Below, in pieces: positions 1 to 64,000 of a stretch of DNA of 64,000 nucleotides. The stretch covers positions 2,108,001-2,172,000 of the forward strand of contig NZ_JAZDDH010000001.1 in the NCBI RefSeq assembly GCF_037081715.1, in the 5' to 3' direction. The position numbers and the translations under genes are program-made. How positions within the stretch are numbered: the first letter of the stretch is position 1; every line of letters begins with the position of its first letter. The notes under the pieces were generated by a model, which saw nothing but the letters and a program-made list of their open reading frames with translations, made no database searches and was not told where the DNA came from. The stretch comes from Halalkalicoccus sp. CG83. Its GTDB lineage: Archaea; Halobacteriota; Halobacteria; Halobacteriales; Halalkalicoccaceae.

Positions 1-203
1 TGGCCGCGTTCGGCGAAAGTGCCGTGCTTGCAGTTGCCGGACATCTCGGGTATTGGCTGTCTCTGCTCACGGTTCGGTTCGCTTCCTCTTCGTACCGGTC
101 TGCTGAATCCATCCTCCGTGTTCAGCACGTCATTTTCGTCGGATTGCGATGGTTCCGGCAGGGTCATCGAAACGGGTTTGACCCGCGAGCCGTTGTCTCC
201 GGC

Positions 204-653
204 ATGCTCGACGTCGGAGCCGACGCCCCCGCGTTCGAACTCGCAAACCAGAACGGCGAGGCCGTCTCCCTCGACGAGTTCGAGGGACGCGTCGTCGTCT
301 ACTTCTACCCGCGGGCGGACACGCCCGGCTGTACGACCGAGGCCCGCGGGTTTCGCGACGCCTGGGACGCCTTCGAGGAGCGCGACGTCGCCGTTCTGGG
401 CATCAGCGACGATTCCGTCGAGGACCTCGCCGACTTCGCCTCGGAGTACGACCTCCCGTTCGAACTGCTGAGCGACCCCGACGGCGAGGTCGCAGCCGCG
501 TACGACTCCTACGGCGAGAAGACCATCGGCGGGAACACCTTCGACGGCACCTTTCGAAACACCTACGTCGTCGAGGACGGCAGGATCGCGGCGGCCTACG
601 AGGGCGTCTCGCCCGAAGGCCACGCCGAGGAGATCCTCGCCGACCTCGAGTAG
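204..653 (+). CDS. Peroxiredoxin, Bcp/AhpC-TSA type
   Basis: This is a cytoplasmic thiol peroxidase that reduces hydrogen peroxide and organic hydroperoxides. The 149-residue product is one thioredoxin-fold AhpC/TSA domain with the peroxidatic motif DTPGCTTEA. Cys43 is the only cysteine, so the resolving Cys that many Bcp proteins carry five residues later is missing and a 1-Cys mechanism is implied. I chose the ATG at 204 because the product then begins MLDVGADAPAF, the usual family start; the longer frame upstream is low-complexity and unlike a protein. It is monocistronic. The family call is secure, the exact substrate is not. Confidence 0.92.
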   Translation: MLDVGADAPAFELANQNGEAVSLDEFEGRVVVYFYPRADTPGCTTEARGFRDAWDAFEERDVAVLGISDDSVEDLADFASEYDLPFELLSDPDGEVAAAYDSYGEKTIGGNTFDGTFRNTYVVEDGRIAAAYEGVSPEGHAEEILADLE

Positions 654-742
654 CGATCGGAGCGCTCCGCGTCGCGGCCCGACTCCCGGTCGATGGTATA
701 GCGGCTCGCGGTGTACGGGCGGGCCGTGATCGACGCTCGCGA

Positions 743-1108
743 TCAGACGCGTGGCTCCTCGAGCGTGTCTAGTACCTGCTCGGAGAACTCGACCTCCGAG
801 AGCTCGCCCTCCTCGAGCGCGCGGAGCCACCCCTCCTCCATCCGCCACCGTCCCCGCCGGTGGTCCTCCTCGACGTCGATCACCGTCGCCTCGATGGTCG
901 TCGGCTCCCAGCCCTCGTCGATGACGTCGCGGAACGTGTTTATCACCTGTCCGATCTGCTGGTGGGGGACGCCCTCGCCGGGCGAGATCGTTCGGTACTC
1001 GATCTCGAGGCGGTCGTCTCCCTGGTCGGCCGCCTCGAAGTAGACGCCCTGGCTCATGAGTCGGTTGCTGACCCGCTCGAGGACGGGGTCGTCGGGTTCG
1101 AAGGCCAT
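743..1108 (-). CDS. Conserved haloarchaeal protein, function unknown
   Basis: The 121-residue product is acidic and has no membrane segment, signal or metal-binding motif. It begins MAFEPDDPVLERVSNRLM and has a compact alternating alpha/beta pattern with a Glu-rich C-terminal half. Composition and GC-rich third positions are those of a real haloarchaeal gene, and the plus-strand frames over it are poor in comparison. It ends close to the convergent peroxiredoxin and starts upstream of the XPD-like helicase that follows on the same strand without overlap. I do not recognise a function. Confidence 0.75.
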   Translation of the reverse strand: MAFEPDDPVLERVSNRLMSQGVYFEAADQGDDRLEIEYRTISPGEGVPHQQIGQVINTFRDVIDEGWEPTTIEATVIDVEEDHRRGRWRMEEGWLRALEEGELSEVEFSEQVLDTLEEPRV

Positions 1109-1136
1109 GCCCGGGAGTTGGGACGGCTGCGTATAG

Positions 1137-3449
1137 TCAGTGGCGGTCCCAGAACCGATCGAGACCTAGCGAGAGCATGTCCGAACTCACCGGCCGGAAC
1201 TCCTCGCGCTCGTTCTCGGGGAGGTGTTCGCGGACCCCGTCCCACGATTCGCGGGCGTAGCGCGCGTCGAGCAACACGCGGACGCCGACCTCCTCGGGCC
1301 CGCGGATCACGCGACCGATCGCCTGGCGGGCCTTGCGCACCGCGGGAACGGTGAGCGCGTACTCGAACCCGTCGCCGAACTCACGGTCGTAGGCCGTCCG
1401 AACCGCGCGCGTGCGCGGACTCGCGGTGTTGATGATCGGCACGCCACAGACGACGGCCGCCGAGAGGCGGTCGCCGCTGTAGTCGACGCCCTCGGTCAGC
1501 GTGCCCCGGAGGCTCGTCACCAGCACCTTCCCCTCGCCCGCGAAGAACTCGCGTTTGAGCGCCTCGGTCGCGTCGTCGCCCGAGGACTCGTCGAGCAGAA
1601 CCGGCTTCGCGACCCGTTCGCGGAGGTGAGCGGCGGCCCACTCCGCCTCGGCGTAGTTGGGCATTCCGACGAGGACGTTCCCCGGGCTCTCGGCGACGTC
1701 GCGCAGCAGGTCGCCGTAGAGCTGACGAGTCCGGGTCTCCTCGCCCGGCGCGCCGCGGTTCTCGTAGGTGAACTTCGGCGCGTCGACCGCGAAGCTCGCA
1801 CGGTTCGTCTCGGGGAAGGCGAGCGGATAGGTCCGCTCGACGACCGGCCTGCCGCTCTCCGCGAGCCGGTCGAGCCCCGTCACCTCCCGGAGGACGTCGA
1901 GCGGTTCGAGCGTCGCGCTCATCAGCACGCCGCCGCCGAACGCCGCGAGCCGTTCGGCGATCGCGTCGCCCGGCACGCAGTTGTGCAGCGCGAGCCGCGC
2001 CGAGTAGGCCCGCCGCCAGGAGTCCTCGGGCTCGGTCTCGTTCCACGTCCGTTCGAGCTCGATCTCCCGGAAGTAGCGCTCGTGATCCACCCGGTACCAC
2101 GAACCCAGCAGCCGTCCGACCGACGAGGTCGCTCGGGAGCGATCCTCGTCCTCCGCCTCGTCGAGGATCCGCTCGACGACCGCCCCGACCGATCGGGCGC
2201 GGACCCACGTCCCGCCGTCGTAGCCGGCCTCGGCGGCCCACTCGGAGACGGCGTCGGGCTCCGGCGATTCGGGGTCGCGAAGCGGGATCTCCTCGTCCGG
2301 TAGCGACGTGGGGTCGGCCCGCCAACCCGGCTGCTCGCGGTCGAGGTGGCTCTCGACTCGTCGGTCGAGTTCCTCTCGCAGATCGCCGACGAACCGCCGG
2401 AGCTCCTTGCACTCCTCGAGGGTGACGTCGCTCTCCTCGAGTTCGCCGCGAACGAGGGCGGCGTCGTCCGTATCCCCGTCGAGCTCGACCGCCTGGATCA
2501 CCCGCGCGAGCTCGCTCTCGGCGTTTCGCAGCGTCTCGTCTCCGACGCCGTCGCTGACCAGATCGCGAACGCGCGGCTCGAGCATGTGTGCCTCGTCGCA
2601 GATCACGAACGTCGAGTCGTCGAGCACCGCACCGGTGAACGACTCGGTCGTCGTCGGGTCGAACGCGTGGTAGTAGTTGCCGATGACGACCTCGACCTCG
2701 GGGACGAGCGCGCCCATCGTCGAGTGGGGGCAGGTCCCGTGGGAGACGGCGAGCGAGACCAGGTCCTCGCTCGTGAGCAGCCCCTCCTCGGTGAGGTCGA
2801 ACGGGACGGCCTCGATCGCGTCCCCGTCCTCGGGCAGATCGTCGAGGTACTGGGCGTAGAACGGACAGAACTCGACGTCTCCGTGCTCCGGCATCGACGG
2901 GGGGTAGGGTGCGGGCTCGCCCGCGGTCTCGAGATAGCGCGCGGCCGTGGCTCCGCTGTCGGCCAGCCCGGTCTGCTGGCCCCGCGCCTCTGCGGTCAGC
3001 GCGCTCGCGCTCGTCGACCCGCCATCACCGACCAGCGAGCGCGTCCGGTCCCGAAGCGACTCGCAGCGATCGTAGACGTTCGCGCCGTCGATTCCTGCTG
3101 CACCCTCGCGGCTGTACGGACAGACGTCCGCCTTTCCCACCAGCGTGAGTCCCGAGACGGGGTGCCAGTCGTCGGGCAGGCCGGCGTTGATCGTCCGGAG
3201 GTCGGTCTCGAACTGGCGGAGCTGTTGTTTGACGCTCGTGAGGACCATCACCCGTTCGAACCCGCTGTCGGGGTCGCGCACTCGGTCGATTCCGGCGGCC
3301 AGCGCGAGCATCGTCTTCCCCGTGCCGCAGGCTCCCTCGATGACGGCGAACCCCCCCTCCTCGGCGGTCTCGATCGCGGTCTTGACGCCGTCCACCTGGC
3401 TCTCGTACGGATCGTCGTGTCCGAAGATCGTCCGCCAGGTGGAGTCCAT
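1137..3449 (-). CDS. XPD/Rad3-like ATP-dependent DNA helicase with Fe-S cysteines
   Basis: This superfamily 2 DNA helicase is probably a 5'-3' repair or replication-fork helicase. From the start at 3449 the product is 770 aa. Walker A GACGTGKT lies at about residues 39-46 and the DEAH box (ICDEAH) at about 283-288. Four cysteines between them (C110, C129, C195, C240) are placed like the 4Fe-4S ligands of XPD. C-terminal helicase motifs include LMSATLEPL-type and QAIGRVIRG sequences. The open frame extends to 3512, but the extra residues are Arg-rich and the product from MDSTWRTIFGHDDPY looks like the family N terminus. Archaea carry several XPD paralogues, so the precise role is open. Confidence 0.88.
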   Translation of the reverse strand: MDSTWRTIFGHDDPYESQVDGVKTAIETAEEGGFAVIEGACGTGKTMLALAAGIDRVRDPDSGFERVMVLTSVKQQLRQFETDLRTINAGLPDDWHPVSGLTLVGKADVCPYSREGAAGIDGANVYDRCESLRDRTRSLVGDGGSTSASALTAEARGQQTGLADSGATAARYLETAGEPAPYPPSMPEHGDVEFCPFYAQYLDDLPEDGDAIEAVPFDLTEEGLLTSEDLVSLAVSHGTCPHSTMGALVPEVEVVIGNYYHAFDPTTTESFTGAVLDDSTFVICDEAHMLEPRVRDLVSDGVGDETLRNAESELARVIQAVELDGDTDDAALVRGELEESDVTLEECKELRRFVGDLREELDRRVESHLDREQPGWRADPTSLPDEEIPLRDPESPEPDAVSEWAAEAGYDGGTWVRARSVGAVVERILDEAEDEDRSRATSSVGRLLGSWYRVDHERYFREIELERTWNETEPEDSWRRAYSARLALHNCVPGDAIAERLAAFGGGVLMSATLEPLDVLREVTGLDRLAESGRPVVERTYPLAFPETNRASFAVDAPKFTYENRGAPGEETRTRQLYGDLLRDVAESPGNVLVGMPNYAEAEWAAAHLRERVAKPVLLDESSGDDATEALKREFFAGEGKVLVTSLRGTLTEGVDYSGDRLSAAVVCGVPIINTASPRTRAVRTAYDREFGDGFEYALTVPAVRKARQAIGRVIRGPEEVGVRVLLDARYARESWDGVREHLPENEREEFRPVSSDMLSLGLDRFWDRH

Positions 3450-3774
3450 GGATCTCCCTCGCAGCGTCCGACGCATAGGCCTGTCGGAGGATGGACCACG
3501 TTCGTACTTCAACTCGAAGTCCGGGTCTCCCGTAGTGACGGCGTCAAACTCGACGTCCGTCGTCGGAGTGGACGCCTATACACCGAACGTCGGGATACCA
3601 ACCGATCGACTCGATCGAGTGCGGTCCGTTCGACCCCCACACGATTCGGACGGCGGATCGAGAGGGAGACGGTATCGATACGTCCTCTGTCTACGGACCC
3701 AAGAATGAGTTGGTGATATATTAGGGCGCAATCATATTTAATGTGTTATAAATTAATAAAGAAAGTTTATGCAC

Positions 3775-3790
3775 ATAGATGGCTATCTAT
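3775..3790. promoter_or_regulatory. Perfect inverted repeat upstream of a zinc microprotein
   Basis: ATAGAT-GGCT-ATCTAT is a perfect 6-bp inverted repeat with a 4-nt spacer, ending 4 nt before the ATG at 3795. A TATA-like TTATAAATTA lies at about 3746-3755, which would place transcription start near 3777, at the repeat. It could be an operator at the start site or a small 5' hairpin. Confidence 0.45.
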
Positions 3791-3794
3791 CGTT

Positions 3795-3893
3795 ATGGAT
3801 GATCGAACGCCCAACTACCGATACCCGGACGGAAGCTGTCGTCAGTGTGGAGAGCCGTTACGTCTACGGCCGTGTCTCAACTGTGGTGGATAG
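3795..3893 (+). CDS. 32-residue zinc-ribbon microprotein
   Basis: A very short open frame from ATG 3795 to TAG 3891 encodes 32 residues. The second half has two knuckles, CRQCGEP and CLNCGG, a treble-clef or zinc-ribbon arrangement of four cysteines (C15, C18, C27, C30). The N-terminal half is a short polar arm. Haloarchaea express many one-domain zinc microproteins of this kind, several linked to motility, biofilm or stress phenotypes, but no function can be read here. Support is the cysteine pattern, the TATA-like element at about 3746-3755 and the inverted repeat just upstream. Confidence 0.6.
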   Translation: MDDRTPNYRYPDGSCRQCGEPLRLRPCLNCGG

Positions 3894-4671
3894 ACGGAAA
3901 CGAGACGTCGTTCTCGGTTTCGGATCGCGCCGCAGCGGTCGTCCCCGGATCTCGTATCCAGACGAGAGGTAGAAACACAGACGAGGTCCGTTCGAATGTT
4001 CGTTTCGATGCGCGTGTAGGTGCTGTGAGTCCGGTTGCCGTCGAAGTCGCGCCCCGGAGGGCGACTGTCGGATCCGGGCCGGATCGATCGGACGCCTGTG
4101 GACGGTCTGCGGTCTCGAACGGGAGTTCGAGAGAACTCCGTTCCAGGTGAAAGGGACAACACTGGATCAGTCTAGACGGAAAGCGGAGGAAGAACCACTC
4201 AGGCGTTTTGCTCTACTTACGCTTCGAGTCGATTCGTCCCTTCATTCGTGCTATTATATAGTACTGTAACAGTAAAGTAGTAGTACGAACCCCCCAAGAC
4301 GAGGAGTTAAAGAGAGGTTGAGTTCGTCGCCATCTCGGAATACGTCTGATTTATAAACCGATCCAAGATCGATCTTCTATTCCGAAGCGAATCCTCCAGC
4401 CCCGCGGTAACACCACATTTCGAAGGACATCTCCTGTAGACGTCCTCTCCTCCCTGATTCGTCTCTTAGCGGAATTCAACGCCGTTCTCAAACTCCCGTT
4501 ACTACGCCTAACTCGCCGGATCACTCGAGACCTCACTGGTCCGCGATGGCGATTGTGGTCGAATGCTCGCGGAGAAACGGGCTAATGAGGCCGATGAGAA
4601 CGTCATATACCTCCTCTCCGTGCTGTATACGTACCAAATATTTATGATTAATGTATGCAAAACAACGGCTA
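3894..4671. other. Long intergenic stretch, no convincing gene
   Basis: No frame here has haloarchaeal codon use over a useful length. Overlapping ORFs of about 100 codons at 3842-4162 on both strands look like noise. AT-rich islands at about 4250-4275 and 4620-4650 resemble promoters. A 13-nt palindrome lies at 4262-4274. A plus-strand run around 4436-4585 (reading VDVLSSLIRLLAEF) could be a decayed gene but I cannot assign it. Confidence 0.5.
4262..4274. promoter_or_regulatory. 13-nt palindrome beside a TATA-like element
   Basis: TACTGT-A-ACAGTA has 6-bp arms around one central base. It follows directly after an ATTATATAG run at about 4252-4260. The layout is that of an operator overlapping a promoter, yet no coding frame follows within several hundred bases on either strand. 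Confidence 0.35.
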
Positions 4672-5148
4672 ATGCATGAGATGGAACAGGTCGAATCGGC
4701 TTTAACGGACGAGGAACGCGCTGATTACGGTGCCCATTCGTATGTCCGACGGGGGACGAAAGCACTCGTATCAACGCCTGAACGGGTTCTTCTCGTCAAG
4801 GAACAGCACGCAAATGGGTTTCCGTTCTGGACGCTTCCCGGCGGTGGTGTGGACCCGGATGAATCGTTGGTCGAGTGCCTCACCCGAGAACTGTTCGAGG
4901 AACTGTGGTGTCGCGCTCTCATCGGTGAACCAGTAGCAACCATCTGGTATGCGCATTCGAGCTCTCAACGCACACTCTCGGCCTACACCGTTTTCGAGTG
5001 TTCACTCGTATCTACACCACGACCGAACGGCGACGAAGGCATTCATGAGTACAAGTGGATGTCGCCGTCGAACCTTCCGTCATCCACCCTTCCGCAAGTC
5101 CGCCAACTCATTCGAAACCACGACTTGGGCGGCGCCCCCTCGCTGTAG
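4672..5148 (+). CDS. NUDIX hydrolase domain protein
   Basis: This is a Nudix-fold hydrolase expected to cleave a nucleoside diphosphate linked to another group; the substrate is unknown. The Nudix box runs from about residue 58 to 80 (GGVDPDESLVECLTREL then FEELWC). The catalytic RE...EE core is intact, but the near-invariant Gly of the EExG turn is Trp79. I chose ATG 4672 because the TATA-like CAAATATTTA at about 4635-4644 puts transcription start near 4667; ATG 4651 and ATG 4681 are alternatives. Codon use is less GC-biased than in the core genes, in keeping with an accessory region. Confidence 0.8.
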   Translation: MHEMEQVESALTDEERADYGAHSYVRRGTKALVSTPERVLLVKEQHANGFPFWTLPGGGVDPDESLVECLTRELFEELWCRALIGEPVATIWYAHSSSQRTLSAYTVFECSLVSTPRPNGDEGIHEYKWMSPSNLPSSTLPQVRQLIRNHDLGGAPSL

Positions 5149-5220
5149 CGTGAACCGTTCGTCACTCGAGAACGCCACTCGGACGAACCTGTTATCGAGT
5201 CGTGTGGATCGTACTCCCGG

Positions 5221-5562
5221 CTAGACGGTGTAGCCGGTGGAAACGTAGTCTCCAGAAGATCTACGATCGTCCAAGCGACTCGACACCGTCTCCGGGACGA
5301 ATTGGCCCGCTGTAACGCTCTTCTGACACTCGGAGTGCGTGTGTAGTCCAAGCGAGGGACTCACGCTACGGAGCAGCCCGGTCCCGCTTGCTCCCGATCC
5401 GCTTGAGTCGACAGAAGAGAGAGGCACCGTAGGTCTCTCTATACCCCCGGCCGGAGACCTGTCGATCGTCGAACCGTCCTCGAACAGGTCGATTCGGACG
5501 ATCTCTCGCTACACGCGTTCGGCTACTCGATCACGTTTCGACTGGTTCTCCGAGTTAGTCAT
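5221..5562 (-). pseudogene. Possible decayed gene with an in-frame amber codon
   Basis: From ATG 5562 the frame reads MTNSENQSKRDRVAERV, meets TAG at 5509-5511, then continues REIVRIDLFEDGSTIDR and stays open to the stop at 5221. The N-terminal part resembles the opening of a haloarchaeal soluble protein; the C-terminal part is Ser-rich and less convincing. It may be a nonsense-inactivated gene or chance. No product is recognised. Confidence 0.25.
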
Positions 5563-5721
5563 CGAGTCCGCAGCCCTCGTTCGTCACCTGCGTGCTCCCC
5601 AACGATCCGGATTCCTCGGCGGTCGAGTCAGGATCACCGCAACGGTCAGCCGTTTGGACGGCCGACCGCCGTTGCATCGTTCCCAGGTCTCGGGGCCGGA
5701 TCGGCGGATTCGCGGCGTCGC

Positions 5722-6230
5722 TCACCGCGTCCTGGTCGTCACCGAGGTGCCGTCGTGTTCGACGACGACCGTTCCCGGTTCGGCATCGATGAACTCAACG
5801 CGGGCCTCGTACTCGATCCCGACCAGCATCTGGGCACACATCTGGCCCTCATCTGCGTCCTCGTAGCTCTCGACGGCGATAGTGTGCTCGTCGTCCGAAA
5901 GCGAGACGTCCGCGATCCGTGCGGTGTAACATCCGTTCTCGCCCCCGATCGTTCCCCTGACGAGCACGCGGTCGTTCTCGAAACTCACCGACGCCGACTC
6001 CTCGCCGGTTCCGTTTTCGACCTCGAACACCTCGAACGAGACCTCCTCGACGCACTCAGGCAACGTCCCGTCTGTCGTGTCCTCCTCGTCTTCGTTCACG
6101 TTTCGTTCGTCCTCCTCTGTCGACTCGTTCTCGGGGGGTCGTTCGAACCGATGGTCCCGTTCTCGTCGCGTCCGATACAGCCGGCGAGTCCGACGACGAT
6201 CCACGTGACGCGCCGCCGCCTGACCCTCAT
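5722..6230 (-). pseudogene. Haloarchaeal lipoprotein gene interrupted by a homopolymer frameshift
   Basis: Two frames together make one lipoprotein. Frame one starts at ATG 6230 and encodes a positively charged start followed by TWIVVGLAGC, a lipobox with the Cys to be lipidated at about residue 17. After about 30 residues it runs out of phase at a run of six G on the plus strand (6133-6138). One extra base there joins it to the second frame, which continues as an acidic linker (ESTEEDERNVNEDEEDTTDG) and a beta-rich domain of about 110 residues (from CVEEVSFEVFEVENG) to the stop at 5722. A TATA-like element near 6258-6266 fits a near-leaderless start at 6230. Sequencing error, real mutation or phase variation are all possible. 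The folded domain is not recognised. Confidence 0.6.
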
Positions 6231-6587
6231 CTACGACGGATGGTCGGTTCCGCAACCGTATACTCTTGAGTACAGTCCGGGAGATCTCCATAGATGTGTC
6301 GAGTTCGACCAGGGAACTGGCCATCAGAAATCCGATTTCTGAGCCGATCGTGTCCTATCGGGATCTACGGCTATGTCGGCTCCCTAGAACTACTCTCTTC
6401 GGACGGATGAAGTATGGTAGCTCGAACCGACGGCTAGTCCAGAGGAGAGACTCGCTATCAGAATTCGAACCTGGTGGAGGCTATCATCCTTCCGAACCAT
6501 ACTGGTACTCGTCGCTCGTTGGCGGCGTATCGAGAACGCTCGCGTGCTAACAACGTTTTTTACCCCTCGAGTCCTGGTTGGTATACA
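6231..6587. other. Intergenic, promoter sequence only
   Basis: The left end (about 6256-6266) carries the TATA-like element for the lipoprotein gene. The rest has no frame with coding character. A T-run at 6555-6561 may be a TATA-like element for the small ORF at 6588 or a terminator. Confidence 0.4.
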
Positions 6588-6722
6588 ATGTATCACTGCT
6601 TCCGATCCGTCGATGAACTGGGCGAGGAGGGGCGCGCCGAGACGCGTGAGGTACAGACGCCCGAAGAGGTGCGCACCGAGTACTCCGGTGAAGAACTCGT
6701 ACGGCTCGGCGTCGCCACGTGA
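6588..6722 (+). CDS. Small acidic protein, 44 aa, unknown
   Basis: The 44-residue frame begins MYHCFRSVDELGEEG and ends ELVRLGVAT. It is acidic and GC-biased at third positions, unlike the surrounding gap. The open frame continues upstream to 6474, but those residues do not look coding. A T-rich element lies about 27 nt upstream, consistent with a leaderless start. It has one Cys and no recognisable domain. It may be a genuine microprotein or the 3' part of a lost gene. Confidence 0.45.
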   Translation: MYHCFRSVDELGEEGRAETREVQTPEEVRTEYSGEELVRLGVAT

Positions 6723-6825
6723 TCAGTCACCGAACCGCACTGAATATGCATCGTGCCCGACTCACGATCGCTGCGAGTCGGACAGGGTGGACCCGAGTCT
6801 GGTCTCTCGGACGGGACTCCCCCTA

Positions 6826-7644
6826 ATGAGACGATCCCTCCTTCCAGGAGCCACCGCCCTTGCTGGAGTCCTGATCGCCGGTGGGGCGGCGATTCGATCA
6901 CTCCACCACTCCCCAGAGCGTTCATTCAAACGTGCTCAGGACGCACTCAACCAGGACCGAATCATCGAGACCCTTATGGAGGGGACGGATCACGAAACCG
7001 CTGCCTACGAAGTCACCGGATCCAAGGAGGGGCCGACAGCGGTGATTCTCGGCGGAATGCATGGCAACGAGATCAACGGCTATCAGGCTGCGGCCGACAT
7101 CACGAACTGGGGGATCGACGCGGGTCGATTGATCGTGATCCCACTGGCCAATAGCGTCGCCATCGAACGAAACAGTCGCCGCGGACCGAACGGCGATCTC
7201 AATCGACTGTTTCCCAGCGAACGGACGCCTGAAAGTACTCTCGCTCGTGCGATCTGGCGCGTGATCGAAGATGCTGCTCCGGATGTGGTAATAGATCTCC
7301 ATCGTTCTCGCGGACTGTTCAACACGCATCAGCGGTGGATAGGACAGGTAATCCTCCGGACGGAGACGGACGGAACAGCCGATACGGCGAACGACGTTGT
7401 CGAGTATATGAACGATCGCTACGTCCCTCGATCGATGCGATTCCACCGATTCACGACGACGAGCATCCACGACATTGACCGGGGCTCGGGGTTGCTTGTG
7501 CAGAAGGTTCACCACGATATGGGCGTCCCAGGATTTCTCGTTGAACTGACGGACTTCCTGCTCGATCTCAATACGCAACTCCGCTGGACTACGGCGTTAA
7601 CCGAACGACTGCTCGAACAGTATGGGATCCAGCGAGCGGTATGA
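6826..7644 (+). CDS. Succinylglutamate desuccinylase/aspartoacylase-family zinc hydrolase, membrane-anchored
   Basis: This is a zinc-dependent amide hydrolase of the M14-like AspA/AstE family. The 272-residue product has an N-terminal hydrophobic segment (about residues 9-23, after MRRS), suggesting a signal anchor. The zinc ligands are visible as GGMHGNE (H79, E82) and DLHRS (H159), and DLNRLFP at about 124-130 is a family motif. The start at 6826 is chosen because everything upstream in the open frame is Arg-rich and unlike the family. The next gene overlaps by 4 nt (ATGA), so the two are probably co-translated. Substrate unknown; extracytoplasmic action is an inference from the anchor. Confidence 0.78.
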   Translation: MRRSLLPGATALAGVLIAGGAAIRSLHHSPERSFKRAQDALNQDRIIETLMEGTDHETAAYEVTGSKEGPTAVILGGMHGNEINGYQAAADITNWGIDAGRLIVIPLANSVAIERNSRRGPNGDLNRLFPSERTPESTLARAIWRVIEDAAPDVVIDLHRSRGLFNTHQRWIGQVILRTETDGTADTANDVVEYMNDRYVPRSMRFHRFTTTSIHDIDRGSGLLVQKVHHDMGVPGFLVELTDFLLDLNTQLRWTTALTERLLEQYGIQRAV

Positions 7645-7937
7645 TCGGTAGTCACCCTCCGCTCAGAGACCTCGTTTTTGCACCCATCGTCTGGGTGAGT
7701 TTCGCATTGCTGGTCTTTCCGCTCGCGATTAGTAAGATCGATTCACGGTTGTTCTCCCCGCTTGCCGTTCCGGGATACGTCCTCTTCGTCCTCATGACCA
7801 TCGTCGGCAACGTTCTGCCATGGGTTCGGAACTTTAGCTTCCGACTTTATTGGGCACCCTTCGTCGTCATCTGTTATGGCATCTCGGTTGCCGTCGGGAT
7901 CAGTTACCATACGTTCCGTCAGCGATTCGACGTGTGA
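7641..7937 (+). CDS. Small integral membrane protein
   Basis: The 98-residue product has three hydrophobic segments (about 11-29, 42-60 and 70-88) with few charged residues between. Its ATG overlaps the stop of the desuccinylase-like gene by 4 nt, implying one transcript and a linked function such as a membrane partner. No family recognised. Confidence 0.7.
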   Translation: MIGSHPPLRDLVFAPIVWVSFALLVFPLAISKIDSRLFSPLAVPGYVLFVLMTIVGNVLPWVRNFSFRLYWAPFVVICYGISVAVGISYHTFRQRFDV

Positions 7938-7982
7938 ACCATCCTCCCTGCTTGCTCACGGCTGCGCACGGAACACGGCAAA

Positions 7983-9854
7983 TCAGGCAACGCAGGCGTG
8001 TGCCACACCGTTATCGTACGTGATCGATCGGGTCGCACAGTAGCGACGTTCGGTGGTCGTCGTCTCGTAGACGTCCGCCCCGACGTCGTCGAACAGGGCC
8101 GGTCGTTCGGCGTACGACTGGCGATAGAGGAGCACCTCCTGATCGGCGTCCTCGGGCGCGGCGATCTCGGCGGGCGCCGTCCCAGTACGCGTCAGTACCT
8201 CGACCGTCAGGACGTCGGTGCCGATCGGCGTCGTCGTCTGCTGGCTGACCGTCTCCAGCGCGGCGAGCTCGGCCCCGGAGTACGAGTACGTCACTCGTTC
8301 CTCGGGGAAGGCCGGAGAGTCGATCGTCGCGGGACCGGCGAGGGCCATCACGCCGGGGAAGAGAACGCAGAACGCGACGGGCGCGGCTGTGGCGGTCGTG
8401 GGGTCGATACGGCGGACGCTCCACCGAAACCCGAGCGCACAGAGCAGGGCGACCGGGACGTACAGGAACGCGAACCACCGGCTCGGGAGGAAGTTCCGCA
8501 GGCCGACCGCCGGCGTTCCGATCGCCACCACGGAGAGCGCGCAGGCGACGCAAACGAGGGTGAGCCAGGTGTGTGTCGCCCGTCGAAGCGCGACTAACGC
8601 TCCGACCGTCCCACCGGCAGCGAACAACAGGAGCCCGCCCGCCTCGAGGAGGTACGTCAGCGACGTCAGCGGTCGAAGTCCGTAGTCCGCCTCGGGCGCG
8701 CCGAGTTCGATCGCAAGGTTGAGCCACCCGAACTCAGCGAGGTAGGTCTCGCGCAGGAACAGGAGGGTTCGTTCGGCGAAACCGAGGCTAGAGCCGCTGT
8801 ACGGCGTGATTATTAGAAGCGCGGCGAGCACGCAGACGAACGGGACGAACAACCACACGAGGTTCACCGATCCGGCGCGGGGCATGGCGCGAACGAGCGA
8901 CGGGCCGGCCTGCGCGAGAACCGCCATTCCGACGATCGTCGCCGCGATCACCGACGATACCTGGTGGGTGAACACGAGCGCAAGCGAGAAGACGACGAAC
9001 AGCACGATCGAACGGACGGAGTAACCCTCGCGGACGATCCGGAGGAGGGGGACCAGCAGTCCGAGGGTGAAGACCAGTCCGAGACTCGTCGGAACGAGGT
9101 AGATCCCCCAGAGGATCGCGTGATCGCTGAAGGCGTACATCGCGGCCGCGAACGCCGCCCACCGGGGCGGGAGCAGCGAGGCGCCCAGAACGTAGAGGAG
9201 TAACGTCGTCGCGATCGGAACGACGAGGCCGATCGAGAGCCAGAGCGCGATTCGCGGGGAGACGTCGGCTATGAGGACGGTGGCGACGACGGAGAGGTGA
9301 TAGAGCGGTGCGTAGTAGTACTTGCTGTCGCTCAGTGCCTCGAGCGAGCCATCGGCCGCGATCCCGGCGACGTACGTCGGGACGTGCGACCAGGTATCGA
9401 GGCCGATGTAGCCTGCGGTCGTCGCCAGCGCGGCGAACCGGACGACGAGCGCGATCACGAGGACCTGTCCCAACAGTACCGTCGGCGAGAAGTCGTTCTC
9501 GTCAACGAGGGCGATCTGCAGGAGGACTCCGGTTCCCAGCGTTCCCGCTCCGAGATAGAAGGGGACCGTTCTGCTGCCGGCGATCGTAGCGTACCACGAG
9601 AGCACCAGCGCCCCGATGAGCACGACGCTGGGTAGCGCCATCGCCACCGACCGTGGAACCGTCGGGCGCTCGTAGTCGACGGGATCACGTCTCGTGACGA
9701 CTGCGAACGTGAGTGCGCCTCCCGCGACGACCGGTGGAAGGGTGAGCAGATAGACGGGAGCAGCCGATCGACTCGTGAGGACGATCGATAGGGCGAAGAG
9801 CGTGCTGCCGAGTGCGAGGAGAAGTGCGACGTCGCGAACATCGAGACGGCCCAT
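7983..9854 (-). CDS. Polytopic GT-C-like membrane protein, putative glycosyltransferase
   Basis: The 623-residue product has roughly a dozen or more transmembrane helices followed by a soluble C-terminal tail of about 110 residues. An extracytoplasmic loop near residue 155 has GLDTWSHVP followed by DSKYYYAPLYHLS, resembling the acidic first-loop motif of GT-C lipid-linked sugar transferases. On that basis it may transfer a sugar from a dolichyl-phosphate carrier on the outer face of the membrane; this is inference from topology. It stands alone on the minus strand, with AT-rich promoter-like sequence between it and the divergent gene at 10140. Confidence 0.7.
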   Translation of the reverse strand: MGRLDVRDVALLLALGSTLFALSIVLTSRSAAPVYLLTLPPVVAGGALTFAVVTRRDPVDYERPTVPRSVAMALPSVVLIGALVLSWYATIAGSRTVPFYLGAGTLGTGVLLQIALVDENDFSPTVLLGQVLVIALVVRFAALATTAGYIGLDTWSHVPTYVAGIAADGSLEALSDSKYYYAPLYHLSVVATVLIADVSPRIALWLSIGLVVPIATTLLLYVLGASLLPPRWAAFAAAMYAFSDHAILWGIYLVPTSLGLVFTLGLLVPLLRIVREGYSVRSIVLFVVFSLALVFTHQVSSVIAATIVGMAVLAQAGPSLVRAMPRAGSVNLVWLFVPFVCVLAALLIITPYSGSSLGFAERTLLFLRETYLAEFGWLNLAIELGAPEADYGLRPLTSLTYLLEAGGLLLFAAGGTVGALVALRRATHTWLTLVCVACALSVVAIGTPAVGLRNFLPSRWFAFLYVPVALLCALGFRWSVRRIDPTTATAAPVAFCVLFPGVMALAGPATIDSPAFPEERVTYSYSGAELAALETVSQQTTTPIGTDVLTVEVLTRTGTAPAEIAAPEDADQEVLLYRQSYAERPALFDDVGADVYETTTTERRYCATRSITYDNGVAHACVA

Positions 9855-10139
9855 CTACGTAGCGCATCGTCCCCCGGTGCCATGTGTCCGTTGATGCTAC
9901 TCGAAGAACGGTCTCTCGACGGATCGAGTTACCATCAATCGTTAATCGCTATTCCCTATTTCGGTGAACTCGCTACAATAAGTCGTCCATGTGCTGTGAT
10001 AGCAGTTCTGATCCAACGTTTCAGCGTCTCTGTGTGGAGATTAATGAACTACTGAATCCAAAGGCACTTATTTACTACTATCAGAGTAATCTCTGATGGC
10101 CGTTCGAGAATACTCCACTACCCCCGGAGAGGTACGACC

Positions 10140-10541
10140 ATGATGTGGCAAGATCTGATCTTCATGATCGGCAGTAGTCTTTCGATCGTATTTCTTGCCC
10201 CGACGCTTCGCGACACAGACGCCCAGGTCCCGCTTGCGACGAGTGCTCCCTCAATGATGATCGGTGGCGTCTATGCGTTTACGTTCGCGACGCTCGGCAT
10301 GACGTTTTCCGCCGTCGGGGCGTTCGCCGCCTGTCTCATGTGGACGCTAATCGGCTTCTTTCGCGCGCCACGATCGCCCTACAACCGGTCACATGCGGTT
10401 GGTGATCTCCGTGAGCGATTCGAACTCTTCTGCAACGATGCTCGGTACTGGGTTGAGCGAAAGCGTCGCCAGGACACCGTTTCGCTCGAGTCGTACGTCT
10501 CGGCCGATACAGCATCCTCCGTCACAGTTCACGCCGACTGA
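10140..10541 (+). CDS. Conserved membrane protein, unknown
   Basis: The 133-residue product begins MMWQDLIFMIGSSLSIVFLAPTLRD, with a first transmembrane helix, a second and third around residues 40-75, and a charged cytoplasmic tail containing an RERFELFCNDARYWVERKRR helix. ATG 10143 is an equally good start. The pattern of two short hydrophobic blocks, an FRAPRSPYNRSH linker and a basic tail suggests a small membrane scaffold. No function recognised; transcribed alone. Confidence 0.65.
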   Translation: MMWQDLIFMIGSSLSIVFLAPTLRDTDAQVPLATSAPSMMIGGVYAFTFATLGMTFSAVGAFAACLMWTLIGFFRAPRSPYNRSHAVGDLRERFELFCNDARYWVERKRRQDTVSLESYVSADTASSVTVHAD

Positions 10542-10843
10542 AGGACCAGTAGGCGTTTCGATCCTTCTACAACGACAGGCCGTATCGGAACGGCCGAGCG
10601 TTGCACCAGACGTGTCGAAAAGGAACTGGGGGAGCAGACTGCAACGATGCCCCTATTTCCGATGTTGTGAACGGACTTCGATTCGACTCATGACCAACAC
10701 AGCGCGACCTAGATGTCGATGATGATGTCCTCTCTGATCGATCTACCAGCTTCCATCAAATGAGGGGAGTCTTATCGTTTAGGAGAAGAGTCCTGAGAGC
10801 TGATCAGAAGCGTTTCGAGTATCGAAGGACGTATCGAGGCTAA
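10542..10843. other. Intergenic with a possible coding remnant
   Basis: The frame of the preceding gene stays open after its stop as far as TGA 10668-10670 and reads ERCTRRVEKELGEQTATM, which looks like protein but has no start. It may be the 3' end of a lost gene. The last 150 bases look like promoter and leader sequence for the MscS gene. Confidence 0.3.
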
Positions 10844-11905
10844 ATGGAACAGCTTGCTGAGCTACTCGCTCCGTTCACTCTTCCGATGCAGATACTGATC
10901 GTCCTACTCGGATCGGTAGGTTCTGCAAAGGTGATCGAGCTCACGGGTCGATGGATCGCACCCTCAATCGAATCAACAACTGGATCGGTCCGTCGTGTCA
11001 TTCTCCGCGAGATCTACGTCCCACTCTACCTCTCGGTATTTCTCTACGGGTTGTTTCTCAGTCTCGAACTCATCGGCGCTCCAATTCTCAGACTCTTCGA
11101 GTCGGTTATCCTGTCCGCAATCGTCGTTCTGTGGACGCGTGCAGGGATCCGTGCCGGCAGTAACTCACTAGAGGAAATCAAAGAACACGATACCCACTAC
11201 GAATTCGCTCCCGTATTCAAGAACCTCTGGTCGGCTGCAGTTGTTGTCATCGCCGCCATCGCGTTGTTACTCGTCTGGAACATCGACATCACCCCGCTGC
11301 TCGCTTCGGCTGGCGTATTCGGGATCGTTCTTGGATTTGCAGCCCAGGAGGCGATCGCGAACTTCGTCGGTGGAATCGCTCTCTACTTTGATGATACGTA
11401 CAAGATCGGTGATTTCGTTGTTCTGGAGTCGGGTGAGAAGGGCTCCGTCAGCGATATCGGGATCAGGAGCACGACACTGCTCACACCCGATCGGGTGCTG
11501 ATCACGGTCCCGAATTCGGTACTGAACTCCGCGCAGGTCCGCAACGAGTCGGCTCCACAGCGCCAGAAACGGATCCAGATCCCGATCGAGGTCGCATATG
11601 GGACGAGTACTGAGACGGTTGAGGAGATCCTCCTATCGATCGCGGCAGACGTCACTGGAGTTCTGCCCTCGCCCCAACCGATCGTTCTGTTTCGAGGATT
11701 CGGTGATTCTGCGCTACGGTACGAGCTTCAGGTCTTCATCTCACACCCGCTTCGAGAGCCGCGTGTCGTCGACGACATCAACCGTGAAGTCCAGCAGCAG
11801 TTTGCCGAGAACGACATTGAGATTCCGTTCCCGCAACGCGAGATCTCGCTGCGAGATGACGATGACTCGCTCAAGGATGGCGGACAGCCCCGTTACCCCG
11901 AGTAA
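10844..11905 (+). CDS. mscS: MscS-family small-conductance mechanosensitive channel
   Basis: This channel releases solutes when membrane tension rises after osmotic down-shock. The 353-residue product has hydrophobic helices at about 14-32, 58-78, 84-100 and 128-146, then the pore-lining TM3 with the family signature (residues about 155-190: GVFGIVLGFAAQEAIANFVG, then FDDTYKIGDFV). The cytoplasmic beta domain and alpha/beta domain follow, and the tail is acidic. Length and motif order are typical of MscS. It is monocistronic. Confidence 0.92.
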   Translation: MEQLAELLAPFTLPMQILIVLLGSVGSAKVIELTGRWIAPSIESTTGSVRRVILREIYVPLYLSVFLYGLFLSLELIGAPILRLFESVILSAIVVLWTRAGIRAGSNSLEEIKEHDTHYEFAPVFKNLWSAAVVVIAAIALLLVWNIDITPLLASAGVFGIVLGFAAQEAIANFVGGIALYFDDTYKIGDFVVLESGEKGSVSDIGIRSTTLLTPDRVLITVPNSVLNSAQVRNESAPQRQKRIQIPIEVAYGTSTETVEEILLSIAADVTGVLPSPQPIVLFRGFGDSALRYELQVFISHPLREPRVVDDINREVQQQFAENDIEIPFPQREISLRDDDDSLKDGGQPRYPE

Positions 11906-11997
11906 GTGGGAAACTCGCGGGGACAGACGCGCGCCGACCGAAAGAAGGAGCATCGCCTCGTTCCCGAAGCGGAGGCGGTAGAACGAGACATCCGCAA

Positions 11998-12150
11998 CGG
12001 GTTCCGCTCATCGTTCTTATCGAGCGCGACGGGGAGATTCTTACACTGTACGGGGATACGCGGATCGACCCAGATGGCGTCGCAACGGTCTTCTCTCGAG
12101 GTGGCGTCGATGATCAGACCGTGAACGCCGTTATCCGTCCGTCCAAATAG
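11998..12150 (+). pseudogene. Remnant of a TrkA-C (RCK_C) domain gene
   Basis: The frame reads LIVLIERDGEILTLYGDTRI, then DPDGVATVFSRGG, and ends at TAG 12148. This matches the conserved beta core of TrkA-C domains, which sense ligands on cation and chloride transporters. No start or transporter part precedes it, so it is probably the 3' end of a deleted gene just behind mscS. The short length makes the family assignment tentative. Confidence 0.5.
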
Positions 12151-12296
12151 ACTACTTAGTCGTATTCCGCCGGAGGAGCTTGCGGCTACCACCGAGTGGA
12201 TCTCAGCGGCTCCAAGACCCCGATCGGTTTCTCTGACCAGACTCCCGTTGTATGAGTGGCGGTCCAACTCAGAAAGTCGACGAAAACGAAGGGCAG

Positions 12297-13232
12297 CTAT
12301 GATGACGGAGAGAGTTCGACGTCCACATCATCAGGACGTAACGTCTCGGGCAGATCCCCTTCTCGATCACCGGTAATGTCGGCCAGGATTTCGGAGAGAT
12401 ATCCGTTGAACAGTGCTGGATGTTCACTCATCGGGAAATGACCGATATCACTCATCTCGACTGCTATTGCTCCTTCCCCGATACCATCCGCTACCGCACG
12501 CCCATCCGCTGGGTCAGTCAGGTAATCGTACTCGCCGTTGACTGCATAGAGTGGACATTCACTGGCATCGATCTGATCGAGTTTATCGCGGTAGTCGTGA
12601 TCGACCGAATAGTAGTAGAGATCCCCTTTGAACACGCCTGTCGCGCCTTGCTCGTACAGATACATGGTCTCTCGACGGGTCTGTTCTGGGCTTTGTTTAG
12701 CCATCAATCCCCAGCAGGAGTACGCGTTGACCTCCGTCGTATTGACGTGGGGGTGATCAAGCCAATCGATATGGAAGCCAGGACTATACGCGCCACATTC
12801 GAGTCCGATCAGCGCTCGGAACCGATCCGGATACCAGTCGGCTAGCTCCAACGTGATATTGCCGCCCATACTCGAGCCCATATAGATCGGATCCTGAAGG
12901 TCGAGCGCATCCGCGATACCGACGATCGTCGCGGCAAACTGTTCGGCATCCAATTCGTAGTCTTCCTCCCACCAGTCGTCACTGGTTGGTGGAACGGATT
13001 TCCCGTGGAAGGGCAGATCGTATGCGATCACCCGAAACTCGTCGGTGATATCGTCATCTGCGAGGAGATGCCGCCATTCCTGGTTGTTACACCCAGCAGT
13101 ATGCTGGCAGAGGAGTGGAATTCCATCGTCTGGGCCGTTTTCCTCGAAGTAAATTCGGTAATCGGTTCCATCGACATCGACGTGAACGTACTTGCCGGTG
13201 ATCGGCTCGACCGTACCTGGTTCAGTGCTCAT
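12297..13232 (-). CDS. Alpha/beta hydrolase with serine nucleophile
   Basis: The 311-residue product is an alpha/beta-hydrolase-fold enzyme. The oxyanion region is CQHTAG (about 42-47), the nucleophile elbow is GSSMGG (Ser121), a plausible acid lies near GEYDYL, and the catalytic His near DIGHFP. An insertion rich in Trp and Tyr (about 86-95 and 160-210) would form a cap over the active site. Its ATG overlaps by one base the TAA of the SCP2-like gene upstream (TAATG), so the two are co-translated. Substrate unknown; an ester or a C-C bond adjacent to a carbonyl are both possible. Confidence 0.85.
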   Translation of the reverse strand: MSTEPGTVEPITGKYVHVDVDGTDYRIYFEENGPDDGIPLLCQHTAGCNNQEWRHLLADDDITDEFRVIAYDLPFHGKSVPPTSDDWWEEDYELDAEQFAATIVGIADALDLQDPIYMGSSMGGNITLELADWYPDRFRALIGLECGAYSPGFHIDWLDHPHVNTTEVNAYSCWGLMAKQSPEQTRRETMYLYEQGATGVFKGDLYYYSVDHDYRDKLDQIDASECPLYAVNGEYDYLTDPADGRAVADGIGEGAIAVEMSDIGHFPMSEHPALFNGYLSEILADITGDREGDLPETLRPDDVDVELSPSS

Positions 13233-13663
13233 TAGAGGTTCCCTCCGTTGTTGTGGGCTTTGCGCAGCAAGTCGAGCATCCGCTGAAACGCACGCAAATT
13301 CTGGAAAATGGCCTTGTTGTTACCGGTTAGTTGGAGATGACCATCATCGCCTTTCACTGCACTTCGATAGTGGGAGGCGATAATCTCGTGATTGAATGCT
13401 GGAGGGATTTCTTGAACGAACTCCTCCCACGCTTCGGTGTCACCTTCGACCCCGAAGGACCACTGATGATTCATCGCCGGGTTCGGAACGATCGCATCGA
13501 TTTCCCCGCGATCGATCTGGAGGAGAAACCGATCGTCACCGATTTCAATATAAAAATTTTCGTCGAATTTATCGTGGCCGCGGACCTTCATCTCCGGGTC
13601 GCTGTTGACCGTTTCTTTGTAGTGTTCCCACCACGCTTGTGAGCCAAGTTCTGTTTCTGTCAT
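13232..13663 (-). CDS. SCP2 sterol-carrier-like domain protein
   Basis: The 143-residue soluble protein begins MTETELGSQAWWEHYKETV and contains FYIEIGDDRFLLQIDRGEID followed by a helical C terminus, the pattern of SCP2/sterol-carrier domains that bind hydrophobic ligands. It lies first in a two-gene operon with the hydrolase, so it may deliver a lipophilic substrate to that enzyme. A 14-nt perfect palindrome at 13671-13684 sits directly upstream of its start and may control the pair. Confidence 0.7.
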   Translation of the reverse strand: MTETELGSQAWWEHYKETVNSDPEMKVRGHDKFDENFYIEIGDDRFLLQIDRGEIDAIVPNPAMNHQWSFGVEGDTEAWEEFVQEIPPAFNHEIIASHYRSAVKGDDGHLQLTGNNKAIFQNLRAFQRMLDLLRKAHNNGGNL

Positions 13664-13670
13664 TGTGGAC

Positions 13671-13684
13671 TTCCAGTACTGGAA
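13671..13684. promoter_or_regulatory. 14-nt perfect palindrome, candidate operator
   Basis: TTCCAGTACTGGAA is self-complementary over 14 nt and is followed by a further half-site ACCAGTAC (to 13692). It begins 7 nt upstream of the SCP2-like start codon, where a repressor would block transcription or its start. Confidence 0.5.
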
Positions 13685-13784
13685 ACCAGTACGAGTCTAG
13701 TGATAGCTTCACAGGCTTGTAAAAACCACCCACGGGAAAGACGACCTCTTTATTACCGTAGTTTCAAGAGCTCCGATAAAACGA

Positions 13785-13976
13785 CTACTCCGGATGCGAG
13801 GGGTTCGCCGCCGTATCTGATTTGGCATCAGGATTCGGCGTCCTGAAGCCGTCTCGGTAGCAGGGCCAACAGGGGAGATCGTCGAACGTCGGGAGACACT
13901 TACAGTCTGCTGGGCGTTGATCCGTTTGCTGCTCCCACCGTGGTGATTGCTCCACCGGCGTTCGTTCAGACGGCAA
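13785..13976 (-). CDS. Small Cys-rich protein, second of a pair, TTG start
   Basis: This 63-residue product has a polar N terminus rich in Pro, Gln and Arg and then DCKCLPTFDDLPCWPCYRDG, giving four cysteines as two CxC/CxxC pairs that could bind zinc or Fe-S. The only start in frame is TTG at 13976, 10 nt after the stop of the other small Cys-rich gene, so the pair is probably one transcript. I have the impression that such short zinc proteins are common in haloarchaeal accessory regions, but I assign no function. Confidence 0.6.
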   Translation of the reverse strand: MPSERTPVEQSPRWEQQTDQRPADCKCLPTFDDLPCWPCYRDGFRTPNPDAKSDTAANPSHPE

Positions 13977-13986
13977 CTTTTCTGAA

Positions 13987-14163
13987 CTATGAGCTCACCT
14001 CTAAATAGAACCGCCAGCAGGAGCGGCAGAGCGATATCGTTCCACCAAATTTCTGAACGAGCTGCACATCTTTGCAACTAAGGCAGTTAGGGGCACGGCA
14101 GATCCCGTGATCGTTATCAGGCGGCTGGTCCCTGGGTGGTGTTGGATTTGCGTTCGTACTCAT
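13987..14163 (-). CDS. Small zinc-finger-like protein, first of a pair
   Basis: The 58-residue frame runs from ATG 14163 to TAG 13987. After a Pro/Asn-rich arm it reads ICRAPNCLSCKDVQLVQKFG and then SLCRSCWRFYLEV, with cysteines C22, C27, C30, C46 and C49, enough for one treble-clef zinc site. The aromatic C-terminal helix after CRSCW is typical of a one-domain zinc microprotein. It directly precedes the other small Cys-rich gene. The longer minus-strand frame 13709-14077 over this region is a shadow. Confidence 0.62.
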   Translation of the reverse strand: MSTNANPTPPRDQPPDNDHGICRAPNCLSCKDVQLVQKFGGTISLCRSCWRFYLEVSS

Positions 14164-14520
14164 CGTTGGATCGCCCGTAATGCGCCAGCGACATCACTCC
14201 AAATCCGTTTCTCTCCCCTTCCGTGCCGGAACGAGGAGCATCATTCTTTCAACTGAGTGAACGGTGGATTCGTCTCCGGATTTCCGTTCACAGACTGGGT
14301 CTTTCTATCGCTCTGAGGGTGGATCTAGCGCTGGTATCGAAGGATATGGAGCGTGTGACAGGCTCCACTCGACTAGAGTCCCCCTACCGTCAAAAGCACG
14401 CGCCAACCATGGTGAAAGTGAAGATGTGGGCCGTCAGATGGGACCTGCAAACGACAATGAGTGACCGCTGTAGTCCGGGCCGAGCGGAGGCTTTCGTCCC
14501 GGCCTCAAACCCGAATTACG
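14164..14520. other. Intergenic, nothing recognised
   Basis: The plus-strand frames here (for example 14223-14606) run into the antisense of the hydrolase gene and have no protein-like composition. I see no palindrome or terminator of note. Confidence 0.4.
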
Positions 14521-15378
14521 TCACGTCTTTCCGAGGAACCGCTCGACTTCCTCGCGGTACGCGTCGGAGCGGTCCTCGATTACCCAGTGGTACGCCTCGT
14601 CTATAGGAACGAGTTCGGTCTCGCCTGCGATGTCGTCTTCGAGCCGTTCGGCGTAATCTATCGACTGGAGGACGTCGTCAGCACCCCACAGCAGGAGCGT
14701 CGCGGCGGTGACCTCGCCGTAGTCGAGTTCCGCCGTATGGTTCGTGTTCGTAGCGATGGCGTTCCGGACGAGTGAGGTCCGTCCCATCTCCGACTGCCAA
14801 GGGGCGCGCATACCTCTGCAGAACTCACCGTGCTCCGCGGCGTCGTCGTGGAGTCCTTTATCGAAGACGAACGCCATCTTCTCCTCTAGGGTCTCGTCGT
14901 CCGCCAGCTCGTCAGCCATGCCTGGTAGGCCGAGACCGTGGATGAACTCAACGGGCCAAGAGTCGTAACACGCGACGTTCGAGAGGACGAGCCGTTCAAC
15001 GAGGTCGGGCCGGTGAGCCGCCAGTCGCAGAGCGATTCCGCCGCCGATGTCGTGAGCGACGATGGCGGTACTATCGGCACCCAAGTGGTCCAGCAACGCA
15101 TCGACCATCGCCTCCTGGGTGCGAATCGAGCGGTCGAAGCCGTCGTGCTGGGCTGAGTTACCGTAGCCTAGTAGGTCCGGAGCGACGACATGACGGTCGG
15201 CCGCGAGTGCCGGCGCTACCTCACGCCAGAGAAACGACCACGTCGGAATCCCATGCAAGAACACGACCGGCGGCCCTGGATTTCCCGTCCCGTCCTCGTA
15301 GTACGCGATTTCTAGGTCGTGACCGTCCACTCTGAGGGTCGTTGCGGTCTGCTCGGCCGACCACTCCTCATGGTTCAC
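14521..15378 (-). CDS. Alpha/beta hydrolase with Asp nucleophile (haloalkane dehalogenase/epoxide hydrolase-like)
   Basis: The 285-residue enzyme has the oxyanion motif FLHGIPTWSFLWR (HG at 42-43), characteristic of haloalkane dehalogenases and related hydrolases. The nucleophile elbow is VAHDIGGG with Asp110 instead of Ser, and the catalytic His is likely H264 in EAYHWVIED. An Asp nucleophile indicates a dehalogenase, epoxide hydrolase or fluoroacetate-dehalogenase-type reaction through an ester intermediate. The gene stands alone. Substrate cannot be read from the sequence. Confidence 0.87.
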   Translation of the reverse strand: MNHEEWSAEQTATTLRVDGHDLEIAYYEDGTGNPGPPVVFLHGIPTWSFLWREVAPALAADRHVVAPDLLGYGNSAQHDGFDRSIRTQEAMVDALLDHLGADSTAIVAHDIGGGIALRLAAHRPDLVERLVLSNVACYDSWPVEFIHGLGLPGMADELADDETLEEKMAFVFDKGLHDDAAEHGEFCRGMRAPWQSEMGRTSLVRNAIATNTNHTAELDYGEVTAATLLLWGADDVLQSIDYAERLEDDIAGETELVPIDEAYHWVIEDRSDAYREEVERFLGKT

Positions 15379-15452
15379 GTTCGGTTACCTCCCTGACGAG
15401 TGCTCCCCCGTCGAGAAGTCGCATCGTGTAATCGACTGATCGGTGTGGACTG

Positions 15453-15865
15453 TTGGGACATACCACTTCGGGTGGGACTGCCTGGCCAAAAACGATGTCG
15501 ATCAGGGAAGCCGGTGGGATGCTATCACCCTATCGATTCGACCGTGAATTCCTGATCGGCGTTGGGATGATCCCCTCCTCGTTCAGGAATGTCGCTGTGA
15601 TTTCTGCGCTCACTGACGTACCTGACTGGCGAGATACTCCCGGGAATCTCGAAGAAGATCAAGACGGCGAATTTCGCGAGCGGTAGGTTACGAGGACTGG
15701 AAGGAGGCACAACACCTGAACGCGCTCGACACCTCGAAGCGCGAGGACGTCGTCTCGACGCTGACCCTTAGCGAGGAGACGGGCCGCGTAACGCGGTTCA
15801 ATCGAGGATCGTTCCTCATCTTCAACCGGACGGAACTCGGCGAGGAGTGGAGCTCAATCCGCTGA
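15453..15865 (+). pseudogene. Frameshifted gene of unknown family
   Basis: The first frame, open from ATG 15453 (ATG 15495 is another start), reads MLSPYRFDREFLIGVGM and SALTDVPDWRDTPGN and ends at TAG 15684 just after DGEFRER. A second frame immediately takes over with VGYEDWKEAQHLNALDTSKR, continues RFNRGSFLIFNRTELGEEW and stops at TGA 15863. A missing base near 15680 would join them into one protein of about 137 residues. Neither part is recognised. The minus-strand frame 15688-16023 is the shadow of the second part. Confidence 0.45.
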
Positions 15866-16011
15866 TTCGTTGCGACCAACTGCCGTTGGAGATCGTCAAC
15901 TCGTGCTCTCTCGTCATCAGATGATATCTCTATTGAAATCGGCGTGCTAAATACAGAGGACATCTCTATCAGGAGGGAGCTGGTTAGTCCCCTCTGCATG
16001 AGAATACCGTC

Positions 16012-16542
16012 ATGAACCGTCAACCACCCTCATCGCTTGGAACGCGTATCGCCGGCTGGAACGACACATGGTCGCTCGCGATCGTGTTCGGGATCGCTTC
16101 GATCCCGTGGACGTATGGATTCGTTGCTGGCTTGAACATCCCATTGTGGCCATCGTTTATCGCTTCAGGGACGTTCTATGCGGCGGGGGCCGGAGTGGAT
16201 GGGCTTGCTCGAGGATACGCAAGTAATCTCGCTGGCATTCTCTACGCCGCCACGACGCTCGCCGTAGTGAACACTTATCTCGGTGGTGGAGTCGTTGCAC
16301 TCAGCATCGTCGTCGGTGTCTTCATGTTCCTCGCCAGTCTTCACGAGTTCATTCCATTACTGTCGTTCACTCCAGGAGGGTTCTTCGGCTATGCCACCAT
16401 GTTTAGTGTGGCCGCAACCGACGCGACCGCCTTCGGCATCGCTGGACTTCCCGGGGAGACGCTTGCTGCCATCGTATCGATGTTCATCGGGGCCGTTATC
16501 GGACTCTCCACCGATGAGCTGAGTTCGCTCCTTGGGGAGTGA
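16012..16542 (+). CDS. DUF1097-family membrane protein
   Basis: The 176-residue product has five or six hydrophobic helices from about residue 21 onward, with short loops. The Gly-rich segments WPSFIASGTFYAAGAG and FIPLLSFTPGGFFGYATMF match the DUF1097 (YcdZ-like) family of bacterial and archaeal inner-membrane proteins of unknown transport role. It starts at ATG 16012 and is monocistronic. Confidence 0.75.
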   Translation: MNRQPPSSLGTRIAGWNDTWSLAIVFGIASIPWTYGFVAGLNIPLWPSFIASGTFYAAGAGVDGLARGYASNLAGILYAATTLAVVNTYLGGGVVALSIVVGVFMFLASLHEFIPLLSFTPGGFFGYATMFSVAATDATAFGIAGLPGETLAAIVSMFIGAVIGLSTDELSSLLGE

Positions 16543-16886
16543 CGGATACGCGCCCTGTATTCACATATCTCCTTACAATCACCGTTGCCTAATTATTACA
16601 ATAACTACAAGACGTTTCATAAAAACCCTGTGTCACCGGTGAGCGATGGTATACGTCGGGGTCAAGGGGGGTGAAGCCGACAACGACTCGGTGGGAGAAC
16701 CAACCGCGATACGTTCACAACGAACAAGGTCCGCGACGGTGGATAGTGCCGTCGAGGACGACGAATCCCTCGGAAGTGTGAGGTGATCTGACTCCGCGTG
16801 GGATCGATGACGACGAGGTCGTTTCGTGCACTGAGGGAGCCGGTCAGCGGGTCAGCAAAAAACGAACAGATGATAGCGGAGTGCCG
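16543..16886. other. Intergenic, AT-rich then unassigned GC-rich sequence
   Basis: 16560-16630 is AT-rich and could hold a terminator for the DUF1097 gene. 16660-16790 is GC-rich with a plus-strand frame ending TGA that reads EADNDSVGEPTAIRS; this may be the 3' remnant of a lost gene but nothing identifies it. Confidence 0.3.
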
Positions 16887-18173
16887 TCAGTATCCTTCGA
16901 GTGTGAAGATGTAGAACCCGGTGGTGGCGTCAGACGCGTAGACGTGCCCGCTGTCTCCCGCGAGTGAGCTTTCCGCACCCCACGTGAACGGAACGTTGTC
17001 CACCAGATCGTGCCGGACGGGATCCTCTCGACGAACCTCATCGACGCCCTCCGCCGGCAGATACTGGTCAATGCGCACGGGGTCTCCGGGATCCGAAACG
17101 TCGAACGCCTGGACGCCGGCCTTGTAGTCGCCGCTGAACACAACGTCTTGCTGATCACTAACACCCCAGTCTGAGAAGTGGCCCGTCCACCAATATCCCT
17201 GGTTACCGGTGGGCTGGTTGGCGTGTTGTGGGAACTGGAACGACGACTGGAGCTCGGTCTCGCCGTTCTCGAGGTCAAAGCTGACGATATGCTTGTATCC
17301 CGGCTCACCGGTGCCGATCTCCTCGCCGAGCAGACAAATGTCGTTCGAGGGATGGGGGACCGCATGATGGCACGCACGTAGCGGGACGTCTGCCTCCTCT
17401 TCTGAGTAGTCGAACGACACAACCACCTCGAGACGTTCGGGATCGCTCATGTCGAGGACGTACAGGCCCCGATTCCAGTGAGCGAGGAACGCGTAGTCGC
17501 CGCGGACGTGTGCGGCGTGAATAGTCTCGCCGTCAGCTTCGTGCTCATGACCGTCGTCGTGGTCTTCGTCCGGTTTCGGCATTTGGAACGACGACACCTC
17601 GATGGGATCTTCGCGGTCACTGATGTCGTAGACGACGGCACCACGTCCATGGCCCACCGTGATGAGGTAATCGTCGCCGAAGGCTTGGACGTTGTGAACG
17701 CCGCTGGAAGCGTCCTCAACGGTGAATGGGCCGATGAGTTCGGGATTCTCCCTATCGCTCGCATCGACGATGGCCCAACCAGTATCCTCTCCGCCCTCGT
17801 TGGCAGTAAACACCCATGGTTCCGTGGGGTGGACGTCCGAGTTGCGGATGTCGCTTGAGTGGCCATCAGGATCCGTGAAAATCGTCGAAACCAGCTCTGG
17901 ATCAGTGCGGTCCGAAATGTCGACGAGACGCAGTTCGTTATCGCCGAAGACGAACGACCCCACTGCCGCGAGGTCGTGCTCCTCACTAACGGCACCGTGG
18001 GTATTTGCGCCGTCACGCGCACCGAGCGTCGTATGGCCAACGAGGTCCAGCCGCGGGTTCTGGTCACCGTTACTGTTCGCCGATCCAACGCCGCTCACAC
18101 CTCCGATCGTGCCGAGTACGCCGACCGTTTTCAGTACTGTTCTTCTGTTCGAAACTATATCCCTGTGTGTCAT
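16887..18173 (-). CDS. Tat-exported LVIVD-repeat beta-propeller protein
   Basis: The 428-residue product starts at ATG 18173 with SNRRTVLKTVGVLGTIGG, a twin-arginine type signal with a hydrophobic core, so it is probably exported folded. The mature part consists of repeats of the LVIVD type, for example LRLVDISDRTDPELV, AIVDASDRENPELIG, AVVYDISDREDPIEV and AFDVSDPGDPVRI, which build a beta-propeller. A His/Asp-rich loop (PDEDHDDGHEHEADGE) may bind metal. The open frame runs to 18320, but the extra 49 residues hide the signal peptide. Upstream 18300-18400 is very AT-rich and contains the promoter. Confidence 0.82.
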   Translation of the reverse strand: MTHRDIVSNRRTVLKTVGVLGTIGGVSGVGSANSNGDQNPRLDLVGHTTLGARDGANTHGAVSEEHDLAAVGSFVFGDNELRLVDISDRTDPELVSTIFTDPDGHSSDIRNSDVHPTEPWVFTANEGGEDTGWAIVDASDRENPELIGPFTVEDASSGVHNVQAFGDDYLITVGHGRGAVVYDISDREDPIEVSSFQMPKPDEDHDDGHEHEADGETIHAAHVRGDYAFLAHWNRGLYVLDMSDPERLEVVVSFDYSEEEADVPLRACHHAVPHPSNDICLLGEEIGTGEPGYKHIVSFDLENGETELQSSFQFPQHANQPTGNQGYWWTGHFSDWGVSDQQDVVFSGDYKAGVQAFDVSDPGDPVRIDQYLPAEGVDEVRREDPVRHDLVDNVPFTWGAESSLAGDSGHVYASDATTGFYIFTLEGY

Positions 18174-18404
18174 TATTGTCCTCGATACGCGTCTTTTGAC
18201 CCGTTTGCTACTGGTTTGTTCGCTGGTCTGTGCTGCACCGTGATGCTCTTTCGATACTTCCGGTCCGGTCTCTTCCCTGTCGTGCCTACCATTGGTAAGG
18301 CACCACGCCGTACGGTTCATAATATATCATTAAATAATTTTCTAAATATGAGAGTAGTATTTACAATAGGAAGTGTATATAATATATTAATACTATCTCA
18401 GTGA

Positions 18405-18659
18405 CTCCCGAACTACCGTATCAGATGGATATTCGTCGTTCGTTTTGCCGTCGTTGCTCGACGTGAGGACATCTTCACTCGGATCGGTAAACCGAGGGTG
18501 AATCACTGGGACTGGGAGGTGGCCGGCGTTTCGGCAAGGGGATACCGAGTCGAACGACCCGACCAAGGTTGTCGCGTCTTCGAACTCCCCGTGCTCGCCG
18601 CGAGCTACGTCCCCGTCTATCTGCTTGCGCTCTCTCGGATCGCCGAACTGGTCGAGTGA
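18405..18659 (+). pseudogene. Coding remnant without a start codon
   Basis: An open frame from after TGA 18402 to TGA 18657-18659 reads RVNHWDWEVAGVSARGYRVE and then FELPVLAASYVPVYLLALSR before IAELVE. The last 40 codons have the strong GC third-position bias of haloarchaeal genes and the tail looks like a membrane helix. No ATG is present; GTG 18498 is the only plausible start and would give 53 residues. It ends 7 nt before the converging enolase-family gene. Either a small membrane protein or the 3' end of a truncated gene. Confidence 0.4.
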
Positions 18660-18666
18660 GTCCCGG

Positions 18667-19710
18667 TCACCACCGGAAGCCGGCGGGCTCCGCGGGCGGA
18701 TCGAGCGGGCTCTGCGCCAGACCCTCGACGACCTCGGGATCGTTGTAGCCGCCGGGTGCGACGTCGTTCGCCGAGTCGGCGTAGAACAGCGAGGCGATCG
18801 CCTGGATCTGGCCGCGTCCGACGTCGAGTTCGAACTGGCCGCCACCGTACATCGCGATCTCCCGCTCGATACAGAACTCGATCGTCTCGAACAGCGATTC
18901 GACCGAGCCGAAGCGCGAGGGCTTGATGTTGAGCCAGTCGGGCTCCCATGGGAGTTCCTCGACGTCGGCGATCCCGTGGATCGTCGCATCCCACGAAACC
19001 CGATCCTCGTGGCCCTCCAGTACGGGGCGGGTCCCCTCCGTGAGCGCGGGATCCTCGATAACGGACTCGGAAAGTCCGTTGATGACTCGCTCGTAGAGGT
19101 CGGGGTCGGGGGCCTGATCGACCTCCGTCCCCTCGTACTGACCCTTCAGATCGACCACTCGGACCGCGCCCGTATCGGCGAGGCGATCGATCAGCTCGTC
19201 GTCCCACTTGCTCGTGGGGTCGAGCTTGAACTCCAGATCGGGATCGTTCTCCAGAAAACGCTCGATCCGGTCGAACGTCGGCGGGTCGCCCAGTCGGGTG
19301 CTAGCGATGAAGCGGACCGGATCGTACTGCCGGTCGAGCGCGCTCGCGAGATCCGTATCCGCCTGCCGAAGCGCCAGATCGAGCGCCGCGCTCTCGAAGG
19401 CCCAGCGGCGGTAGTGGCGGAAGTCCTCTCGGGAGGGGCCGTCGGGAAAGAGCTCGAGGTCCGCGAGGCGCGCGGAGAACTCGTCGAGGGTGTACTCGCC
19501 CTCCAGATCGGGCGCGCCGGCCTCGAGCAGCGCGTCGTGGTCCGCGGTCTCGTAGGTGACGTCCTCCCCCTTCCCGATCTCGCCCTCGCCCGAGAGCGAG
19601 ATCACCGTGGTAACGCGGGTGAAGCCGCTGGAGGTGTCGCGTTCGCGTCGGGAAAGCGAGATCTCGTCGATCCGGACCGGGAGATCGGAGACGGCATCGT
19701 ACAGCGCCAT
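18667..19710 (-). CDS. Enolase-superfamily protein (o-succinylbenzoate synthase/mandelate racemase-like)
   Basis: The 347-residue product has the two-domain enolase-superfamily layout: an N-terminal capping domain to about residue 110 and a beta-barrel. Candidate catalytic residues lie in LEFKLDPTSKWDD (first Lys), VVDLKGQY, EDPAL, SWDATIHG and NIKPSRFGSV (second Lys). These enzymes abstract a proton alpha to a carboxylate. The exact reaction is uncertain, since no other menaquinone gene lies nearby. Confidence 0.78.
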   Translation of the reverse strand: MALYDAVSDLPVRIDEISLSRRERDTSSGFTRVTTVISLSGEGEIGKGEDVTYETADHDALLEAGAPDLEGEYTLDEFSARLADLELFPDGPSREDFRHYRRWAFESAALDLALRQADTDLASALDRQYDPVRFIASTRLGDPPTFDRIERFLENDPDLEFKLDPTSKWDDELIDRLADTGAVRVVDLKGQYEGTEVDQAPDPDLYERVINGLSESVIEDPALTEGTRPVLEGHEDRVSWDATIHGIADVEELPWEPDWLNIKPSRFGSVESLFETIEFCIEREIAMYGGGQFELDVGRGQIQAIASLFYADSANDVAPGGYNDPEVVEGLAQSPLDPPAEPAGFRW

Positions 19711-19745
19711 ACCCGCCGTACGCTCGCGACCGCCTTAACCCTCCG

Positions 19746-20324
19746 TCAGGGCGGCCGCTCCATCGAGAAGCGGTCGCGCGTGCTCGCGTAGTAGCTCCCC
19801 GAGAGCCGGCCGACCGCGTCGAGCTTCGTTACGTCGACCTTCCCGCCGGTGGTGACGTCGTCCGCGACGTGGGCGTACACCACCTCCCCGAGCACCATCG
19901 AGGAGCCGCCGATCTCGACGAAGTCGTACAGCTTACACTCGAAGGCGACCGCCGCGTCGGCGACGCGTGGAGGCGCGATCCGGACGCTCTCGGCACGGTC
20001 GAGTTCGGCGTGGTCGAACTCGTTCTCCTCGACGGTGGCGCTCGTGGCGTTCATCGCTTCGGCGAGCTCCATCGTCACGACGTTGACCACGAACTCCTCG
20101 GTCTCGAGGACGTTCCGTGGCGTGTCCTTGAGATCGTCGCCGGTCCCGACGGGTGCGAACATCACGACCGGCGGGTCGACCGCCACGACGTTGAAGAAGC
20201 TGTAGGGCGCGAGGTTGTCACGGCCCTCGGGACTCCGGCTGCTCACCCAGGCGATCGGCCGGGGAACGACCGAACCCGCCAGAAGCCGGTAGGCGGAGTC
20301 CAGTTCGTCGATGTCGACCTCCAT
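19746..20324 (-). CDS. Flavin reductase-like FMN-binding protein
   Basis: The 192-residue product is a flavin-reductase-family split-barrel protein: VPRPIAWVSSRSPEGRDNLA, then APYSFFNVVAVDPPVVMF and VNVVTMELAEAMNATS are the FMN-binding strands and loops of this family. It may supply reduced flavin or reduce quinones or Fe(III). It is the third gene of a minus-strand operon after two VOC genes; its ATG follows the preceding stop by one base. Confidence 0.85.
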   Translation of the reverse strand: MEVDIDELDSAYRLLAGSVVPRPIAWVSSRSPEGRDNLAPYSFFNVVAVDPPVVMFAPVGTGDDLKDTPRNVLETEEFVVNVVTMELAEAMNATSATVEENEFDHAELDRAESVRIAPPRVADAAVAFECKLYDFVEIGGSSMVLGEVVYAHVADDVTTGGKVDVTKLDAVGRLSGSYYASTRDRFSMERPP

Positions 20325-20325
20325 C

Positions 20326-20799
20326 TCACTCCCCCTCGAACGGGTCGATCTCCTCGGTTCCGGGGTCCTCCTCGTCGACGCCGAAGCCCGGCCCCGCGGT
20401 CGCGAACTCGAAGACGAGTCCGTCGGGGTCGCTGAAGTAGATGCTCCTGAAGTAGGTCCGGTCCTTCACCCGCGAGACCCGGACCCCGTGGTCCATTAGG
20501 TGCTCGCGCCACTCCTCTAGAGTCTCGTCGTCCTCGACGCCGAAGGCGAAGTGGTGGCTCGCTCCCGGTCCGGGCCGTCCCTGGGAGCCGGGGTACTCGA
20601 AGTAGGTGACGTTGGTTCCGGGCTCGCCCTCGGGCGTCGAGGAGAAGTAGTAGTGGAGCGTCCCCGGGTCGTCGTAGTTCCGGGTTCTCTTCACCGTGTG
20701 CCAGTCGAGGACGTCCTCGTAGAACTCCACCGTCTCCTCCATGTCCGTGCAGATGTTCGTCACGTGATGCAGTCCGGTGGTGGGTGGTGCGTCGGTCAT
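20326..20799 (-). CDS. VOC/glyoxalase-family protein
   Basis: The 157-residue product is a vicinal-oxygen-chelate protein. GLHHVTNICTDMEETVEFYE gives the first metal-binding His, SHHFAFGVED the second, and FSDPDGLVFEFAT the Glu, the usual arrangement of ring-cleaving dioxygenases and glyoxalases. It is followed by the flavin reductase gene with a 1-nt gap and preceded by a second VOC gene at a distance of 30 nt, so the three form one unit divergent from an HxlR regulator. Confidence 0.86.
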   Translation of the reverse strand: MTDAPPTTGLHHVTNICTDMEETVEFYEDVLDWHTVKRTRNYDDPGTLHYYFSSTPEGEPGTNVTYFEYPGSQGRPGPGASHHFAFGVEDDETLEEWREHLMDHGVRVSRVKDRTYFRSIYFSDPDGLVFEFATAGPGFGVDEEDPGTEEIDPFEGE

Positions 20800-20829
20800 G
20801 TGATGTCTCCTGATCGGTCGCGTGTCGGT

Positions 20830-21456
20830 TCAGTCGTAGCCCGCGCCGGTCGGGGCGTCGGGCAGTTCGTAGGGGTCGGCCTCGAGGCCGAGTTCCTCGA
20901 GCGCTCGCCCGACGTGCTCGTCGTCGACGTAGTCGGCGCCCGCTTTTTCCCGAATTCGCTGGGCGGTCGCGAGCACCTCGCCGTGCCGATCGTCGGGGAT
21001 GTGGTACTTGTCGGTCGCGATCTCGAGCACCAGGCCGTTGTGATCGCGCGTGTAGATCGAGTGGAACGCGCCGCGATCGAACTCGTTGTAGGGATGATCG
21101 GCCTCGTCGAAGGCCTCCTTGGTCTCGACGAACCGTTCGGGCTCGACGCTGAACGCGAGGTGGTGGACGGCGCCGATACCGGTTCGCTGGGGGCGCGGAT
21201 CCGACTCGCGGTCGTCGTTCACGAAGAAGGTGAGGATCCGACCGTCGCCCGTGTCGAAGAAGAGGTGAGTCACCTCGGGTTGGTCGAGGTTGGGCTGGCG
21301 CAACACGAGCGACATTCCGAGGAGATCACGGTAGAACTCCACGGTGTCGGCCTCGTTGCTGCCGATCAGCGTGACGTGATCGGTCCCGGAGAGACGGATC
21401 GGACTGTCTGGCGGTTCGGCGACAACGGGCGTGGGTTCCGTAGCTTCGTCGGTCAT
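20830..21456 (-). CDS. VOC-family protein, ring-cleaving dioxygenase-like
   Basis: The 208-residue product has a VOC metal site: SGTDHVTLIGSN, AVHHLAFSVEPE and RDHNGLVLEIAT supply His, His and Glu. A C-terminal extension of about 55 residues (from TDKYHIPDDRHG) resembles that of haloarchaeal and Bacillus MhqO/MhqA-type dioxygenase-like proteins. It is first in the operon and divergent from the HxlR regulator, which points to a role in quinone or electrophile detoxification. Confidence 0.85.
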   Translation of the reverse strand: MTDEATEPTPVVAEPPDSPIRLSGTDHVTLIGSNEADTVEFYRDLLGMSLVLRQPNLDQPEVTHLFFDTGDGRILTFFVNDDRESDPRPQRTGIGAVHHLAFSVEPERFVETKEAFDEADHPYNEFDRGAFHSIYTRDHNGLVLEIATDKYHIPDDRHGEVLATAQRIREKAGADYVDDEHVGRALEELGLEADPYELPDAPTGAGYD

Positions 21457-21567
21457 GGGGTATGAGTCGTAGAGCTAGGTCCGCTCGTTCCGGTCGTGAA
21501 GGGACGAGGACCGGCTGATCGGACGGTTCCCGGCGGGAGGGTGGACGACGGCTCTCGCGGGGACTCC

Positions 21568-21643
21568 GGTAACATCCTGTAACTTGCTATACGATGTGAA
21601 CTCATATATCGCTTCGCGTACGTACGGGACACCAGGTAACATC
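21568..21643. promoter_or_regulatory. Divergent promoter region with GGTAACATC direct repeats
   Basis: GGTAACATC occurs at 21568-21576 (followed by a further CTGTAAC) and again at 21635-21643, ending just before the hxlR-like ATG 21645. Between them is a TATA-like CATATATC at about 21603-21610. The sites flank the regulator promoter and lie upstream of the VOC operon, so they are candidates for binding by the HxlR protein. Confidence 0.45.
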
Positions 21644-21644
21644 G

Positions 21645-21965
21645 ATGTCATCGGAATCCACTGCGTACGACGGGTCGACCTGTTCGGTCATCGACTCGCT
21701 CGAACAGATCGGCTCCCAGTGGCGACTGATCGTGCTCCACGACCTGCAGGAGGAGGAGAAGCGGTTCAACGAACTCAAACGGTCGACCGATGCCTCCTCA
21801 CGAACGCTCTCGCGGGTGCTCGAGGACCTCCAGGAACTGGGGTTCGTCGAACGTCGCGTCGAGGCCGACTCGCCGATCGCCACCTACTACAGCCTCACTC
21901 CGAAGGGCGAGTCGCTCCGTCCCGTCTTCGGGGAGATCGAGTGCTGGGCGGACGAGTGGCTCTAG
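21645..21965 (+). CDS. HxlR-family winged-helix regulator
   Basis: The 106-residue protein is a MarR/HxlR-type winged helix: VIDSLEQIGSQWRLIVLHDL is the family N-terminal helix, RFNELKRSTDASSRTLSRVL the recognition helix and YSLTPKGESL the wing. A single Cys at position 13 matches the location of the redox-sensing Cys in YodB/CatR of Bacillus. Divergent from the VOC/flavin-reductase operon, it probably represses that operon and itself until an electrophile or quinone modifies it; this regulatory role is inference. Confidence 0.88.
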   Translation: MSSESTAYDGSTCSVIDSLEQIGSQWRLIVLHDLQEEEKRFNELKRSTDASSRTLSRVLEDLQELGFVERRVEADSPIATYYSLTPKGESLRPVFGEIECWADEWL

Positions 21966-22009
21966 CCCGGATAACGGGACGCGACGAGCTGCCCGTCCTA
22001 TCATCTATT

Positions 22010-22034
22010 CTCAATATACTTTAATTAAATTGAG
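22010..22034. promoter_or_regulatory. Inverted repeat bracketing the TATA element of the gene at 22050
   Basis: CTCAAT at 22010-22015 and its complement ATTGAG at 22029-22034 surround an AT-only core containing TTAATTAAA. The core centre lies about 25-27 nt before ATG 22050, as expected for a TATA box with a leaderless start. A factor bound to the arms would cover the promoter. Confidence 0.5.
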
Positions 22035-22049
22035 ATTAGTATAGATATC

Positions 22050-22544
22050 ATGGAAGGATCACGGGACGATCGAGACGTCGGTGAACCGCTGCGGGTGCAA
22101 CTGTACGTGCGCCACAACACCTTCGGCGCGCGAACGCAACAGCAGCGGCTGTTCGAACGGGTACGCCGTCTCGAAGCGCGTTCCCGGATCGAGCGCACGG
22201 AACTGCGTCGGTGGCCGGACCGTATCCCTGCGAACGAACGGAGCGAACTCGGCGACGTGATAGGCGAGTTCGAGGCGTGGGCCGCGGATCGAGATCTGGC
22301 GCTCGCTCCCTGCTTCGATCGCCGTGAGGTCGAATCGCGGTTCGGCGGCGGACGATACGAACGGATCTCCCTCCCGATCATGTGCCTGGCCGTCTACCGG
22401 AACGGACGGCTCCAGCGCGTCGCGCCACACGTGGACGGCGATCGATCGTACACCGTTTACGACTGTATCGACGACCTCGAGGAACGCCTCACCGGGGAGA
22501 AGCGACGGTCGTTGCGAGGCTCCGATGCGATCGTCCCGCCGTAG
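22050..22544 (+). CDS. Conserved haloarchaeal protein, possible regulator
   Basis: The 164-residue acidic/basic product has RVQLYVRHNTFGARTQQQRL at the N terminus and a C-terminal half with VYRNGRLQRVAPH and VYDCIDDLEERL. The layout resembles haloarchaeal HTH-like proteins of unknown function that begin with a VQLYVRS-type strand. It starts leaderless at ATG 22050 behind a TATA element bracketed by an inverted repeat, which suggests tight or self control. No confident function. Confidence 0.65.
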   Translation: MEGSRDDRDVGEPLRVQLYVRHNTFGARTQQQRLFERVRRLEARSRIERTELRRWPDRIPANERSELGDVIGEFEAWAADRDLALAPCFDRREVESRFGGGRYERISLPIMCLAVYRNGRLQRVAPHVDGDRSYTVYDCIDDLEERLTGEKRRSLRGSDAIVPP

Positions 22545-22562
22545 GACCGCTCCAGCTCCGAA

Positions 22563-23597
22563 TCAATCGTACCGGTCGGGGTAGGCGGCCTCGAGCAGCT
22601 CGGGTTCGGCCTCGAAGCGCTCGCGGATCGGCGCGATGACCTCCGAGACGTACTCACCGGTCGCGTTCTTCAGGTCCTGCGGGTGAAGCTCGCCTGAGAC
22701 GAAGTCCTCCTCGAGGTCGGCGTACTCCTCGTAGACCACGTTCCCGCCGTACTCCTCCGGTCGTTCGATGACGAACGGTTCGTTTCGCTCCCCGAGAACG
22801 GGAAAGACGAGGTGGTTCAGGTACTCGAGGACGCCGTTGTCCTCGACCTCGCCCTGGGGGCAGTAGGCGCCGTTGATCTTCTCGGAGACGGCCTCGGGAT
22901 CGTCGGTGAGGTTGACCTTCGAGCCCGCCTCGCTCGCGCTCATCTTCCCGCCCGAGAGTCCCGAGAGCAGCGGCGCGAACAGACAGAGCGGTTTGGCGTG
23001 GCCATGCTCGGGCAGCAGTTCGCGAGCGAGCATGTAGATCCCGCGCTGATCGATCCCGCCGTAGGCGACGTCCGCGTCGAGGGCGGCGACGTCGAGGCTC
23101 TGCATCAGCGTGTAGACCAGCCCCCCCAACTTGGGGTTCTCCGACTGGCGGACGACCTCGCTGCCGGCGCGCTGGGCGCGGCTGATCGTGGTGTCGGCCA
23201 GCAGCCGGTAGAGTTCGAGCGTGTAGGGCTCCTCGAGCTCGAACTCGGTGCCGCGGACGAACTCGATGTCGTCGGGGTTCGCGCCGGCGGCCTCGACCAT
23301 CGCCTCGATCGCCGCCCGGTAGTACTCGGAGCGGGCCTCGAGCAGTTCGAAGGGGCTCTTCTCGTCGTCGAGGTGGGCGTGGAGGTCGGCGATGAGGACC
23401 GTTACCTCCATGTCGGCCCGGAGGAAGTCCGCGAGCTTCCGGATCGTGGTGAAGTGACCGATGTGCATCTCGCCGGTGGGGGCGTAGCCGATGTAGACGC
23501 TGGGGTTGGGCCGCTCGAGGAGGTCGACGAGCTCCTCCTCGGTGACCACCTCCTCGGTGTGGCGGAGAACGCGTTCCGTTCGCTCGGCGGTGTCCAT
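22563..23597 (-). CDS. tyrS: Tyrosyl-tRNA synthetase
   Basis: TyrRS charges tRNA-Tyr with tyrosine in the cytoplasm. The 344-residue product has the class I signatures HIGH (residues 45-48 in TGEMHIGHF) and KMSAS (218-222 in SGGKMSASEAG). AYGGIDQRGIYMLARELLP is the tyrosine-pocket helix of archaeal TyrRS. The open frame extends to 23699, but the family start is MDTAERTERVLRHTEEVV at 23597. Length fits the short archaeal/eukaryotic type without an S4 domain. Confidence 0.95.
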   Translation of the reverse strand: MDTAERTERVLRHTEEVVTEEELVDLLERPNPSVYIGYAPTGEMHIGHFTTIRKLADFLRADMEVTVLIADLHAHLDDEKSPFELLEARSEYYRAAIEAMVEAAGANPDDIEFVRGTEFELEEPYTLELYRLLADTTISRAQRAGSEVVRQSENPKLGGLVYTLMQSLDVAALDADVAYGGIDQRGIYMLARELLPEHGHAKPLCLFAPLLSGLSGGKMSASEAGSKVNLTDDPEAVSEKINGAYCPQGEVEDNGVLEYLNHLVFPVLGERNEPFVIERPEEYGGNVVYEEYADLEEDFVSGELHPQDLKNATGEYVSEVIAPIRERFEAEPELLEAAYPDRYD

Positions 23598-23723
23598 GTA
23601 GACGGGGAGCCAATCGCCCGGGTTAAGTCGTTTGATTCGACCGGTGAGGAGGCCGTCGCGCGTCCGCTCCGAAAACACCGGGGATAAGTACTCCGGCACG
23701 GACTAGACGACTACCCACACGCA

Positions 23724-24995
23724 ATGGCCCTCGATACGAACGACCGGGCGATCGCCGGCTTCACGATGACGGGTCACTCGCTGGTCCACTGGTTCGAGAC
23801 GTCGATCCCCATCTTCCTCGTGGTCTGGCTCGCGGAGTTCGACGTGAGCGTCGCGCTCCTGGGGATCGTCGTCGCGCTCGGTTACGCGCCGTTCGGGCTC
23901 GGCGCGCTTCCCGGCGGCATCCTCGCGGACATATACGGGACCAAACGCCTGGTGCTCCTGTGTCTCGGCGGGATGAGCCTCTCGTTTCTCGTCCTCTCGA
24001 TCGCGCCGAACATCTACGCGATCACCGTGGGGTTGGTGCTCTGGGGAGTCGCCGCGAGCGTCTATCATCCCGCGGGGCTCTCGCTGATCTCGACCGGCGT
24101 CGAGGAGCGCGGAACGGTGTTCGCGTGGCACGGCATCGCGGGCAACGTCGGCATCGCGCTGGGGCCGTTCGTCGCCGCGACGCTGCTGATCTTCCTCGAC
24201 TGGCAGCTCGTCGCTGCCCTGCTCGCGATCCCGGGGCTGGTCGCCGTCGCCTACGGGCTGTCGGCGGACTTCGATCCGATGAACGCGGTCGACGACGTCG
24301 AGGAGACCACCGAGGAGGCGCTCTCGCTCTCCGAGCTGTTCGGCCAGTCGCGGGCGCTGCTCGCGAGCGCGTTCGGCCTCGTCTTCGTCATCGTCACGTT
24401 CGAGGGACTGTTCTACCGCGGCATGTTGACCTACCTGCCCGAGATCCTCCACGGGCTGCCGGCGATGGAGGCGTTCGAGCTCTCGGCCGATCTTCGGGGG
24501 ATCGAGCCGGCGGACTACATCTACGTCGGCTTCCTCGTCGTGGGGATGGCGGGCCAGTACGCCGGCGGGAAGCTGACCGACCGGGTACCGGCAGAACGCG
24601 GGCTGCTCGCGATCTTCGGCGTGCTCGCGCTGCTGGCGCTCGCCTTTATCCCCGTGACGGGGATGGGACTGGGCGCGTTGCTGGCGCTGTGTGGCGTGCT
24701 CGGCTTCTTCCTGTTCGCGATCCAGCCGTTCTACCAGAACGCGGTCGCGGTCCACACCCCGACCGACACCCGCGGGCTCTCCTACGGCTACACCTACCTC
24801 GGGGAGTTCGGCCTGGGCTCGGCGTCGATCGCGATCGGCGGGTTCGTGCTCGACTCGTTCGCCCTGTCGGCGTTCTTCGCGATGCTCGCGGCGTTCGCGC
24901 TGATCGCCGCGGCGCTGTCGGCCGGCCTGCTCGTCTTCCAGGACCGTCTCGACCCCTCGCGCGAGCACGCCGCGGGCGCCGGAACCGACGACTGA
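23724..24995 (+). CDS. Major facilitator superfamily transporter
   Basis: The 423-residue product has about 12 transmembrane helices in two sets, separated by an acidic cytoplasmic loop (about residues 183-215: FDPMNAVDDVEETTEEALS). The inter-helix 2/3 motif GGILADIYGTKR is the MFS signature and AGGKLTDRVPAERG its second-half copy. The pattern resembles FsrA-like drug exporters. Substrate unknown. Confidence 0.88.
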   Translation: MALDTNDRAIAGFTMTGHSLVHWFETSIPIFLVVWLAEFDVSVALLGIVVALGYAPFGLGALPGGILADIYGTKRLVLLCLGGMSLSFLVLSIAPNIYAITVGLVLWGVAASVYHPAGLSLISTGVEERGTVFAWHGIAGNVGIALGPFVAATLLIFLDWQLVAALLAIPGLVAVAYGLSADFDPMNAVDDVEETTEEALSLSELFGQSRALLASAFGLVFVIVTFEGLFYRGMLTYLPEILHGLPAMEAFELSADLRGIEPADYIYVGFLVVGMAGQYAGGKLTDRVPAERGLLAIFGVLALLALAFIPVTGMGLGALLALCGVLGFFLFAIQPFYQNAVAVHTPTDTRGLSYGYTYLGEFGLGSASIAIGGFVLDSFALSAFFAMLAAFALIAAALSAGLLVFQDRLDPSREHAAGAGTDD

Positions 24996-25038
24996 TCGGG
25001 GACGAGCGCTTTTGTCGGTCCGAGCCCGACGATCGGAC

Positions 25039-25479
25039 GTGTACACCGGGAAGACCGAACGGCCCTGCTGTCTCTGCCGAAACCCCGAGACCGGGTCTCG
25101 AATCGACCTTCCGCCGCGGGCGATCACCCACATGAGACACGCCGGGGCGATCGCCTGGCAGGACGTCGTCGGCGAGGTGTCGATCCACTTCTGTGCGGAC
25201 GACTGGGCGCTCGTCCGGGAGCTGGTCCTCGAGATGGGGTTGAACCCGCTCTCGAGGTGCAACGTCGCGTACGCCTCCTTCGACCTGCGCGAGGACTTCG
25301 AGGCGCTGCTCAACGCGACCCGCGAGGGGCCCGATCACGCGCCGATCGAGCGGCGCATGCGCGAGAGGAGCGAGACGGTCCTCTCGAGTCCCGACGAGCA
25401 CGAACTCCGCGACCGGGTGGAGGCACGGATCGTCGGGTTCGTCCTCGAGGACGAACCGGAGCGTTCGGTCCCCGAGTGA
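25039..25479 (+). CDS. Conserved haloarchaeal protein with a Cys-rich N terminus
   Basis: From GTG 25039 the product is 146 residues; a TTG at 25012 would add nine. It opens with YTGKTERPCCLCRNPETGS and later has IHFCADDWALVRELV, so three or more cysteines may bind a metal. The rest is helical and acidic, ending LEDEPERSVPE. No domain recognised. It lies between an MFS gene and the HalX regulator, all on the plus strand. Confidence 0.65.
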   Translation: MYTGKTERPCCLCRNPETGSRIDLPPRAITHMRHAGAIAWQDVVGEVSIHFCADDWALVRELVLEMGLNPLSRCNVAYASFDLREDFEALLNATREGPDHAPIERRMRERSETVLSSPDEHELRDRVEARIVGFVLEDEPERSVPE

Positions 25480-25542
25480 GCGATCGTCCCCGTTCGAGGC
25501 CATCGAACTTATATCGCTCGGTGATCATCACGTATTAAGAGG

Positions 25543-26136
25543 ATGTCAACCGACGAAGCGTCGGCCGACCCCGTGGTTCTCGTCGTCGACGACGAGCCGG
25601 AACTGGCGAGCCTGTTCGCCGCCTGGCTCGACGACGAGTGGACGGTCAGGGTCGCTCACGACGGTGATGAGGCGCTCGAGCGGATGGACGAGGAGGTCGC
25701 CGTCGTGTTGCTCGACCGCCGGATGCCCGGACGGTCGGGCGACGAGGTGTTGGACGCGATTCGCGGGGAGGGCTACGACTGTCGGGTGGTGATGGTCACG
25801 GCGATCGACCCGGATTTCGAAATCATCGAGATGGGCTTCGACGACTACCTCGTCAAACCCGTCACGGGCGACGAGCTACGGCGGACGGTCACGCGGGTCC
25901 ACCGTCGGACCGAGTACGACGAGATCATGCGCGAGTACTACAGTCTCGCGTCGAAACGAGCGGTGCTCCGGACCGAGAAGTCCCGCTCCGAACTCGAGGA
26001 GAACGAGGAGTACCGGCGCCTCGAGTCCCGCCTCACGAAGCTCCGAAAGTCGGTCGACGAGACGATCGAGGGACTCCGGGGTCACGAGGACTTCGCCGCC
26101 GCCTTCCGCGACCTGGGCAACGGCCGCTGTAGCTAG
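25543..26136 (+). CDS. HalX-type response regulator
   Basis: The 197-residue protein is a two-component receiver fused to HalX, a domain largely confined to haloarchaea. Receiver residues are visible: VVDDEPE acidic pair, phosphoacceptor Asp58 in LLDRRMP, VTAIDPD and Lys105 in DYLVKPVTG. HalX occupies about 125-195 (YYSLASKRAVLRTEKSRSEL onward), a coiled helical region. HalX proteins lack a classical HTH and are thought to work as signalling outputs. No histidine kinase is adjacent. Confidence 0.93.
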   Translation: MSTDEASADPVVLVVDDEPELASLFAAWLDDEWTVRVAHDGDEALERMDEEVAVVLLDRRMPGRSGDEVLDAIRGEGYDCRVVMVTAIDPDFEIIEMGFDDYLVKPVTGDELRRTVTRVHRRTEYDEIMREYYSLASKRAVLRTEKSRSELEENEEYRRLESRLTKLRKSVDETIEGLRGHEDFAAAFRDLGNGRCS

Positions 26137-26175
26137 TCCGGCGGACCACGACTTCGCGGCCGCGCAGCCGCGACG

Positions 26176-27321
26176 CTACGACTGGCGGTAGATCAGGTTG
26201 CGCTGGACCTCGTTGGTTCCCTCGTAGATGACGGGGATCCGCACGTCGCGATAGACGCGGGCGATCCGCCGGTCGGTGAGGACCGAGCGCCCGCCGTGGA
26301 ACTGCATGCCTTGCTGTGCGCAGTCGACGGCCATCTCCGTGGATTTGGTCTTCGCCAGCGCCGCCCACAGCCCCGCGTTCTCCTCGTCGCGGACCTTCCT
26401 GGCCGCACGATGGTTGAGTGCGCGGGCGGCCTCGAACTCCATGCGCATCTCCGCGAGGCCGTGCTGGACCGCCTGGAACTCGTTGATCGAGCGGCCGAAC
26501 GCCTCCCGATCGTGGACGAACTCCCATGCCTCCTCGATCGCCGCGGCAGCCAGCCCCAGCCCGTGGCCGCCGACGACGATCCGGCCATGGTTGAAGAAGT
26601 CGGCGAGCATGTAGAAGCCGGCGTTCTCCTCACCGACGAGGTTCTCCTCGGGGACGCGGACGTCGTCGAAAACGATGTGTGCCTGCTTGGAGGCGCGCAT
26701 CCCCATCTTCTCGGGGATGTGCTCGGCCTCGTAGCCCGCGGCGTCGGTGGGAACGATGATCAGCGACTGGTTCGAGTAGCGGTCGTTCTCCTCGCTCGTT
26801 TTGACGAAGACGCTGATCCAGTCGGCCTCGACGCCGTTCCCGATCCAGTACTTCTCGCCGTTGATGACGTATTCGTCGCCGTCCTTCTCGGCGGTCGTGG
26901 TCATCCCCGCCAGATCGCTCCCGGTGTCCGGTTCGGAGACCGCGAGCCCGGTGATCTGTTCGCCCTCGGCGACCGGCCGGAGGTACTCCTCCTTCTGCTC
27001 CTCGCTGCCGTACTTGTAGATCATCTCGCCGCCGAAGCTCGCGAGCTGGAGCGTCAGCGCGATGCCAGCGTCCGCCCGGTAGAACTCCTCGGCGAGCGCG
27101 AGCATCTGGACGACGTCGAGTCCGCGGCCGCCGTACTCCTCGGGGATGTCCTGGGCCACCAGTCCTGCCTCCCGGCCGGCCTCGAGGATCTCCCATGGGT
27201 ACTCGCCCTCGCGGAAGCACTCCTCGGCGTTGGGCGCGATGTGTTCCTGGGCGAACTCGCGGGCCTCCCGTTTGATCGGACGGGCGTACTCCGGGACGAT
27301 CTCCTCGTCGAGCAGTTCCAT
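26176..27321 (-). CDS. Acyl-CoA dehydrogenase
   Basis: This FAD enzyme introduces an alpha,beta double bond into an acyl-CoA and passes electrons to ETF. The 381-residue product has GLAVSEPDTGSDLAGM and YVINGEKYWIGNG (acyl-CoA and FAD signature), RASKQAHIVFDDVRVP, and the catalytic base Glu367 in VIYEGTNEVQRN. Length is standard. It stands alone, so chain-length specificity cannot be inferred. Confidence 0.93.
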   Translation of the reverse strand: MELLDEEIVPEYARPIKREAREFAQEHIAPNAEECFREGEYPWEILEAGREAGLVAQDIPEEYGGRGLDVVQMLALAEEFYRADAGIALTLQLASFGGEMIYKYGSEEQKEEYLRPVAEGEQITGLAVSEPDTGSDLAGMTTTAEKDGDEYVINGEKYWIGNGVEADWISVFVKTSEENDRYSNQSLIIVPTDAAGYEAEHIPEKMGMRASKQAHIVFDDVRVPEENLVGEENAGFYMLADFFNHGRIVVGGHGLGLAAAAIEEAWEFVHDREAFGRSINEFQAVQHGLAEMRMEFEAARALNHRAARKVRDEENAGLWAALAKTKSTEMAVDCAQQGMQFHGGRSVLTDRRIARVYRDVRIPVIYEGTNEVQRNLIYRQS

Positions 27322-27387
27322 ACAGGGCCATCGAAACGAACCGGGAAATAGTTCGTGGAACTCGGGTGAACGCCCGTGAAGTTCCCC

Positions 27388-28056
27388 TCACTCCGGCCGG
27401 AAACGGCTGAGCGCGATCCCCTCGCCCAGCGGGAGAACGGTCGTCTCGAAGGCTGGATCGGCCCGGACGTGATCGAGATACGCGGCGATCCCGCGGGTCC
27501 CCTCGTTCAGGTCGGGGGAGCCGCCCTCGACGTGGTCGAGCAGGTCCTCGAAGACGACGACGTCGGCGGCGCTCATCGCGTTGTCCGCGACCACGACGGC
27601 ACCGGACGCGAGCTTCCCGCGGACGGCCTCGAGCGCCTCGACGTACCGGTGTTTCTGGTGGTCGATCAGTACGACGTCGAACGGGCCGTCGTAGCGTTCG
27701 ACGGTCTCGATGGCGTCGCCGTGCTCGTACGTCGCGATCGTGCCGTAGCCACCACGTTCGAGGTACTCGCGGGCCATGTCGAGCAGCTCCCTGTTGACCT
27801 CGGTGAGGACGATCTCGCCGTCGTCGGGGAGGGCGTCGGCGAACCAGTAGGCGGAGTAGCCGTAGCCCGAGCCGAACTCGAGGACGCGTTTTGCGCCCGC
27901 GACCCCGGCCAGAAAGCGGAGGAAGCCGCCGACCTCGGGGCCGACGTGGGGGAAGCCCTCGCGTTCGGCGTACGCGTCCATCTCCCGCAGGACCTCGTCG
28001 GGCTGGGGGCCGACCGCGCGAACGAACCGGAGCACGTCGTCGGACAGGTATGCCAT
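27388..28056 (-). CDS. SAM-dependent O-methyltransferase (COMT-like, family 3)
   Basis: The 222-residue protein has SAM motif I in KRVLEFGSGYGYSAYWFA, motif II EIVLTEVNRELLDMA, and the divalent-metal Asp region DVVLIDHQKHRYVEALEAV. VVADNAMSAADVV is the typical post-motif strand of class-3 O-methyltransferases that act on catechol-like hydroxyls. Start ATG 28056 begins MAYLSDDVLRFVRAVGP; the longer frame is a read-back into the amidase gene. Confidence 0.85.
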   Translation of the reverse strand: MAYLSDDVLRFVRAVGPQPDEVLREMDAYAEREGFPHVGPEVGGFLRFLAGVAGAKRVLEFGSGYGYSAYWFADALPDDGEIVLTEVNRELLDMAREYLERGGYGTIATYEHGDAIETVERYDGPFDVVLIDHQKHRYVEALEAVRGKLASGAVVVADNAMSAADVVVFEDLLDHVEGGSPDLNEGTRGIAAYLDHVRADPAFETTVLPLGEGIALSRFRPE

Positions 28057-28079
28057 GGGCCCACCCACGCGAGCGAGGC

Positions 28080-29348
28080 CTAAGAATCTCCCTCGAACGT
28101 CGCCCCCGCAAGCCGCGCCAATGTGCCACAGAGCACGCTCGTCGCCGTCGCACAGTCGTTCCAGTCGGTCCACTCGCGGGGGTTGTGCGAGATCCCCTCC
28201 CGCGAGGGAGCGAACAGCAGTCCGGCGTCGGTCACCCGCGCGATCCGCATCGAGTCGTGGGCCGCCCCCGAGTACAGCTCCATCGTCGTGATCCCGTCGG
28301 CCTCGGCGGCCTCGCGCGCCGCCGTCCGGCATCGGGGAGCCATCGCCGCGGGCTCGACGTCGAACTCGCGAGCCAGCGTGCAGTCGACGCCCCGGACGCG
28401 CTCGAGGCGGGCGAGGCTCGTTCGCGCCCGGTCGACCAGCGCGTCCATGAGGCCGTGATCGACGTCGCGCACGTCGACGCCGCAGTCGACCCGGCCGGGG
28501 ACGACGTTGGTGGCGTTGGGCGCCACCGAGAGGCTCCCGACGGTGGCGACGGCGCCCTCGCTCTCGCTCGCGACGGCCTCCTCGGCCGCGCGCTCGACGT
28601 CACGGACGAACTCGCTCGCGGCGGCGAGCGCGTCGGTCCGCTCGCCCATCGGCGTCGCGCCCGCGTGGTTCGCCTCGCCCTCGATCGTCACCGAACAGTG
28701 GGTGATCCCCGTGATGTCGGAGACGATCCCCACCGGGACGTCCACGCTCTCGAGTCGCGTCCCCTGCTCGACGTGGAGCTCGAGCCAGGCGTCCCAGCCG
28801 GCGGCGTTGAGCCGGCCCTCGCCGCGAAAGCCGATCTCCTCCAGAGCGTCCTCGAGCGTCACGCCCTCGGCGTCCTCGAGCGCGAGCGCCTCCTCGACGC
28901 TTCGCCGGCCCGTCGCTACGGAGGAGCCGAGCATTCCCGACCCGAACCGCCCGCCCTCCTCCTCGGTGAACGAGACGACCACCAGGGGTCGCTCGGGCTC
29001 GATACCCAGTTCGCGCATCGTACGGACGGCCTCGAGGGCGCCGTAGGTGCCGAGCGGGCCGTCGAAGATCCCGCCCTCGGGCACCGAGTCGAGGTGGCTG
29101 CCCGCCGCGACGGGCTTCGCGTCGGGATCGGCGCTCTCGGGCGTCCACCGTCCGACGACGTTCCCGACCGCGTCGACCCGCACCTCGAGGCCGGCGTCCT
29201 CCAGGCGCTCGACGAAGTACTGGCGGGCTCGCCGGTTGGCCTCGGTGCCCGAACGGTTCGTCCGGCCGCGTCCCTCCTGGGTCTCGACGCGGCCGAACTC
29301 GCCGTTTCGTTCGACGTCCTCGCGTAGTCGTTCCCGATCGACCTCCAT
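28080..29348 (-). CDS. M20-family Zn amidohydrolase (N-carbamoyl-amino acid/allantoate hydrolase)
   Basis: The 422-residue product cleaves an N-carbamoyl or ureido group from an amino acid-like substrate. Metal ligands are seen in AGSHLDSVPEGGIFDGPLG (His and Asp), VVSFTEEEGGRFG (Glu) and ELHVEQGTRLE. NHAGATPMGERTDAL and SGAAHDSMRIARV are signatures of the hydantoinase/carbamoylase subgroup. Start ATG 29348 (MEVDRERLREDVERNG) is the family start; the open frame runs on to 29462 against the next gene. Confidence 0.9.
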   Translation of the reverse strand: MEVDRERLREDVERNGEFGRVETQEGRGRTNRSGTEANRRARQYFVERLEDAGLEVRVDAVGNVVGRWTPESADPDAKPVAAGSHLDSVPEGGIFDGPLGTYGALEAVRTMRELGIEPERPLVVVSFTEEEGGRFGSGMLGSSVATGRRSVEEALALEDAEGVTLEDALEEIGFRGEGRLNAAGWDAWLELHVEQGTRLESVDVPVGIVSDITGITHCSVTIEGEANHAGATPMGERTDALAAASEFVRDVERAAEEAVASESEGAVATVGSLSVAPNATNVVPGRVDCGVDVRDVDHGLMDALVDRARTSLARLERVRGVDCTLAREFDVEPAAMAPRCRTAAREAAEADGITTMELYSGAAHDSMRIARVTDAGLLFAPSREGISHNPREWTDWNDCATATSVLCGTLARLAGATFEGDS

Positions 29349-29458
29349 GCCTCCGGATCGGACGGCGGGGTGATCACGGTTGCGTCTCAAGACCGTACGA
29401 GCGGTTCGGCCGACCACGGCGACTCGGACGGGCCGTCGGAACGACGGGACAGAGGGGT

Positions 29459-31216
29459 TCACTCCGGGACCCAGCGGGCGTCGGAGAGGGTTCGCTGTAC
29501 CGCCTCCTGGCCGACCGCCGACGCGAGCTCCTCGAACCCCTGGCGGACGGTTCGATCCTCCGCGTTGGCCACCAGCCGCGAGACGATGAACTCCGGGGTC
29601 GACCGCCCGACGGTCCCGAACCGCGGCTGGTAGTCCACCTCGAGCTCCAGCTCCGGCGTCAACCCCTCCGCGAAGATGCCGTCGATCCGCGCGGCCGCCG
29701 GCAGCGGCGCGAGGTCAGCCGCGAGGTGCGTGACGTAGACGCCGAGCGCCTCCCGGTCGACCGTCAGGCCGACGAGGCCGTTCAGCAGGTCGGCCGCGCG
29801 TCCGGGTTCGGTGATCGCCTCGAACTCGTCGACGAGCATCAGCGTTCGATCGCCCTCGACCAGCGGCGGCACCACCGATCGGAGCGTCGACTCGAGGACA
29901 CCCGCGTTGAACGAGGCGTGACGGCGGTGGAAGACGACGCGGTCGAACGAGCCCACTCGGGCTTCCTCGGCCGGGACCGGCAGCCCCATCGACGCGAGGA
30001 TCGCGACCGCACAGAGCGTCTCCAGCAGGGTGGTCTTCCCCCCGGAGTTGGCTCCCGTCAGCACCGCGACCCGGTCGTCGGCGGGCGGGCGGACCGATCC
30101 GGTTCCCGGAAGGTCGTGGGGCCCGACCGCGTACGTCACCGGCTGCACGTCACCAGACAGGAAGAGGTTCCGGGCGCCCTGTACTGCCAACCCGTCGGCC
30201 ACGAGGTCGGGCCGTCGGAGGTCGTGTTCGGCCGCGAACCGCCCCAACGAGAGTTCGAACGCGACGTCCGTCACCGTCTCGACCGCCCGCTCCACGTCGC
30301 CCTCCGCGTCGCCGACCTCGGATCGGAGCGCGGCCGCCACGGTCTCCTCGCGCTCTCCGACCCTCGTCTCGAGGTCGTCGACCAGGTTCCGGAGCGTCCC
30401 CGAGACGAAATCGGCGGTGTCGACCGCGCCCTCGGCGGTCGCGCTCCTGACCGTCCCGCGATCGATCCCGGTCTCCGCCGCGACGTGTTCCACCACGGCA
30501 CCCCGGAACTCCTCCGTGTCGCGTGTCCCGGCCGCCCGTACCGACTCCATGACGTCCAGCGCCGCCGCCTCGAGTTGTCCGGCGGCGTCGAGCCGGTCTC
30601 GCGTGCGATCGAGCTCCTCGTCGGCGCCCTCCAGCACCTCGATGCCGTCGTCGGTCTCGGCCAGATAGCCCAGCGCGCCGGCGGCCTCACGGAGGGCGGT
30701 CGGATCCATCTCCGCGAGCACGTCGAACGTCCCGCCCTCCAGGCCCACCTCGCGCAACGCGAGTGCCGTCTCGACCGCCGCGCGATCGGTACCGCCGGCC
30801 TCGTCGTAGGCCACGAACGCCTCCAGTACGCGTTCACGGGCCGCCCCATCGAGCGACTCCCAGGCCTCGCGCGCGGCGAGTACCTCCTCGAGTCGATCCG
30901 CGGCCGTCGCTCGGTCGGTCAGCGGCGTCAGAACGCGGATGCGGTCGGCGGCCCCGCCGGTGACGGCGTACCCTGCGGCGAGCGACAGCAGGTCGTCGTA
31001 GACGGATCGCGCGTCGGCGGTCGCGAGGGCGTCCATCCCCGCCCCGCCGTGGGCCCGTCTAAGGATCCGCGTGGTCCGCCCGCGCGGAACGCCGGCGTCG
31101 ACGAGCGTCCGGACGTCGCCCGACTCGATCGCCCGGATCGCGCGTTCGACGCCGAGCTCCTCGGCCAGCAGTTCGCTGGTCTTGGGTCCGATCCCCCAGT
31201 AATCCTCCAGGCGCAT
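29459..31216 (-). CDS. MutS-family ATPase with N-terminal helix-hairpin-helix
   Basis: The 585-residue protein begins MRLEDYWGIGPKTSELLAEE, a helix-hairpin-helix DNA-binding motif, then a long helical lever region and a C-terminal MutS ATPase: Walker A TGANSGGKTTLLET, LMLVDEFEAITEPG Walker B and GVYVTHLAADL. It lacks the MutS1 mismatch-recognition domain, so it is one of the archaeal MutS-related proteins (MutS5-like) rather than a canonical mismatch sensor. The frame extends upstream to 31288, but MRLEDYWGIG is the natural start. Confidence 0.85.
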   Translation of the reverse strand: MRLEDYWGIGPKTSELLAEELGVERAIRAIESGDVRTLVDAGVPRGRTTRILRRAHGGAGMDALATADARSVYDDLLSLAAGYAVTGGAADRIRVLTPLTDRATAADRLEEVLAAREAWESLDGAARERVLEAFVAYDEAGGTDRAAVETALALREVGLEGGTFDVLAEMDPTALREAAGALGYLAETDDGIEVLEGADEELDRTRDRLDAAGQLEAAALDVMESVRAAGTRDTEEFRGAVVEHVAAETGIDRGTVRSATAEGAVDTADFVSGTLRNLVDDLETRVGEREETVAAALRSEVGDAEGDVERAVETVTDVAFELSLGRFAAEHDLRRPDLVADGLAVQGARNLFLSGDVQPVTYAVGPHDLPGTGSVRPPADDRVAVLTGANSGGKTTLLETLCAVAILASMGLPVPAEEARVGSFDRVVFHRRHASFNAGVLESTLRSVVPPLVEGDRTLMLVDEFEAITEPGRAADLLNGLVGLTVDREALGVYVTHLAADLAPLPAAARIDGIFAEGLTPELELEVDYQPRFGTVGRSTPEFIVSRLVANAEDRTVRQGFEELASAVGQEAVQRTLSDARWVPE

Positions 31217-31389
31217 GCCCACACGTGGCCAGGGGGACCCTTTGAGGTTTCCATGCCAGTCACGGTCGGACGTGACCGGTATCGACACGACGTCCCGGCG
31301 TTCCGTCGGCCGTGACTTCCGTCGCCGATGCAGGTTGCGACGTCGGCGACGAACGTTCGCAGAGCGCTCCGTTCGAGTGAAGCGGTCGG

Positions 31390-32427
31390 CTACGGGACGA
31401 TGACGGCCCGGCCCTCGATCTCGTTGTGCTCGAGTGCCTCCGCGACCTCGTTGATCTCCGAGAGGTCGTACTCGCTGGTCTCGAGGTGCATCTCGCCCTG
31501 CTCGACGAGCGAGACCAGTTCCTGGAGCTCGGTGTACTTGCCGACGATGTTGCCGACGAAGGAGAACTCGCCGTCGACCAGCGCCTGTGAGGGTTCGTGG
31601 ACGTGGCCGCCGTAGCCGATGATGTGGTGATCGCCGCCGCCGGCGACGATGTCGGGCGCGAGCGCCGTCGTCTGGTCCGCGCCGACGAAGTCGAGCACCT
31701 GCTGGGCGCCCTCGCCGTCGGTGATCCCCTCGACCGCCTCGGCGACGTCCTCATCGCTCGAGTTGATCGTGTGATCCGCGCCCAGGCGATCCGCGAGCGA
31801 GAGCGCTTCGTCCTTGAGGTCGACGGCGATCGTGGTCGTCGCGCTCATCGCCTCGAGCGCCTGCAGCCCGATGTGGCCGAGCCCGCCGATCCCGATCACG
31901 ATCGAGTAGCTGCCCGGATACAGGTGCGGAACGGCCTTCTTGACGGCGTGATAGGCGGTGATCCCCGCGTCGGCGTGCGGTGCGATCTCGACGGGATCGA
32001 CGGAGTCGAGCTTGATCGTCGCGCGCTCGGAGGTCAGCAGGTAGTCCGCGAACCCGCCATCGGTGGTCAGCCCGGGGAACTCGCCGTTCTCGCAGTGCAT
32101 GTCGTCGCCGAGTCGACAGGGCCGACACTCGCCGCACGTCATCAGCGGATGACAGATCACCTTGTCGCCGACCTCAACGGTCGAGACCTCCTCGCCGACC
32201 TCGACCACCTCGCCGGCGTTCTCGTGACCGAGCGTCATCGGGAGGTCCTGCTCGACGTAGTCCGTCCACATCCCCTCGATGATGTGATTGTCCGTCTGAC
32301 ACCATCCCGCCCCTTCGATCTCAACGACGACGTGGTCCGACCGGCCCGCCTCCGGCCGGTCTACCTCGTCAATCGTCAGCCCCTCGCTCATGTCCTCTGT
32401 ATACTCGTGGAGTCGTGCGGCTTCCAT
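31390..32427 (-). CDS. Zinc-dependent alcohol dehydrogenase (MDR family)
   Basis: The 345-residue medium-chain dehydrogenase oxidises an alcohol with NAD(P)+. Catalytic zinc ligands lie in GWCQTDNHI, LGHENAGEVVEVG and the later PHADAGIT region; structural zinc has four cysteines in CGECRPCRLGDDMHC. The Rossmann motif is IGIGGLGHIGLQAL. It is divergent from an amidohydrolase/DUF59 pair with a gap of only 57 nt that must hold both promoters. Confidence 0.92.
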   Translation of the reverse strand: MEAARLHEYTEDMSEGLTIDEVDRPEAGRSDHVVVEIEGAGWCQTDNHIIEGMWTDYVEQDLPMTLGHENAGEVVEVGEEVSTVEVGDKVICHPLMTCGECRPCRLGDDMHCENGEFPGLTTDGGFADYLLTSERATIKLDSVDPVEIAPHADAGITAYHAVKKAVPHLYPGSYSIVIGIGGLGHIGLQALEAMSATTTIAVDLKDEALSLADRLGADHTINSSDEDVAEAVEGITDGEGAQQVLDFVGADQTTALAPDIVAGGGDHHIIGYGGHVHEPSQALVDGEFSFVGNIVGKYTELQELVSLVEQGEMHLETSEYDLSEINEVAEALEHNEIEGRAVIVP

Positions 32428-32484
32428 GATACCACGTGACGAGACATCGGTGACAGGCAAAAAGATTATGCAGTATACCGCGAG

Positions 32485-33597
32485 ATGGGACGATCAGCTC
32501 GTCGAAACTGTCATTATCGTCCGTTCCTGACATCCGGTGCCGTGTATCAACACGAAGGCGAGGACGTGTTCGTGATCGACGGTCACGTCCACTGGTGGGA
32601 CGCGAGCAAGGAGAACATCAAACACGAGGGTGGCGAGCAGTTCATCCGCTGTTTCTACGACTACCACACCGGGTTCACGCCCGACGAGCGCGAGTGGAGT
32701 CTCGAGGAGTACCGCAAGTACGACGCCGACCGGATGCTTCAGGACATGTTCGGTAGCGGTCATACCGACATGGGGATCTTCCAGCCGACGTACCTCAACG
32801 AGTTCTACAAGGAGGGATTCAACACGATCGACCGGTGTGCCGAGCTCGGGGACGAACACCCGTCGCGGTTCGTCGTCAACGGCCGGTTCGACCCGCGGGA
32901 GGGCGAGGCCGGCCTGCGGGAGCTCGAGCGCCAGAAGGAGGAGTACGACGTAAAGGGGGTGAAGCTCTACACCGCCGAGTGGCGCGGCGACTCGAAGGGA
33001 TGGCGCCTCGACTCGGACGAGGCGTTCGAGTACCTTGAGAAATGTGCCGACCTCGGCATCAGGAACATCCACGCCCACAAAGGCCCCACCATCAGGCCGC
33101 TGAACCGCGACGCGTTCGACGTCGCCGACGTCGACGCCGCGGCCACCTCGTTTCCCGAGCTCAACTTCATCGTCGAGCACGTCGGGCTCCCCCGGCTGGA
33201 CGACTTCTGCTGGATCGCCGCCCAGGAGCCGAACGTCTACGGCGGGCTGGCGGTCGCCGCGCCGTTCGCCGAGACGCGCCCGAGAAAGTTCGGCGAGATC
33301 ATGGGCGAGCTGCTCTACTGGCTCGGCGAGGACCGGATCCTGTACGGGAGCGACTACGCCCTTTGGGAACCCGAATGGCTCGTCGAGGCGATGATGGAAG
33401 CGGAGCTGACGCCCGAACAGCGCGAGGAGTACGGCGTCGAACTCGACCTCGAGACGAAGAGGAAGATCATGGGCGAGAACGCCGCCAGGCTCTACGACAT
33501 CGACATCGAGCGCCAGAAGGAGATCCTCCAGGACGACGGGATCAGCGAACGGTTCGACCTGGCCGACCAGTACGGCGAGGAGGCGACGGCCGACTGA
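32485..33597 (+). CDS. Amidohydrolase-2 family protein (ACMSD-like fold)
   Basis: The 370-residue product is a metal-dependent TIM-barrel protein of the amidohydrolase-2 group: VIDGHVHWWDASKEN has the HxH motif, RNIHAHKGPTIRPL and FIVEHVGLPRLDDFCW supply further His residues and LYGSDYALWEPE the Asp. ATG 32485 is used; GTG 32542 (VYQHEGEDVFVIDGH) is a plausible shorter start. The DUF59 gene follows with a 2-nt gap. Homologues with this sequence style are encoded beside propane-type soluble di-iron monooxygenases, where they are needed but unexplained. Confidence 0.82.
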   Translation: MGRSARRNCHYRPFLTSGAVYQHEGEDVFVIDGHVHWWDASKENIKHEGGEQFIRCFYDYHTGFTPDEREWSLEEYRKYDADRMLQDMFGSGHTDMGIFQPTYLNEFYKEGFNTIDRCAELGDEHPSRFVVNGRFDPREGEAGLRELERQKEEYDVKGVKLYTAEWRGDSKGWRLDSDEAFEYLEKCADLGIRNIHAHKGPTIRPLNRDAFDVADVDAAATSFPELNFIVEHVGLPRLDDFCWIAAQEPNVYGGLAVAAPFAETRPRKFGEIMGELLYWLGEDRILYGSDYALWEPEWLVEAMMEAELTPEQREEYGVELDLETKRKIMGENAARLYDIDIERQKEILQDDGISERFDLADQYGEEATAD

Positions 33598-33599
33598 CG

Positions 33600-34388
33600 A
33601 TGAGCCGACACCAGCGCCAACCGATCGACGCCGGGACCGTTCGGGATCGACTTCGGAGGGTCACCGATCCGGAGCTCGATCGATCGATCGTCGAGCTCGA
33701 CTACGTCGACGAGCTCCGGATCGACGACGAAAGCGTCGAGGTCGAGTTCACGCTGCCGACCGCGTGGTGCTCGCCGGCGTTCGCGTGGATGATGGCCGTC
33801 GACGCCCGAGACGTGCTCGAGACCCACCCCGCGGTCTCGGAGGCGACGATACGGCTCCACGATCACATGCACGAGGCGGAGATCAACGAGGGCGTGAACG
33901 ACCGATTGGCGTTCGAGGACGTCTTCGACGAGGCCGACGGCGACGTCGAGGAGACCCGCAGAACGCTCGACGAGAAGGCGCGACTCGCCCGGCAGTATCG
34001 TGCGGTCGACGCCCTGCTCGAGGCGGGACTGAAGCCCGAACAGATCGTCCGACTCACCCTCGAGGACGTGGACGTCGAGACCGACTCCGGCACGTCGAGG
34101 GACGAGGACGAGGACCGCGCGGTCGTCCGCGTCGACGACGCGCTCTCCATTTGCGTCGAGGCGGAGCCGATCCGCCGCTACGTCGAGAAGGCGACGGCGC
34201 TGGACGTCGTGAGCGCCTCGACGGACGCGCTGTTCGCGACGCCGGCGGGCGATCCGATCCCCGCCGACGAGTTCGAGACGGTCCACAAACGGGGACGGCT
34301 GGCCGGGACCAACATGAGCGGCCAGGGTCACGTCTGTGAGAACCTCGGCGAGGCGCGGATCGGCGGGCCGTCCGCGGCCGACGACTGA
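33600..34388 (+). CDS. MIP18/DUF59 iron-sulfur assembly-like protein with C-terminal extension
   Basis: The 262-residue product begins with a MIP18 (DUF59) domain: LRRVTDPELDRSIVELDYVD then VEFTLPTAWCSPAFAWMMAV, with the Cys in the usual place, to about residue 95. The C-terminal region (about 105-262) is acidic and helical, ending GTNMSGQGHVCENLGEARIG. DUF59 proteins assist Fe-S or di-iron centre assembly. It is co-transcribed with the amidohydrolase and near an alcohol dehydrogenase, the accessory set seen with propane monooxygenases, but no monooxygenase is present here. Confidence 0.82.
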   Translation: MSRHQRQPIDAGTVRDRLRRVTDPELDRSIVELDYVDELRIDDESVEVEFTLPTAWCSPAFAWMMAVDARDVLETHPAVSEATIRLHDHMHEAEINEGVNDRLAFEDVFDEADGDVEETRRTLDEKARLARQYRAVDALLEAGLKPEQIVRLTLEDVDVETDSGTSRDEDEDRAVVRVDDALSICVEAEPIRRYVEKATALDVVSASTDALFATPAGDPIPADEFETVHKRGRLAGTNMSGQGHVCENLGEARIGGPSAADD

Positions 34389-34404
34389 ACATCGGCCGTG
34401 ACGG

Positions 34405-34590
34405 TTACGACGAGCCCGCGAGCCCGTAACGGCCGCCGCTCACCCACTCCGATTTCTCCCAGCCACACTCGGGGCACGTGTCTTCCTGCCACTCGAACTC
34501 CTCGCCACACCGTTGGCAGAGCGCGGTGTGCGGTTCGGTTCCGTGGGCTAGCTTCGGCTCGTCCTCGCCTGACATGCTCTCGTCGGACAT
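34405..34590 (-). CDS. Small zinc-ribbon protein, 61 aa
   Basis: The product has an acidic N terminus and then ALCQRCGEEFEWQEDTCPEC followed by GWEKSEW: two CxxC knuckles 13 residues apart, a rubredoxin-type zinc ribbon. It converges with the DUF59 gene. Function unknown; typical haloarchaeal zinc microprotein. ATG 34575 (MSGEDEPK) is an alternative start. Confidence 0.72.
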   Translation of the reverse strand: MSDESMSGEDEPKLAHGTEPHTALCQRCGEEFEWQEDTCPECGWEKSEWVSGGRYGLAGSS

Positions 34591-34622
34591 GCGTGTCCCG
34601 TTAGCAGGGGTCGGTAGTAAAT

Positions 34623-34874
34623 GGTGGGATCGAACGGGCGAGCGCTGGACTTCTACCGCTACTATGGACGATCGGCGCTGGCGGGAACGAGAACGAAAAC
34701 GAAAGCCACGAAGCGGACGACGAGTCCCCGATCGCGCAGCTCCCTCACCGGTACGTTACTGGCGAGATCGACGAGTCGACCTCCGAGCGATGGTTCGACC
34801 GGCTTCTCGAGACCGAGTGGATCGAGGAGAACGTCGCACGGACCGACCTCGAGCCGCTCGAGGAGGTCAGCTGA
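34623..34874 (+). pseudogene. Remnant of a SHOCT-domain protein gene
   Basis: The frame contains ENENESHEADDESPIAQLPH then RYVTGEIDESTSERWFDRLL, which matches the SHOCT helix-hairpin motif (RYxxGEIDExxFERxLDxLL) found at the end of many haloarchaeal membrane proteins. No ATG, GTG or TTG lies in frame between the stop at 34602 and the SHOCT part, so the gene is 5'-truncated or decayed. It overlaps the 3' end of ptfB by 8 nt. Confidence 0.5.
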
Positions 34875-35316
34875 GGAACCGCTTGAGGCGTCTGAACAAC
34901 CCCTTCTCGGGGTCACCGCCCCGGGGTTCCTCTCCCTGCGAGCCGTCCCCGCTCGCGCCCTCGGCGTCGGCCGTCGTCTCGGTCGGCTCGGTCGTCGTTG
35001 CGGCGCCGTCGCCGCCCGCGCGCTCGACCGCCTGGTTCACGAGCCCCTCGGCGTCGTTGACGGCGTCCTTGACGGTTCCCTTCACCAGCGTGGTGTTCTC
35101 GAACCGATCGCGGTTCACCGACGTGTCGGCGGCGATGATCACGGCGTCGGCCTCCTCGATCTCGGCGGCGGTGAGCTCGTCCTCCGCGCCCATCGCCCCC
35201 TGGACCTCGACGCGGATCTCGTGGCCGAGCTTCTCGGCGGTCTGCTCGAGGTTCTCCGCGGCCATCTGGCTGTGTGCGATTCCGGTCGGACATGACGTGA
35301 CTGCGACGAGTTTCAT
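34867..35316 (-). CDS. ptfB: Fructose-specific PTS EIIB component
   Basis: EIIB carries the phosphoryl group from EIIA to fructose bound to EIIC. The 149-residue product begins MKLVAVTSCPTGIAHSQMAA, with the phospho-accepting Cys9, and has the full FruB domain to about residue 100 (ADAVIIAADTSVNRDRF, VKGTVKDAVNDAE). A low-complexity Thr/Ala/Gly-rich linker and a basic tail (RLKRFLS) follow. It is last in the operon and overlaps ptsI by 4 nt. Confidence 0.93.
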   Translation of the reverse strand: MKLVAVTSCPTGIAHSQMAAENLEQTAEKLGHEIRVEVQGAMGAEDELTAAEIEEADAVIIAADTSVNRDRFENTTLVKGTVKDAVNDAEGLVNQAVERAGGDGAATTTEPTETTADAEGASGDGSQGEEPRGGDPEKGLFRRLKRFLS

Positions 35317-36992
35317 TGGTGTAGTAGGTTCGTAACCGCGTGTCTGGTCGGCGATTCGAGTGCGTCCCCTGCGAGCGCCGCGGCCGCGTCGGCGTCGGTC
35401 TCCACGATCCGGGCTTTGACGTCGGGGATCGTCACGGCGCTCATGCTCAGTTCGTCGAGTTCCATCCCTACGAGCAGTTCGGTGAGGTCGGGATCGCCCG
35501 CCATCTCCCCGCACATGCCGATCCAGGCGTCGTTCGCGTGGGCGGCCTCGACGCTCCGGGCGATCGCGCGCAACACCGGCGGGTGGAGCGGGTCGTGCAG
35601 GTCGGCGACGCGGTCGTCGTCGCGCGCCGCGGCCATCACGTACTGCGCGAGGTCGTTCGTGCCGATGCTGAGGAAGTCGACCCGCGCAGCGAGCTCCTCG
35701 GCGACGAGGACGGCACCGGGCGTCTCGATCATTACGCCGAGTTCCGGACCGGCGTGCTCGATCCCCTCGCTCGTGAGGTCGTCGGCGACCCGCTCGACGG
35801 TCTCGAGCGCGGACTCGAGTTCCTCGACCGTCGAGACCAGCGGGAACATCACCGCGAGGCGCCCCTCGCCCGCCGCGGCGCGCAACAGCGCGCGCAGTTG
35901 GCTCTCGAACAGGCCCGCGTCGGGCCCCAGCGACCGGCGGATACCCCGCTCGCCGAGGAACGGGTTCTGGCTGTCGGGCAGCTCCAGGTAGGGAATCGGC
36001 TTGTCGCCACCCACGTCGAGCGTGCGGACGACGACCCGTCCCTCGGGGAACGCAGAGAGCGCCTCGCGGTAGGTCTCGTACTGTTCGTCCTCGTCGGGCG
36101 GCGACTCGCGGTCGAGAAAGAGGAACTCGGTGCGAAAGAGGCCGATCCCGTCGGCCCCCTGCTCGAGCGCGCCGTCCAGTTCGGCGAGCGTCCCGAGGTT
36201 CGCGGCGACCTCGATCTCTCGGCCGTCCGCGGTGGCGACCGGCTCCCTTCTGACCTCGACGTCTCGAACCGCCGCGGCCCGTTTCCGGACGGCATCGTCG
36301 GGTTCGACGATCACCTCGCCCGACTCGCCGTCGACGACTATCTCGCTCCCGTCCTCGATCTCCTGGAGCGCGTCGCCGAGGCCGACGACCGCGGGCAGTC
36401 CGAGCGACCTGGCGAAGATCGCGGCGTGCGAGGTCCGCCCGCCGAGGGCGGTCGCGAAGCCCGCGACCCGATCGGGGTCGAGCTTCGCCGTGTCGCTGGG
36501 AGTGAGCCGCTCGGCGAGCAGGATCGACCCTTCGGGCAGGTCCGCGAGGTCCGTCCCCCCGGCATCGGTGAGCACTCGAAGGAGTCGGTCACGGACGTCC
36601 CGCAGATCGTCGGCACGCTCGGCCATCCGTCCCTCCATCCCCTCGAACTGTTCGATGGGTCCCGAGAAGCCCTCCCTGACGGCGTGCTCGGCGGGCAGGC
36701 CGTCGGCGATCGCGTCCTCGACGCCCTCGGCGATCTGGGGATCGTTGAGGAACTGGACGTGCGCGCCGAACACCTCTGCCTCCTCCTCGCCGACGCGCTC
36801 CTCGGCGCGCTCGCGCTCGGACTCGAGGTCGGCCTCGGCCGTCTCGCGGGCCGATTCGAACCGCTCGCGCTCGGCGTCGGCGTCGACCGTCGAGGGCTCC
36901 GGCGGGTCGCGTAGCTCGATCTCCTCGGCGTACCAGACGACCCGACCGAGCCCCGAGAGCGGCGTCACGCCGGTACCGGTGAGCGTTCTCAT
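35313..36992 (-). CDS. ptsI: PTS enzyme I (PEP-protein phosphotransferase)
   Basis: EI takes phosphate from PEP and passes it to HPr. The 559-residue product starts MRTLTGTGVTPLSGLGR, has the phospho-His189 in GGRTSHAAIFARSLGLPAVVG, GIGLFRTEFLFLDR and the PEP-binding barrel with EIGVMIETP-type and FLSIGTNDLAQYVMAAAR motifs, plus the Cys in GMCGEMAGDP. The ATG at 36992 follows the ptsH stop by one base. Complete PTSs are rare in archaea but known in Haloferax. Confidence 0.95.
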   Translation of the reverse strand: MRTLTGTGVTPLSGLGRVVWYAEEIELRDPPEPSTVDADAERERFESARETAEADLESERERAEERVGEEEAEVFGAHVQFLNDPQIAEGVEDAIADGLPAEHAVREGFSGPIEQFEGMEGRMAERADDLRDVRDRLLRVLTDAGGTDLADLPEGSILLAERLTPSDTAKLDPDRVAGFATALGGRTSHAAIFARSLGLPAVVGLGDALQEIEDGSEIVVDGESGEVIVEPDDAVRKRAAAVRDVEVRREPVATADGREIEVAANLGTLAELDGALEQGADGIGLFRTEFLFLDRESPPDEDEQYETYREALSAFPEGRVVVRTLDVGGDKPIPYLELPDSQNPFLGERGIRRSLGPDAGLFESQLRALLRAAAGEGRLAVMFPLVSTVEELESALETVERVADDLTSEGIEHAGPELGVMIETPGAVLVAEELAARVDFLSIGTNDLAQYVMAAARDDDRVADLHDPLHPPVLRAIARSVEAAHANDAWIGMCGEMAGDPDLTELLVGMELDELSMSAVTIPDVKARIVETDADAAAALAGDALESPTRHAVTNLLHQ

Positions 36993-36993
36993 C

Positions 36994-37275
36994 TCACTCC
37001 TCACCCTCCTCGGGCGTCGAAAGGACCTCCTCGAGCGCGTCGAGGGCCGCCTCCGCGTCCTCGCCCTCGGCACTCAGTCGGACCTCCTCGCCGTGTTTCA
37101 CGCCGAGACTGGTCACCGCGATCATGCTGCTTGCGGCCACCGCCTCCGCGTCCTCGCCCTCGGCGACCGGCGCGACGGTGACGTCGGCGTCGAACTCGTT
37201 TGCGGTCTCGACGAACTTCGCCGCCGGACGGGCGTGCAGCCCCGCCTCGGGGACGATCTCCACGACTCGCTCCAT
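36994..37275 (-). CDS. ptsH: PTS phosphocarrier HPr
   Basis: HPr shuttles phosphate from EI to EIIA. The 93-residue product has the active His14 in EAGLHARPAAKFVETANEF and the central SMIAVTSLGVKHGEEV region with a Ser at the regulatory position of Gram-positive HPr. Its ATG overlaps the ptfA stop by one base. Confidence 0.95.
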   Translation of the reverse strand: MERVVEIVPEAGLHARPAAKFVETANEFDADVTVAPVAEGEDAEAVAASSMIAVTSLGVKHGEEVRLSAEGEDAEAALDALEEVLSTPEEGEE

Positions 37276-37739
37276 CAGGCGACCGCCTCCCTGAGCGTCT
37301 CGCGGACGGCCTCGGGCGATTCCGCCTCGTGAAGCGAGTCACGCACCTCCTCGTGCATGAGTGCACGAGAGAGCGAACTGAGCATCCCGAGGTGCTCCTC
37401 GCTTCCTCCCTCGGGGACCAGCAGCATGAAGATCAGCGTCGCGGGTTCGTCGTCCATCGCGTCGAAGTCCACGCCGCGATCCGAGCGGGCGAACACCACC
37501 GTCGGCCGGGTCACCGCGTCGGTCTGGGCGTGGGGGATGCCGATGCCCATCCCGACGCCGGTGGTCGTCTCCTCCTCGCGGGCGAACAGCGCCTCGAGGG
37601 CGGTCTCTCGGTCCTCGACGCGACCCGCCTCGACGGCCATGTCGAGCAGGTGTTCGATGCAGGCGTCCTTCTCGGCGGGCGGTTCCTCGAGCGATACGAG
37701 TTCTCGGGGTAGCAGCGTGTCGATGTCCTGTGGGTCCAT
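37275..37739 (-). CDS. ptfA: Fructose-specific PTS EIIA component
   Basis: EIIA accepts phosphate from HPr on a histidine. The 154-residue product is a PTS_IIA type-2 (fructose/mannitol) domain with TTGVGMGIGIPHAQTDAV, His70 being the phosphorylation site, and LIFMLLVPEGGSEEHLGMLS. It lies between ptfC and ptsH in the operon, 23 nt after ptfC. Confidence 0.95.
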   Translation of the reverse strand: MDPQDIDTLLPRELVSLEEPPAEKDACIEHLLDMAVEAGRVEDRETALEALFAREEETTTGVGMGIGIPHAQTDAVTRPTVVFARSDRGVDFDAMDDEPATLIFMLLVPEGGSEEHLGMLSSLSRALMHEEVRDSLHEAESPEAVRETLREAVA

Positions 37740-37762
37740 GAGTAGTAGTGGGTCCGCGGTCG

Positions 37763-38884
37763 TCAGTCCGCGCTCTGCGGTTCGTTCGCGATTCGATCCT
37801 CGAAGTCCGGCTTGATCAACGTTGCCACGGTCGCGGTGACGACCGTTCCGAGGGCGATACAGCCGAGGAACAACAGCGCACTGTTCGAAAGGAGGACGAC
37901 GAAGATCCCGCCGTGGGGGGCGGGCATCGTCACCCCGAGCGCCATCGCGGTCGCTCCGGCGACGGCGCTGCCGGCGATGGCGCTCGGGATCACCCGCAGC
38001 GGATCGGCCGCCGCGTAGGGGATCGCGCCCTCGGTGATGAACGCGAGTCCGAGCGGCACCGCGGCCTTCGCGTTCTCGTACATCTCGGCGGCGTACTTCT
38101 CGGGCGCGATGAAGTTCGACAGCGCGAGTCCCAGCGGCGGGACCATGCCGGCGATCATCACCGCGGCCATCGGCGCGTAGATCTGGTCGGCGACCAGCAC
38201 GGTGCCGAAGACGTAGGCGACCTTGTTGATCGGGCCGCCCATATCGGTGGCCATCATCGCGCCGAGGATCGCACCCAACAGGAGGGCGTTCGTCCCCTCG
38301 AGCCCCGAGAGGAAGTCGGTCAGCGCACTGTCGACGATGGCGATCGGCACGCCGAGCCCGACGATCACGATCGGCGCGAGCACCAGCGTGGTCACGACGG
38401 GAATGACGAGCACGGGCATCATCGGTTCGATCATCCCGGGGACGTCGAGCCCCTTCAGCCAGCGTGCGACGTAGCCCGCGAGCAGCCCGGCGACGATCGC
38501 GCCTAGGAAGCCCGCGACCGCGCCATCAGCGTTGAATCCGACGAGATCGCCGGCGGCCGCGATGAGCGGCTCCTGCTGGACGGCGTACGAGAGGATGAAT
38601 CCCGGTGCGAGCCCCGGTCGGTCGGCGATCGCGTACGCGATATACCCCCCGAGGATGGGAATCATGATCGTCAGCCCGAGCACGCCGATCTCGGCGAAGT
38701 ACCACCCGAGAGTCCCCGTCTGTTCGAACACCGCCTCCGTGTCGCCGATCGCGAACCCGATCGCGAGGAAGATCCCGCCGATCGTCACGAACGGAATCAT
38801 GAACGAGACCCCGGTCATCAGGTCCTCCTTGACCGAGGTCATGTACGATCGCATTCGTTCTTCGGCCCTGTCTTGGGTTGCCAT
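37763..38884 (-). CDS. ptfC: Fructose-specific PTS EIIC permease
   Basis: This integral membrane protein binds and translocates fructose. The 373-residue product has about nine hydrophobic helices and family motifs LMTGVSFMIPFVTIGGI, ATDMGGPINKVAYVFG and FITEGAIPYAAADPLRVIP. It opens the transcript ptfC-ptfA-ptsH-ptsI-ptfB and is separated from pfkB by 93 nt containing tandem TTTTGATCG repeats. Confidence 0.95.
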   Translation of the reverse strand: MATQDRAEERMRSYMTSVKEDLMTGVSFMIPFVTIGGIFLAIGFAIGDTEAVFEQTGTLGWYFAEIGVLGLTIMIPILGGYIAYAIADRPGLAPGFILSYAVQQEPLIAAAGDLVGFNADGAVAGFLGAIVAGLLAGYVARWLKGLDVPGMIEPMMPVLVIPVVTTLVLAPIVIVGLGVPIAIVDSALTDFLSGLEGTNALLLGAILGAMMATDMGGPINKVAYVFGTVLVADQIYAPMAAVMIAGMVPPLGLALSNFIAPEKYAAEMYENAKAAVPLGLAFITEGAIPYAAADPLRVIPSAIAGSAVAGATAMALGVTMPAPHGGIFVVLLSNSALLFLGCIALGTVVTATVATLIKPDFEDRIANEPQSAD

Positions 38885-38931
38885 GGATCTCTGTCACGAT
38901 AGTTTCTGTACCTACACGAAAGGCTTTTCGA

Positions 38932-38950
38932 TTTTGATCGTTTTTGATCG
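38932..38950. promoter_or_regulatory. Tandem TTTTGATCG repeats upstream of ptfC
   Basis: TTTTGATCG at 38932-38940 and T-TTTTGATCG at 38941-38950 lie head to tail, one helical turn apart, about 50 nt upstream of the ptfC start. They are in the right place for an activator or repressor of the PTS operon; GlpR is one candidate. Confidence 0.4.
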
Positions 38951-38977
38951 TTCAGTATCGATTCGAGCCCGGACCCG

Positions 38978-39886
38978 TCACCGAGGAACGACGGAGACCC
39001 GCTCACGCGTCTCGCGGACGTCGCCGAGCGACGGGACGCGCGTTCCGGACACGCCGACGACGCGCGTCGCGACGGCGACGCCGGTCCGGAGCGCCTCCTC
39101 GTCCGTCTCCCCACGGGCGAACCCGCCGAGCACGCCCGAGAGGAGCGCGTCGCCCGCGCCCACCGTGTCGACGACCTCGACGTCGAGCGCCGGCGCGTGG
39201 ACCGCTCGATCGTCGCTCACCAGTATCGCCCCCTCGGATCCCAGCGAGGCGACGACCCGTTCGAACCCCCGATCGCGGAGCGACCGGGCGGCCGCGATCG
39301 CCGAGTCGACCGAGTCGACGGACCGACCCGTCGCTTCCTCGAGCTCGACGCGGTTCGGCTTACAGAGCGCGTAGCCCGCCGAGAGCTCGCCGAGGACGTC
39401 GCCGCCGAGGTCCACGACGGTCTTCCACTCGCCCGCGGTCGCGATCCGGTCGACCGTCGCCGTGTCGATCCCCGGCGGGAGGCTCCCGGCGACGAGGACC
39501 GTCTCCGGGTCGCGTTCGCACAGCGTCCCGAGGAGCGACTCGATCGCGGCCGCGTCGATCGTCGGCCCGGTCTGGTTGATCTTGTACTCGGCGTCGGGCG
39601 CGAGCAGCGTCGTGTTCAGTCGTGTCGTCTCGTCGATGTCGACGAAGCTCGCGGGGAGCCCCGCCGACGCCAGTTGCGTCTCGAGGTGCTCGCCGACGAA
39701 CCCGCCGAGAAAGCCCGTCGCGAGCGTCTCCCGCCCGAGCGCGTCGAGGTACTTCGAGACGTTGATCCCCTTGCCGCCGGCGTCGTAGCGCGTCCGGTCG
39801 GTTCTAAGCACCTCCCCGGGCGCCGGCTCCGCGGCCAGGGTGACGGTGTAGTCGACCGCGGGGTTCGGAGTGACGGTGACGATCAC
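38978..39886 (-). CDS. pfkB: 1-phosphofructokinase (PfkB family)
   Basis: This kinase converts the fructose-1-phosphate made by the PTS into fructose-1,6-bisphosphate. The 302-residue ribokinase-fold protein has DAGGKGINVSKYLDALGRE (substrate loop) and VDTVGAGDALLSGVLGGFAR with the catalytic Asp of the GAGD motif. It overlaps glpR by 4 nt. In Haloferax volcanii the glpR-pfkB pair is organised the same way. Confidence 0.94.
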   Translation of the reverse strand: MIVTVTPNPAVDYTVTLAAEPAPGEVLRTDRTRYDAGGKGINVSKYLDALGRETLATGFLGGFVGEHLETQLASAGLPASFVDIDETTRLNTTLLAPDAEYKINQTGPTIDAAAIESLLGTLCERDPETVLVAGSLPPGIDTATVDRIATAGEWKTVVDLGGDVLGELSAGYALCKPNRVELEEATGRSVDSVDSAIAAARSLRDRGFERVVASLGSEGAILVSDDRAVHAPALDVEVVDTVGAGDALLSGVLGGFARGETDEEALRTGVAVATRVVGVSGTRVPSLGDVRETRERVSVVPR

Positions 39887-40638
39887 GAGCCGGCCTCCAC
39901 GATCGAGACGTCGGCGTTCTCCGAGGCGTCACGGACGGTCGACGACGATCCGTCCTCCGTGATCAGTCGGTCGATCTCGTCGAGCTCCGCGAACCGGACG
40001 AAGCTCCGCTCGCCGAACTTCGACGCGTCCGCCACGACGACCACGCGCTGGGACTTCTCGACCATCAGCGACTTCATCCGGGCCTCGTCCTCGTCGGGCG
40101 TCATCAACCCGTCGTCGTCGATCGCGTTCGTGCCGAGAAAGAGCAGGTCGAAGCTCATCCGTTCCATGAACGACTCCGCGCTCGGCCCGACCAGCGCCCG
40201 CGAGCGGTGTCTGAGCGTTCCGCCGGTGAGCTTGACCTCACAGCCGACCTCGTCGAGCTCGAGCGCGATCACCGGCGAGTTGGTGACCGCCACGATCGAC
40301 TCGGGTGCCCGCTTGGCTACCTCGAGGGTGGTCGTCCCCGAGTCGAAGAAGACCACCGTGCCCTCCCGGATCTCCTCCGCGGCGCGTTCCGCGATCGCCA
40401 CCTTCGCGTCGAGTCGCTGGACCTCGCGCTGGCCGTAGGGTTGTTCGTCGCCGACGGTCGTGACGGGAACCGCACCGCCGTGGGAGCGTTCGAGCAGCGA
40501 CTGGTCCTCGAGCTCCTGGAGATCGCGCCGGATCGTCGCCTTCGATACGTCGAGCTCCGCGGCGAGCTCCGCCACCGAACGGCCGTCGTGTTCGGTGACG
40601 AGCGCCACGATCCGTCGTTTTCGCTGTTCGGGTAACAT
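39883..40638 (-). CDS. glpR: GlpR, DeoR-family transcriptional repressor
   Basis: The 251-residue protein has an N-terminal DeoR winged helix (RKRRIVALVTEHDGRSVAEL then ELDVSKATIRRDLQ) and a C-terminal sugar-phosphate sensor (FFDSGTTTLEVAKRAPES, GGTLRHRSRALVGPSAESF). In Haloferax, GlpR represses pfkB and other sugar kinases when glycerol is used. Start ATG 40638 (MLPEQRKRRIV) is the family start; the frame extends to 40665. Three phased GTTTGT elements lie just upstream. Confidence 0.92.
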   Translation of the reverse strand: MLPEQRKRRIVALVTEHDGRSVAELAAELDVSKATIRRDLQELEDQSLLERSHGGAVPVTTVGDEQPYGQREVQRLDAKVAIAERAAEEIREGTVVFFDSGTTTLEVAKRAPESIVAVTNSPVIALELDEVGCEVKLTGGTLRHRSRALVGPSAESFMERMSFDLLFLGTNAIDDDGLMTPDEDEARMKSLMVEKSQRVVVVADASKFGERSFVRFAELDEIDRLITEDGSSSTVRDASENADVSIVEAGS

Positions 40639-40655
40639 CGGCCGTGGCGGCGATT

Positions 40656-40681
40656 GTTTGTGCACGTTTGTAACTGTTTGT
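40656..40681. promoter_or_regulatory. Three GTTTGT elements at exact 10-bp spacing upstream of glpR
   Basis: GTTTGT occurs at 40656-40661, 40666-40671 and 40676-40681, all on the plus strand (ACAAAC as read toward glpR). The middle copy is about 30 nt from the glpR start, where its TATA element should lie. Phasing on one face of the helix suggests cooperative binding, possibly autoregulation by GlpR. Confidence 0.5.
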
Positions 40682-40858
40682 GTCGGGACAGGCGGGATCG
40701 ATCAGGGCGGCCACCGGATCGAACGGGAGACTCGCGGATCGGTCGTTCCAATGAGGACGAGCGTACGCGGAGCGGAGGCGGTTTCGGAGGAAATGCCTGA
40801 CAAACGAGCGGGGGACGTTCGCCGCGACGGGATCCCGGCAGACGGCGGTCGTTAGGTG

Positions 40859-41836
40859 CTACAGTCGATCGACGACGGCCGTCGTCACGTCCTCGGTGGT
40901 GGCGTCGCCGCCGAGATCGGCGGTCCGTGGCCCGTCGGCGAGCGTCTCGGTCATCGCTCGCTCGACCCGGTCTGCCTCCTCGTCGTAGCCGAGGTGTTCG
41001 AGCAGCATCGCCGCCGAGAGGATCGCCGCGCCGGGGTTGGCGACGCCTTCGCCGGCGATGTCGGGGGCGGTGCCGTGGACGGGTTCGAACAGCGCGTTCT
41101 CCGCACCGACGTTCGCGCTCGGCAGCAGACCGAGTCCGCCGACCAGCCCCGCGGCGAGATCCGAGAGCACGTCGCCCGCGAGGTTCGGACAGACGACGAC
41201 GTCGAACTGCCCGGGATCGAGACAGACGTGGGTCGCGAACGCGTCCATCAGCACCTCGTCGGCTTCGATGCCGCGGTCGTCGGCCACCCCGAGGACGGTC
41301 TCGCGGAACCGGCCGTCGGTCTCGCGCATCACGTTCGCCTTGTGCGCGACGGTGAAACCCTCGTAGCCCCGTTCCTCGACGTAGTCGCAGGCGAACCCGG
41401 CGAGCCGTTCGGAGGCCGACGTCGTCACCACTCGAGTGAGCGTCGAGAGGTCGTCGCTCAGCCGGCTCTCGTGGCCCGCGTAGACGCCCTCGGTGTTCTC
41501 GCGGAGGAAGACGACGTCAGTCTCCGGACGAAGCGCGTCGACGCCGGGGTAGGCGCGAGCGGGACGGACGTTGACGAACGAGCCGACCGCACGCCGGAGC
41601 GGGATGATCACGTCCGCCGCGCTCTCGCCCGCGGCGCCGAACAGCGTCGCGTCCGCCGAGGCGGCGAGGTCGTACGTCTCCTCCGGGAGGGGGTCGCCGG
41701 TCTCTCTCTTCACGCGGTCGCCCGCCTCCGCCTCGGTGAACTCGAACCTCCCGACGGAATCGAGCACCTCGACGGCCGCGGGGACGACCTCCTGGCCGAT
41801 CCCGTCGCCCGGGATCACGGCGATCTCGTCAGTCAT
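40859..41836 (-). CDS. leuB: 3-isopropylmalate dehydrogenase
   Basis: LeuB oxidises and decarboxylates 3-isopropylmalate to 2-oxoisocaproate in leucine synthesis. The 325-residue product begins [20 protein letters not shown] and has [15 protein letters not shown], the substrate-binding region, and [20 protein letters not shown] with the metal-binding Asp. [19 protein letters not shown] completes the family signature. It is the last gene of the ilv-leu operon and overlaps leuD by 8 nt. Confidence 0.95.
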
Positions 41837-42485
41837 CGCTTCGGACGTACGGCAGCGACTCCGCGGTCTCGCGGACCGCGCTCTCGTTGGCCTTCATCAG
41901 CGCCGTCGTGTCCCAGACGCCCTCGACCAGCGCCTTGTGCTGGGCGTCGGCGACGTCGACGTTGACCGCCTTCTCTTCGTCGCCGTCGCCGTAGACGACG
42001 AGTTCGCGCTCGACGTCGACGGTGATCTCGGCGTCGGGGTTCTCCTCGACGTACGCCTGGAGCGCGCCGATCTCCTCGGGGCTCGCCGTGACCGTCGGAA
42101 TGCCGAGTGCCAGGCAGTTGCCCGCGAAGATCGACGCGAACGACTCGCCGACGATCGCGTCGATTCCCCAGCGCTGGAGCGCCTGGGGGGCGTGCTCGCG
42201 CGAGGAGCCGCAGCCGAAGTTCGCGTTGACCACCATGACGTTTGCGTCCTGGAAGCGCTCCTCGTTGAACGGGTGGTCCTTCGGGTCGTCCTCGTCGTCG
42301 AAGCGCTGATCGAAGAAGGCGAACTCGCCCAGCCCGTCGAAGGTGACGACCTTCATGAACCGGGCGGGGATGATCTGGTCGGTGTCGATGTCGTTGCCCC
42401 GGATCGGGATGCCGGTGCCCGAGACCCGATCGACGATCTCCGCGGGGCCGTCGCTCCGGTTCTCGCGCTGGTTCTCGGAGCTCAT
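41829..42485 (-). CDS. leuD: 3-isopropylmalate dehydratase small subunit
   Basis: LeuD pairs with LeuC to isomerise 2-isopropylmalate to 3-isopropylmalate. The 218-residue product has [18 protein letters not shown] and [20 protein letters not shown], the swivelling-domain signatures. Start ATG 42485 overlaps leuC by 4 nt; the longer open frame is antisense noise inside leuC. Confidence 0.95.
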
Positions 42486-43903
42486 GCTCGCGCCACCTCC
42501 TCCAGCTTCCGCACGTCGGTCACCTCGCCGGTGACGGCGGCTGCGACGACCATACGGGGGTTCATCAGGACCGTTCGGCCGTCCTTCGACCCCTGGCGGC
42601 CGACGAAGTTGCGGTTCGACGAGGACGCACACGCCTGGTCGCCCTCCAGTTGGTCCTCGTTCATGCCGAGACACATCGAACAGCCGGCGTTTCGCCACTC
42701 GAAGCCGGCCTCGCGGAAGACGTCGGCGAGCCCCTCCTCCTCGGCGGCGCGCTGGACGCGCTGGCTGCCGGGGACGACGAGCGCGCGCACGTCGGGGTGG
42801 ACTTTTCGGCCCTCGACGAGCCGGGCTCCGTGGCGCAGGTCCGCCAGTCGAGCGTTCGTACACGAGCCGAGGAAGGCGACGTCGATCGGGTAGCCCTCCA
42901 TCGTGTCGCCGGGCTCGACGCGCATGTGCTCCTGGGCGCGCCGCGCGGTGTCCTGTTTGTCCTCGGGTAGCTCCTCGGGACGGGGGATCGGCTGGGTGAT
43001 TCCGACGCCCTGGCCGGGCGTGGTCCCCCAGGTGACGACGGGCTCCAGCGAGCTGCCGTCGATCGTGACGACGTCGTCGTACTCGGCGTCCTCGTCGGAC
43101 CGAACCGACTCCCAGTAGGGTTTCAGCTCCTCGAATTTTTCCTTATTATCGCGGAACTCGTCGGTCCCCTCGAGCCACTCGTAGGTGGTCTCGTCGGGGT
43201 TGACGTAGCCCGCGCGGGCACCGCCCTCGATCGACATGTTGCAGATGCTCATGCGACCCTCCATGCCGAGGCTCTCGATCGCCTCGCCGGCGTACTCGTA
43301 GACGTAGCCGACGCCGCCCTCCGTACCCAATCTTCGGATTATCTCGAGGATCACGTCCTTCGCCTCGACGCCGTCGCCGAGCTCGCCGGTGACCTCGATC
43401 TTTCGCACTTTCTGCTTCTCCATCGCCACGGTACCGGTGGCGAGGACGTCACGGATCTGGGAGGTGCCGATGCCGAACGCGAGCGCGCCGAACGCGCCGT
43501 GGGTGCTCGTATGGGAGTCGCCACAGACGATCGTCATCCCCGGCTGGGTGAGCCCCTGCTCGGGGCCGATCACGTGGACGATCCCCTGATCGCCGGTGTC
43601 GGGGTGGTCGAACTCGATGCCCGCCTCGCGGACGTTCTCCTCGAGCTCGCGCATCATCTCCTCGGCCGCGTCGTCGCCGTAGGGACGGGACTGATCCGCT
43701 GTCGGAACGATGTGGTCCACCGTCGCGTGGGTCAGCTCGGGGTAGGCGACCTCGATGTCGCGCTCGCGCAGCATCCCGAACGCCTGCGGGCTGGTCACCT
43801 CGTGGATGAGGTGGAGCCCGACGAACAGCTGGGTCTGTCCCGTCGGCAGTTCCGCGACGGCGTGTCGGTCCCACACCTTGTCGTAGAGGGTTCCTCGACT
43901 CAT
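42482..43903 (-). CDS. leuC: 3-isopropylmalate dehydratase large subunit
   Basis: LeuC is the 4Fe-4S aconitase-type subunit. The 473-residue product begins [16 protein letters not shown] and has [20 protein letters not shown], then the cluster ligands in [19 protein letters not shown] and [37 protein letters not shown] ends the active site. It overlaps the 93-aa gene upstream by 4 nt. Confidence 0.96.
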
Positions 43904-44181
43904 TCCTCACCTACTACCGGTTCGGTTCCGTGTTCCTCGCCCCGTTCGAAGACGCGGTTCGCACCCTCCTCGCTCTCCGGCGGGGTGTGATCCACGTCCT
44001 TCATCGTTCCCGAGGCCGGTTCGACCCCGTTCTCCTCCCCACCCGCGTCGACCGCGTTTCGCTCACCGCCGTCGGCGACCACGACGGGCCCGCGCAGGAA
44101 CAGATCGCCCGCGCTGCGGTCGTCGTAGGGGTGGGTGTGATCGATCTCCCTCATCGTTCGTCTCTCGTTGGCGTCAGTCAT
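43900..44181 (-). CDS. 93-aa protein inside the ilv-leu operon, internally repeated
   Basis: This small, very acidic, probably disordered protein lies between ilvC and leuC, overlapping ilvC by 8 nt and leuC by 4 nt. Two halves are related: [20 protein letters not shown] and [20 protein letters not shown] share the M(K/R)(D/E)(I/V)DHT-P core about 50 residues apart. No fold or enzyme motif is seen. Its place in a fully coupled operon argues for a role in branched-chain amino-acid synthesis, perhaps binding one of the enzymes. Confidence 0.72.
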
Positions 44182-45220
44182 CGGCTCTCACTCGCTCCTG
44201 TTCGTCCTCAGCGGTCTCTCCTTCCTCCTCGGCCCACGCGAACAGCGCGCGCAGTTCGGCGCCGACCTCCTCGATCTCGTGGTCCTTCTCGGCCTGGCGG
44301 AGCTGGGTGTAGCTCGGTCGGCCGGCCTGGTTCTCCGCGATCCACTCGCGGGCGAACGTGCCGTCCTGTACGCCCTGGAGGACCTCCTCCATGTTCTCGC
44401 GGGCGTGCTCGTCGACGATCACGTCGCCCTTGGTGAGCCCGCCGTACTCCGCCGTATCGGACACCGAGTCCCACATCTCGCCGAGCCCGCCCTCGTACAT
44501 CAGGTCGACGATCAGCTTCATCTCGTTGAGACACTCGAAGTACGCCATCTGCGGGCTGTAGCCCGCGTCCACGAGCGTCTCGTAACCCTGTTTGATCAGG
44601 CTCGCGATCCCGCCACACAGCACCGCCTGTTCGCCGAAGAGGTCGGTCTCGGTCTCCTCACGGAAGGTGGTCTCGACTACACCCGCGCGCGTACAGCCGA
44701 TGGCTTGGGCGTACGCGAGCGCCTCCTCTTTCGCCTCGCCGGTCGCGTCCTGATACACCGCGAGCAGCGCGGGCGTCCCCTCGTCGTTCTCGTAGTTCCT
44801 CCTGAGGAGATGGCCCGGCGTCTTCGGCGCGATCATCGTCACGTCGACGTCCTCGGAGGGCTGGATCTGGTTGTAGTGGATGTTGAACCCGTGGGCGAAC
44901 TGGAGCGTGTTGCCGGGTTCGAGCTCCTCTTCGATCTCCTCGTAGACTGCGGGCTGGACGGTGTCTGGCACCAGCACGCTCACGATCTGCGCGCGGGCGG
45001 CGGCCTCCTTCGGCGTGGTCACCTCGAGACCGTCCTCCCGGACGGCCTCGCGCGAGGAGGAGTCCTCGCGCAGCCCGACCACGACGTCGATCCCGCTGTC
45101 GGCGAGGTTCTGTGCGTGGGCGTGGCCCTGGCTGCCGTAGCCGAGCACGGCTACGGTCTTGTCCTCGATCTGGCTTCGCTGTGCGTCTTCGTCGTAGTAG
45201 ATGGATGCGTCTTCAGTCAT
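44174..45220 (-). CDS. ilvC: Ketol-acid reductoisomerase
   Basis: IlvC converts acetolactate or acetohydroxybutyrate to the dihydroxy acid with NADPH and Mg2+. The 348-residue class I enzyme has [20 protein letters not shown] (Rossmann motif), [17 protein letters not shown] and the metal site [19 protein letters not shown] plus [20 protein letters not shown]. Start ATG 45220 overlaps ilvN by 8 nt. Confidence 0.96.
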
Positions 45221-45908
45221 TGTTCGTCGGGGTCTGCCAGCGTTCGTGCATTCGTTCGTAGCGTTCCTCCTCGACATCGGTCGTCCACTCGTCGCCCCGG
45301 GCCATCGCGGTCTGGCCGGTGCGCGAGAGCTCGCGGATGCCGAACTGCTGGAACGCGTCGATCGCGTCGTCGATCTTCTGCTCGTCGCCCGTGATCTCGA
45401 CGGTGATGGTCTGCGGGCCGGCGTCGAGGGTCGTGCCGTCGTACATCTCCGTGACGGCGTGGACCTTGTCGGGGTCGCTGCCGTGGACCTTCACGATCAC
45501 CAGCTCGCGTCGGACGGCGTCGCGTCCGAGCTCCTGGACCGAGATGACGGGCACCAGCTTCTCGAGCTGTTTCTCGACCTGTCGGATGCCCGGCTCGGGC
45601 TCCTCGATCACCAGCGTGATGCGCGAGGTCTCGGGGTTGGTCGTCTCTCCGACCGTCAGGCTCTCGATGTTGAACTGGCGTCGGCTCACCAGCCCGGAGG
45701 CCCGCGCGAGCACCCCGGGCTCGTTCTTCACCAGCGCCGAGATCACCGTTCGCCGCGGGTGTCGTTCGGCCTCGACCTCGGGGTCGATCCGCGTCCCCTG
45801 GCTGTTTCGACGCCCGCTCGGACGGGGACGCGCCTCCGGCGGCGGTCCTCGAAGTCCGTTGGTTCGCTCGTACTCGCCCTCGATCTCGGTCTCGGTCTCC
45901 TGGCTCAT
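45213..45908 (-). CDS. ilvN: Acetolactate synthase regulatory (small) subunit
   Basis: IlvN binds valine through ACT domains and controls IlvB. The 231-residue product has an Arg/Pro-rich 48-residue arm, then the ACT domain [20 protein letters not shown] with [20 protein letters not shown], and a second ACT-like half [17 protein letters not shown] and [20 protein letters not shown]. The tail is longer than in bacterial IlvN/IlvH. It overlaps ilvB by 4 nt. Confidence 0.94.
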
Positions 45909-47641
45909 AGCTGGTCCTCCGAGAGGGCGAACTGGCCGTTGTCCCCGCCGCTCGGCACCATCGGGTAGACGTTCGACTCGGGGTCGATGTGGAAGTCGAT
46001 CACCGAGGGTCCGTCGTACTCGAGGGCGGCCTCGACCGTCTCCGCGACCTCGTTGTACTCGGTCACCGAGAAACCGCATGCGCCGAACGCCTCGGCCAGC
46101 TTGTCGAACGCCGGCACCCACGGGTACTGCGAGGCGGAGTGACGGCCCTCGAAGAAGGCGTCCTGCCACTGGCGCACCATCCCGACCGAGGAGTTGTTCA
46201 ACACGGCGACCGTGATGTCGAGGTTCTCGTGGACCGCGACGGCCAGCTCCTGACACGTCATCAGGAAGGAGCCGTCGCCCTCGAAGCAGACGACGTCGCG
46301 GTCGGGCGCCGCGAGCTTCGCGCCGATCGCCGACGGCAGGCCGTAGCCCATCGTCCCCAGCCCGTGGGAGGAGACCCACGTCCGGGGGTGGCGGTAGGTC
46401 CAGTACTGACACGCCCACATCTGGTGCTGGCCGACGCCCGTCGTGACGATCGTCTCGTCGGGCGTCGCCTCGTCCATCGTCTCGACGACGAACTCCGGAC
46501 GCAGCAGTTCGTCCTCGGGCGCGGCGTAGTCCATCGGGTACTCCTCCTTCCACGTCTGACACTGCTCGCGCCACTCGCGTGCGTCGGGCGCGTGCTGCAG
46601 CTCCGCGTCGAGCTGCTCGAGCACCGTCGCGGCGTCGCCGATCGCGGCGACGTCCGCGGTGATGTTCTTCGAGATCTCCGCGGGGTCGATGTCGACGTGG
46701 AGGATCTGTGCGTCGGGCGCGAACGTCTCGACGCCGCCGGTCAGGCGGTCGTCGAACCGACAGCCCACCGCGAGCATCGTATCGCAGTGCGTGATCGCCA
46801 TGTTGGCGTAGCCGGTACCGTGCATGCCGGCCATCTCCATCGCCAGCTCGTGGTCCTCGGGGAACGACCCGAGCGCGGGCATCGTCGTCACGACGGGGAT
46901 CTCGTACTCGGTCGCGAACGCCCGAAGCTGCTCGGTTGCATCGCCCTTGATCACGCCGCCGCCGGCGAGGATGACGGGCTTCTCCGCGGCCTCGAGCGTT
47001 CGCGCGGCGGCCTCGATCGCCTCGTCGTCGGCCTCCATCTGCGGGTCGTACGTGTCGGGCGTTCGTGCTTCACCCGGGGCGCGGTCGGTTGCGCCGTTGG
47101 TGACGTCCTTCGGCAGGTCCACGACCGTCGGTCCCGGCCGACCGGTTCCTGAGAGCGCGAACGCCTCGCCGACGGTGTCGCCGACGGTGTCGGAGTCGGT
47201 CGCGAAGTAGTTCGTCTTCGTGATCGGCGCGGTGATCCCCGTCGTATCGGTCTCCTGGAACGCGTCGTTGCCGACGAACGCCGTCGGCACCTGGCCAGTG
47301 AGCGCGATCATCGGATCGGAGTCCATCGAGGCGTCGGCGATGCCGGTAACGAGGTTCGTCGCGCCCGGTCCGGAGGTCGCAAAGCAGACGCCCGGCTCGC
47401 CGCTGACGATCCCGTAGGCGTCGGCCGCGTGGGCCGCGCCCTGTTCGTGGGCCATCGTCACGTGGTGGATGTCGGAGTCGTAGAGCGCGTCGTAGACGGG
47501 CATGATCGCCCCGCCCTGGACGCCGAAACACGTCTCGACGCCGGCGCCCTCGAGCGCGGCGATGACCGACTCGGCGCCGGTCTCGACGGTTCGCTCCGCG
47601 TCGTCGGTCTCCTCGACCGGGGCGGTGACTCTCTCGCTCAT
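45905..47641 (-). CDS. ilvB: Acetolactate synthase catalytic (large) subunit
   Basis: IlvB is a ThDP- and FAD-dependent enzyme that condenses pyruvate with pyruvate or 2-oxobutyrate. The 578-residue product has VETCFGVQGGAIMPVYDAL, the catalytic Glu in MAHEQGAAHAADAYG, ALTGQVPTAFVGNDAFQETD and the ThDP motif GDGSFLMTCQELAVAV to VLNNSSVGMVRQWQ. The N terminus has a 25-residue acidic lead-in. Its ATG overlaps by 4 nt the stop of a 24-codon ORF, and a leader peptide lies about 140 nt upstream. Confidence 0.96.
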   Translation of the reverse strand: MSERVTAPVEETDDAERTVETGAESVIAALEGAGVETCFGVQGGAIMPVYDALYDSDIHHVTMAHEQGAAHAADAYGIVSGEPGVCFATSGPGATNLVTGIADASMDSDPMIALTGQVPTAFVGNDAFQETDTTGITAPITKTNYFATDSDTVGDTVGEAFALSGTGRPGPTVVDLPKDVTNGATDRAPGEARTPDTYDPQMEADDEAIEAAARTLEAAEKPVILAGGGVIKGDATEQLRAFATEYEIPVVTTMPALGSFPEDHELAMEMAGMHGTGYANMAITHCDTMLAVGCRFDDRLTGGVETFAPDAQILHVDIDPAEISKNITADVAAIGDAATVLEQLDAELQHAPDAREWREQCQTWKEEYPMDYAAPEDELLRPEFVVETMDEATPDETIVTTGVGQHQMWACQYWTYRHPRTWVSSHGLGTMGYGLPSAIGAKLAAPDRDVVCFEGDGSFLMTCQELAVAVHENLDITVAVLNNSSVGMVRQWQDAFFEGRHSASQYPWVPAFDKLAEAFGACGFSVTEYNEVAETVEAALEYDGPSVIDFHIDPESNVYPMVPSGGDNGQFALSEDQL

Positions 47642-47712
47642 CGTTGGGTCGCTCCGTGGTTGGTTTGCGTGCGATGCTGCGGTCGGTTCGGGGTGTAATC
47701 GGGAACGTACAT
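47638..47712 (-). CDS. Small upstream ORF overlapping the ilvB start
   Basis: A 24-residue frame from ATG 47712 (MYVPDYTPNRPQHRTQ) ends at TGA 47638-47640, sharing 4 nt (ATGA) with the ilvB start. All later junctions of this operon overlap by 4 or 8 nt in the same way, so ribosomes finishing this ORF could re-initiate on ilvB. It has no Shine-Dalgarno sequence. The peptide itself, basic and Pro/Gln-rich, is probably unimportant. Confidence 0.5.
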   Translation of the reverse strand: MYVPDYTPNRPQHRTQTNHGATQR

Positions 47713-47773
47713 GGGTAGCGCGCGTGCTGTGGTTCGGGAGAACGGTGCGATCGGATCGGGGGAGGTGGGTGGT

Positions 47774-47792
47774 GTAGGGGCTAGACCCCTAC
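47774..47792 (-). promoter_or_regulatory. Perfect 7-bp hairpin over the leader-peptide stop codon
   Basis: Read on the minus strand, GTAGGGG-TCTAG-CCCCTAC is a perfect 7-bp, GC-rich stem with a 5-nt loop. The left arm holds the last Val-Gly-Val codons of the leader and the loop holds its TAG. A ribosome at the stop would melt it; one stalled on the Leu-Ile-Ile codons just before would not. No T-tract follows, so it is not a simple archaeal terminator. Confidence 0.6.
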
Positions 47793-47867
47793 GATAATGA
47801 GCGCGCGTGCCACGGTCGCGTCGCTGGTGGACGCCTGTGTGCCCCGACCAGCGGTCGCCGTGTTCAT
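47781..47867 (-). CDS. Putative ilv leader peptide, 28 aa, ending LIIVGV
   Basis: A 29-codon frame starts at ATG 47867, about 30 nt downstream of a TATA-like TTTATG (near 47895-47901) and so probably leaderless at the 5' end of the ilvB transcript. The peptide is Ala/Thr-rich and then ends ARALIIVGV, placing Leu, Ile, Ile, Val and Val in its last six residues, directly before the stop. The GTA, GGG, GTC and TAG codons form one arm and the loop of a perfect hairpin. This is the design of branched-chain amino-acid attenuator peptides in bacteria. Confidence 0.65.
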   Translation of the reverse strand: MNTATAGRGTQASTSDATVARALIIVGV

Positions 47868-47893
47868 CTACTCGATCGGTGGGCATCGGGCCC

Positions 47894-47902
47894 GCATAAA
47901 CC
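47894..47902 (-). promoter_or_regulatory. TATA-like element for the ilvB leader transcript
   Basis: On the minus strand the sequence GGTTTATGC, centred about 30 nt upstream of ATG 47867, stands out in an otherwise very GC-rich region. It predicts transcription starting at or a few bases before the leader-peptide ATG, giving ilvB a 5' leader of about 230 nt. Confidence 0.5.
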
Positions 47903-47971
47903 TTCCGCGAGCCGCAAGCGTTGCCGGGCCCGACCCGCGGCTGGCGGGGGGCTGACCGAGGCGTGTTCATC

Positions 47972-49193
47972 TTACGCGCGTACCTCCTCGTGGCTTACGC
48001 CGATCTCGCGCGCGAAGCGCTTGACGTCGGATCTGGTGACGCGGTTCTTCTCCGCGCCGTGGTCCTTCACCCGCCGGGTGATCTCCTTGACCTCGTCGTC
48101 GGTGGGGGAGAAGCCCGCCTCGTCCAGGAACTGCCGGACCGAGTGGGTGCCGGTGTGTTTTCCGAGCACCAGTTCGCGGCGCGCGCCGACCATCTCGGGG
48201 GTCATCACGCCCGGCTCGAACGTGTCGCTGTTCTCGATGACGCCGGCGGCGTGGATCCCGCTCTCGTGGGAGAAGGCGTTCTGGCCCACGATCGGCTTGT
48301 TCGCCGGGACGGGGACGTCGCTCTTCTCCTCGATCATCCGCGACAGCTCGGTGATGCGCGTCGTGTCGATGCCGGTGTCGACGCCGTAGATCGCCTCGGC
48401 GGCCATCACGACCTCCTCGTAGGCCGCGTTGCCCGCGCGCTCGCCGATGCCGTTGACGCTCACCTGGGCCTGCTCGGCGCCGGCCTCGAAGCCGGCGATG
48501 GCGTTCGCGCTCGCCATCCCGAAGTCGTCGTGGGCGTGGACGTCGATCCGCGCGTCGGTGTGCTCCTTCACCTCGCGGACCAGCGAGCCCATTCGGCTGG
48601 GGCTCGCGACCCCGCAGGTGTCGGGAATGTTGATCCAGTCGACGCCGACCTCGTCGACGGCCTCGACGATCTCCATCAGGAACGCGGTGTCCGTTCGGGT
48701 GGCGTCCATCGGCGAGAACATCACCTCGACGCCGGCCTCGTTGGCCCGGCGGACCGCCTCGACGGCCTGCTCGGTGACGTCCCCGCGGGTCGCGTGCATC
48801 GAGTCCTCGATCTGGACGTCGCTGGTGGAGACGAACGTGTGCACCATGTCGACGCCGCTGTCGATCGCTGCCTCGATGTCCTTCTCGACCACCCGGGCCA
48901 GCCCGCAGGTGGTCGTGTGCGTTGCCTTGGCGATGTCCCGGACGGCCTCGAACTCGGCGTCGCCGTTGACCGGGAAGCCCGCCTCGATGACGTGGGTGCC
49001 CATCTCGTCGAGCACCGCCGCTATCTCGCGTTTGTCGTCGTACGAGAACGAAGTTCGAGGCGTCTGTTCGCCGTCCCGGAGCGTAGTATCGAAGACCCGT
49101 GCGGTCTCGATCTCGTTATTGGAAGCTAACGTGCCCTGGAAGAACTCGACCCCCCCGACTGGTGTCGGAGGAGCCCATGGTGTGATCGGACAT
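47972..49193 (-). CDS. leuA: 2-isopropylmalate synthase, with a frameshift near the start
   Basis: LeuA condenses acetyl-CoA with 2-oxoisovalerate, the first step to leucine. The in-phase part contains VFDTTLRDGEQTPRTSFSYD (metal-binding DTTLRDGEQ), INIPDTCGVASPSR, IDVHAHDDFGMASANA (HAHDD metal site) and NAFSHESGIHAAGV. The true N terminus, from ATG 49193 (MSDHTMGSSDTSRG), is out of phase: a run of seven C on the plus strand (49150-49156) must lose one base to join GVEFFQGTLASNNEI. A TATA-like TTTATATA at about 49219-49226 fits a leaderless start at 49193. Only GTG 49015 is available without the correction. Citramalate synthase is a less likely alternative. Confidence 0.85.
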
Positions 49194-49502
49194 GGTATCT
49201 GGAGTCAGGGCCAGCCCAGTATATAAACCTGTCCGTCCGGCCGTGCCCTCCCTCCGGATCGTCGTTCACGATCCGCGTCACGAACGCCGCAATCGCACGA
49301 CTGAAGCGACGTTTAAGGTGTACAATCACATTATACGGATACCTACGCGATCGCGACGCCGGGCCCGTTCGCGTCGACGCTCGTGAAAATTCCGTCCCGA
49401 ATCGATTGAAACGTACTTCCGAGGCTGGAGCGCGCGCTCGAAACTGGACGGACGTACGGCCGGGGTGTACACTGAAGGGGCCGGCGAACCAAGGACGAAC
49501 GC
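49194..49502. other. Intergenic, promoters only
   Basis: Holds the leuA TATA-like element (about 49219-49226, minus strand) and a second AT-rich island at 49310-49340. No protein-like frame is seen on the plus strand. A Val/Ile-containing minus-strand frame from GTG 49329 is noted but not convincing. Confidence 0.4.
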
Positions 49503-49955
49503 ATGACGAACGATCAAGTACTCGAGATCCTGCGTGAGGCGTACAACGACGAGATGGAGACGGTGATGAACTACATGACTAACTCCATCGTCCTCGACGG
49601 GGTCCACGCAGAGGAGATCAAGGATAGCCTCGAACAGGACATCGACGAGGAGCTCAACCACGCACGGATGCTCGGCGAGCGGCTCAAGTACTTCGACGCC
49701 CGTCCGGGCGGCTCCTACGAGTTCGAGGCGCGCCAGGAGGGGCTCCAGCCCCCCGAGGACAGCACGGACATCCTCACCGTGATCGACGGCGTGATCGAGG
49801 CCGAGGAGGACGCCATCGAGACCTACCGCTCGCTGATCGACGCCGCCGAGGAGGCGAACGACCCCGTCACGGAGGACCTGGCGGTCCAGCTGCTCGCGGA
49901 CGAGGAGGCCCACCGCGGTGAGTTCCGCGGCTTCCGCAAGGAGTACAAGGACTAG
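49503..49955 (+). CDS. Ferritin-like domain protein
   Basis: The 150-residue four-helix protein has a di-iron style set of Glu/His pairs: REAYNDEMETVMNYM, DEELNHARMLGERLKYF, EAEEDAIETYRSLI and ADEEAHRGEFRGF, one per helix. Such proteins oxidise or store iron or protect against oxygen. Length is that of the ferritin-like/rubrerythrin-core group rather than Dps or bacterioferritin. The next gene lies 44 nt downstream. Confidence 0.85.
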   Translation: MTNDQVLEILREAYNDEMETVMNYMTNSIVLDGVHAEEIKDSLEQDIDEELNHARMLGERLKYFDARPGGSYEFEARQEGLQPPEDSTDILTVIDGVIEAEEDAIETYRSLIDAAEEANDPVTEDLAVQLLADEEAHRGEFRGFRKEYKD

Positions 49956-49999
49956 CGGACAGCCGAACGGTTTTTGCGGTCGGGGATCCACCCCCGCGT

Positions 50000-50293
50000 A
50001 TGGCCGACTTCGGGCTCGATCTCAGGACCGTGGAGGAACACATCGACACCGACGATGAGAGCGACACGAGACGGGTCTCGCTCGGCGTGCTCGACGGGAC
50101 GACCCCATCGGAGGAGTGGATCGCCGCGGTCGACCGCGGCGAGGTGCTCGTGCTCGCCGTCGAGGGCGAGCTGAACGAGCTCGCCTCGGGCTTCGCCCGC
50201 GAGATCAGCGAGTCCGGGGGCGAACTCGTCCACTTCCGGGAGTTCCTCGTCGTCACGCCGCCGGGCGTGAGCGTCGACACGAGGCGCCTCTGA
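50000..50293 (+). CDS. Conserved haloarchaeal protein, DUF5779-like
   Basis: The 97-residue acidic product begins MADFGLDLRTVEEHIDTDDE and has VLVLAVEGELNELASGFARE and VVTPPGVSVDTRRL. It appears to be one small alpha/beta domain and matches my memory of the short haloarchaeal DUF5779 family. Function unknown. It may be co-transcribed with the ferritin-like gene. Confidence 0.7.
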   Translation: MADFGLDLRTVEEHIDTDDESDTRRVSLGVLDGTTPSEEWIAAVDRGEVLVLAVEGELNELASGFAREISESGGELVHFREFLVVTPPGVSVDTRRL

Positions 50294-50346
50294 TCGAGCG
50301 CCGAACGCGTCGCTTTTTACGTACCGGCGACACGGATCGACCCGGC

Positions 50347-50676
50347 GTAGGGGAGCTCTCCCCGCCGAACCTGACGCTGATGGGGCCCGGCCCGAGCAAC
50401 GTCCATCCATGCGTGTTGCGCGCGATGAGCACTCCGCTCGTCGGCCACCTCGACCCTCGTTCGTCGAGATCATGGATGAGACACGGGCACTATTACGCTA
50501 CGCGTTTCGTACCGACAACCGGTGGACGCGGCCCGTCTCGGGCACCGGATCGGCGGCGATGGAGGCCGCCATCGGCAACGCGGCCGACCCGGTGACACGG
50601 TGCTCGTGCCGGCGAACGGCTACTTCGGCGGGCACATGACGGGCATGGCCCGACGCGCCGGTCGCGAACGACCAGC
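50347..50676 (+). pseudogene. Truncated alanine-glyoxylate/serine-pyruvate aminotransferase
   Basis: Three frames in turn spell the N terminus of a class V PLP aminotransferase: LTLMGPGPSNVHPCVLRAMS with TPLVGHLDP, then FVEIMDETRALLRYAFRTDN with RPVSGTGSAAMEAAIGNAAD, then DTVLVPANGYFGGHMTGMAR. One base is missing near 50460 and another near 50592. The frame has no start codon and stops after about 110 of roughly 390 expected residues, abutting the converging MFS gene. Confidence 0.75.
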
Positions 50677-51954
50677 TCACCACTCGATCAGCGCGGCGGC
50701 GCCGTGGGAGCGGACGAGGATCGCGAGGAGGGTCGCCACGCCCGTGATCGCGAACGCGCCGCCGACGTAGAACACCGACGCCATGCTCACGGTCGTCATG
50801 AGCCACCCGCCCAGGAGCGGCGCGATCACGCTGCCGGGCCGCCAGACGAGCTCTCGGAGCCCGAAGCTGGAGGCGACCCCGCCCTCCGAGGTGCCCTCGT
50901 CGGCGAACAGCGCCATGCTCGCGGGTTCGCGGAGGCTGTCGGCCACGCCGAGCAGCCCGGAGAGGGCCACCAACGGGACGAACGCGGGCGAGAGCTCGCC
51001 GACGAGCGGGTAGCCCGCGGGCAGCGAGAGCCACGCGCCGATGGCGGGCGAGAACGGCACGCAGAGCGCGACGACGCCGTAGAGGCCACCACCGACGAAG
51101 ACGAACGCGGCCCGGCCGTACCCGTCGGAGAGCCGGCCGGTGAACGGCTGGCAGAGCATGTTGGTGAACTTCTCGGCGACGACGGTGAGGCTCACCGCGA
51201 GCGCGCCGTAGGCCAGTCCGCCCTGGGCGGCCGTCACCCCGGCGTAGATCGGCACCCAGGTCCGGACGAGCGTCACGGCGAAGGCGTACTGCACGCGAAA
51301 GCTCGTGAGCGTGAGGATCCGACGGTTGAGCGCGAGATCGGCGAACGGGAACCCCCCGACCCGGGTCTCGTCGGGCTCCAGGTAGCGAACGCTCCCGAGC
51401 CACGCGACCGTCGTCAGGACGACGATGACGGCGAAGACGGGGGTGAAGCCGAACGCCTCGTAGAGCGCGCCCGCCGAGAGGCTTCCGAGGATGGAGGCGG
51501 CGAAGCTCGCAGCGTTGGCCTTTCCGATGTGGTTCGCCCGGGTGCCGCCCGCGGCGATCTGACCGACCAGCGAGAGGCTCATCAGTCCCGCGCCGGTCAC
51601 CGCGATGCCCTGAAGCCCGCGCGCGAGGACGAGCGAGGCGCTCGAGTCGACCAGCGGGAACAGCGCGTAGGCGACCGCGCCGAGCCCGAGCGAACAGAGC
51701 AGAACGAGGCGCTTGTCGAAGCGATCGCCGGCCCACGCGAGCGGGACGACGGCGGCCGTCTGCGCGAGCGTAAACCCGGAGGTGTACATCCCGATGACGA
51801 ACCCGGCGCCGACGGTCACGCCGAGGACGCTCGTCGCCGAGGGATCGAGCGCGTTGATGTAGTACGGGAGCAGCGTGATCAGCGTGATGAAGCCGAACCC
51901 CTCGGCGAACCGCGCGGCGTACAGGGTGAGAAACTGGGCTCGCTCGTCGTCCAC
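50677..51954 (-). CDS. Major facilitator superfamily transporter
   Basis: The 425-residue product has 12 predicted transmembrane helices with the MFS loop motifs LAWAGDRFDKRLVLL and FTGRLSDGYGRAAFV, and RGLQGIAVTGAGLMSLSLVG. Sequence style is that of haloarchaeal multidrug-type exporters. Its 3' end abuts the truncated aminotransferase, suggesting a deletion or insertion joined the two. Confidence 0.88.
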   Translation of the reverse strand: MDDERAQFLTLYAARFAEGFGFITLITLLPYYINALDPSATSVLGVTVGAGFVIGMYTSGFTLAQTAAVVPLAWAGDRFDKRLVLLCSLGLGAVAYALFPLVDSSASLVLARGLQGIAVTGAGLMSLSLVGQIAAGGTRANHIGKANAASFAASILGSLSAGALYEAFGFTPVFAVIVVLTTVAWLGSVRYLEPDETRVGGFPFADLALNRRILTLTSFRVQYAFAVTLVRTWVPIYAGVTAAQGGLAYGALAVSLTVVAEKFTNMLCQPFTGRLSDGYGRAAFVFVGGGLYGVVALCVPFSPAIGAWLSLPAGYPLVGELSPAFVPLVALSGLLGVADSLREPASMALFADEGTSEGGVASSFGLRELVWRPGSVIAPLLGGWLMTTVSMASVFYVGGAFAITGVATLLAILVRSHGAAALIEW

Positions 51955-51996
51955 ACCGGTCGTGGCGATGGCTCCCGAATAGCCCTTTCGAAGCGA

Positions 51997-52674
51997 CTAT
52001 CGGAACGTCAGGTAGTGGCCGTCGGGGTCCCGAACCCGAACGCCGTCCTCTACCTCCTCGACCGCACACGCCCGATCGGCGACCCGGTCGGCGGCTCCTT
52101 GGGGATCCTCGACCCCGAACCCCAGATCGACGTGGACGCCGCCGCGCGCGTCGGCGAGTCCCAACTGGGGCTCCCAGAGTTCGAGGTCCGTCGGCCCCGA
52201 GAGGCGGATCCGACGCCGCTCGCTCCCGCGGTCCGCGACCTCGAATCCGAGATCGGCGTAGAACGACTCCGCACGCTCGAGGTCCGTCACCTCGAGGACC
52301 ACCTCGAAGATCCCGGTGATCCCCTCGCCCTCGTCGTTCGACTGGCCGATCTCGACGCAGTGGTCGTCGGGATCGTCGAAGTAGAGCGACTTCGCGGAGC
52401 CGAAGACGTGCTCCTCGAGCTCGAACGACTCGGAGAGGTGGTCGTACCACCCGTCGTACGCCGCCGCGGGCGTCGAGAAGGCGTAGTGGACGTGGAGGCC
52501 GCCGCGGGGCACCCCCGTGGGCCGGCGCACCACGAGCGTCGTCTTGCCCGCCTCGAAGGCGACCTCACGGTCGGTCTCGCGTTCGATCGCCAGGTCGAGG
52601 TGTTCGACGTAGAACGCACGGGCCCGGTCGAGATGCTTGACCTCGAGTGCGAGCCACTCCAGCGTGTCGAGCAT
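51997..52674 (-). CDS. Two-domain VOC-family protein
   Basis: The 225-residue product has two glyoxalase-fold halves: MLDTLEWLALEVKHLDRARA to DDPDDHCVEIGQS, and GIFEVVLEVTDLERAESFYA to VRDPDGHYLTF. Metal-ligand positions are partly kept (HVHYAFSTP, HCVEIG). Ring-cleavage, glyoxalase or resistance functions are possible. It starts at 52674, is divergent from the gene at 52799 and lies 42 nt upstream of the MFS gene on the same strand. Confidence 0.83.
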   Translation of the reverse strand: MLDTLEWLALEVKHLDRARAFYVEHLDLAIERETDREVAFEAGKTTLVVRRPTGVPRGGLHVHYAFSTPAAAYDGWYDHLSESFELEEHVFGSAKSLYFDDPDDHCVEIGQSNDEGEGITGIFEVVLEVTDLERAESFYADLGFEVADRGSERRRIRLSGPTDLELWEPQLGLADARGGVHVDLGFGVEDPQGAADRVADRACAVEEVEDGVRVRDPDGHYLTFR

Positions 52675-52798
52675 GGCACCACTGCGTGCGCGGACCACAT
52701 ATATCGTCGGCCGCGGCCGCCACGACCGGTCGGGACCGCGTCGCGAGCCGACGGGTGCCGGGCGGCGTTTTATCCCCGCGTGGGACGTACTCCGGACC

Positions 52799-53479
52799 AT
52801 GACGATGAAGGCCGACGATCCGCCGACGCACGCACGGAAGATCGACGAGTGGGACGGCGGCTTCGGGTGGATCGCCCACCCGGAGGAGGAGATGCTGCGC
52901 GCGAGCCACGCGCTCGCGACGGACGAGGGGGTCTGGCTGATCGACCCCGTCGACGTGCCGGATCTCGACGAGTGGCTGACCGAGTTCGGCGAGGTGGCGG
53001 GCGTCGTCGCACTGGTCGGCCGCCACACCCGCGACGCGGCCGAGGTGGCGAACCGCTATGACGTCCCGGTCTACCTGCCCGAACCGCTCTCCTCGGCGCG
53101 CAAGGAACTCGACGCCCGCGTCGAGCTCTTCGGCGACGAGCTCCCGGGGACGGGCTACCGGACGATCACGCTGCTCGATACGCCGGTCTGGACCGAAATC
53201 GCGCTGTACGACGACGAGAGCGCCACGCTCCTGGTCCCCGAGAGCGTCGGGACCGCCGAGTTCTTCCGCGCGCCCGGCGAGCGCCTCGGCGTCCACCCCG
53301 CCCGCCGACTGGTGCCGCCGACGCCGCTTCGGGGGTTCGTCCCCGAACGCATCCTCGTCGGCCACGGCGAGGGGATCACCGAGGACGCATCCGGCGCGCT
53401 CCGGGAGGCGCTCTCGGGCTCGCGGCGCAACGCCGCGAAGCTCTACACGAGTACCCTCAAGAACTACCTCCCGCTATAG
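52799..53479 (+). CDS. Metallo-beta-lactamase-fold-like protein lacking metal motifs
   Basis: The 226-residue product reads GGFGWIAHPEEEMLRASHAL, GVWLIDPVDVPDLDEWL, VVALVGRHTRDAAEVANRY and ERILVGHGEGITEDASGALR, a pattern of beta-lactamase-fold strands. The HxHxDH zinc motif is reduced to GRHTRD, so catalysis of the usual kind is doubtful. Start ATG 52799. Possibly a structural or binding relative in haloarchaea. Confidence 0.7.
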   Translation: MTMKADDPPTHARKIDEWDGGFGWIAHPEEEMLRASHALATDEGVWLIDPVDVPDLDEWLTEFGEVAGVVALVGRHTRDAAEVANRYDVPVYLPEPLSSARKELDARVELFGDELPGTGYRTITLLDTPVWTEIALYDDESATLLVPESVGTAEFFRAPGERLGVHPARRLVPPTPLRGFVPERILVGHGEGITEDASGALREALSGSRRNAAKLYTSTLKNYLPL

Positions 53480-53517
53480 GTGACAGTATTTTTATAGATG
53501 CGTGACGAAACGCAAGC

Positions 53518-53928
53518 GTGGTCTACGTCACGCGAGGATTGATCGAGGCGCTGCTCGAGTTCGCGGCCGAGGCGGAGCCCGAACGGTTCACCGCCGGTCT
53601 CGAAGTCACCCTCGCGGAGGAGTTCGACGCTATGCTCGACCTCCCGCCGGAGACGCCGGTCTTCACCCACTTCTACCACCCCGACGCGAGCCAGTCGGTC
53701 AGCGCCGTCTTCGGGATGGACCTCTCGACGCCGATGGGTCGGACTCGCGGGCGGTTCGTCTCACACCCCGACGGCGAACTCTCCGTCTCGCTCACCGACG
53801 ACCTGCACGCGACGATGCTCGTCGCGATTCCGCCGTGGAGACGGGAGTCGGTCGCGGTGTTCGATCGGCGCGGTCGGCGGGGCTCGCTCGAGGTCGTCGA
53901 CGCCGAACCGCCGATCGAGGAGCTGTAG
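53518..53928 (+). CDS. Conserved haloarchaeal protein, Mov34/JAB-like, GTG start
   Basis: The 136-residue product starts at GTG 53518, exactly 27-30 nt after a TATTTTTATAG element (about 53485-53495), a clear leaderless start. VYVTRGLIEALLEFAAEAEP and FTHFYHPDASQSVSAVFGMD then GRFVSHPDGELSVSLTDD resemble the strand order of JAB/MPN proteins, but the full ExnHxHx10D zinc motif is not evident, so the family is tentative. Confidence 0.65.
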   Translation: MVYVTRGLIEALLEFAAEAEPERFTAGLEVTLAEEFDAMLDLPPETPVFTHFYHPDASQSVSAVFGMDLSTPMGRTRGRFVSHPDGELSVSLTDDLHATMLVAIPPWRRESVAVFDRRGRRGSLEVVDAEPPIEEL

Positions 53929-53955
53929 TCCGCCGTTCGTGCGGGCGGACTCGGA

Positions 53956-54873
53956 TCAGCGCTCGCGCTCCTCGTGGAAGCGTTGCATCTGTTCGCGATG
54001 CAGCGTGACGATCAGATCGGAGAGCAGCCCGAACATCACGATCTGAAAGCCCAGCAGGATCGCGACGCCGGCGACCAGCGCGAGCACCTCGTGGCCGACG
54101 CCGTGGACGAACCAGCGATAGCCCACGTAGCTCGCGACGAACGCGCCGAGCAGCATCGTCGAGAGGCCGACGCTTCCGAAGTAGAACAGGGGGTTGTTGG
54201 TGCGCGCGAGCTGGTAGAGCGTGACGACGATGAGGCTCCCGTCGCGAAGCGGCCGGAGATTGGTCTCCGAGCCGTCGGGCCGGGGTTCGTATCTGATCGG
54301 AACGACGCCGGTCGAGATGTCGCGCTTCGCGCACTCGACGGCCATCTCGGTCTCGATGCCGAACCCGGTGGCGTCGAGCGTCATTCGCTCGGCTGACTTC
54401 CGGGTGAACGCGCGGTAGCCCGAGAGGATGTCCCGGAACTCCGGACCGTGCATGAGCCCGAACGCCCAATTGATCAACCGGTTGCCGGCGTGGTTGACCC
54501 GCGACATCGCCCCCGGGGCCATGTCGGCGAACCGGTTGCCGATGACGTGTTCGTACTCGCCCGAGACCAGCGGCTCGAGCATCGTGTCCGCGTCCTCGGG
54601 GCGGTAGGTGCCGTCGCCGTCGACCATCAACACGTACGGCGCCTCGATGTGCTCGAGCGCTTCGCGGACCGCCTGCCCCTTTCCGGCTCCGGTCTGGACG
54701 ACCACCCGCGCGCCCCGTTCGGTCGCGATCCCGCGGGTCTCGTCGTCCGAGTCGCCGTCGACCACCAGCACGTTCGTGAACCCGTGCTCACGAAAGCCAT
54801 CGACGACGTCGCCGATCGTCTCGGCCTCGTCGAGCGTCGGAATGAGAACGCAGACGTCGTCTCGGTCGACCAT
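53956..54873 (-). CDS. aglJ: AglJ-like dolichyl-phosphate glycosyltransferase (GT2)
   Basis: In Haloferax, AglJ adds the first sugar of the N-glycan to dolichyl phosphate. The 305-residue product begins MVDRDDVCVLIPTLDEAETI, has the donor-binding VLMVDGDGTYRPED (DxD type) and IGNRFADMAPGAMSRVNHAG, and ends with two hydrophobic helices (about 228-250 and 260-285) and a basic tail. This is the GT2 architecture of AglJ/dolichyl-phosphate mannose synthase. Its place at the edge of a glycan cluster supports the call. Confidence 0.8.
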   Translation of the reverse strand: MVDRDDVCVLIPTLDEAETIGDVVDGFREHGFTNVLVVDGDSDDETRGIATERGARVVVQTGAGKGQAVREALEHIEAPYVLMVDGDGTYRPEDADTMLEPLVSGEYEHVIGNRFADMAPGAMSRVNHAGNRLINWAFGLMHGPEFRDILSGYRAFTRKSAERMTLDATGFGIETEMAVECAKRDISTGVVPIRYEPRPDGSETNLRPLRDGSLIVVTLYQLARTNNPLFYFGSVGLSTMLLGAFVASYVGYRWFVHGVGHEVLALVAGVAILLGFQIVMFGLLSDLIVTLHREQMQRFHEERER

Positions 54874-54988
54874 CGGCGAAAGGTCGGCCGGGCCGCCGCA
54901 TAAAAGGCGCGTTTCGCCCGGCACGCGAACGACGCGAGCGTCGTCCGAAGCTGATCGATTTATTAGTCCCAGTCGAGAAGGGCGACGC

Positions 54989-55780
54989 ATGTGCGCTGGT
55001 CCCGAGACGATCGACGTCGCGATCCCCACCTACGAGTCCGGGGCCGTCCTCGACGGGACGCTGGAGCGCCTCGCTCGCGCGGAGGAGGCCGCTCCGGTCA
55101 CCGTCTCACGGCTCGTCGTCGTCGACAACGAGAGCGACGACGACACGCGGGAGATCGCGCGAACGGCGGCCGACGTGAACGACTGGGAACCGGTCGTAAC
55201 GTCGCGTCCCTCCACGCTGCCGGAGGCGCGAGAGCTCGCGATCGATCGCGTAGAGAGCGAGTGGTTCCTCTTCCTCGACGACGACGTCCGGCTCTCGGAG
55301 TCCTATCTCGCCGACGTCGTCGGGGCCGTCGCGCCGGCAGTCGGGGCCGTCCAGGGTCGGAAGGGATCGCGAGACGAACGCAACACCGACTGGGTGCGCA
55401 GGCGAGCGCGACGGGGGGGTACCCACGCGACGCTCGTCCGTCGCTCGACGGTCGAGGACCTCTCGTACCCCGACGACCTGCTGGTGTTGGAGGACGAGTA
55501 CACCAGGCGGCACGTCGAGGACGACGGCTACCTCTGGGTGTTCAACCACCGCGCGCGGTTCGAGCACGCGAGCCAGGAGCGCCACCCGATCGGCTGGCGG
55601 GAGGGGTATCTCGGAGGGAAGTACGGACTCTCGCAGTTCCACACCGTCGCGCTCAACGTCCCGTTCTCGCTCGCGAGCGGGCGATCGCCCGCACCCCACG
55701 CCGAACGCGCGCTGGGCTGGGTCGCCGGACGGGCCCGCCGCGGCGCGGCATCGATCCGAGCGGAGGGGATCGACGCATGA
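54989..55780 (+). CDS. Family 2 glycosyltransferase
   Basis: The 263-residue cytoplasmic enzyme has a GT-A fold: VAIPTYESGAVLDGTLERL, VVVDNESDDDTREIA and the donor site WFLFLDDDVRLSESYL (DDD). VLEDEYTRRHVEDDGYLWVF is the acceptor side. Start ATG 54989 is about 28 nt after TTTATTAG, a leaderless arrangement; the longer open frame is antisense to aglJ. The methyltransferase follows with a 4-nt overlap. Confidence 0.86.
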   Translation: MCAGPETIDVAIPTYESGAVLDGTLERLARAEEAAPVTVSRLVVVDNESDDDTREIARTAADVNDWEPVVTSRPSTLPEARELAIDRVESEWFLFLDDDVRLSESYLADVVGAVAPAVGAVQGRKGSRDERNTDWVRRRARRGGTHATLVRRSTVEDLSYPDDLLVLEDEYTRRHVEDDGYLWVFNHRARFEHASQERHPIGWREGYLGGKYGLSQFHTVALNVPFSLASGRSPAPHAERALGWVAGRARRGAASIRAEGIDA

Positions 55781-56349
55781 GTGCCGGCATCCTCGACGTC
55801 GGCTGCGGCAACAACAAGCGCCACCCGGAGGCCGTGGGCATGGACATCCGGGAGTACGACGACGTCGACGTCGTCCACGATCTCAACGACACCCCCTGGC
55901 CGTTCGAGGACGACCGCTTCGAGCGCGTGCTCGCCTACTCGGTGCTCGAGCACGTCCCCGACCTCCCGGCGGTGATGGGCGAGATCCACCGCATCTCGAA
56001 ACACGGGGCGCTCCTCGAGGGGAAGGTCCCCCACTGGAAGGACCGCAACGCCTACACCGACCCCACCCACGTCGGGCGCGTGCTGGGGGAGCTCCCGGAC
56101 GGCACGGAGACGACGTACCCGTGGCCGCTCTCGGGACTCGTCGACGCCTACTACGACGGGTTCGAGCCGCGCGCGACGCTGGTCTGCGGGTTCGACGAGC
56201 GGACGTTCGACTTCTGGGACCCGACGACCGGGATGGGCGAGCGGGGCTACTTCGACGCGGAGTTCCGCGTCCGGGAGGTAGAACGGATCCGCCGCGTGCA
56301 GTTCTGGAAGTCCCGCCCCGTCGAGTTCACCCTGGAGGTGCGGAAATGA
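55777..56349 (+). CDS. SAM-dependent methyltransferase
   Basis: The 190-residue class I methyltransferase has ILDVGCGNNKRHPEAVGMDI (motif I) and YSVLEHVPDLPAVMGEIHRI, the Methyltransf_11 pattern. GALLEGKVPHWKDRNAYTDP suggests a sugar or small-molecule acceptor. It overlaps both neighbours by 4 nt, so the GT2, methyltransferase and phosphodiesterase genes form a coupled set, probably modifying a glycan. Confidence 0.86.
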   Translation: MSAGILDVGCGNNKRHPEAVGMDIREYDDVDVVHDLNDTPWPFEDDRFERVLAYSVLEHVPDLPAVMGEIHRISKHGALLEGKVPHWKDRNAYTDPTHVGRVLGELPDGTETTYPWPLSGLVDAYYDGFEPRATLVCGFDERTFDFWDPTTGMGERGYFDAEFRVREVERIRRVQFWKSRPVEFTLEVRK

Positions 56350-57362
56350 CGACCGTCGTGCTCGGGTGGGACGGGCTCGACCACCGGCTGGCCGAGGCGT
56401 TCGACCTCACGGAGGCGTTCGGCGAGCACAACCGGGAGCTGTCGACGTTCGACAATCCCGCTCTCGAGAAGCCCCACACCTTCGAGCTGTGGCCGTCGAT
56501 CATCACCGGCGTCGAACCCGACGAACACGGCATCCACGCCGCGAGCGAAGGGGGCGGCGTCGCCTGGGAGAACCCGGCGATCGCGTTCGCCGCGCGAGCC
56601 TCCCGATCGTTCCTCCCGGAGTCCGTCCGGACGAAGGTCGGAAAGGCGCTCAGGAGCGGCGGCGCCGGTCTCGACTTCAAGTCCGCCGACTACTACCGGG
56701 AGGCGGGCGTCGAGACGGTGTTCGACGGCCGCAGGTCACGGGCGATCGCGGTGCCGAACTACCGCGTCGAGCGCGACGACCGGCTCGGGTTCGTCGTCGA
56801 CCGGGGCGCCGATCTAGGCGAGTTCCTCGACATCGAGGACGGCGAGGGCGCCGAGGGCGACTACTCCGCACGCGTCCCGCTCCCCGAGCTCGAGGAACGG
56901 CTGGTGAGCGAGGCGACGCGGAAGCTCGGGGCCGTCCGGGCCTGCATCGAGCGCGAGTACGACCTGGTATTCGTCTGGCTGGGCTATCTCGACACCGTCG
57001 GTCACCTCGCGCCGACCGTCGACGAGACGGGCTGGCAGGAGCGCGCCTATCGGCTCGCGGCCCGGCTGACCGACGAGGTCCGCGAGGAGCTCTCGGGGGA
57101 GGACGTGCTGCTCTGTGTCTCGGACCACGGGCTCCGCGACGGCTATCACACCCACGACGCGTACGTCGGCGCGAGTAGCGAGGAGGCGATCGCGGGGGTC
57201 GAGTCGGTGCTCGACGTCCGCGAGGGCATCGAGCGCGTGACCGACCGCCACGAGCCGACGACGCGCCCCGAGGTCCGGCCCGCCTACCGGTGTGAGAGCG
57301 AGGTGGAACGCCGCGACGCACGGGACGTCCGCGACCAGCTCGAGGACATGGGCTACCTGTAA
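56346..57362 (+). CDS. Alkaline-phosphatase superfamily protein (type I phosphodiesterase-like)
   Basis: The 338-residue product has VVLGWDGLDHRLAEAF with the first metal Asp, ELWPSIITGVEPDEHGIHAA around the Thr/Ser nucleophile region, and CVSDHGLRDGYHTHDAYVG with the Asp-His-His metal site. The set matches the type I phosphodiesterase/nucleotide pyrophosphatase and sulfatase superfamily. It may remove or transfer a phosphate or sulfate group in the glycan pathway. It overlaps the methyltransferase by 4 nt. Confidence 0.82.
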   Translation: MTTVVLGWDGLDHRLAEAFDLTEAFGEHNRELSTFDNPALEKPHTFELWPSIITGVEPDEHGIHAASEGGGVAWENPAIAFAARASRSFLPESVRTKVGKALRSGGAGLDFKSADYYREAGVETVFDGRRSRAIAVPNYRVERDDRLGFVVDRGADLGEFLDIEDGEGAEGDYSARVPLPELEERLVSEATRKLGAVRACIEREYDLVFVWLGYLDTVGHLAPTVDETGWQERAYRLAARLTDEVREELSGEDVLLCVSDHGLRDGYHTHDAYVGASSEEAIAGVESVLDVREGIERVTDRHEPTTRPEVRPAYRCESEVERRDARDVRDQLEDMGYL

Positions 57363-57416
57363 CGGTCCGTGGCCGTCTCGCGGTCGTCCCGACGGCCCCG
57401 ACGCCGCCTCAGCCGC

Positions 57417-58838
57417 TCAGACCCGCGTCCCGATTCGAGCGGGCAGCAGCGACAGCGCCTTCTGCCGGATCCGCGTCGAGATGGCGACCAGAACGACGGT
57501 GTAGACGCCCGCCCCGACGGCCACGAGCAGCACCGTGACGACGTGGTTGCGCGGGACCTGTCCGACGAGTCCGAGGAGCACGACCGTCATGACGAGGCTC
57601 GCGGCGACCTCGCGGCCGATCTCCGCGGCCGGGATCCGCGGGCGACCGATGAGGGTCGAGAGCGCGTAGTACCCGAGGACCAACGAGAGCGCGGCCGAGA
57701 GCGCGGTGGCGACGGCCGCACCGTACCAGCCGTAGCGCGAGACGAGCACGACGTTGAGGAGCAGGTTCGTCGCGACGAACGCGCCGTTGATCCGGAACGC
57801 GACGTCCGGCCGGTCGATGGCGTTGATCGCGCTGAGGAGCTGGGAGCCGAAGGCGGCGATCGTCCGTGCGACGATGAGGACGAGGAGGACGGTCGCACCG
57901 CGCGTGAACTCGGGGCTGTATATCCGGAGGATGTCCGGCCCGAGAACGGCCGCGCCGAACAGTCCGGGGATCGCGAAGATGCCCACGAAGACGAACCCCT
58001 CGTTGAGGTAGTGGTGGATGCGGTCGTAGCGCTCGTCGACGCCCAGGTCGCTGAGCTCGGGAAAGAGCGTCTGCTGGACGGCCACGCTGATCAACGCGAG
58101 CGTCGAGGCGAGCGTCCAGGCCACCTCGTAGACGCCGATCAACGACGACGCGACGAAGAACGCCAGCACCGTGGTGTCCATCCAGCCGAACATCTGCGAT
58201 TGGAGGCTGCCGAGCCAGGAGTAGCGCCCGTAGTCGGCCAGACTGCGCAGGTGGTCGCGCGACGGGAGCTTCGGCCGGACGTCGAAGACGGCCAGACCGA
58301 CGAGTCCGGCGACGAACAGCGAGAGGGTGTGACCGACGATCAGCCCGGAGACGCCATAGCCGAGCAGGATCAGCCCCACCTGTCCGCCGAGCCGTCCGAC
58401 CCGTTCGATGACCCTGACGGCCCCCTCGTGGGCCACCTTCTTCTGTCCCGTCAGCCCGGCGGCGATCGAGTCGAAGAACACGTTCGACCAGACGAGCAGG
58501 ACGAGCATGCCGCTCACCGAGGCGCCGACGTACGCGTTCACGGCGTCGCTGAAGCCGAGGACGAGCGCCGTCGCCACGCCGGCGATCGTCGCGGCGGCGA
58601 CGAACCCGGCCGAGAGGTACTCGCCCCGTTCGCGCCCCTCGCTCACGCGTTTCTCGATCGCCGCCCTGACGCCGTTGGCGGGCACTTTCAGCCAGAACAG
58701 CAGCGCGATCGCCACCATGTAGGTCCCGAGCGCGCTGGCGCCGAGGAGTCGTGCGATGAAGAACGTCGCCAGGAACCCGGCGAGCGAGAGAACGACCTGT
58801 GAGACGAAGTAGACGGCCGCAGTTCGTCCAAAACGCAT
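57417..58838 (-). CDS. Oligosaccharide flippase, Wzx/AglR-like (MATE/MOP superfamily)
   Basis: The 473-residue product has 12-14 transmembrane helices of the MOP exporter superfamily. FGRTAAVYFVSQVVLSLAGF, FFIARLLGASALGTYMVAI and LADYGRYSWLGSLQSQMFGW are family-like. In haloarchaea AglR-type proteins flip lipid-linked glycans to the outer face. It starts at ATG 58838 about 25-27 nt downstream, on its strand, of TTTATATA (about 58859-58866), indicating a leaderless transcript. Confidence 0.88.
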   Translation of the reverse strand: MRFGRTAAVYFVSQVVLSLAGFLATFFIARLLGASALGTYMVAIALLFWLKVPANGVRAAIEKRVSEGRERGEYLSAGFVAAATIAGVATALVLGFSDAVNAYVGASVSGMLVLLVWSNVFFDSIAAGLTGQKKVAHEGAVRVIERVGRLGGQVGLILLGYGVSGLIVGHTLSLFVAGLVGLAVFDVRPKLPSRDHLRSLADYGRYSWLGSLQSQMFGWMDTTVLAFFVASSLIGVYEVAWTLASTLALISVAVQQTLFPELSDLGVDERYDRIHHYLNEGFVFVGIFAIPGLFGAAVLGPDILRIYSPEFTRGATVLLVLIVARTIAAFGSQLLSAINAIDRPDVAFRINGAFVATNLLLNVVLVSRYGWYGAAVATALSAALSLVLGYYALSTLIGRPRIPAAEIGREVAASLVMTVVLLGLVGQVPRNHVVTVLLVAVGAGVYTVVLVAISTRIRQKALSLLPARIGTRV

Positions 58839-58869
58839 TTACTCGGTGGTGGTGATGCGTATATAAAGC
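58839..58869. promoter_or_regulatory. 31-nt divergent promoter region
   Basis: Only 31 nt separate the flippase and FkbM-like starts. TTTATATA (minus strand, about 58859-58866) fits the flippase start; on the plus strand CATTTACT (about 58836-58843) is about 27 nt from the FkbM start and overlaps the flippase start codon. The two transcription complexes would exclude each other. Confidence 0.5.
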
Positions 58870-59601
58870 ATGACTGATACAGAGCGAGGTCGAGGCGCGT
58901 ACGATCTCCCGCTCGAGCGCCCGCTCGACCTCCTCCGGGAGGTCTACGACGGTACGATCCGTCGCCGACTGCCGCGGGTGCTCGGCGTTTACAACGGGGT
59001 CGTGACCCGGCGGTACTACCTTCTGGATCTCACGCAGTCCACCAACGAGCCGGCGTACAAGCAGGCGCTCGTCGAGGGCGTTCGGGAGGCGATCGACCCC
59101 GGGGACGCGGTCGTCGAGATCGGAGCGGGGTTCGGCGTCTGTACGGTCTGGGCCGCGAGGGAGGCGGGAGCCGAGGGTCGCGTGCTCAGCTTCGAGGCGA
59201 ACGCCGAACAGACGCGCGTGGTACGCGAGGCGCTCGAGCTGACCGGACAGGTCGCTGGCGAGGACCTCCTCGATCGGGTCGACGTCCAGCAGGCGCTCGT
59301 CGGCTCCGACCTCGAGACATACGGTTCGATGGCCGGCGCGGCCCGCGTCGAGCCCGCGGCGCTCCCCGACTGTGACGTACTGACGATGGACTGCGAGGGG
59401 GCCGAACTGGACGTTCTGCGGGAGCTCTCGGTCGAGCCGCGCACGATCGTCGTCGAAACCCACCCGACGCACGGGGCCCCCACCGACGCGGTCGTCGAGG
59501 TGCTCTCCTCGAAGGGGTACGCGATCGAGACGACCCCGGTCACCACGAAGGAGGGCGGCTCGAAGGACGTCGTGACGGCGACGAAGTCCTCGGACACGTA
59601 G
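58870..59601 (+). CDS. FkbM-type SAM-dependent methyltransferase
   Basis: The 243-residue enzyme has motif I in GDAVVEIGAGFGVCTVWAAR, RVLSFEANAEQTRVVREALE and CDVLTMDCEGAELDVLREL, the MDCEGAE/MDIEGAE signature of FkbM-family O-methyltransferases acting on sugars or polyketides. A basic stretch near residues 37-60 precedes the domain. It is probably part of the glycan cluster, divergent from the flippase. Confidence 0.87.
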   Translation: MTDTERGRGAYDLPLERPLDLLREVYDGTIRRRLPRVLGVYNGVVTRRYYLLDLTQSTNEPAYKQALVEGVREAIDPGDAVVEIGAGFGVCTVWAAREAGAEGRVLSFEANAEQTRVVREALELTGQVAGEDLLDRVDVQQALVGSDLETYGSMAGAARVEPAALPDCDVLTMDCEGAELDVLRELSVEPRTIVVETHPTHGAPTDAVVEVLSSKGYAIETTPVTTKEGGSKDVVTATKSSDT

Positions 59602-59672
59602 ATCGCCGCGCCGCACTGACCGGACCGTGCCTGTGGCGGACGGGGTCGTGTGACCCGAGGCGGGGAACGCGA

Positions 59673-60704
59673 TCAGGCGCTCGCGACGCGTTCGTAGACC
59701 TCGGAGTGCGTCCGGATCGCGTCCTCGAGCGACATGTTCATCTTCGAGAGGGTCTCGAACCCGCGTTCGACCTGCGCTCGGTACAGATCCTCGTCCTCGA
59801 GGAGTTCGAACGCGGCGTCGCGCACCGAGGCCGCGTCCCGATCGGCCCAGACGTACGTGCCGTGGTCCTCGAAGAGGAGTCGGATCACGCCGTCCGCCGT
59901 CGTGATCGCGGGCGTTCCGCAGGCGATCGACTCCAGGCCCACGTTGCACGTGACGTCGGTCTCCCGGGGAATCAACGTCACGTCGGCAGCGTTGAAGTAG
60001 TCGGGCAGCTTCTCGTTGTCGACGAACCCCTCGAACCGGAGGTCGTCCCTGTCCTCGAACTCCTCCTCGAGCGGGCCGTCGCCGACGACGATGACGACCG
60101 TCTCCTCGTCGTCCGCGAGCAGTTCCGCGAGTTCGCTCACGAGGGCGGCGCCCTTGTACTCGGTCAGCCGGCCGACGTAGAGGAGGACGTTCGCCTCCGG
60201 CGCGATGCCCATCGAGTCGCGGAGCGCCCGAACCCGCTCGTCGTCGTACGGGTAGAACTCGTCGCGGTCGATCGTCGCGGCACACAGCGGCGTCTCGTAC
60301 CCGTAGCGCTTCCAGCGGGTCATGTACCGGTGGGTCGTGATCTTCACGTCGACGCCGATGGCCCGCCCGAGGAGGCCGTGCCAGTGCGTCGGCTGGGTGC
60401 CGGGCCCCACGCCGATGACGATCGGACCGGAGTAGGCCGCACGGACGAAGGCCGCCTGGTAGACGTTGATCGGCACGTGAACGAGATCGGCGTCGGAGAG
60501 GTGCCGACGGACCTTCCGCAGCGCGTCGATCGGCTTGTCGACGGCGACGGGGACGATCTCGGCCGCCTCGTCGACCTTCTCGGGCTCGCCGGTGAGGACG
60601 ACGACGTGGTGGTCCGTCCGGGTCGCGATCGCGTTGATGACGTCGCGGGCCCGCGTGCGGGGACCGTTACCCGAGAGACGGTAGCAGAAGTAGCCGACCT
60701 TCAT
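59673..60704 (-). CDS. Family 4 glycosyltransferase
   Basis: The 343-residue GT-B enzyme begins MKVGYFCYRLSGNGPRTRAR and has LLYVGRLTEYKGAALVSELA, VVIVVGDGPLEEEFED, LIPRETDVTCNVGLESIACG and TPAITTADGVIRLLFEDHG, the C-terminal nucleotide-sugar site of GT4, with the conserved Glu of the E-x7-E motif. Start ATG 60704 gives a normal N terminus. Confidence 0.88.
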   Translation of the reverse strand: MKVGYFCYRLSGNGPRTRARDVINAIATRTDHHVVVLTGEPEKVDEAAEIVPVAVDKPIDALRKVRRHLSDADLVHVPINVYQAAFVRAAYSGPIVIGVGPGTQPTHWHGLLGRAIGVDVKITTHRYMTRWKRYGYETPLCAATIDRDEFYPYDDERVRALRDSMGIAPEANVLLYVGRLTEYKGAALVSELAELLADDEETVVIVVGDGPLEEEFEDRDDLRFEGFVDNEKLPDYFNAADVTLIPRETDVTCNVGLESIACGTPAITTADGVIRLLFEDHGTYVWADRDAASVRDAAFELLEDEDLYRAQVERGFETLSKMNMSLEDAIRTHSEVYERVASA

Positions 60705-60853
60705 GCCGGCGGCTACGCCACAGCGGAGCAAAAGTCCTGCCGTATCCGTTACCGGTCGACGACCGAGAGCGGGCGTCGGGCCCACCCGGGTGGCGTTTCG
60801 ACCGTACCCCGGTAAGTATTTAACCGCATGACGACACCTGATCTCTAGTAACC

Positions 60854-62029
60854 ATGCCAATTCTGCTTACAGGAGCGGACGGCTACGTCGGGTGGCCGAC
60901 GGCCCTCCGTATCGCGGACCGGACCGACGACCGAGTCGTCATGGTCGACGACCTCAGCCGGCGTGGCTGGGTCGACGAGGTCGGCAGCGTCAGCGCGACC
61001 CCGATCGGCGACGTCGAGACTCGACTGACGGCGGCGAGGGAGGTCCACGGGCTTCGAAACCTCTCGTTCGTCGAGGGCGATCTCACGGAGAAGGCGTTCG
61101 TCGACGAACTGCTCGACGTCCACGAACCGGAGACCGTCGTCCACGTGGCCGCCCAGCCCTCTGCGCCCTACTCGCAGATAAACGGCGAACGGGCGAACTA
61201 CACCCAGCACAACAACATGCAGGCGACCCGGAACCTCCTGTGGGGACTCGAGGAGGCAGGTCTGACCGACACGCACTTCATCGAGACGACGACCACGGGG
61301 ATCTACGGCGCGCCGAACTTCCCCGTCCCGGAGGGCGGCGCGACGATGGAACACGGCGGCGAGCGCGACGAGGTGCCGTTCCCGGCGATGGCGGGCTCGT
61401 GGTACCACCTGACCAAGGCGCACGACGCGGCCAACGTCCGTCTCGCACACGACCAGTTCGGCATCCCGACGAGCGACGTCCGAACGGCGATCGTCTACGG
61501 AACGGAGACCGAGGAGACCCGCGAGGACGAGCGCCTGAAGACCCGGTTCGACTTCGACTACTACTTCGGGACGGTCACCCACCGGTTCTGCGCGCAGGCG
61601 GTCGCCGGCTATCCGGTGACGGTCTACGGGAAGGGCGAGCAGCGAAAGCCGTTCGTCAGCCTCGAGGACGCCGTCGAGGGGCTGGCTCGACTCGCGCTCG
61701 CGGACCCCGACGACCGCCCGGACGACCACGTCGTCTACAACCAGGTCACGCGGGCGATCAGCATCGTCGAGGTGGCCGAGACCATCGCCGAGACGGGGGC
61801 CGACTTCGACCTCGACGTCGAGGTCGAACACTTCGAGAACCCCCGCGACGAGGACGAAACCCACAAGATGGTCATCGAGAACGATCGATACATGGACCTC
61901 ATCGACGAGCAGCGCCAGTCGTTCTCCGAGGGCGTCGACGACGTCTTCGAGACGCTCGATCGCCACCGCGACACCGTCACAGCCTACGAGGATCGCTTCC
62001 TACCGTCGGTCCTCGCGGAGCGGGTCTAG
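60854..62029 (+). CDS. SQD1/Agl3-like UDP-sulfoquinovose synthase (SDR family)
   Basis: The 391-residue NAD-dependent enzyme has LLTGADGYVGWPTALRIADR, VVHVAAQPSAPYSQINGERA then YTQHNNMQATRNLLWG, TTTTGIYGAPNFPVPEGGAT and WYHLTKAHDAANVRLAHD (Tyr184, Lys188, with Thr147 as third catalytic residue). PSAPYS, YTQHNN, YG-PN and YHL(S/T)K-HD in this order are the signature of plant SQD1 and archaeal Agl3, which add sulfite to UDP-glucose. TTTAA at about 60817-60823 gives a short leader. A related 4-epimerase remains possible. Confidence 0.8.
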   Translation: MPILLTGADGYVGWPTALRIADRTDDRVVMVDDLSRRGWVDEVGSVSATPIGDVETRLTAAREVHGLRNLSFVEGDLTEKAFVDELLDVHEPETVVHVAAQPSAPYSQINGERANYTQHNNMQATRNLLWGLEEAGLTDTHFIETTTTGIYGAPNFPVPEGGATMEHGGERDEVPFPAMAGSWYHLTKAHDAANVRLAHDQFGIPTSDVRTAIVYGTETEETREDERLKTRFDFDYYFGTVTHRFCAQAVAGYPVTVYGKGEQRKPFVSLEDAVEGLARLALADPDDRPDDHVVYNQVTRAISIVEVAETIAETGADFDLDVEVEHFENPRDEDETHKMVIENDRYMDLIDEQRQSFSEGVDDVFETLDRHRDTVTAYEDRFLPSVLAERV

Positions 62030-62032
62030 CCG

Positions 62033-63007
62033 ATGAACGTCCTCGTTACGGGCGGCTGTGGCTACGTCGGAAGCGCCCTCCTCCCACACCTGCAGGCGTC
62101 CGAGGAGGTCGATCGGCTCATCGTCCTCGATGACCTCTCTACCGGCACTCCGCGAAACCTCTTCGGCCTCGACGTCGCCGACGGGTTCGCCTTCCGATCG
62201 GGCGACGTCCGCAACTACGGCGACGTGGAGAACGCGGTCCGCGATGCGGACGCCGTGATCCACCTCGCGGCGATCACCGGCGCGGCGAGCACGCACGACC
62301 GGCCCGAGGAGACCCGCGCGGTCAACTACGAGGGGACGAAGAACGTCCTCACGGCCGCCGAGAAGTTCGGCATCGGAAACGTCGTCTTCGCCTCCTCCTG
62401 TAACAGCTACGGGCGCGCCGCGAGCGAGGACATCGACGAGAGCGTCGAGCCGGCGCCGATCAACCCCTACGCGGAGACGAAACACGACTCCGAGTCGCTG
62501 CTGCGCGAGTTCGTCTCCTCGACCGGCGCCGACGCGACGGCGCTGCGGATGAGCACGAACTACGGGCTCGCTCCCGGGATCCGATTCAACCTCGTGGTCA
62601 ACCACTTCGTCTTCCGTGCGCTGACGGGACGCCCGCTCACCGTCTACGGCGACGGCAGCAACTGGCGCCCGTTCATCCACGTCAGGGACGCCGCACGCGC
62701 GTTCGCCCACGCCGCGCTCTCGCCGGAGCGGTGGTCACACCTCGTCTACAACGTCGGTTCGAACGACGAGAACTACCGCATCGCCGAGGTCGCACGCGTG
62801 GTCCGCGACGAGATCGACGCCGACCTCGACGTCACCTACCTCCAGGACGAACACCCCGGTCCGTCGTACCACATCAACTTCGATCGGCTGGCCGAGACGG
62901 GGTTCGAGACGCGATACACCCTCCCGAGGGGGGTTCGCGAACTGGCGGAGGCGTTCTCCGAGAGCCGGAAGGGAACGCTCGAGGGGAAGGGGATGATCGA
63001 GCCATGA
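62033..63007 (+). CDS. NAD-dependent nucleotide-sugar epimerase/dehydratase (SDR)
   Basis: The 324-residue extended SDR has VLVTGGCGYVGSALLPHLQA, VIHLAAITGAASTHDRPEE, ASSCNSYGRAASED and the catalytic YAETK (NPYAETKHDSE). YGDGSNWRPFIHVRDAARAF is the sugar-nucleotide end. It follows the SQD1-like gene by 3 nt and overlaps the next SDR by 4 nt. Product sugar unknown. Confidence 0.87.
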   Translation: MNVLVTGGCGYVGSALLPHLQASEEVDRLIVLDDLSTGTPRNLFGLDVADGFAFRSGDVRNYGDVENAVRDADAVIHLAAITGAASTHDRPEETRAVNYEGTKNVLTAAEKFGIGNVVFASSCNSYGRAASEDIDESVEPAPINPYAETKHDSESLLREFVSSTGADATALRMSTNYGLAPGIRFNLVVNHFVFRALTGRPLTVYGDGSNWRPFIHVRDAARAFAHAALSPERWSHLVYNVGSNDENYRIAEVARVVRDEIDADLDVTYLQDEHPGPSYHINFDRLAETGFETRYTLPRGVRELAEAFSESRKGTLEGKGMIEP

Positions 63008-63996
63008 GCGAGGCCTCGACCGACGAGACGACGCGACCGACCGTCGCCGTCACGGGTGCGGCGGGCTACATCGGAAGCCGCGTCGTCACCCGCCTCCGAG
63101 AGGTCCACCCGGACTGGGAGGTCCGCACGTTCGACAACTTCTACAAGGACGGACTCCGCACGCTCGACGGCCAACCCGTGACGTATCTCGACGTCCGGGA
63201 CCGGTCGCAGTTGGAGGCCGCCCTCGAGGGGACCGACGTCGTCCTCCACCTGGCGGCGGTGAGCGGCGTGGACGACTGCGACGAGAACGCCGACCTGGCC
63301 TACGAGACGAACGTCGTCGGGACGAGCAACGTCGCGTGGTTCTGCCGCAAGAGCGGCGCGGGCCTCGTCTTCCCCTACAGCATGGCGGTCATCGGCACTC
63401 CCGAGTCGTTCCCGATCACGGTCGACGCCAAGCGCGAACCGCTCAACTGGTACGGACGGACGAAGCTCGCGAGCGAGCGCGACATCGAGACGTTCGCCGA
63501 CGGCGCCTTCCCCGCCCACCTCTACATGAAGTCGAACCTCTACGGCGAACACGTCACCGAGGGTCGGCACGTCTCGAAGGGGACGGTGATCAACTTCTTC
63601 GTCGAGCGGGCGCTCGCTGGCGAGCCCCTCACGGTGTACGAGCCCGGAACCCAGTCGCGGAACTACGTCCACGTCAAGGACATCGCGGAGGCGTACGTCC
63701 ATAGCGTCGAGCGGCTGCTCGAGCAGCGCGAGGCCGGCGAGACGGGGACCTGGAAGTACGAGCTCGCGAGCGATCAGGAGATGAGCGTCCGACGGGTGGC
63801 GGAGCTCGTCCGCGACGTCGCCACGGAGGAGCTGGGCGACGCGCCGGAGGTGACGCTGGTCGAGAACCCACGCAGCGACGAGACGCTCGTCGAGGAGTTC
63901 TCCGTCGACACCTCGAAGGCGCGCTCGGAGCTCGGATGGGAGCCGACCCACAGCGTCGAGTCGACCGTTCGGGACCTGCTCCGCGGCGAGGACTGA
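63004..63996 (+). CDS. NAD-dependent nucleotide-sugar epimerase/dehydratase (SDR), third of a set
   Basis: The 330-residue extended SDR has VAVTGAAGYIGSRVVTRLRE, VVLHLAAVSGVDDCDENADL, FPYSMAVIGTPESFPI and NWYGRTKLASERDIE with the Tyr-x3-Lys pair. TQSRNYVHVKDIAEAYVHSV is the nucleotide-sugar end. Complete: stop at 63996, four bases before the window ends. Three consecutive SDRs suggest a multistep path to a rare sugar for the glycan. Confidence 0.87.
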   Translation: MSEASTDETTRPTVAVTGAAGYIGSRVVTRLREVHPDWEVRTFDNFYKDGLRTLDGQPVTYLDVRDRSQLEAALEGTDVVLHLAAVSGVDDCDENADLAYETNVVGTSNVAWFCRKSGAGLVFPYSMAVIGTPESFPITVDAKREPLNWYGRTKLASERDIETFADGAFPAHLYMKSNLYGEHVTEGRHVSKGTVINFFVERALAGEPLTVYEPGTQSRNYVHVKDIAEAYVHSVERLLEQREAGETGTWKYELASDQEMSVRRVAELVRDVATEELGDAPEVTLVENPRSDETLVEEFSVDTSKARSELGWEPTHSVESTVRDLLRGED

Positions 63997-64000
63997 AGCC

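Follow-up and report, generated by a model that had tools for sequence, protein, structure and literature searches.

The amidohydrolase and DUF59 proteins encoded in propane and acetone monooxygenase operons appear under names such as 'predicted amidohydrolase', 'protein of unknown function' or 'amidohydrolase-like' in passages of the sources that describe them (PMC7176365 and PMC6849523 among these). In Actinomycetospora, the Mim cluster was reported to be strongly induced on acetone and 2-hydroxyisobutyrate, and in the proteome of cells grown on 2-hydroxyisobutyrate, Adh1, MimC and the amidohydrolase-like protein represented 6.1%, 3.8% and 3.2%, respectively; a route from acetone via acetol to methylglyoxal was proposed in the same report (PMC7176365). 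An abundance of 3.2%, about the level of MimC, would be more expected of an enzyme than of a maturase. As for Mycobacterium sp. AT1, passages of the corresponding report place the three genes (amidohydrolase, DUF59 and alcohol dehydrogenase) elsewhere on the chromosome, with only GroEL encoded beside the monooxygenase, and describe the operon GroEL as required for the monooxygenase (PMC6849523).

In this work, we analysed a window of 64,000 nucleotides from Halalkalicoccus sp. CG83, in which an original prediction had recognised accessory genes of an actinobacterial, propane-type monooxygenase lacking the monooxygenase itself; the genome in question (3.64 Mb, 97.09% complete) is that of a haloarchaeon and not of an actinobacterium. 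With moderate confidence, we interpret this cluster as an intact, self-standing catabolic module rather than as the remnant of a monooxygenase operon; in this module, the amidohydrolase and DUF59 proteins, together with the alcohol dehydrogenase, would act on short alcohols or ketones.

Gene content of the locus and search for a hydroxylase

All three predicted gene types were found by Pfam searches in a divergent cluster with no hydroxylase. The zinc-dependent medium-chain alcohol dehydrogenase (ADH, 345 aa; ADH_N/ADH_zinc_N) is encoded on the reverse strand at 31390..32427, and a divergent intergenic region (32428..32541) separates it from two forward-strand genes, encoding the amidohydrolase (AH; Amidohydro_2, PF04909, E = 5.4e-49) at 32542..33597 and a DUF59/FeS_assembly_P protein of 262 aa with a C-terminal domain of ~140 residues (PF01883, E = 1.3e-13) at 33600..34388, with 2 bases between the AH stop codon and the start of the DUF59 gene. 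The AH reading frame extends upstream to an ATG at 32485; since the homology conserved in an alignment of relatives begins only at the GTG at 32542, that start is probably too early and the leader from 32485 probably non-coding. A MAFFT alignment of three sequences revealed a AAAAAGATT(A/G)TG element common to the intergenic regions of the host and two other loci (L001 and L002), and these elements are probably promoters. Genes for an O-methyltransferase, an M20 peptidase, a MutS-domain protein and PTS/PEP-utilising enzymes were identified near the module, and no oxygenase, Rieske, reductase or chaperonin genes were found among the scanned neighbours. The nearest named locus belongs to Halalkalicoccus paucihalophilus, whose AH is 85% identical to that of the host.

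The suggestion that the hydroxylase lies elsewhere in the genome was not borne out, as neither a profile search for the PF02332 di-iron hydroxylase nor a query for the PrmA-type alpha subunit, which lacked a positive control of its own, gave a match in the host genome. The PF02332 search works, given its matches in other genomes: 4 of the 15 reached through loci, all four bacterial (0 of 14 control genomes), and 2 of the 293 sampled Halobacteriales genomes (G142 and G230), both without AH. GroEL-like partners, which the original prediction had also called for seeking genome-wide, were represented in the host by partial matches of 25-33% identity to the GroEL query and by none of SDIMO type; we infer that these matches are archaeal chaperonins. 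The host has no detectable copy of either the hydroxylase or the dedicated GroEL-like chaperonin that define an SDIMO (prm/mim) operon.

Distribution and linkage in haloarchaea and bacteria

AH and DUF59 were found in an identical set of 79 of the 293 sampled Halobacteriales genomes, AH being counted from matches of at least 66% identity and weaker matches (up to 37%) being left out; these genomes are related by descent, and Fisher p-values for the co-occurrence overstate their independence. An ADH ortholog was present in 142 of the 293, comprising 78 of the 79 AH carriers (the exception being G147, 77% complete) and 64 genomes without AH. AH and DUF59 therefore form an inseparable unit that requires ADH, whereas ADH does not require them, as it also occurs alone. 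Gene order was assessed in the best 80 of 386 relatives by identity, which do not represent a random draw: DUF59 lies downstream of AH in 74/74 haloarchaeal loci, and an ADH gene (>150 bits) lies within the fetched DNA of 67 of these, in 65 cases divergent and in two on the same strand (L007 and L069). Since ADH was absent from the fetched DNA of the remaining 7 loci and is located away from AH in some sampled genomes (e.g., G080, G096 and G196), it may be a loose partner. In a reduced neighbour comparison, in which the composition filter artificially lowered the DUF59 count to 33 (the actual count being 74/74), only these three genes were conserved across most haloarchaeal loci, and conservation in the flanks was too low to name a pathway. 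The AH genes are intact and have been kept across many haloarchaeal families; wider genome searches detected AH in 4/150 genomes at the class level and 4/299 at the phylum level, and no relative was found in viral contigs queried with a bacterial AH. Among the open-access papers searched, none treated the haloarchaeal module in its title or abstract, and these searches yielded no haloarchaeal expression data.

Given the DUF59 adjacency in 74/74 loci, the ADH in 67/74 and the identical set of 79/293 genomes, this layout is far beyond chance. Generic enzymes brought together fortuitously, resembling the prm accessory genes at the family level only, would agree with the 64 haloarchaeal genomes carrying ADH without AH; however, the host AH shares ~60% identity with its SDIMO-linked counterparts, against 37% at most for the other haloarchaeal matches listed (E<=1e-20), the co-occurrence of AH and DUF59 is perfect, and their order is the same in most bacterial loci. 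Chance adjacency is thus largely refuted for the AH-DUF59 pair, and we regard it as highly improbable for the cluster as a whole, although it may apply to ADH.

The nearest bacterial AH relatives, ~60% identical to the host protein, include genuine prm/mim operons, and the SDIMO-linked Acidisoma copies reach 60-63%, whereas the kinship claimed by the original prediction holds less strictly for ADH, 44-48% identical to its bacterial counterparts beside AH in SDIMO clusters. We examined 26 bacterial AH loci from plasmids, GTDB loci and other genomes, with Actinomycetota thinly sampled (two Rhodococcus plasmids only). DUF59 adjoins AH in all 26, mostly in the haloarchaeal order, and the host AH and DUF59 genes are orthologous to the SDIMO-linked pair, adjacent and in the same order. 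A hydroxylase alpha subunit was found in 17 loci (three from Acidisoma, L078, two from Caballeronia, one each from Aminobacter, Bradyrhizobium, Paracoccus, Ponticoccus and Gemmobacter, two from Rhodococcus, Rhizobium CB3060, and three more); the other nine, L079, L080, L089, L090, L098, L117-L119 and L123, were hydroxylase-free within the fetched DNA. On the same DNA, GroEL accompanied 17/17 hydroxylase-linked loci and 0/9 hydroxylase-free loci. Acidiphilium rubrum carries the hydroxylase and GroEL at one locus (L131) without AH or DUF59, and an AH-DUF59-ADH set separately at another (L079), which is the arrangement described for Mycobacterium sp. AT1 (PMC6849523). Loci L117-L119 are relatives of L080, from whose genome L109 also derives. 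Some bacterial copies repeatedly have VOC/DJ-1 genes in their vicinity; because such genes are common, a methylglyoxal route marked by glyoxalase-like neighbours is kept as a lead only.

Phylogenetic trees were obtained from 54 of 107 AH sequences, after removal of near-duplicates, and from 43 of 101 DUF59 sequences, both without L099 and L100, copies of L072 and L023. In the AH tree, the haloarchaea form one clade (99/99), sister to a single bacterial clade (97/89) in which a hydroxylase-free Thermoflexus/Thermomicrobium pair from the Chloroflexota diverges first and Peribacillus, also hydroxylase-free, next, with hydroxylase-linked and unlinked sequences intermixed above it. The root of this tree is not firm because the outgroup branch is long (2.03). 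The DUF59 tree also recovers the haloarchaea as one clade (100/99), although with a long Rhodococcus branch (L096, 1.72) placed alongside with weak support, so that it gives no independent confirmation of the root. With respect to the phylogenetic test proposed originally, AH and DUF59 do not fall among families never linked to monooxygenases: the sister group of the haloarchaea contains linked as well as unlinked sequences.

A haloarchaeal ancestor could have received a full prm/mim operon and then lost the hydroxylase, as the predominance of SDIMO linkage among the nearest bacterial relatives (17/26 loci) would suggest, the mixed labels of the bacterial clade reflecting gains and/or losses of linkage. 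Against such a relict, many haloarchaeal families keep the genes conserved and intact, the hydroxylase was found by PF02332 in 0/79 AH-bearing Halobacteriales genomes, the first bacterial branches are hydroxylase-free, and a topology grouping the haloarchaea with the monooxygenase-linked sequences (plus L079) was rejected (p-AU 0.016); we consider this origin unlikely. A recent, local loss is likewise not supported, as haloarchaea are generally hydroxylase-free and their clade does not lie inside the linked sequences. Of the three options raised in the original prediction, namely a hydroxylase elsewhere, a lost one or an independent role, the evidence from co-occurrence, hydroxylase-free lineages and separability favours the last: AH, DUF59 and ADH probably have their own job and do not merely help build the monooxygenase, because haloarchaea carry the intact set without it.

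Folds and conserved residues of AH and the DUF59 protein

The AH model is a TIM barrel (pLDDT 87.4). Residues H34, H36, H198, H232 and D290 are conserved in the alignment (numbering of P0002, with the start at 32485), as are K160, H61, H196 and C242, the ligand H36 being replaced by Ala in 2/48 ingroup sequences (L090 and L101). AH has both the profile match and the HxH/H/D residues of PF04909 metal-dependent hydrolases, and these five positions with K160 fit a mononuclear site of the hydrolase/decarboxylase type in that family. Searched against the PDB as a single sequence, AH gave nothing at E<=0.001, and as a profile only 3irs (E = 0.0079), which was also the top fold match (Z 24.7, rmsd 2.9, 268 aligned), followed by dihydroxybenzoate decarboxylases (Z ~21), by DitZ and TruffO (Z 18.8-19.0), which we take from their titles to be ARO-like, and by the ARO SfbO (Z 18.1).

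PF04909 is reported to include dinuclear monooxygenases, the amidohydrolase-related oxygenases or AROs (PMC10811679, PMC10401708), raising the alternative that AH is itself a dinuclear oxygenase, similar to AibH2, PtmU3 or SfbO, that replaces the SDIMO. The matches to SfbO, DitZ and TruffO, the family membership, the iron-cluster-assembly type of its partner and the extra conserved residues K160, H61, H196 and C242 would fit this idea. However, the reported AibH2 ligands, D25, H27, H211, E265, D337 and H340 (PMC7782822), correspond in AH to H, H, H, H, D and Leu/Ile (the D+3 position in 48/48 sequences), positions being equated by motif order and not from superposed coordinates; on this basis, AH differs at the first, fourth and last ligands in the 48 ingroup sequences, barring one gap at the first, and the DxH, beta-6 Glu and DxxH dinuclear ligands of AROs are absent. 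Moreover, decarboxylases and hydrolases score higher in the fold search, and neither a Rieske nor a reductase gene was found among the scanned neighbours. In view of the missing ligand motif, AH most likely falls outside the AROs, and its acting as a substitute oxygenase appears very unlikely.

DUF59 proteins function in Fe-S assembly. PF01883 was detected in 31/31 members of the family of the module's DUF59 protein, which displays conserved D23, P24, E25, C57, H89 and, near its end, C246, and so combines the profile, the DPE motif and the cysteine of the MIP18/DUF59 (FeS_assembly_P) group. The NCBIfam cut-offs exclude it from the PaaD/SufT equivalogs (29.7/180 bits for paad_haloarch, 22.9/143.4 for SUF_assoc and 19.6/202.6 for FeS_long_SufT). 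In its model (pLDDT 92.0), the N-domain is CIAO2B-like (Z 12.7), and the best matches of the C-domain (~124-241) are Cre (Z 10.2, 100 aligned, 3.4 A) and XerA (Z 8.1), scores that are possibly non-specific for helical domains; no integrase family was found among the 18 Pfam families listed as matches, and the predicted recombinase-like fold is taken as a lead only.

Both proteins could instead serve more generally in the maturation of dinuclear or Fe-S enzymes and have a different client in haloarchaea, in line with the Fe-S assembly function of the DUF59 family. The need of the monooxygenase for its operon GroEL, described in passages on strain AT1, indicates that operon-borne maturation factors exist (PMC6849523). 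Nevertheless, no conserved oxygenase or Fe-S client lies beside the haloarchaeal module, the AH metal site is conserved and of catalytic type, and AH-DUF59 separates from the hydroxylase while GroEL stays, making a general maturation role quite improbable. A pair that remains unsplit, carries a catalytic-type metal site, is kept hydroxylase-free by unrelated lineages and leaves the hydroxylase as a unit points to an enzyme with its partner, and not to a hydroxylase maturase.

Proposed role and comparison with known systems

For the catabolic module that we favour, the analysis shows the identity of the genes, the obligate co-occurrence of AH and DUF59, the missing hydroxylase, the separability of the module from it and the conserved metal-site residues; metal loading, the substrate class and the order of reactions are what we infer. 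The DUF59 protein would load or hold the AH metal site, or be a subunit of AH; ADH would oxidise a short alcohol, either secondary or alpha-hydroxy, and AH-DUF59 would hydrolyse or hydrate a compound in that pathway, or cleave one of its C-C bonds, this compound being a 2-propanol/acetone-type ketone, hydroxyketone or aldehyde. The putative substrate class (2-propanol, acetone or acetol) is drawn from the SDIMO-linked relatives. In bacteria, the module would often stand behind a propane/acetone SDIMO, processing its product, and in haloarchaea, Thermomicrobium/Thermoflexus and some others it would work on alcohols or ketones obtained otherwise. More tentatively, and with rather less confidence, AH and DUF59 may represent a new two-component metalloenzyme, with a PF04909 barrel and its own metal-delivery subunit (a fusion of a CIAO2-like domain with a recombinase-like fold that has become a protein-binding domain), that would catalyse an undescribed step of short ketone or alcohol breakdown; this step would predate the monooxygenases, to which bacteria later attached the enzyme, and be independent of them. 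The archaeal genomes (79 of 293) and the several bacteria that keep AH and DUF59 without a monooxygenase constitute a natural experiment separating the role of these proteins from hydroxylase maturation, and offer clean systems for testing it.

Like the host module, the group V/VI SDIMO operons (prm in Gordonia and Rhodococcus, mim in Mycobacterium) encode AH followed by DUF59 with an ADH nearby, and their AH copies share ~50-62% identity with that of the host; unlike them, the host module lacks hydroxylase, reductase, coupling protein and GroEL, and its ADH is divergent. A Thermomicrobium roseum plasmid (L089), Thermoflexus (L080), Peribacillus (L090) and Rhizobium N324 (L098) carry AH-DUF59 without a hydroxylase, as the host does; in the first two, ADH is also adjacent, but the order is DUF59-AH-ADH, and in the last two the partners differ, being DJ-1/PfpI and glyoxalase I with 2-hydroxyacid dehydrogenase, respectively. 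Regarding the individual proteins, AH shares the TIM barrel and the HxH/H/H/D site with ACMSD, dihydroxybenzoate decarboxylase, PDC lactonase and 3irs of PF04909, although with only 12-20% identity to the decarboxylases, hydratases and lactonases of the family and to 3irs, and it has the Pfam family and fold of the AROs (AibH2, PtmU3 and SfbO) without their oxygenase ligand motif. The DUF59 protein resembles MIP18/CIAO2B and the SufT/PaaD-type proteins in the fold of its N-domain, the DPE motif and the conserved Cys, and is distinguished from them by its additional C-domain with a predicted tyrosine-recombinase-like fold and by its obligate partner AH.

Surroundings of the module and fold of the DUF59 protein

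Directly 3' of the module, the haloarchaeal host carries a bacterial-type PTS cluster (window 34867-38884) encoding EIIA, EIIB, EIIC, an HPr-like protein and enzyme I. Within the DUF59 protein, the predicted model of the C-terminal domain (window 33969-34322) resembles the Cre/XerA recombinase catalytic-domain fold, and this domain is possibly a domesticated, inactive fold.

Degraded copies of the module genes

A decayed piece of a second ADH copy lies on another contig of the same genome (G000:C3:180499-180686, locus L134), with pieces 77% and 59% identical to the window ADH and stop codons; no AH or DUF59 match was found in the surrounding 18 kb. Besides an intact cluster, one relative, genome G170, contains a second, broken AH-DUF59-ADH cluster (G170:C30:138734-141149), in which AH is split in two pieces and both DUF59 and ADH are partial.

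Putative oxidative genes at other loci

In two relatives of the Thermoflexus locus, molybdenum hydroxylase-like (CoxS/CoxL-like) and molybdopterin cytidylyltransferase-like genes, recognized by eye, follow downstream of the module (L117, 11963-16776; L119, 12865-17110); the former perhaps encode an aldehyde oxidase in the same pathway as the module.

SDIMO hydroxylase (PF02332) clusters are rare in haloarchaea, being present in 2 of 293 Halobacteriales genomes (L124, G142:C1:2866000-2885000, locus positions 7932-13514; L125, G230:C7, locus positions 7657-11439), and AH and DUF59 are absent from both clusters. The hydroxylase is accompanied by TmoB-like, Rieske-like and MmoB-like ORFs, and with subunits named by eye these clusters look like the toluene-4-monooxygenase type.

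Follow-up and report, generated by a model that had tools for sequence, protein, structure and literature searches.

The region between leuA and ilvB in Halalkalicoccus sp. CG83 raises the question of whether an archaeal operon for branched-chain amino acid synthesis can be governed by a leader peptide. Attenuation by a leader peptide belongs to the textbook mechanisms of bacteria, and we know of no archaeal case; no archaeal leader peptide or attenuation was found in the open-access literature, which omits most subscription papers, and a Ribo-seq paper in it does not mention ilv. Among bacteria, such attenuators are known for ilv genes (PMC10272879, PMC11857589). In the window, by which we mean the whole stretch of 64,000 nucleotides analysed here, the minus strand carries leuA, which stops at 47972-47974, and ilvB, which starts at 47641; the leader sits between the two. 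The downstream operon, identified with NCBIfam models, is ilvB-ilvN-ilvC, and in Haloferax volcanii ilvB1 and ilvC insertion mutants require valine, leucine and isoleucine (PMC4300041).

An initial annotation of this DNA had pointed to a 28-codon leaderless ORF (here uORF1), to a TATA-like element about 30 nt upstream of it and to a hairpin over its stop codon, all of which are indeed present (Table 1). The last codons of the window copy, GTA GGG GTC TAG, fall inside the hairpin, a 19-mer that occurs once in the genome and whose fold has a z score of -3.1 against dinucleotide shuffles. From the comparisons set out below, which are comparisons of sequences, we conclude that the ilvBNC leader is probably a leader-peptide attenuator reading the charging of valine (and isoleucine) tRNA.

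Table 1. Features of the leuA-ilvB region, in coordinates of the window
Feature	Position	Strand	Remark
TATA-like element TTTATG, internal promoter	47895..47900	(-)	33 nt 5' of ATG1
uORF1, leaderless leader peptide MNTATAGRGTQASTSDATVARALIIVGV, then stop	47781..47867	(-)	28 sense codons
Proposed sensor codons ATT ATC GTA (Ile Ile Val)	47790..47798	(-)	conserved core is Ile-GTA
Hairpin GTAGGGG-TCTAG-CCCCTAC (GTAGGGGTCTAGCCCCTAC) spanning the uORF1 stop	47774..47792	(-)	-12.1 kcal/mol
uORF1 stop TAG, in the hairpin loop	47781..47783	(-)	in-frame stop at +9 to +24 in 94/94 loci
Pyrimidine-rich linker	47713..47773	(-)	partly conserved TTCGCAYCG box in relatives (alignment)
uORF2 MYVPDYTPNRPQHRTQTNHGATQR, then stop	47638..47712	(-)	TGA overlaps ilvB ATG; such overlap in 89/94 loci
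Bridge ORF, 110 codons	47638..47970	(-)	ATG 4 nt from leuA stop; TGA overlaps ilvB ATG
ilvB, acetolactate synthase large subunit	45905..47641	(-)	TIGR00118, E 4e-215
ilvN, acetolactate synthase small subunit	45213..45905	(-)	TIGR00119, E 7e-47; start approximate
ilvC, ketol-acid reductoisomerase	44174..45277	(-)	TIGR00465, E 1e-130; longest ORF given, with the actual start probably more internal
leuA with leaderless 5' ORF	47972..49193	(-)	ATG at 49193; proposed +1 shift at CTT 49142-49140

The ilvB leader across haloarchaea

We compared 80 haloarchaeal ilvB loci and 20 upstream regions from relatives of the same genus, family or order, which together yielded the 94 non-duplicate, element-bearing sequences on which the following counts are based; these loci share descent, so that the counts are not independent trials. 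The closest ilvB among named loci is that of H. paucihalophilus, with 85% identity. The uORF1 frame is open in all 94 leaders and the codons GTA GGG are invariant. A stop first closes this frame 9-24 nt past GTA in every case, though its type and place vary: TAG at +12 (61 loci), +9 (11), +24 (9) or +18 (2), TGA at +9 (6) and TAA at +9 (5). Nine loci have absorbed the loop TAG into a longer G-C stem and stop four codons later, with the frame kept. The residue that precedes GTA is Ile in 93 of the 94, written as ATT, ATC or ATA, and the residue that follows GGG is Ala in 81 and Val in 13. The conserved end of the peptide is Ile-Val-Gly-(Ala/Val), with the in-frame stop in, or adjoining, a GGGG/CCCC hairpin. 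Conservation of this kind greatly exceeds what chance would give. The ending LIIVGV singled out by the initial annotation holds for the window copy, but its Leu and its second Ile are not general.

The start of uORF1 appears to be tied to the promoter. The distance from the TATA-like hexamer to the best-scoring start is 33 nt in 70 of the 94 loci, another 12 having 32 nt, and in a count blind to frame the ATGs found 27-33 nt past TTAT share the frame of GTA in 78 cases out of 78. The choice of codons is just as peculiar: GTA makes up 0.4% of the Val codons in the ilvB genes of these loci as against 94/94 leaders, and ATT 6.2% of the Ile codons as against 78/94. The body of uORF1 is almost unconstrained, its differences being spread over the three codon positions at 31/34/35%, and selection on it as a peptide is weak at best. 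The GGGG-CCCC spacing (5-9 nt) and the distance from promoter to motif are variable too.

The element spans 14 of the 17 families sampled. ORF, tail, stop and hairpin are kept while the Ile codon drifts synonymously, a strongly positive outcome of the comparison that the initial annotation had proposed. It was read in two Haloferax species (L059, L079). Among 19 further upstream regions, mostly from other families, it is present in 14 and in variant form in one more (L210), which retains GTA with a stem that has become GGGCC/GGCCC; it is absent from the remaining four, all of families f10 and f12, where leuA and ilvB lie close together in the loci inspected. Two leaders from AT-richer genomes (L205, L206) retain V-G-A-stop with altered stems, GGG having become GGT in one of them. 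Within the genome of the window, an ilvB paralogue on contig 4 is without the element. With a covariance model of the hairpin, matches at E 0.01 were obtained for 256 of the 394 class-level genomes. The window's own hairpin, with its short loop, scores only 0.026, which makes this count a lower bound. In an alignment of 34 sequences the GGGG/CCCC pairs are invariant and two inner pairs are changed on both sides, so that the covariation support is modest and comes mainly from the divergent genomes. A search with a general hairpin pattern gave 21 matches in 14 genomes, which on inspection were ilvB, valS and three chance matches.

Leaders ahead of valS

Many genomes contain a second match to the covariance model, which lies upstream of valS wherever it was followed up. 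The leader there has the form TTC GTA GGG GCN NNN TAG (..FVGA(P/S/F)-stop), with a hairpin as at ilvB; in one family it reads VVVGA-stop (GTC GTA GTA GGG), again with that hairpin, and in a Haloarcula-like genome ..VPVVGAPMPH-stop, with GTA GTA. A different type of ValRS, which includes that of the window genome, is preceded by a mini-ORF of 7-14 codons in which GTA GTA CGY is followed by a stop, with no such hairpin. Of the 31 loci tried for this second design, most place the mini-ORF at a leaderless distance from a TATA-like box, and those from small or deep-branching genomes are without it. Its peptides include MSVTQSVVRR-stop (this genome, L153) and MTVVVRG-stop, in a set made up of L151-L156 and L176-L200. 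At ileS and leuS, both examined in one set of nine genomes, no leader ORF precedes the gene, which begins as an ordinary leaderless one.

The Val codon GTA is thus common to the ilvB leaders and to both kinds of valS leader, while the residue that precedes it (Ile, Phe or Val) differs in a way that fits the gene served. It is because otherwise different leaders have Val codons in common that we may understand them as sensors of the charging of Val (plus Ile) tRNA. The control by isoleucine, leucine and valine proposed by the initial annotation is supported for the first and the last, by the conservation at ilvB and by the valS module; leucine does not belong to the conserved part of the proposed sensor. 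Among the best 30 of the 44 tRNA loci of the genome, which could be typed, tRNA-Val genes with anticodons TAC, GAC and CAC are found, that with TAC once, together with tRNA-Ile(GAT).

The hairpin, the bridge ORF and the rival explanations

In the full leader the hairpin forms with a mean probability of 0.97 (89 leaders). Blocking its 5' arm in silico, as a stalled ribosome would do, opens up nothing but the 3' arm, with no change in the predicted access to ATG2, the start of uORF2, or to the ilvB start; an antiterminator, or sequestration of a start site, was rejected on this ground. Pairing of the linker as an anti-Shine-Dalgarno sequence with the ilvB start also fails, native pairs having no advantage over swapped or shuffled ones. 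Neither an alternative antiterminator of the classical kind nor a fold sequestering a ribosome binding site was found with these two tests, which would leave the hairpin on its own as the effector. Rfam returned no match at the gathering threshold in the window and at the valS loci, with a sub-threshold chance match near the leader. No T-run follows the hairpin, as the initial annotation had remarked; its further step, that the mechanism be translational for this reason, does not follow. In a reporter used in H. volcanii, a hairpin element that occurs ahead of termination sites ended 59% of transcripts (PMC7237163), which makes transcriptional attenuation plausible even without a T-tract. A link of FttA-dependent termination to translation is an open proposal in archaea (PMC11616081).

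Codon content, frame, promoter spacing, hairpin and coupling geometry are seen in the sequence, and from them we infer the output step, which is most likely transcriptional attenuation, a translational output being the main rival. The internal promoter would give a leaderless mRNA whose first ORF, uORF1, closes on rare codons for Ile and Val. When charged tRNA suffices, the ribosome would complete uORF1 and depart, the hairpin would fold, and expression of ilvBNC would be lowered, most likely by termination or pausing of transcription at this place. A shortage of Ile-tRNA, or of the Val-tRNA that serves GTA, namely tRNA-Val(TAC), would stall the ribosome with such codons in its A site. The ribosome would then mask the GGGG arm, so that no hairpin would form and RNA polymerase would continue into uORF2 and ilvB.

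Several lines of evidence support this attenuator: the frame, the Ile-GTA-GGG core and the in-frame stop are kept across the 94 loci; the ATG is pinned to the promoter in the frame of GTA; rare codons are used to an extreme degree, Ile being kept through three different codons; the valS module swaps Ile for Phe or Val yet retains Val; the other ValRS type has its own GTA GTA mini-ORF while ileS and leuS have none; the hairpin is robust, with altered pairs in the three divergent leaders named above; and a tRNA-Val(TAC) gene is present, to which the H. volcanii terminator and auxotrophy results may be added (PMC7237163, PMC4300041). The argument rests on the spread over families, on the separate valS leaders and on changes that preserve frame and pairing. 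Against it stand the lack of a T-tract and of a competing antiterminator fold in the leader, and no element was seen that would pause RNA polymerase to match the pace of the ribosome. The output may differ at valS, as the hairpin-less leaders there have the Val codons without the hairpin.

An additional ORF has to be considered. Wherever the end of leuA was identified (93/93 loci), there is an ORF, 72-182 codons long, that begins close to the leuA stop (-1 to +12 nt); it terminates on the ilvB start in 77 of 88, while in six further loci the stop falls across ATG2. This bridge ORF covers the promoter and the hairpin, overlaps uORF1 in a different frame, contains uORF2 in the window copy, and has no match to an NCBIfam family. 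In most genomes, the small ORF at the ilvB start is the tail of this longer one. The simplest reading is that transcripts running through from leuA need translation across the gap, which would keep the hairpin open, avoid polarity or deliver ribosomes to ilvB; ribosomes on the bridge ORF would then allow such transcripts to escape the attenuator. A T precedes ATY GTA in 85 of the 94 leaders (window 47796, minus strand), as the last base of a codon that varies between Arg, Ile, Gly and Val. It may reflect a Tyr of the bridge ORF or a nucleotide signal, and shows some constraint beyond the peptide, a point against the attenuator.

The same sensor could have a translational output: after termination on uORF1 the hairpin would block post-termination ribosomes or initiation at ATG2, and a stalled ribosome would open it, so that uORF2 is translated and ilvB follows through the overlap of stop and start. 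The nearly fixed distance of ATG2 (mostly 77-89 nt) and the ATGA or GTGA overlap of a small ORF with the main start, in 89/94 ilvB loci and, as ATGA, in 13/15 valS loci, favour this scheme, and coupling by overlap is documented in H. volcanii (PMC12548453); what the overlaps display is the geometry of translational coupling only. The predicted access to ATG2 and to the ilvB start, unmoved by blocking the arm, and the failure of native linker pairs to outdo swapped ones tell against it, and we consider it unlikely. A quite different delivery, by slippage of a ribosome at a hungry GTA into the -1 frame, that of the bridge ORF, and on through the hairpin to the ilvB start, might be suggested by that frame being open in 78/89 ilvB leaders, next to a leuA that itself resembles a +1 frameshift gene. 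The bridge ORF coming from leuA already explains the open frame, however, the shifted frame is not consistently open in valS leaders and there is no classic -1 slippery heptamer, which makes this delivery very improbable.

It might also be argued that the palindrome is a DNA operator, or an RNA site bound by a protein, and the ORF incidental, since the invariant GTAGGGG and the T before the Ile codon imply nucleotide constraint beyond the peptide. This strikes us as very improbable: the GGGG-CCCC spacing and the distance to the promoter vary, the stops change type and position yet remain in frame, the swaps between Ile, Phe and Val suit the gene served, and the hairpin-less valS leaders retain only the Val codons. 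Finally, the leader could be the by-product of an overlapping gene for a small protein, namely the bridge ORF, which is present throughout and in whose frame Y(C/R)RG is frequent; what is conserved would then be its YCRG..LAP segment. We give hardly any credence to this, as the Ile of uORF1 is kept while the bridge residue switches between Cys, Arg and Ser, and as the valS copies, which have no leuA upstream and in which a bridge frame is not consistently open, still have the hairpin and V-G-A-stop.

The leuA start, known systems and minor features

The upstream neighbour has a peculiarity of its own. In 79/79 loci the leuA frame lies at +1 with respect to a leaderless ORF that begins about 34 nt past a TATA box, and in 64 of the 79 the 150 nt ahead of the conserved DTTLRDGEQ contain no ATG, GTG or TTG in frame with leuA. 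In the window (49193-49116, minus strand) this leaderless ORF, MSDHTMGSSDTSRGGRVLPGHVSFQ followed by a stop, overlaps the 5' end of leuA in the 0 frame; the loci surveyed are drawn from L002-L081. The sequence GTT CTT C is invariant at the leuA 5' end (79 loci) and lies 55 nt before DTTLRDGEQ in 76 of them; CTT accounts for 2.2% of the Leu codons in ilvB. This suggests a programmed +1 frameshift at the rare Leu codon CTT. The missing start of leuA in some haloarchaea has already been noted by Pfeiffer and Dyall-Smith, who raised slippage and a dependence on leucine (PMC8305020); the present data extend this to all 79 loci. We may tentatively envisage, as one possibility, a network of branched-chain control based on ribosomes with separate codon sensors: a +1 shift at CTT in leuA, the Ile-Val leader with hairpin at ilvBNC, and Val leaders of two unrelated designs at valS, with the bridge ORF passing translation from leuA to ilvB and so overriding the ilvB attenuator when leucine is short.

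Bacterial ilvBNC attenuators of the Corynebacterium type likewise have a short leader ORF with end-product codons near its end and an RNA hairpin adjoining it, directly upstream of the ilvB operon (PMC10272879, PMC11857589). The haloarchaeal leader differs from them in its leaderless initiation from an archaeal TATA promoter, in its single hairpin over the stop codon, in having neither U-tract nor alternative antiterminator, in relying on one or two Ile/Val codons with the extremely rare GTA, and in the bridge ORF that occupies another frame. Compared with the trp/ilv type, it has the end-product codons in a leader ORF upstream of ilvB-ilvN-ilvC; of the terminator it has the conserved hairpin only, without a T-run, and, as blocking the 5' arm frees just the 3' arm, there is no mutually exclusive antiterminator. 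In arrest leaders of the TnaC or Erm type, the position of the stalled ribosome masks or frees the RNA immediately downstream, and here too its position would govern the adjacent RNA; unlike them, uORF1 has no conserved arrest-peptide body, only its last residues being constrained. T-box riboswitches control ilv and valS in the Bacillota, with tRNA charging as their input. The gene set (branched-chain synthesis and valyl-tRNA synthetase) and the logical input would be the same, but there is no Rfam match and in haloarchaea the input would be read by a translating ribosome. The start-codon problem of leuA2 (HVO_1510), for which slippage and translation only without leucine were speculated, concerns a neighbouring gene; it differs in involving leuA rather than ilvB or valS, and frameshifting as the proposed mechanism (PMC8305020).

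If the attenuator is real, archaea with TATA promoters, leaderless mRNAs and a eukaryote-like transcription would also gauge tRNA charging by means of a translating ribosome, and the leader would offer a natural system for the study of transcription-translation coupling and of archaeal termination that depends on a hairpin or on a factor. Most haloarchaeal families have the element, and Haloferax volcanii is suited for tests.

Some minor features deserve mention. The TTCGCAYCG box is conserved in the linker between hairpin and uORF2, in the window as in relatives, and uORF2 peptides share a recurrent YRP/YRRP motif. A highly conserved block, CGTTTCGACGGATGTATTGTNNCCGACCAG, lies directly 3' of the valS hairpin in L115-L126 (families f7 and f8).
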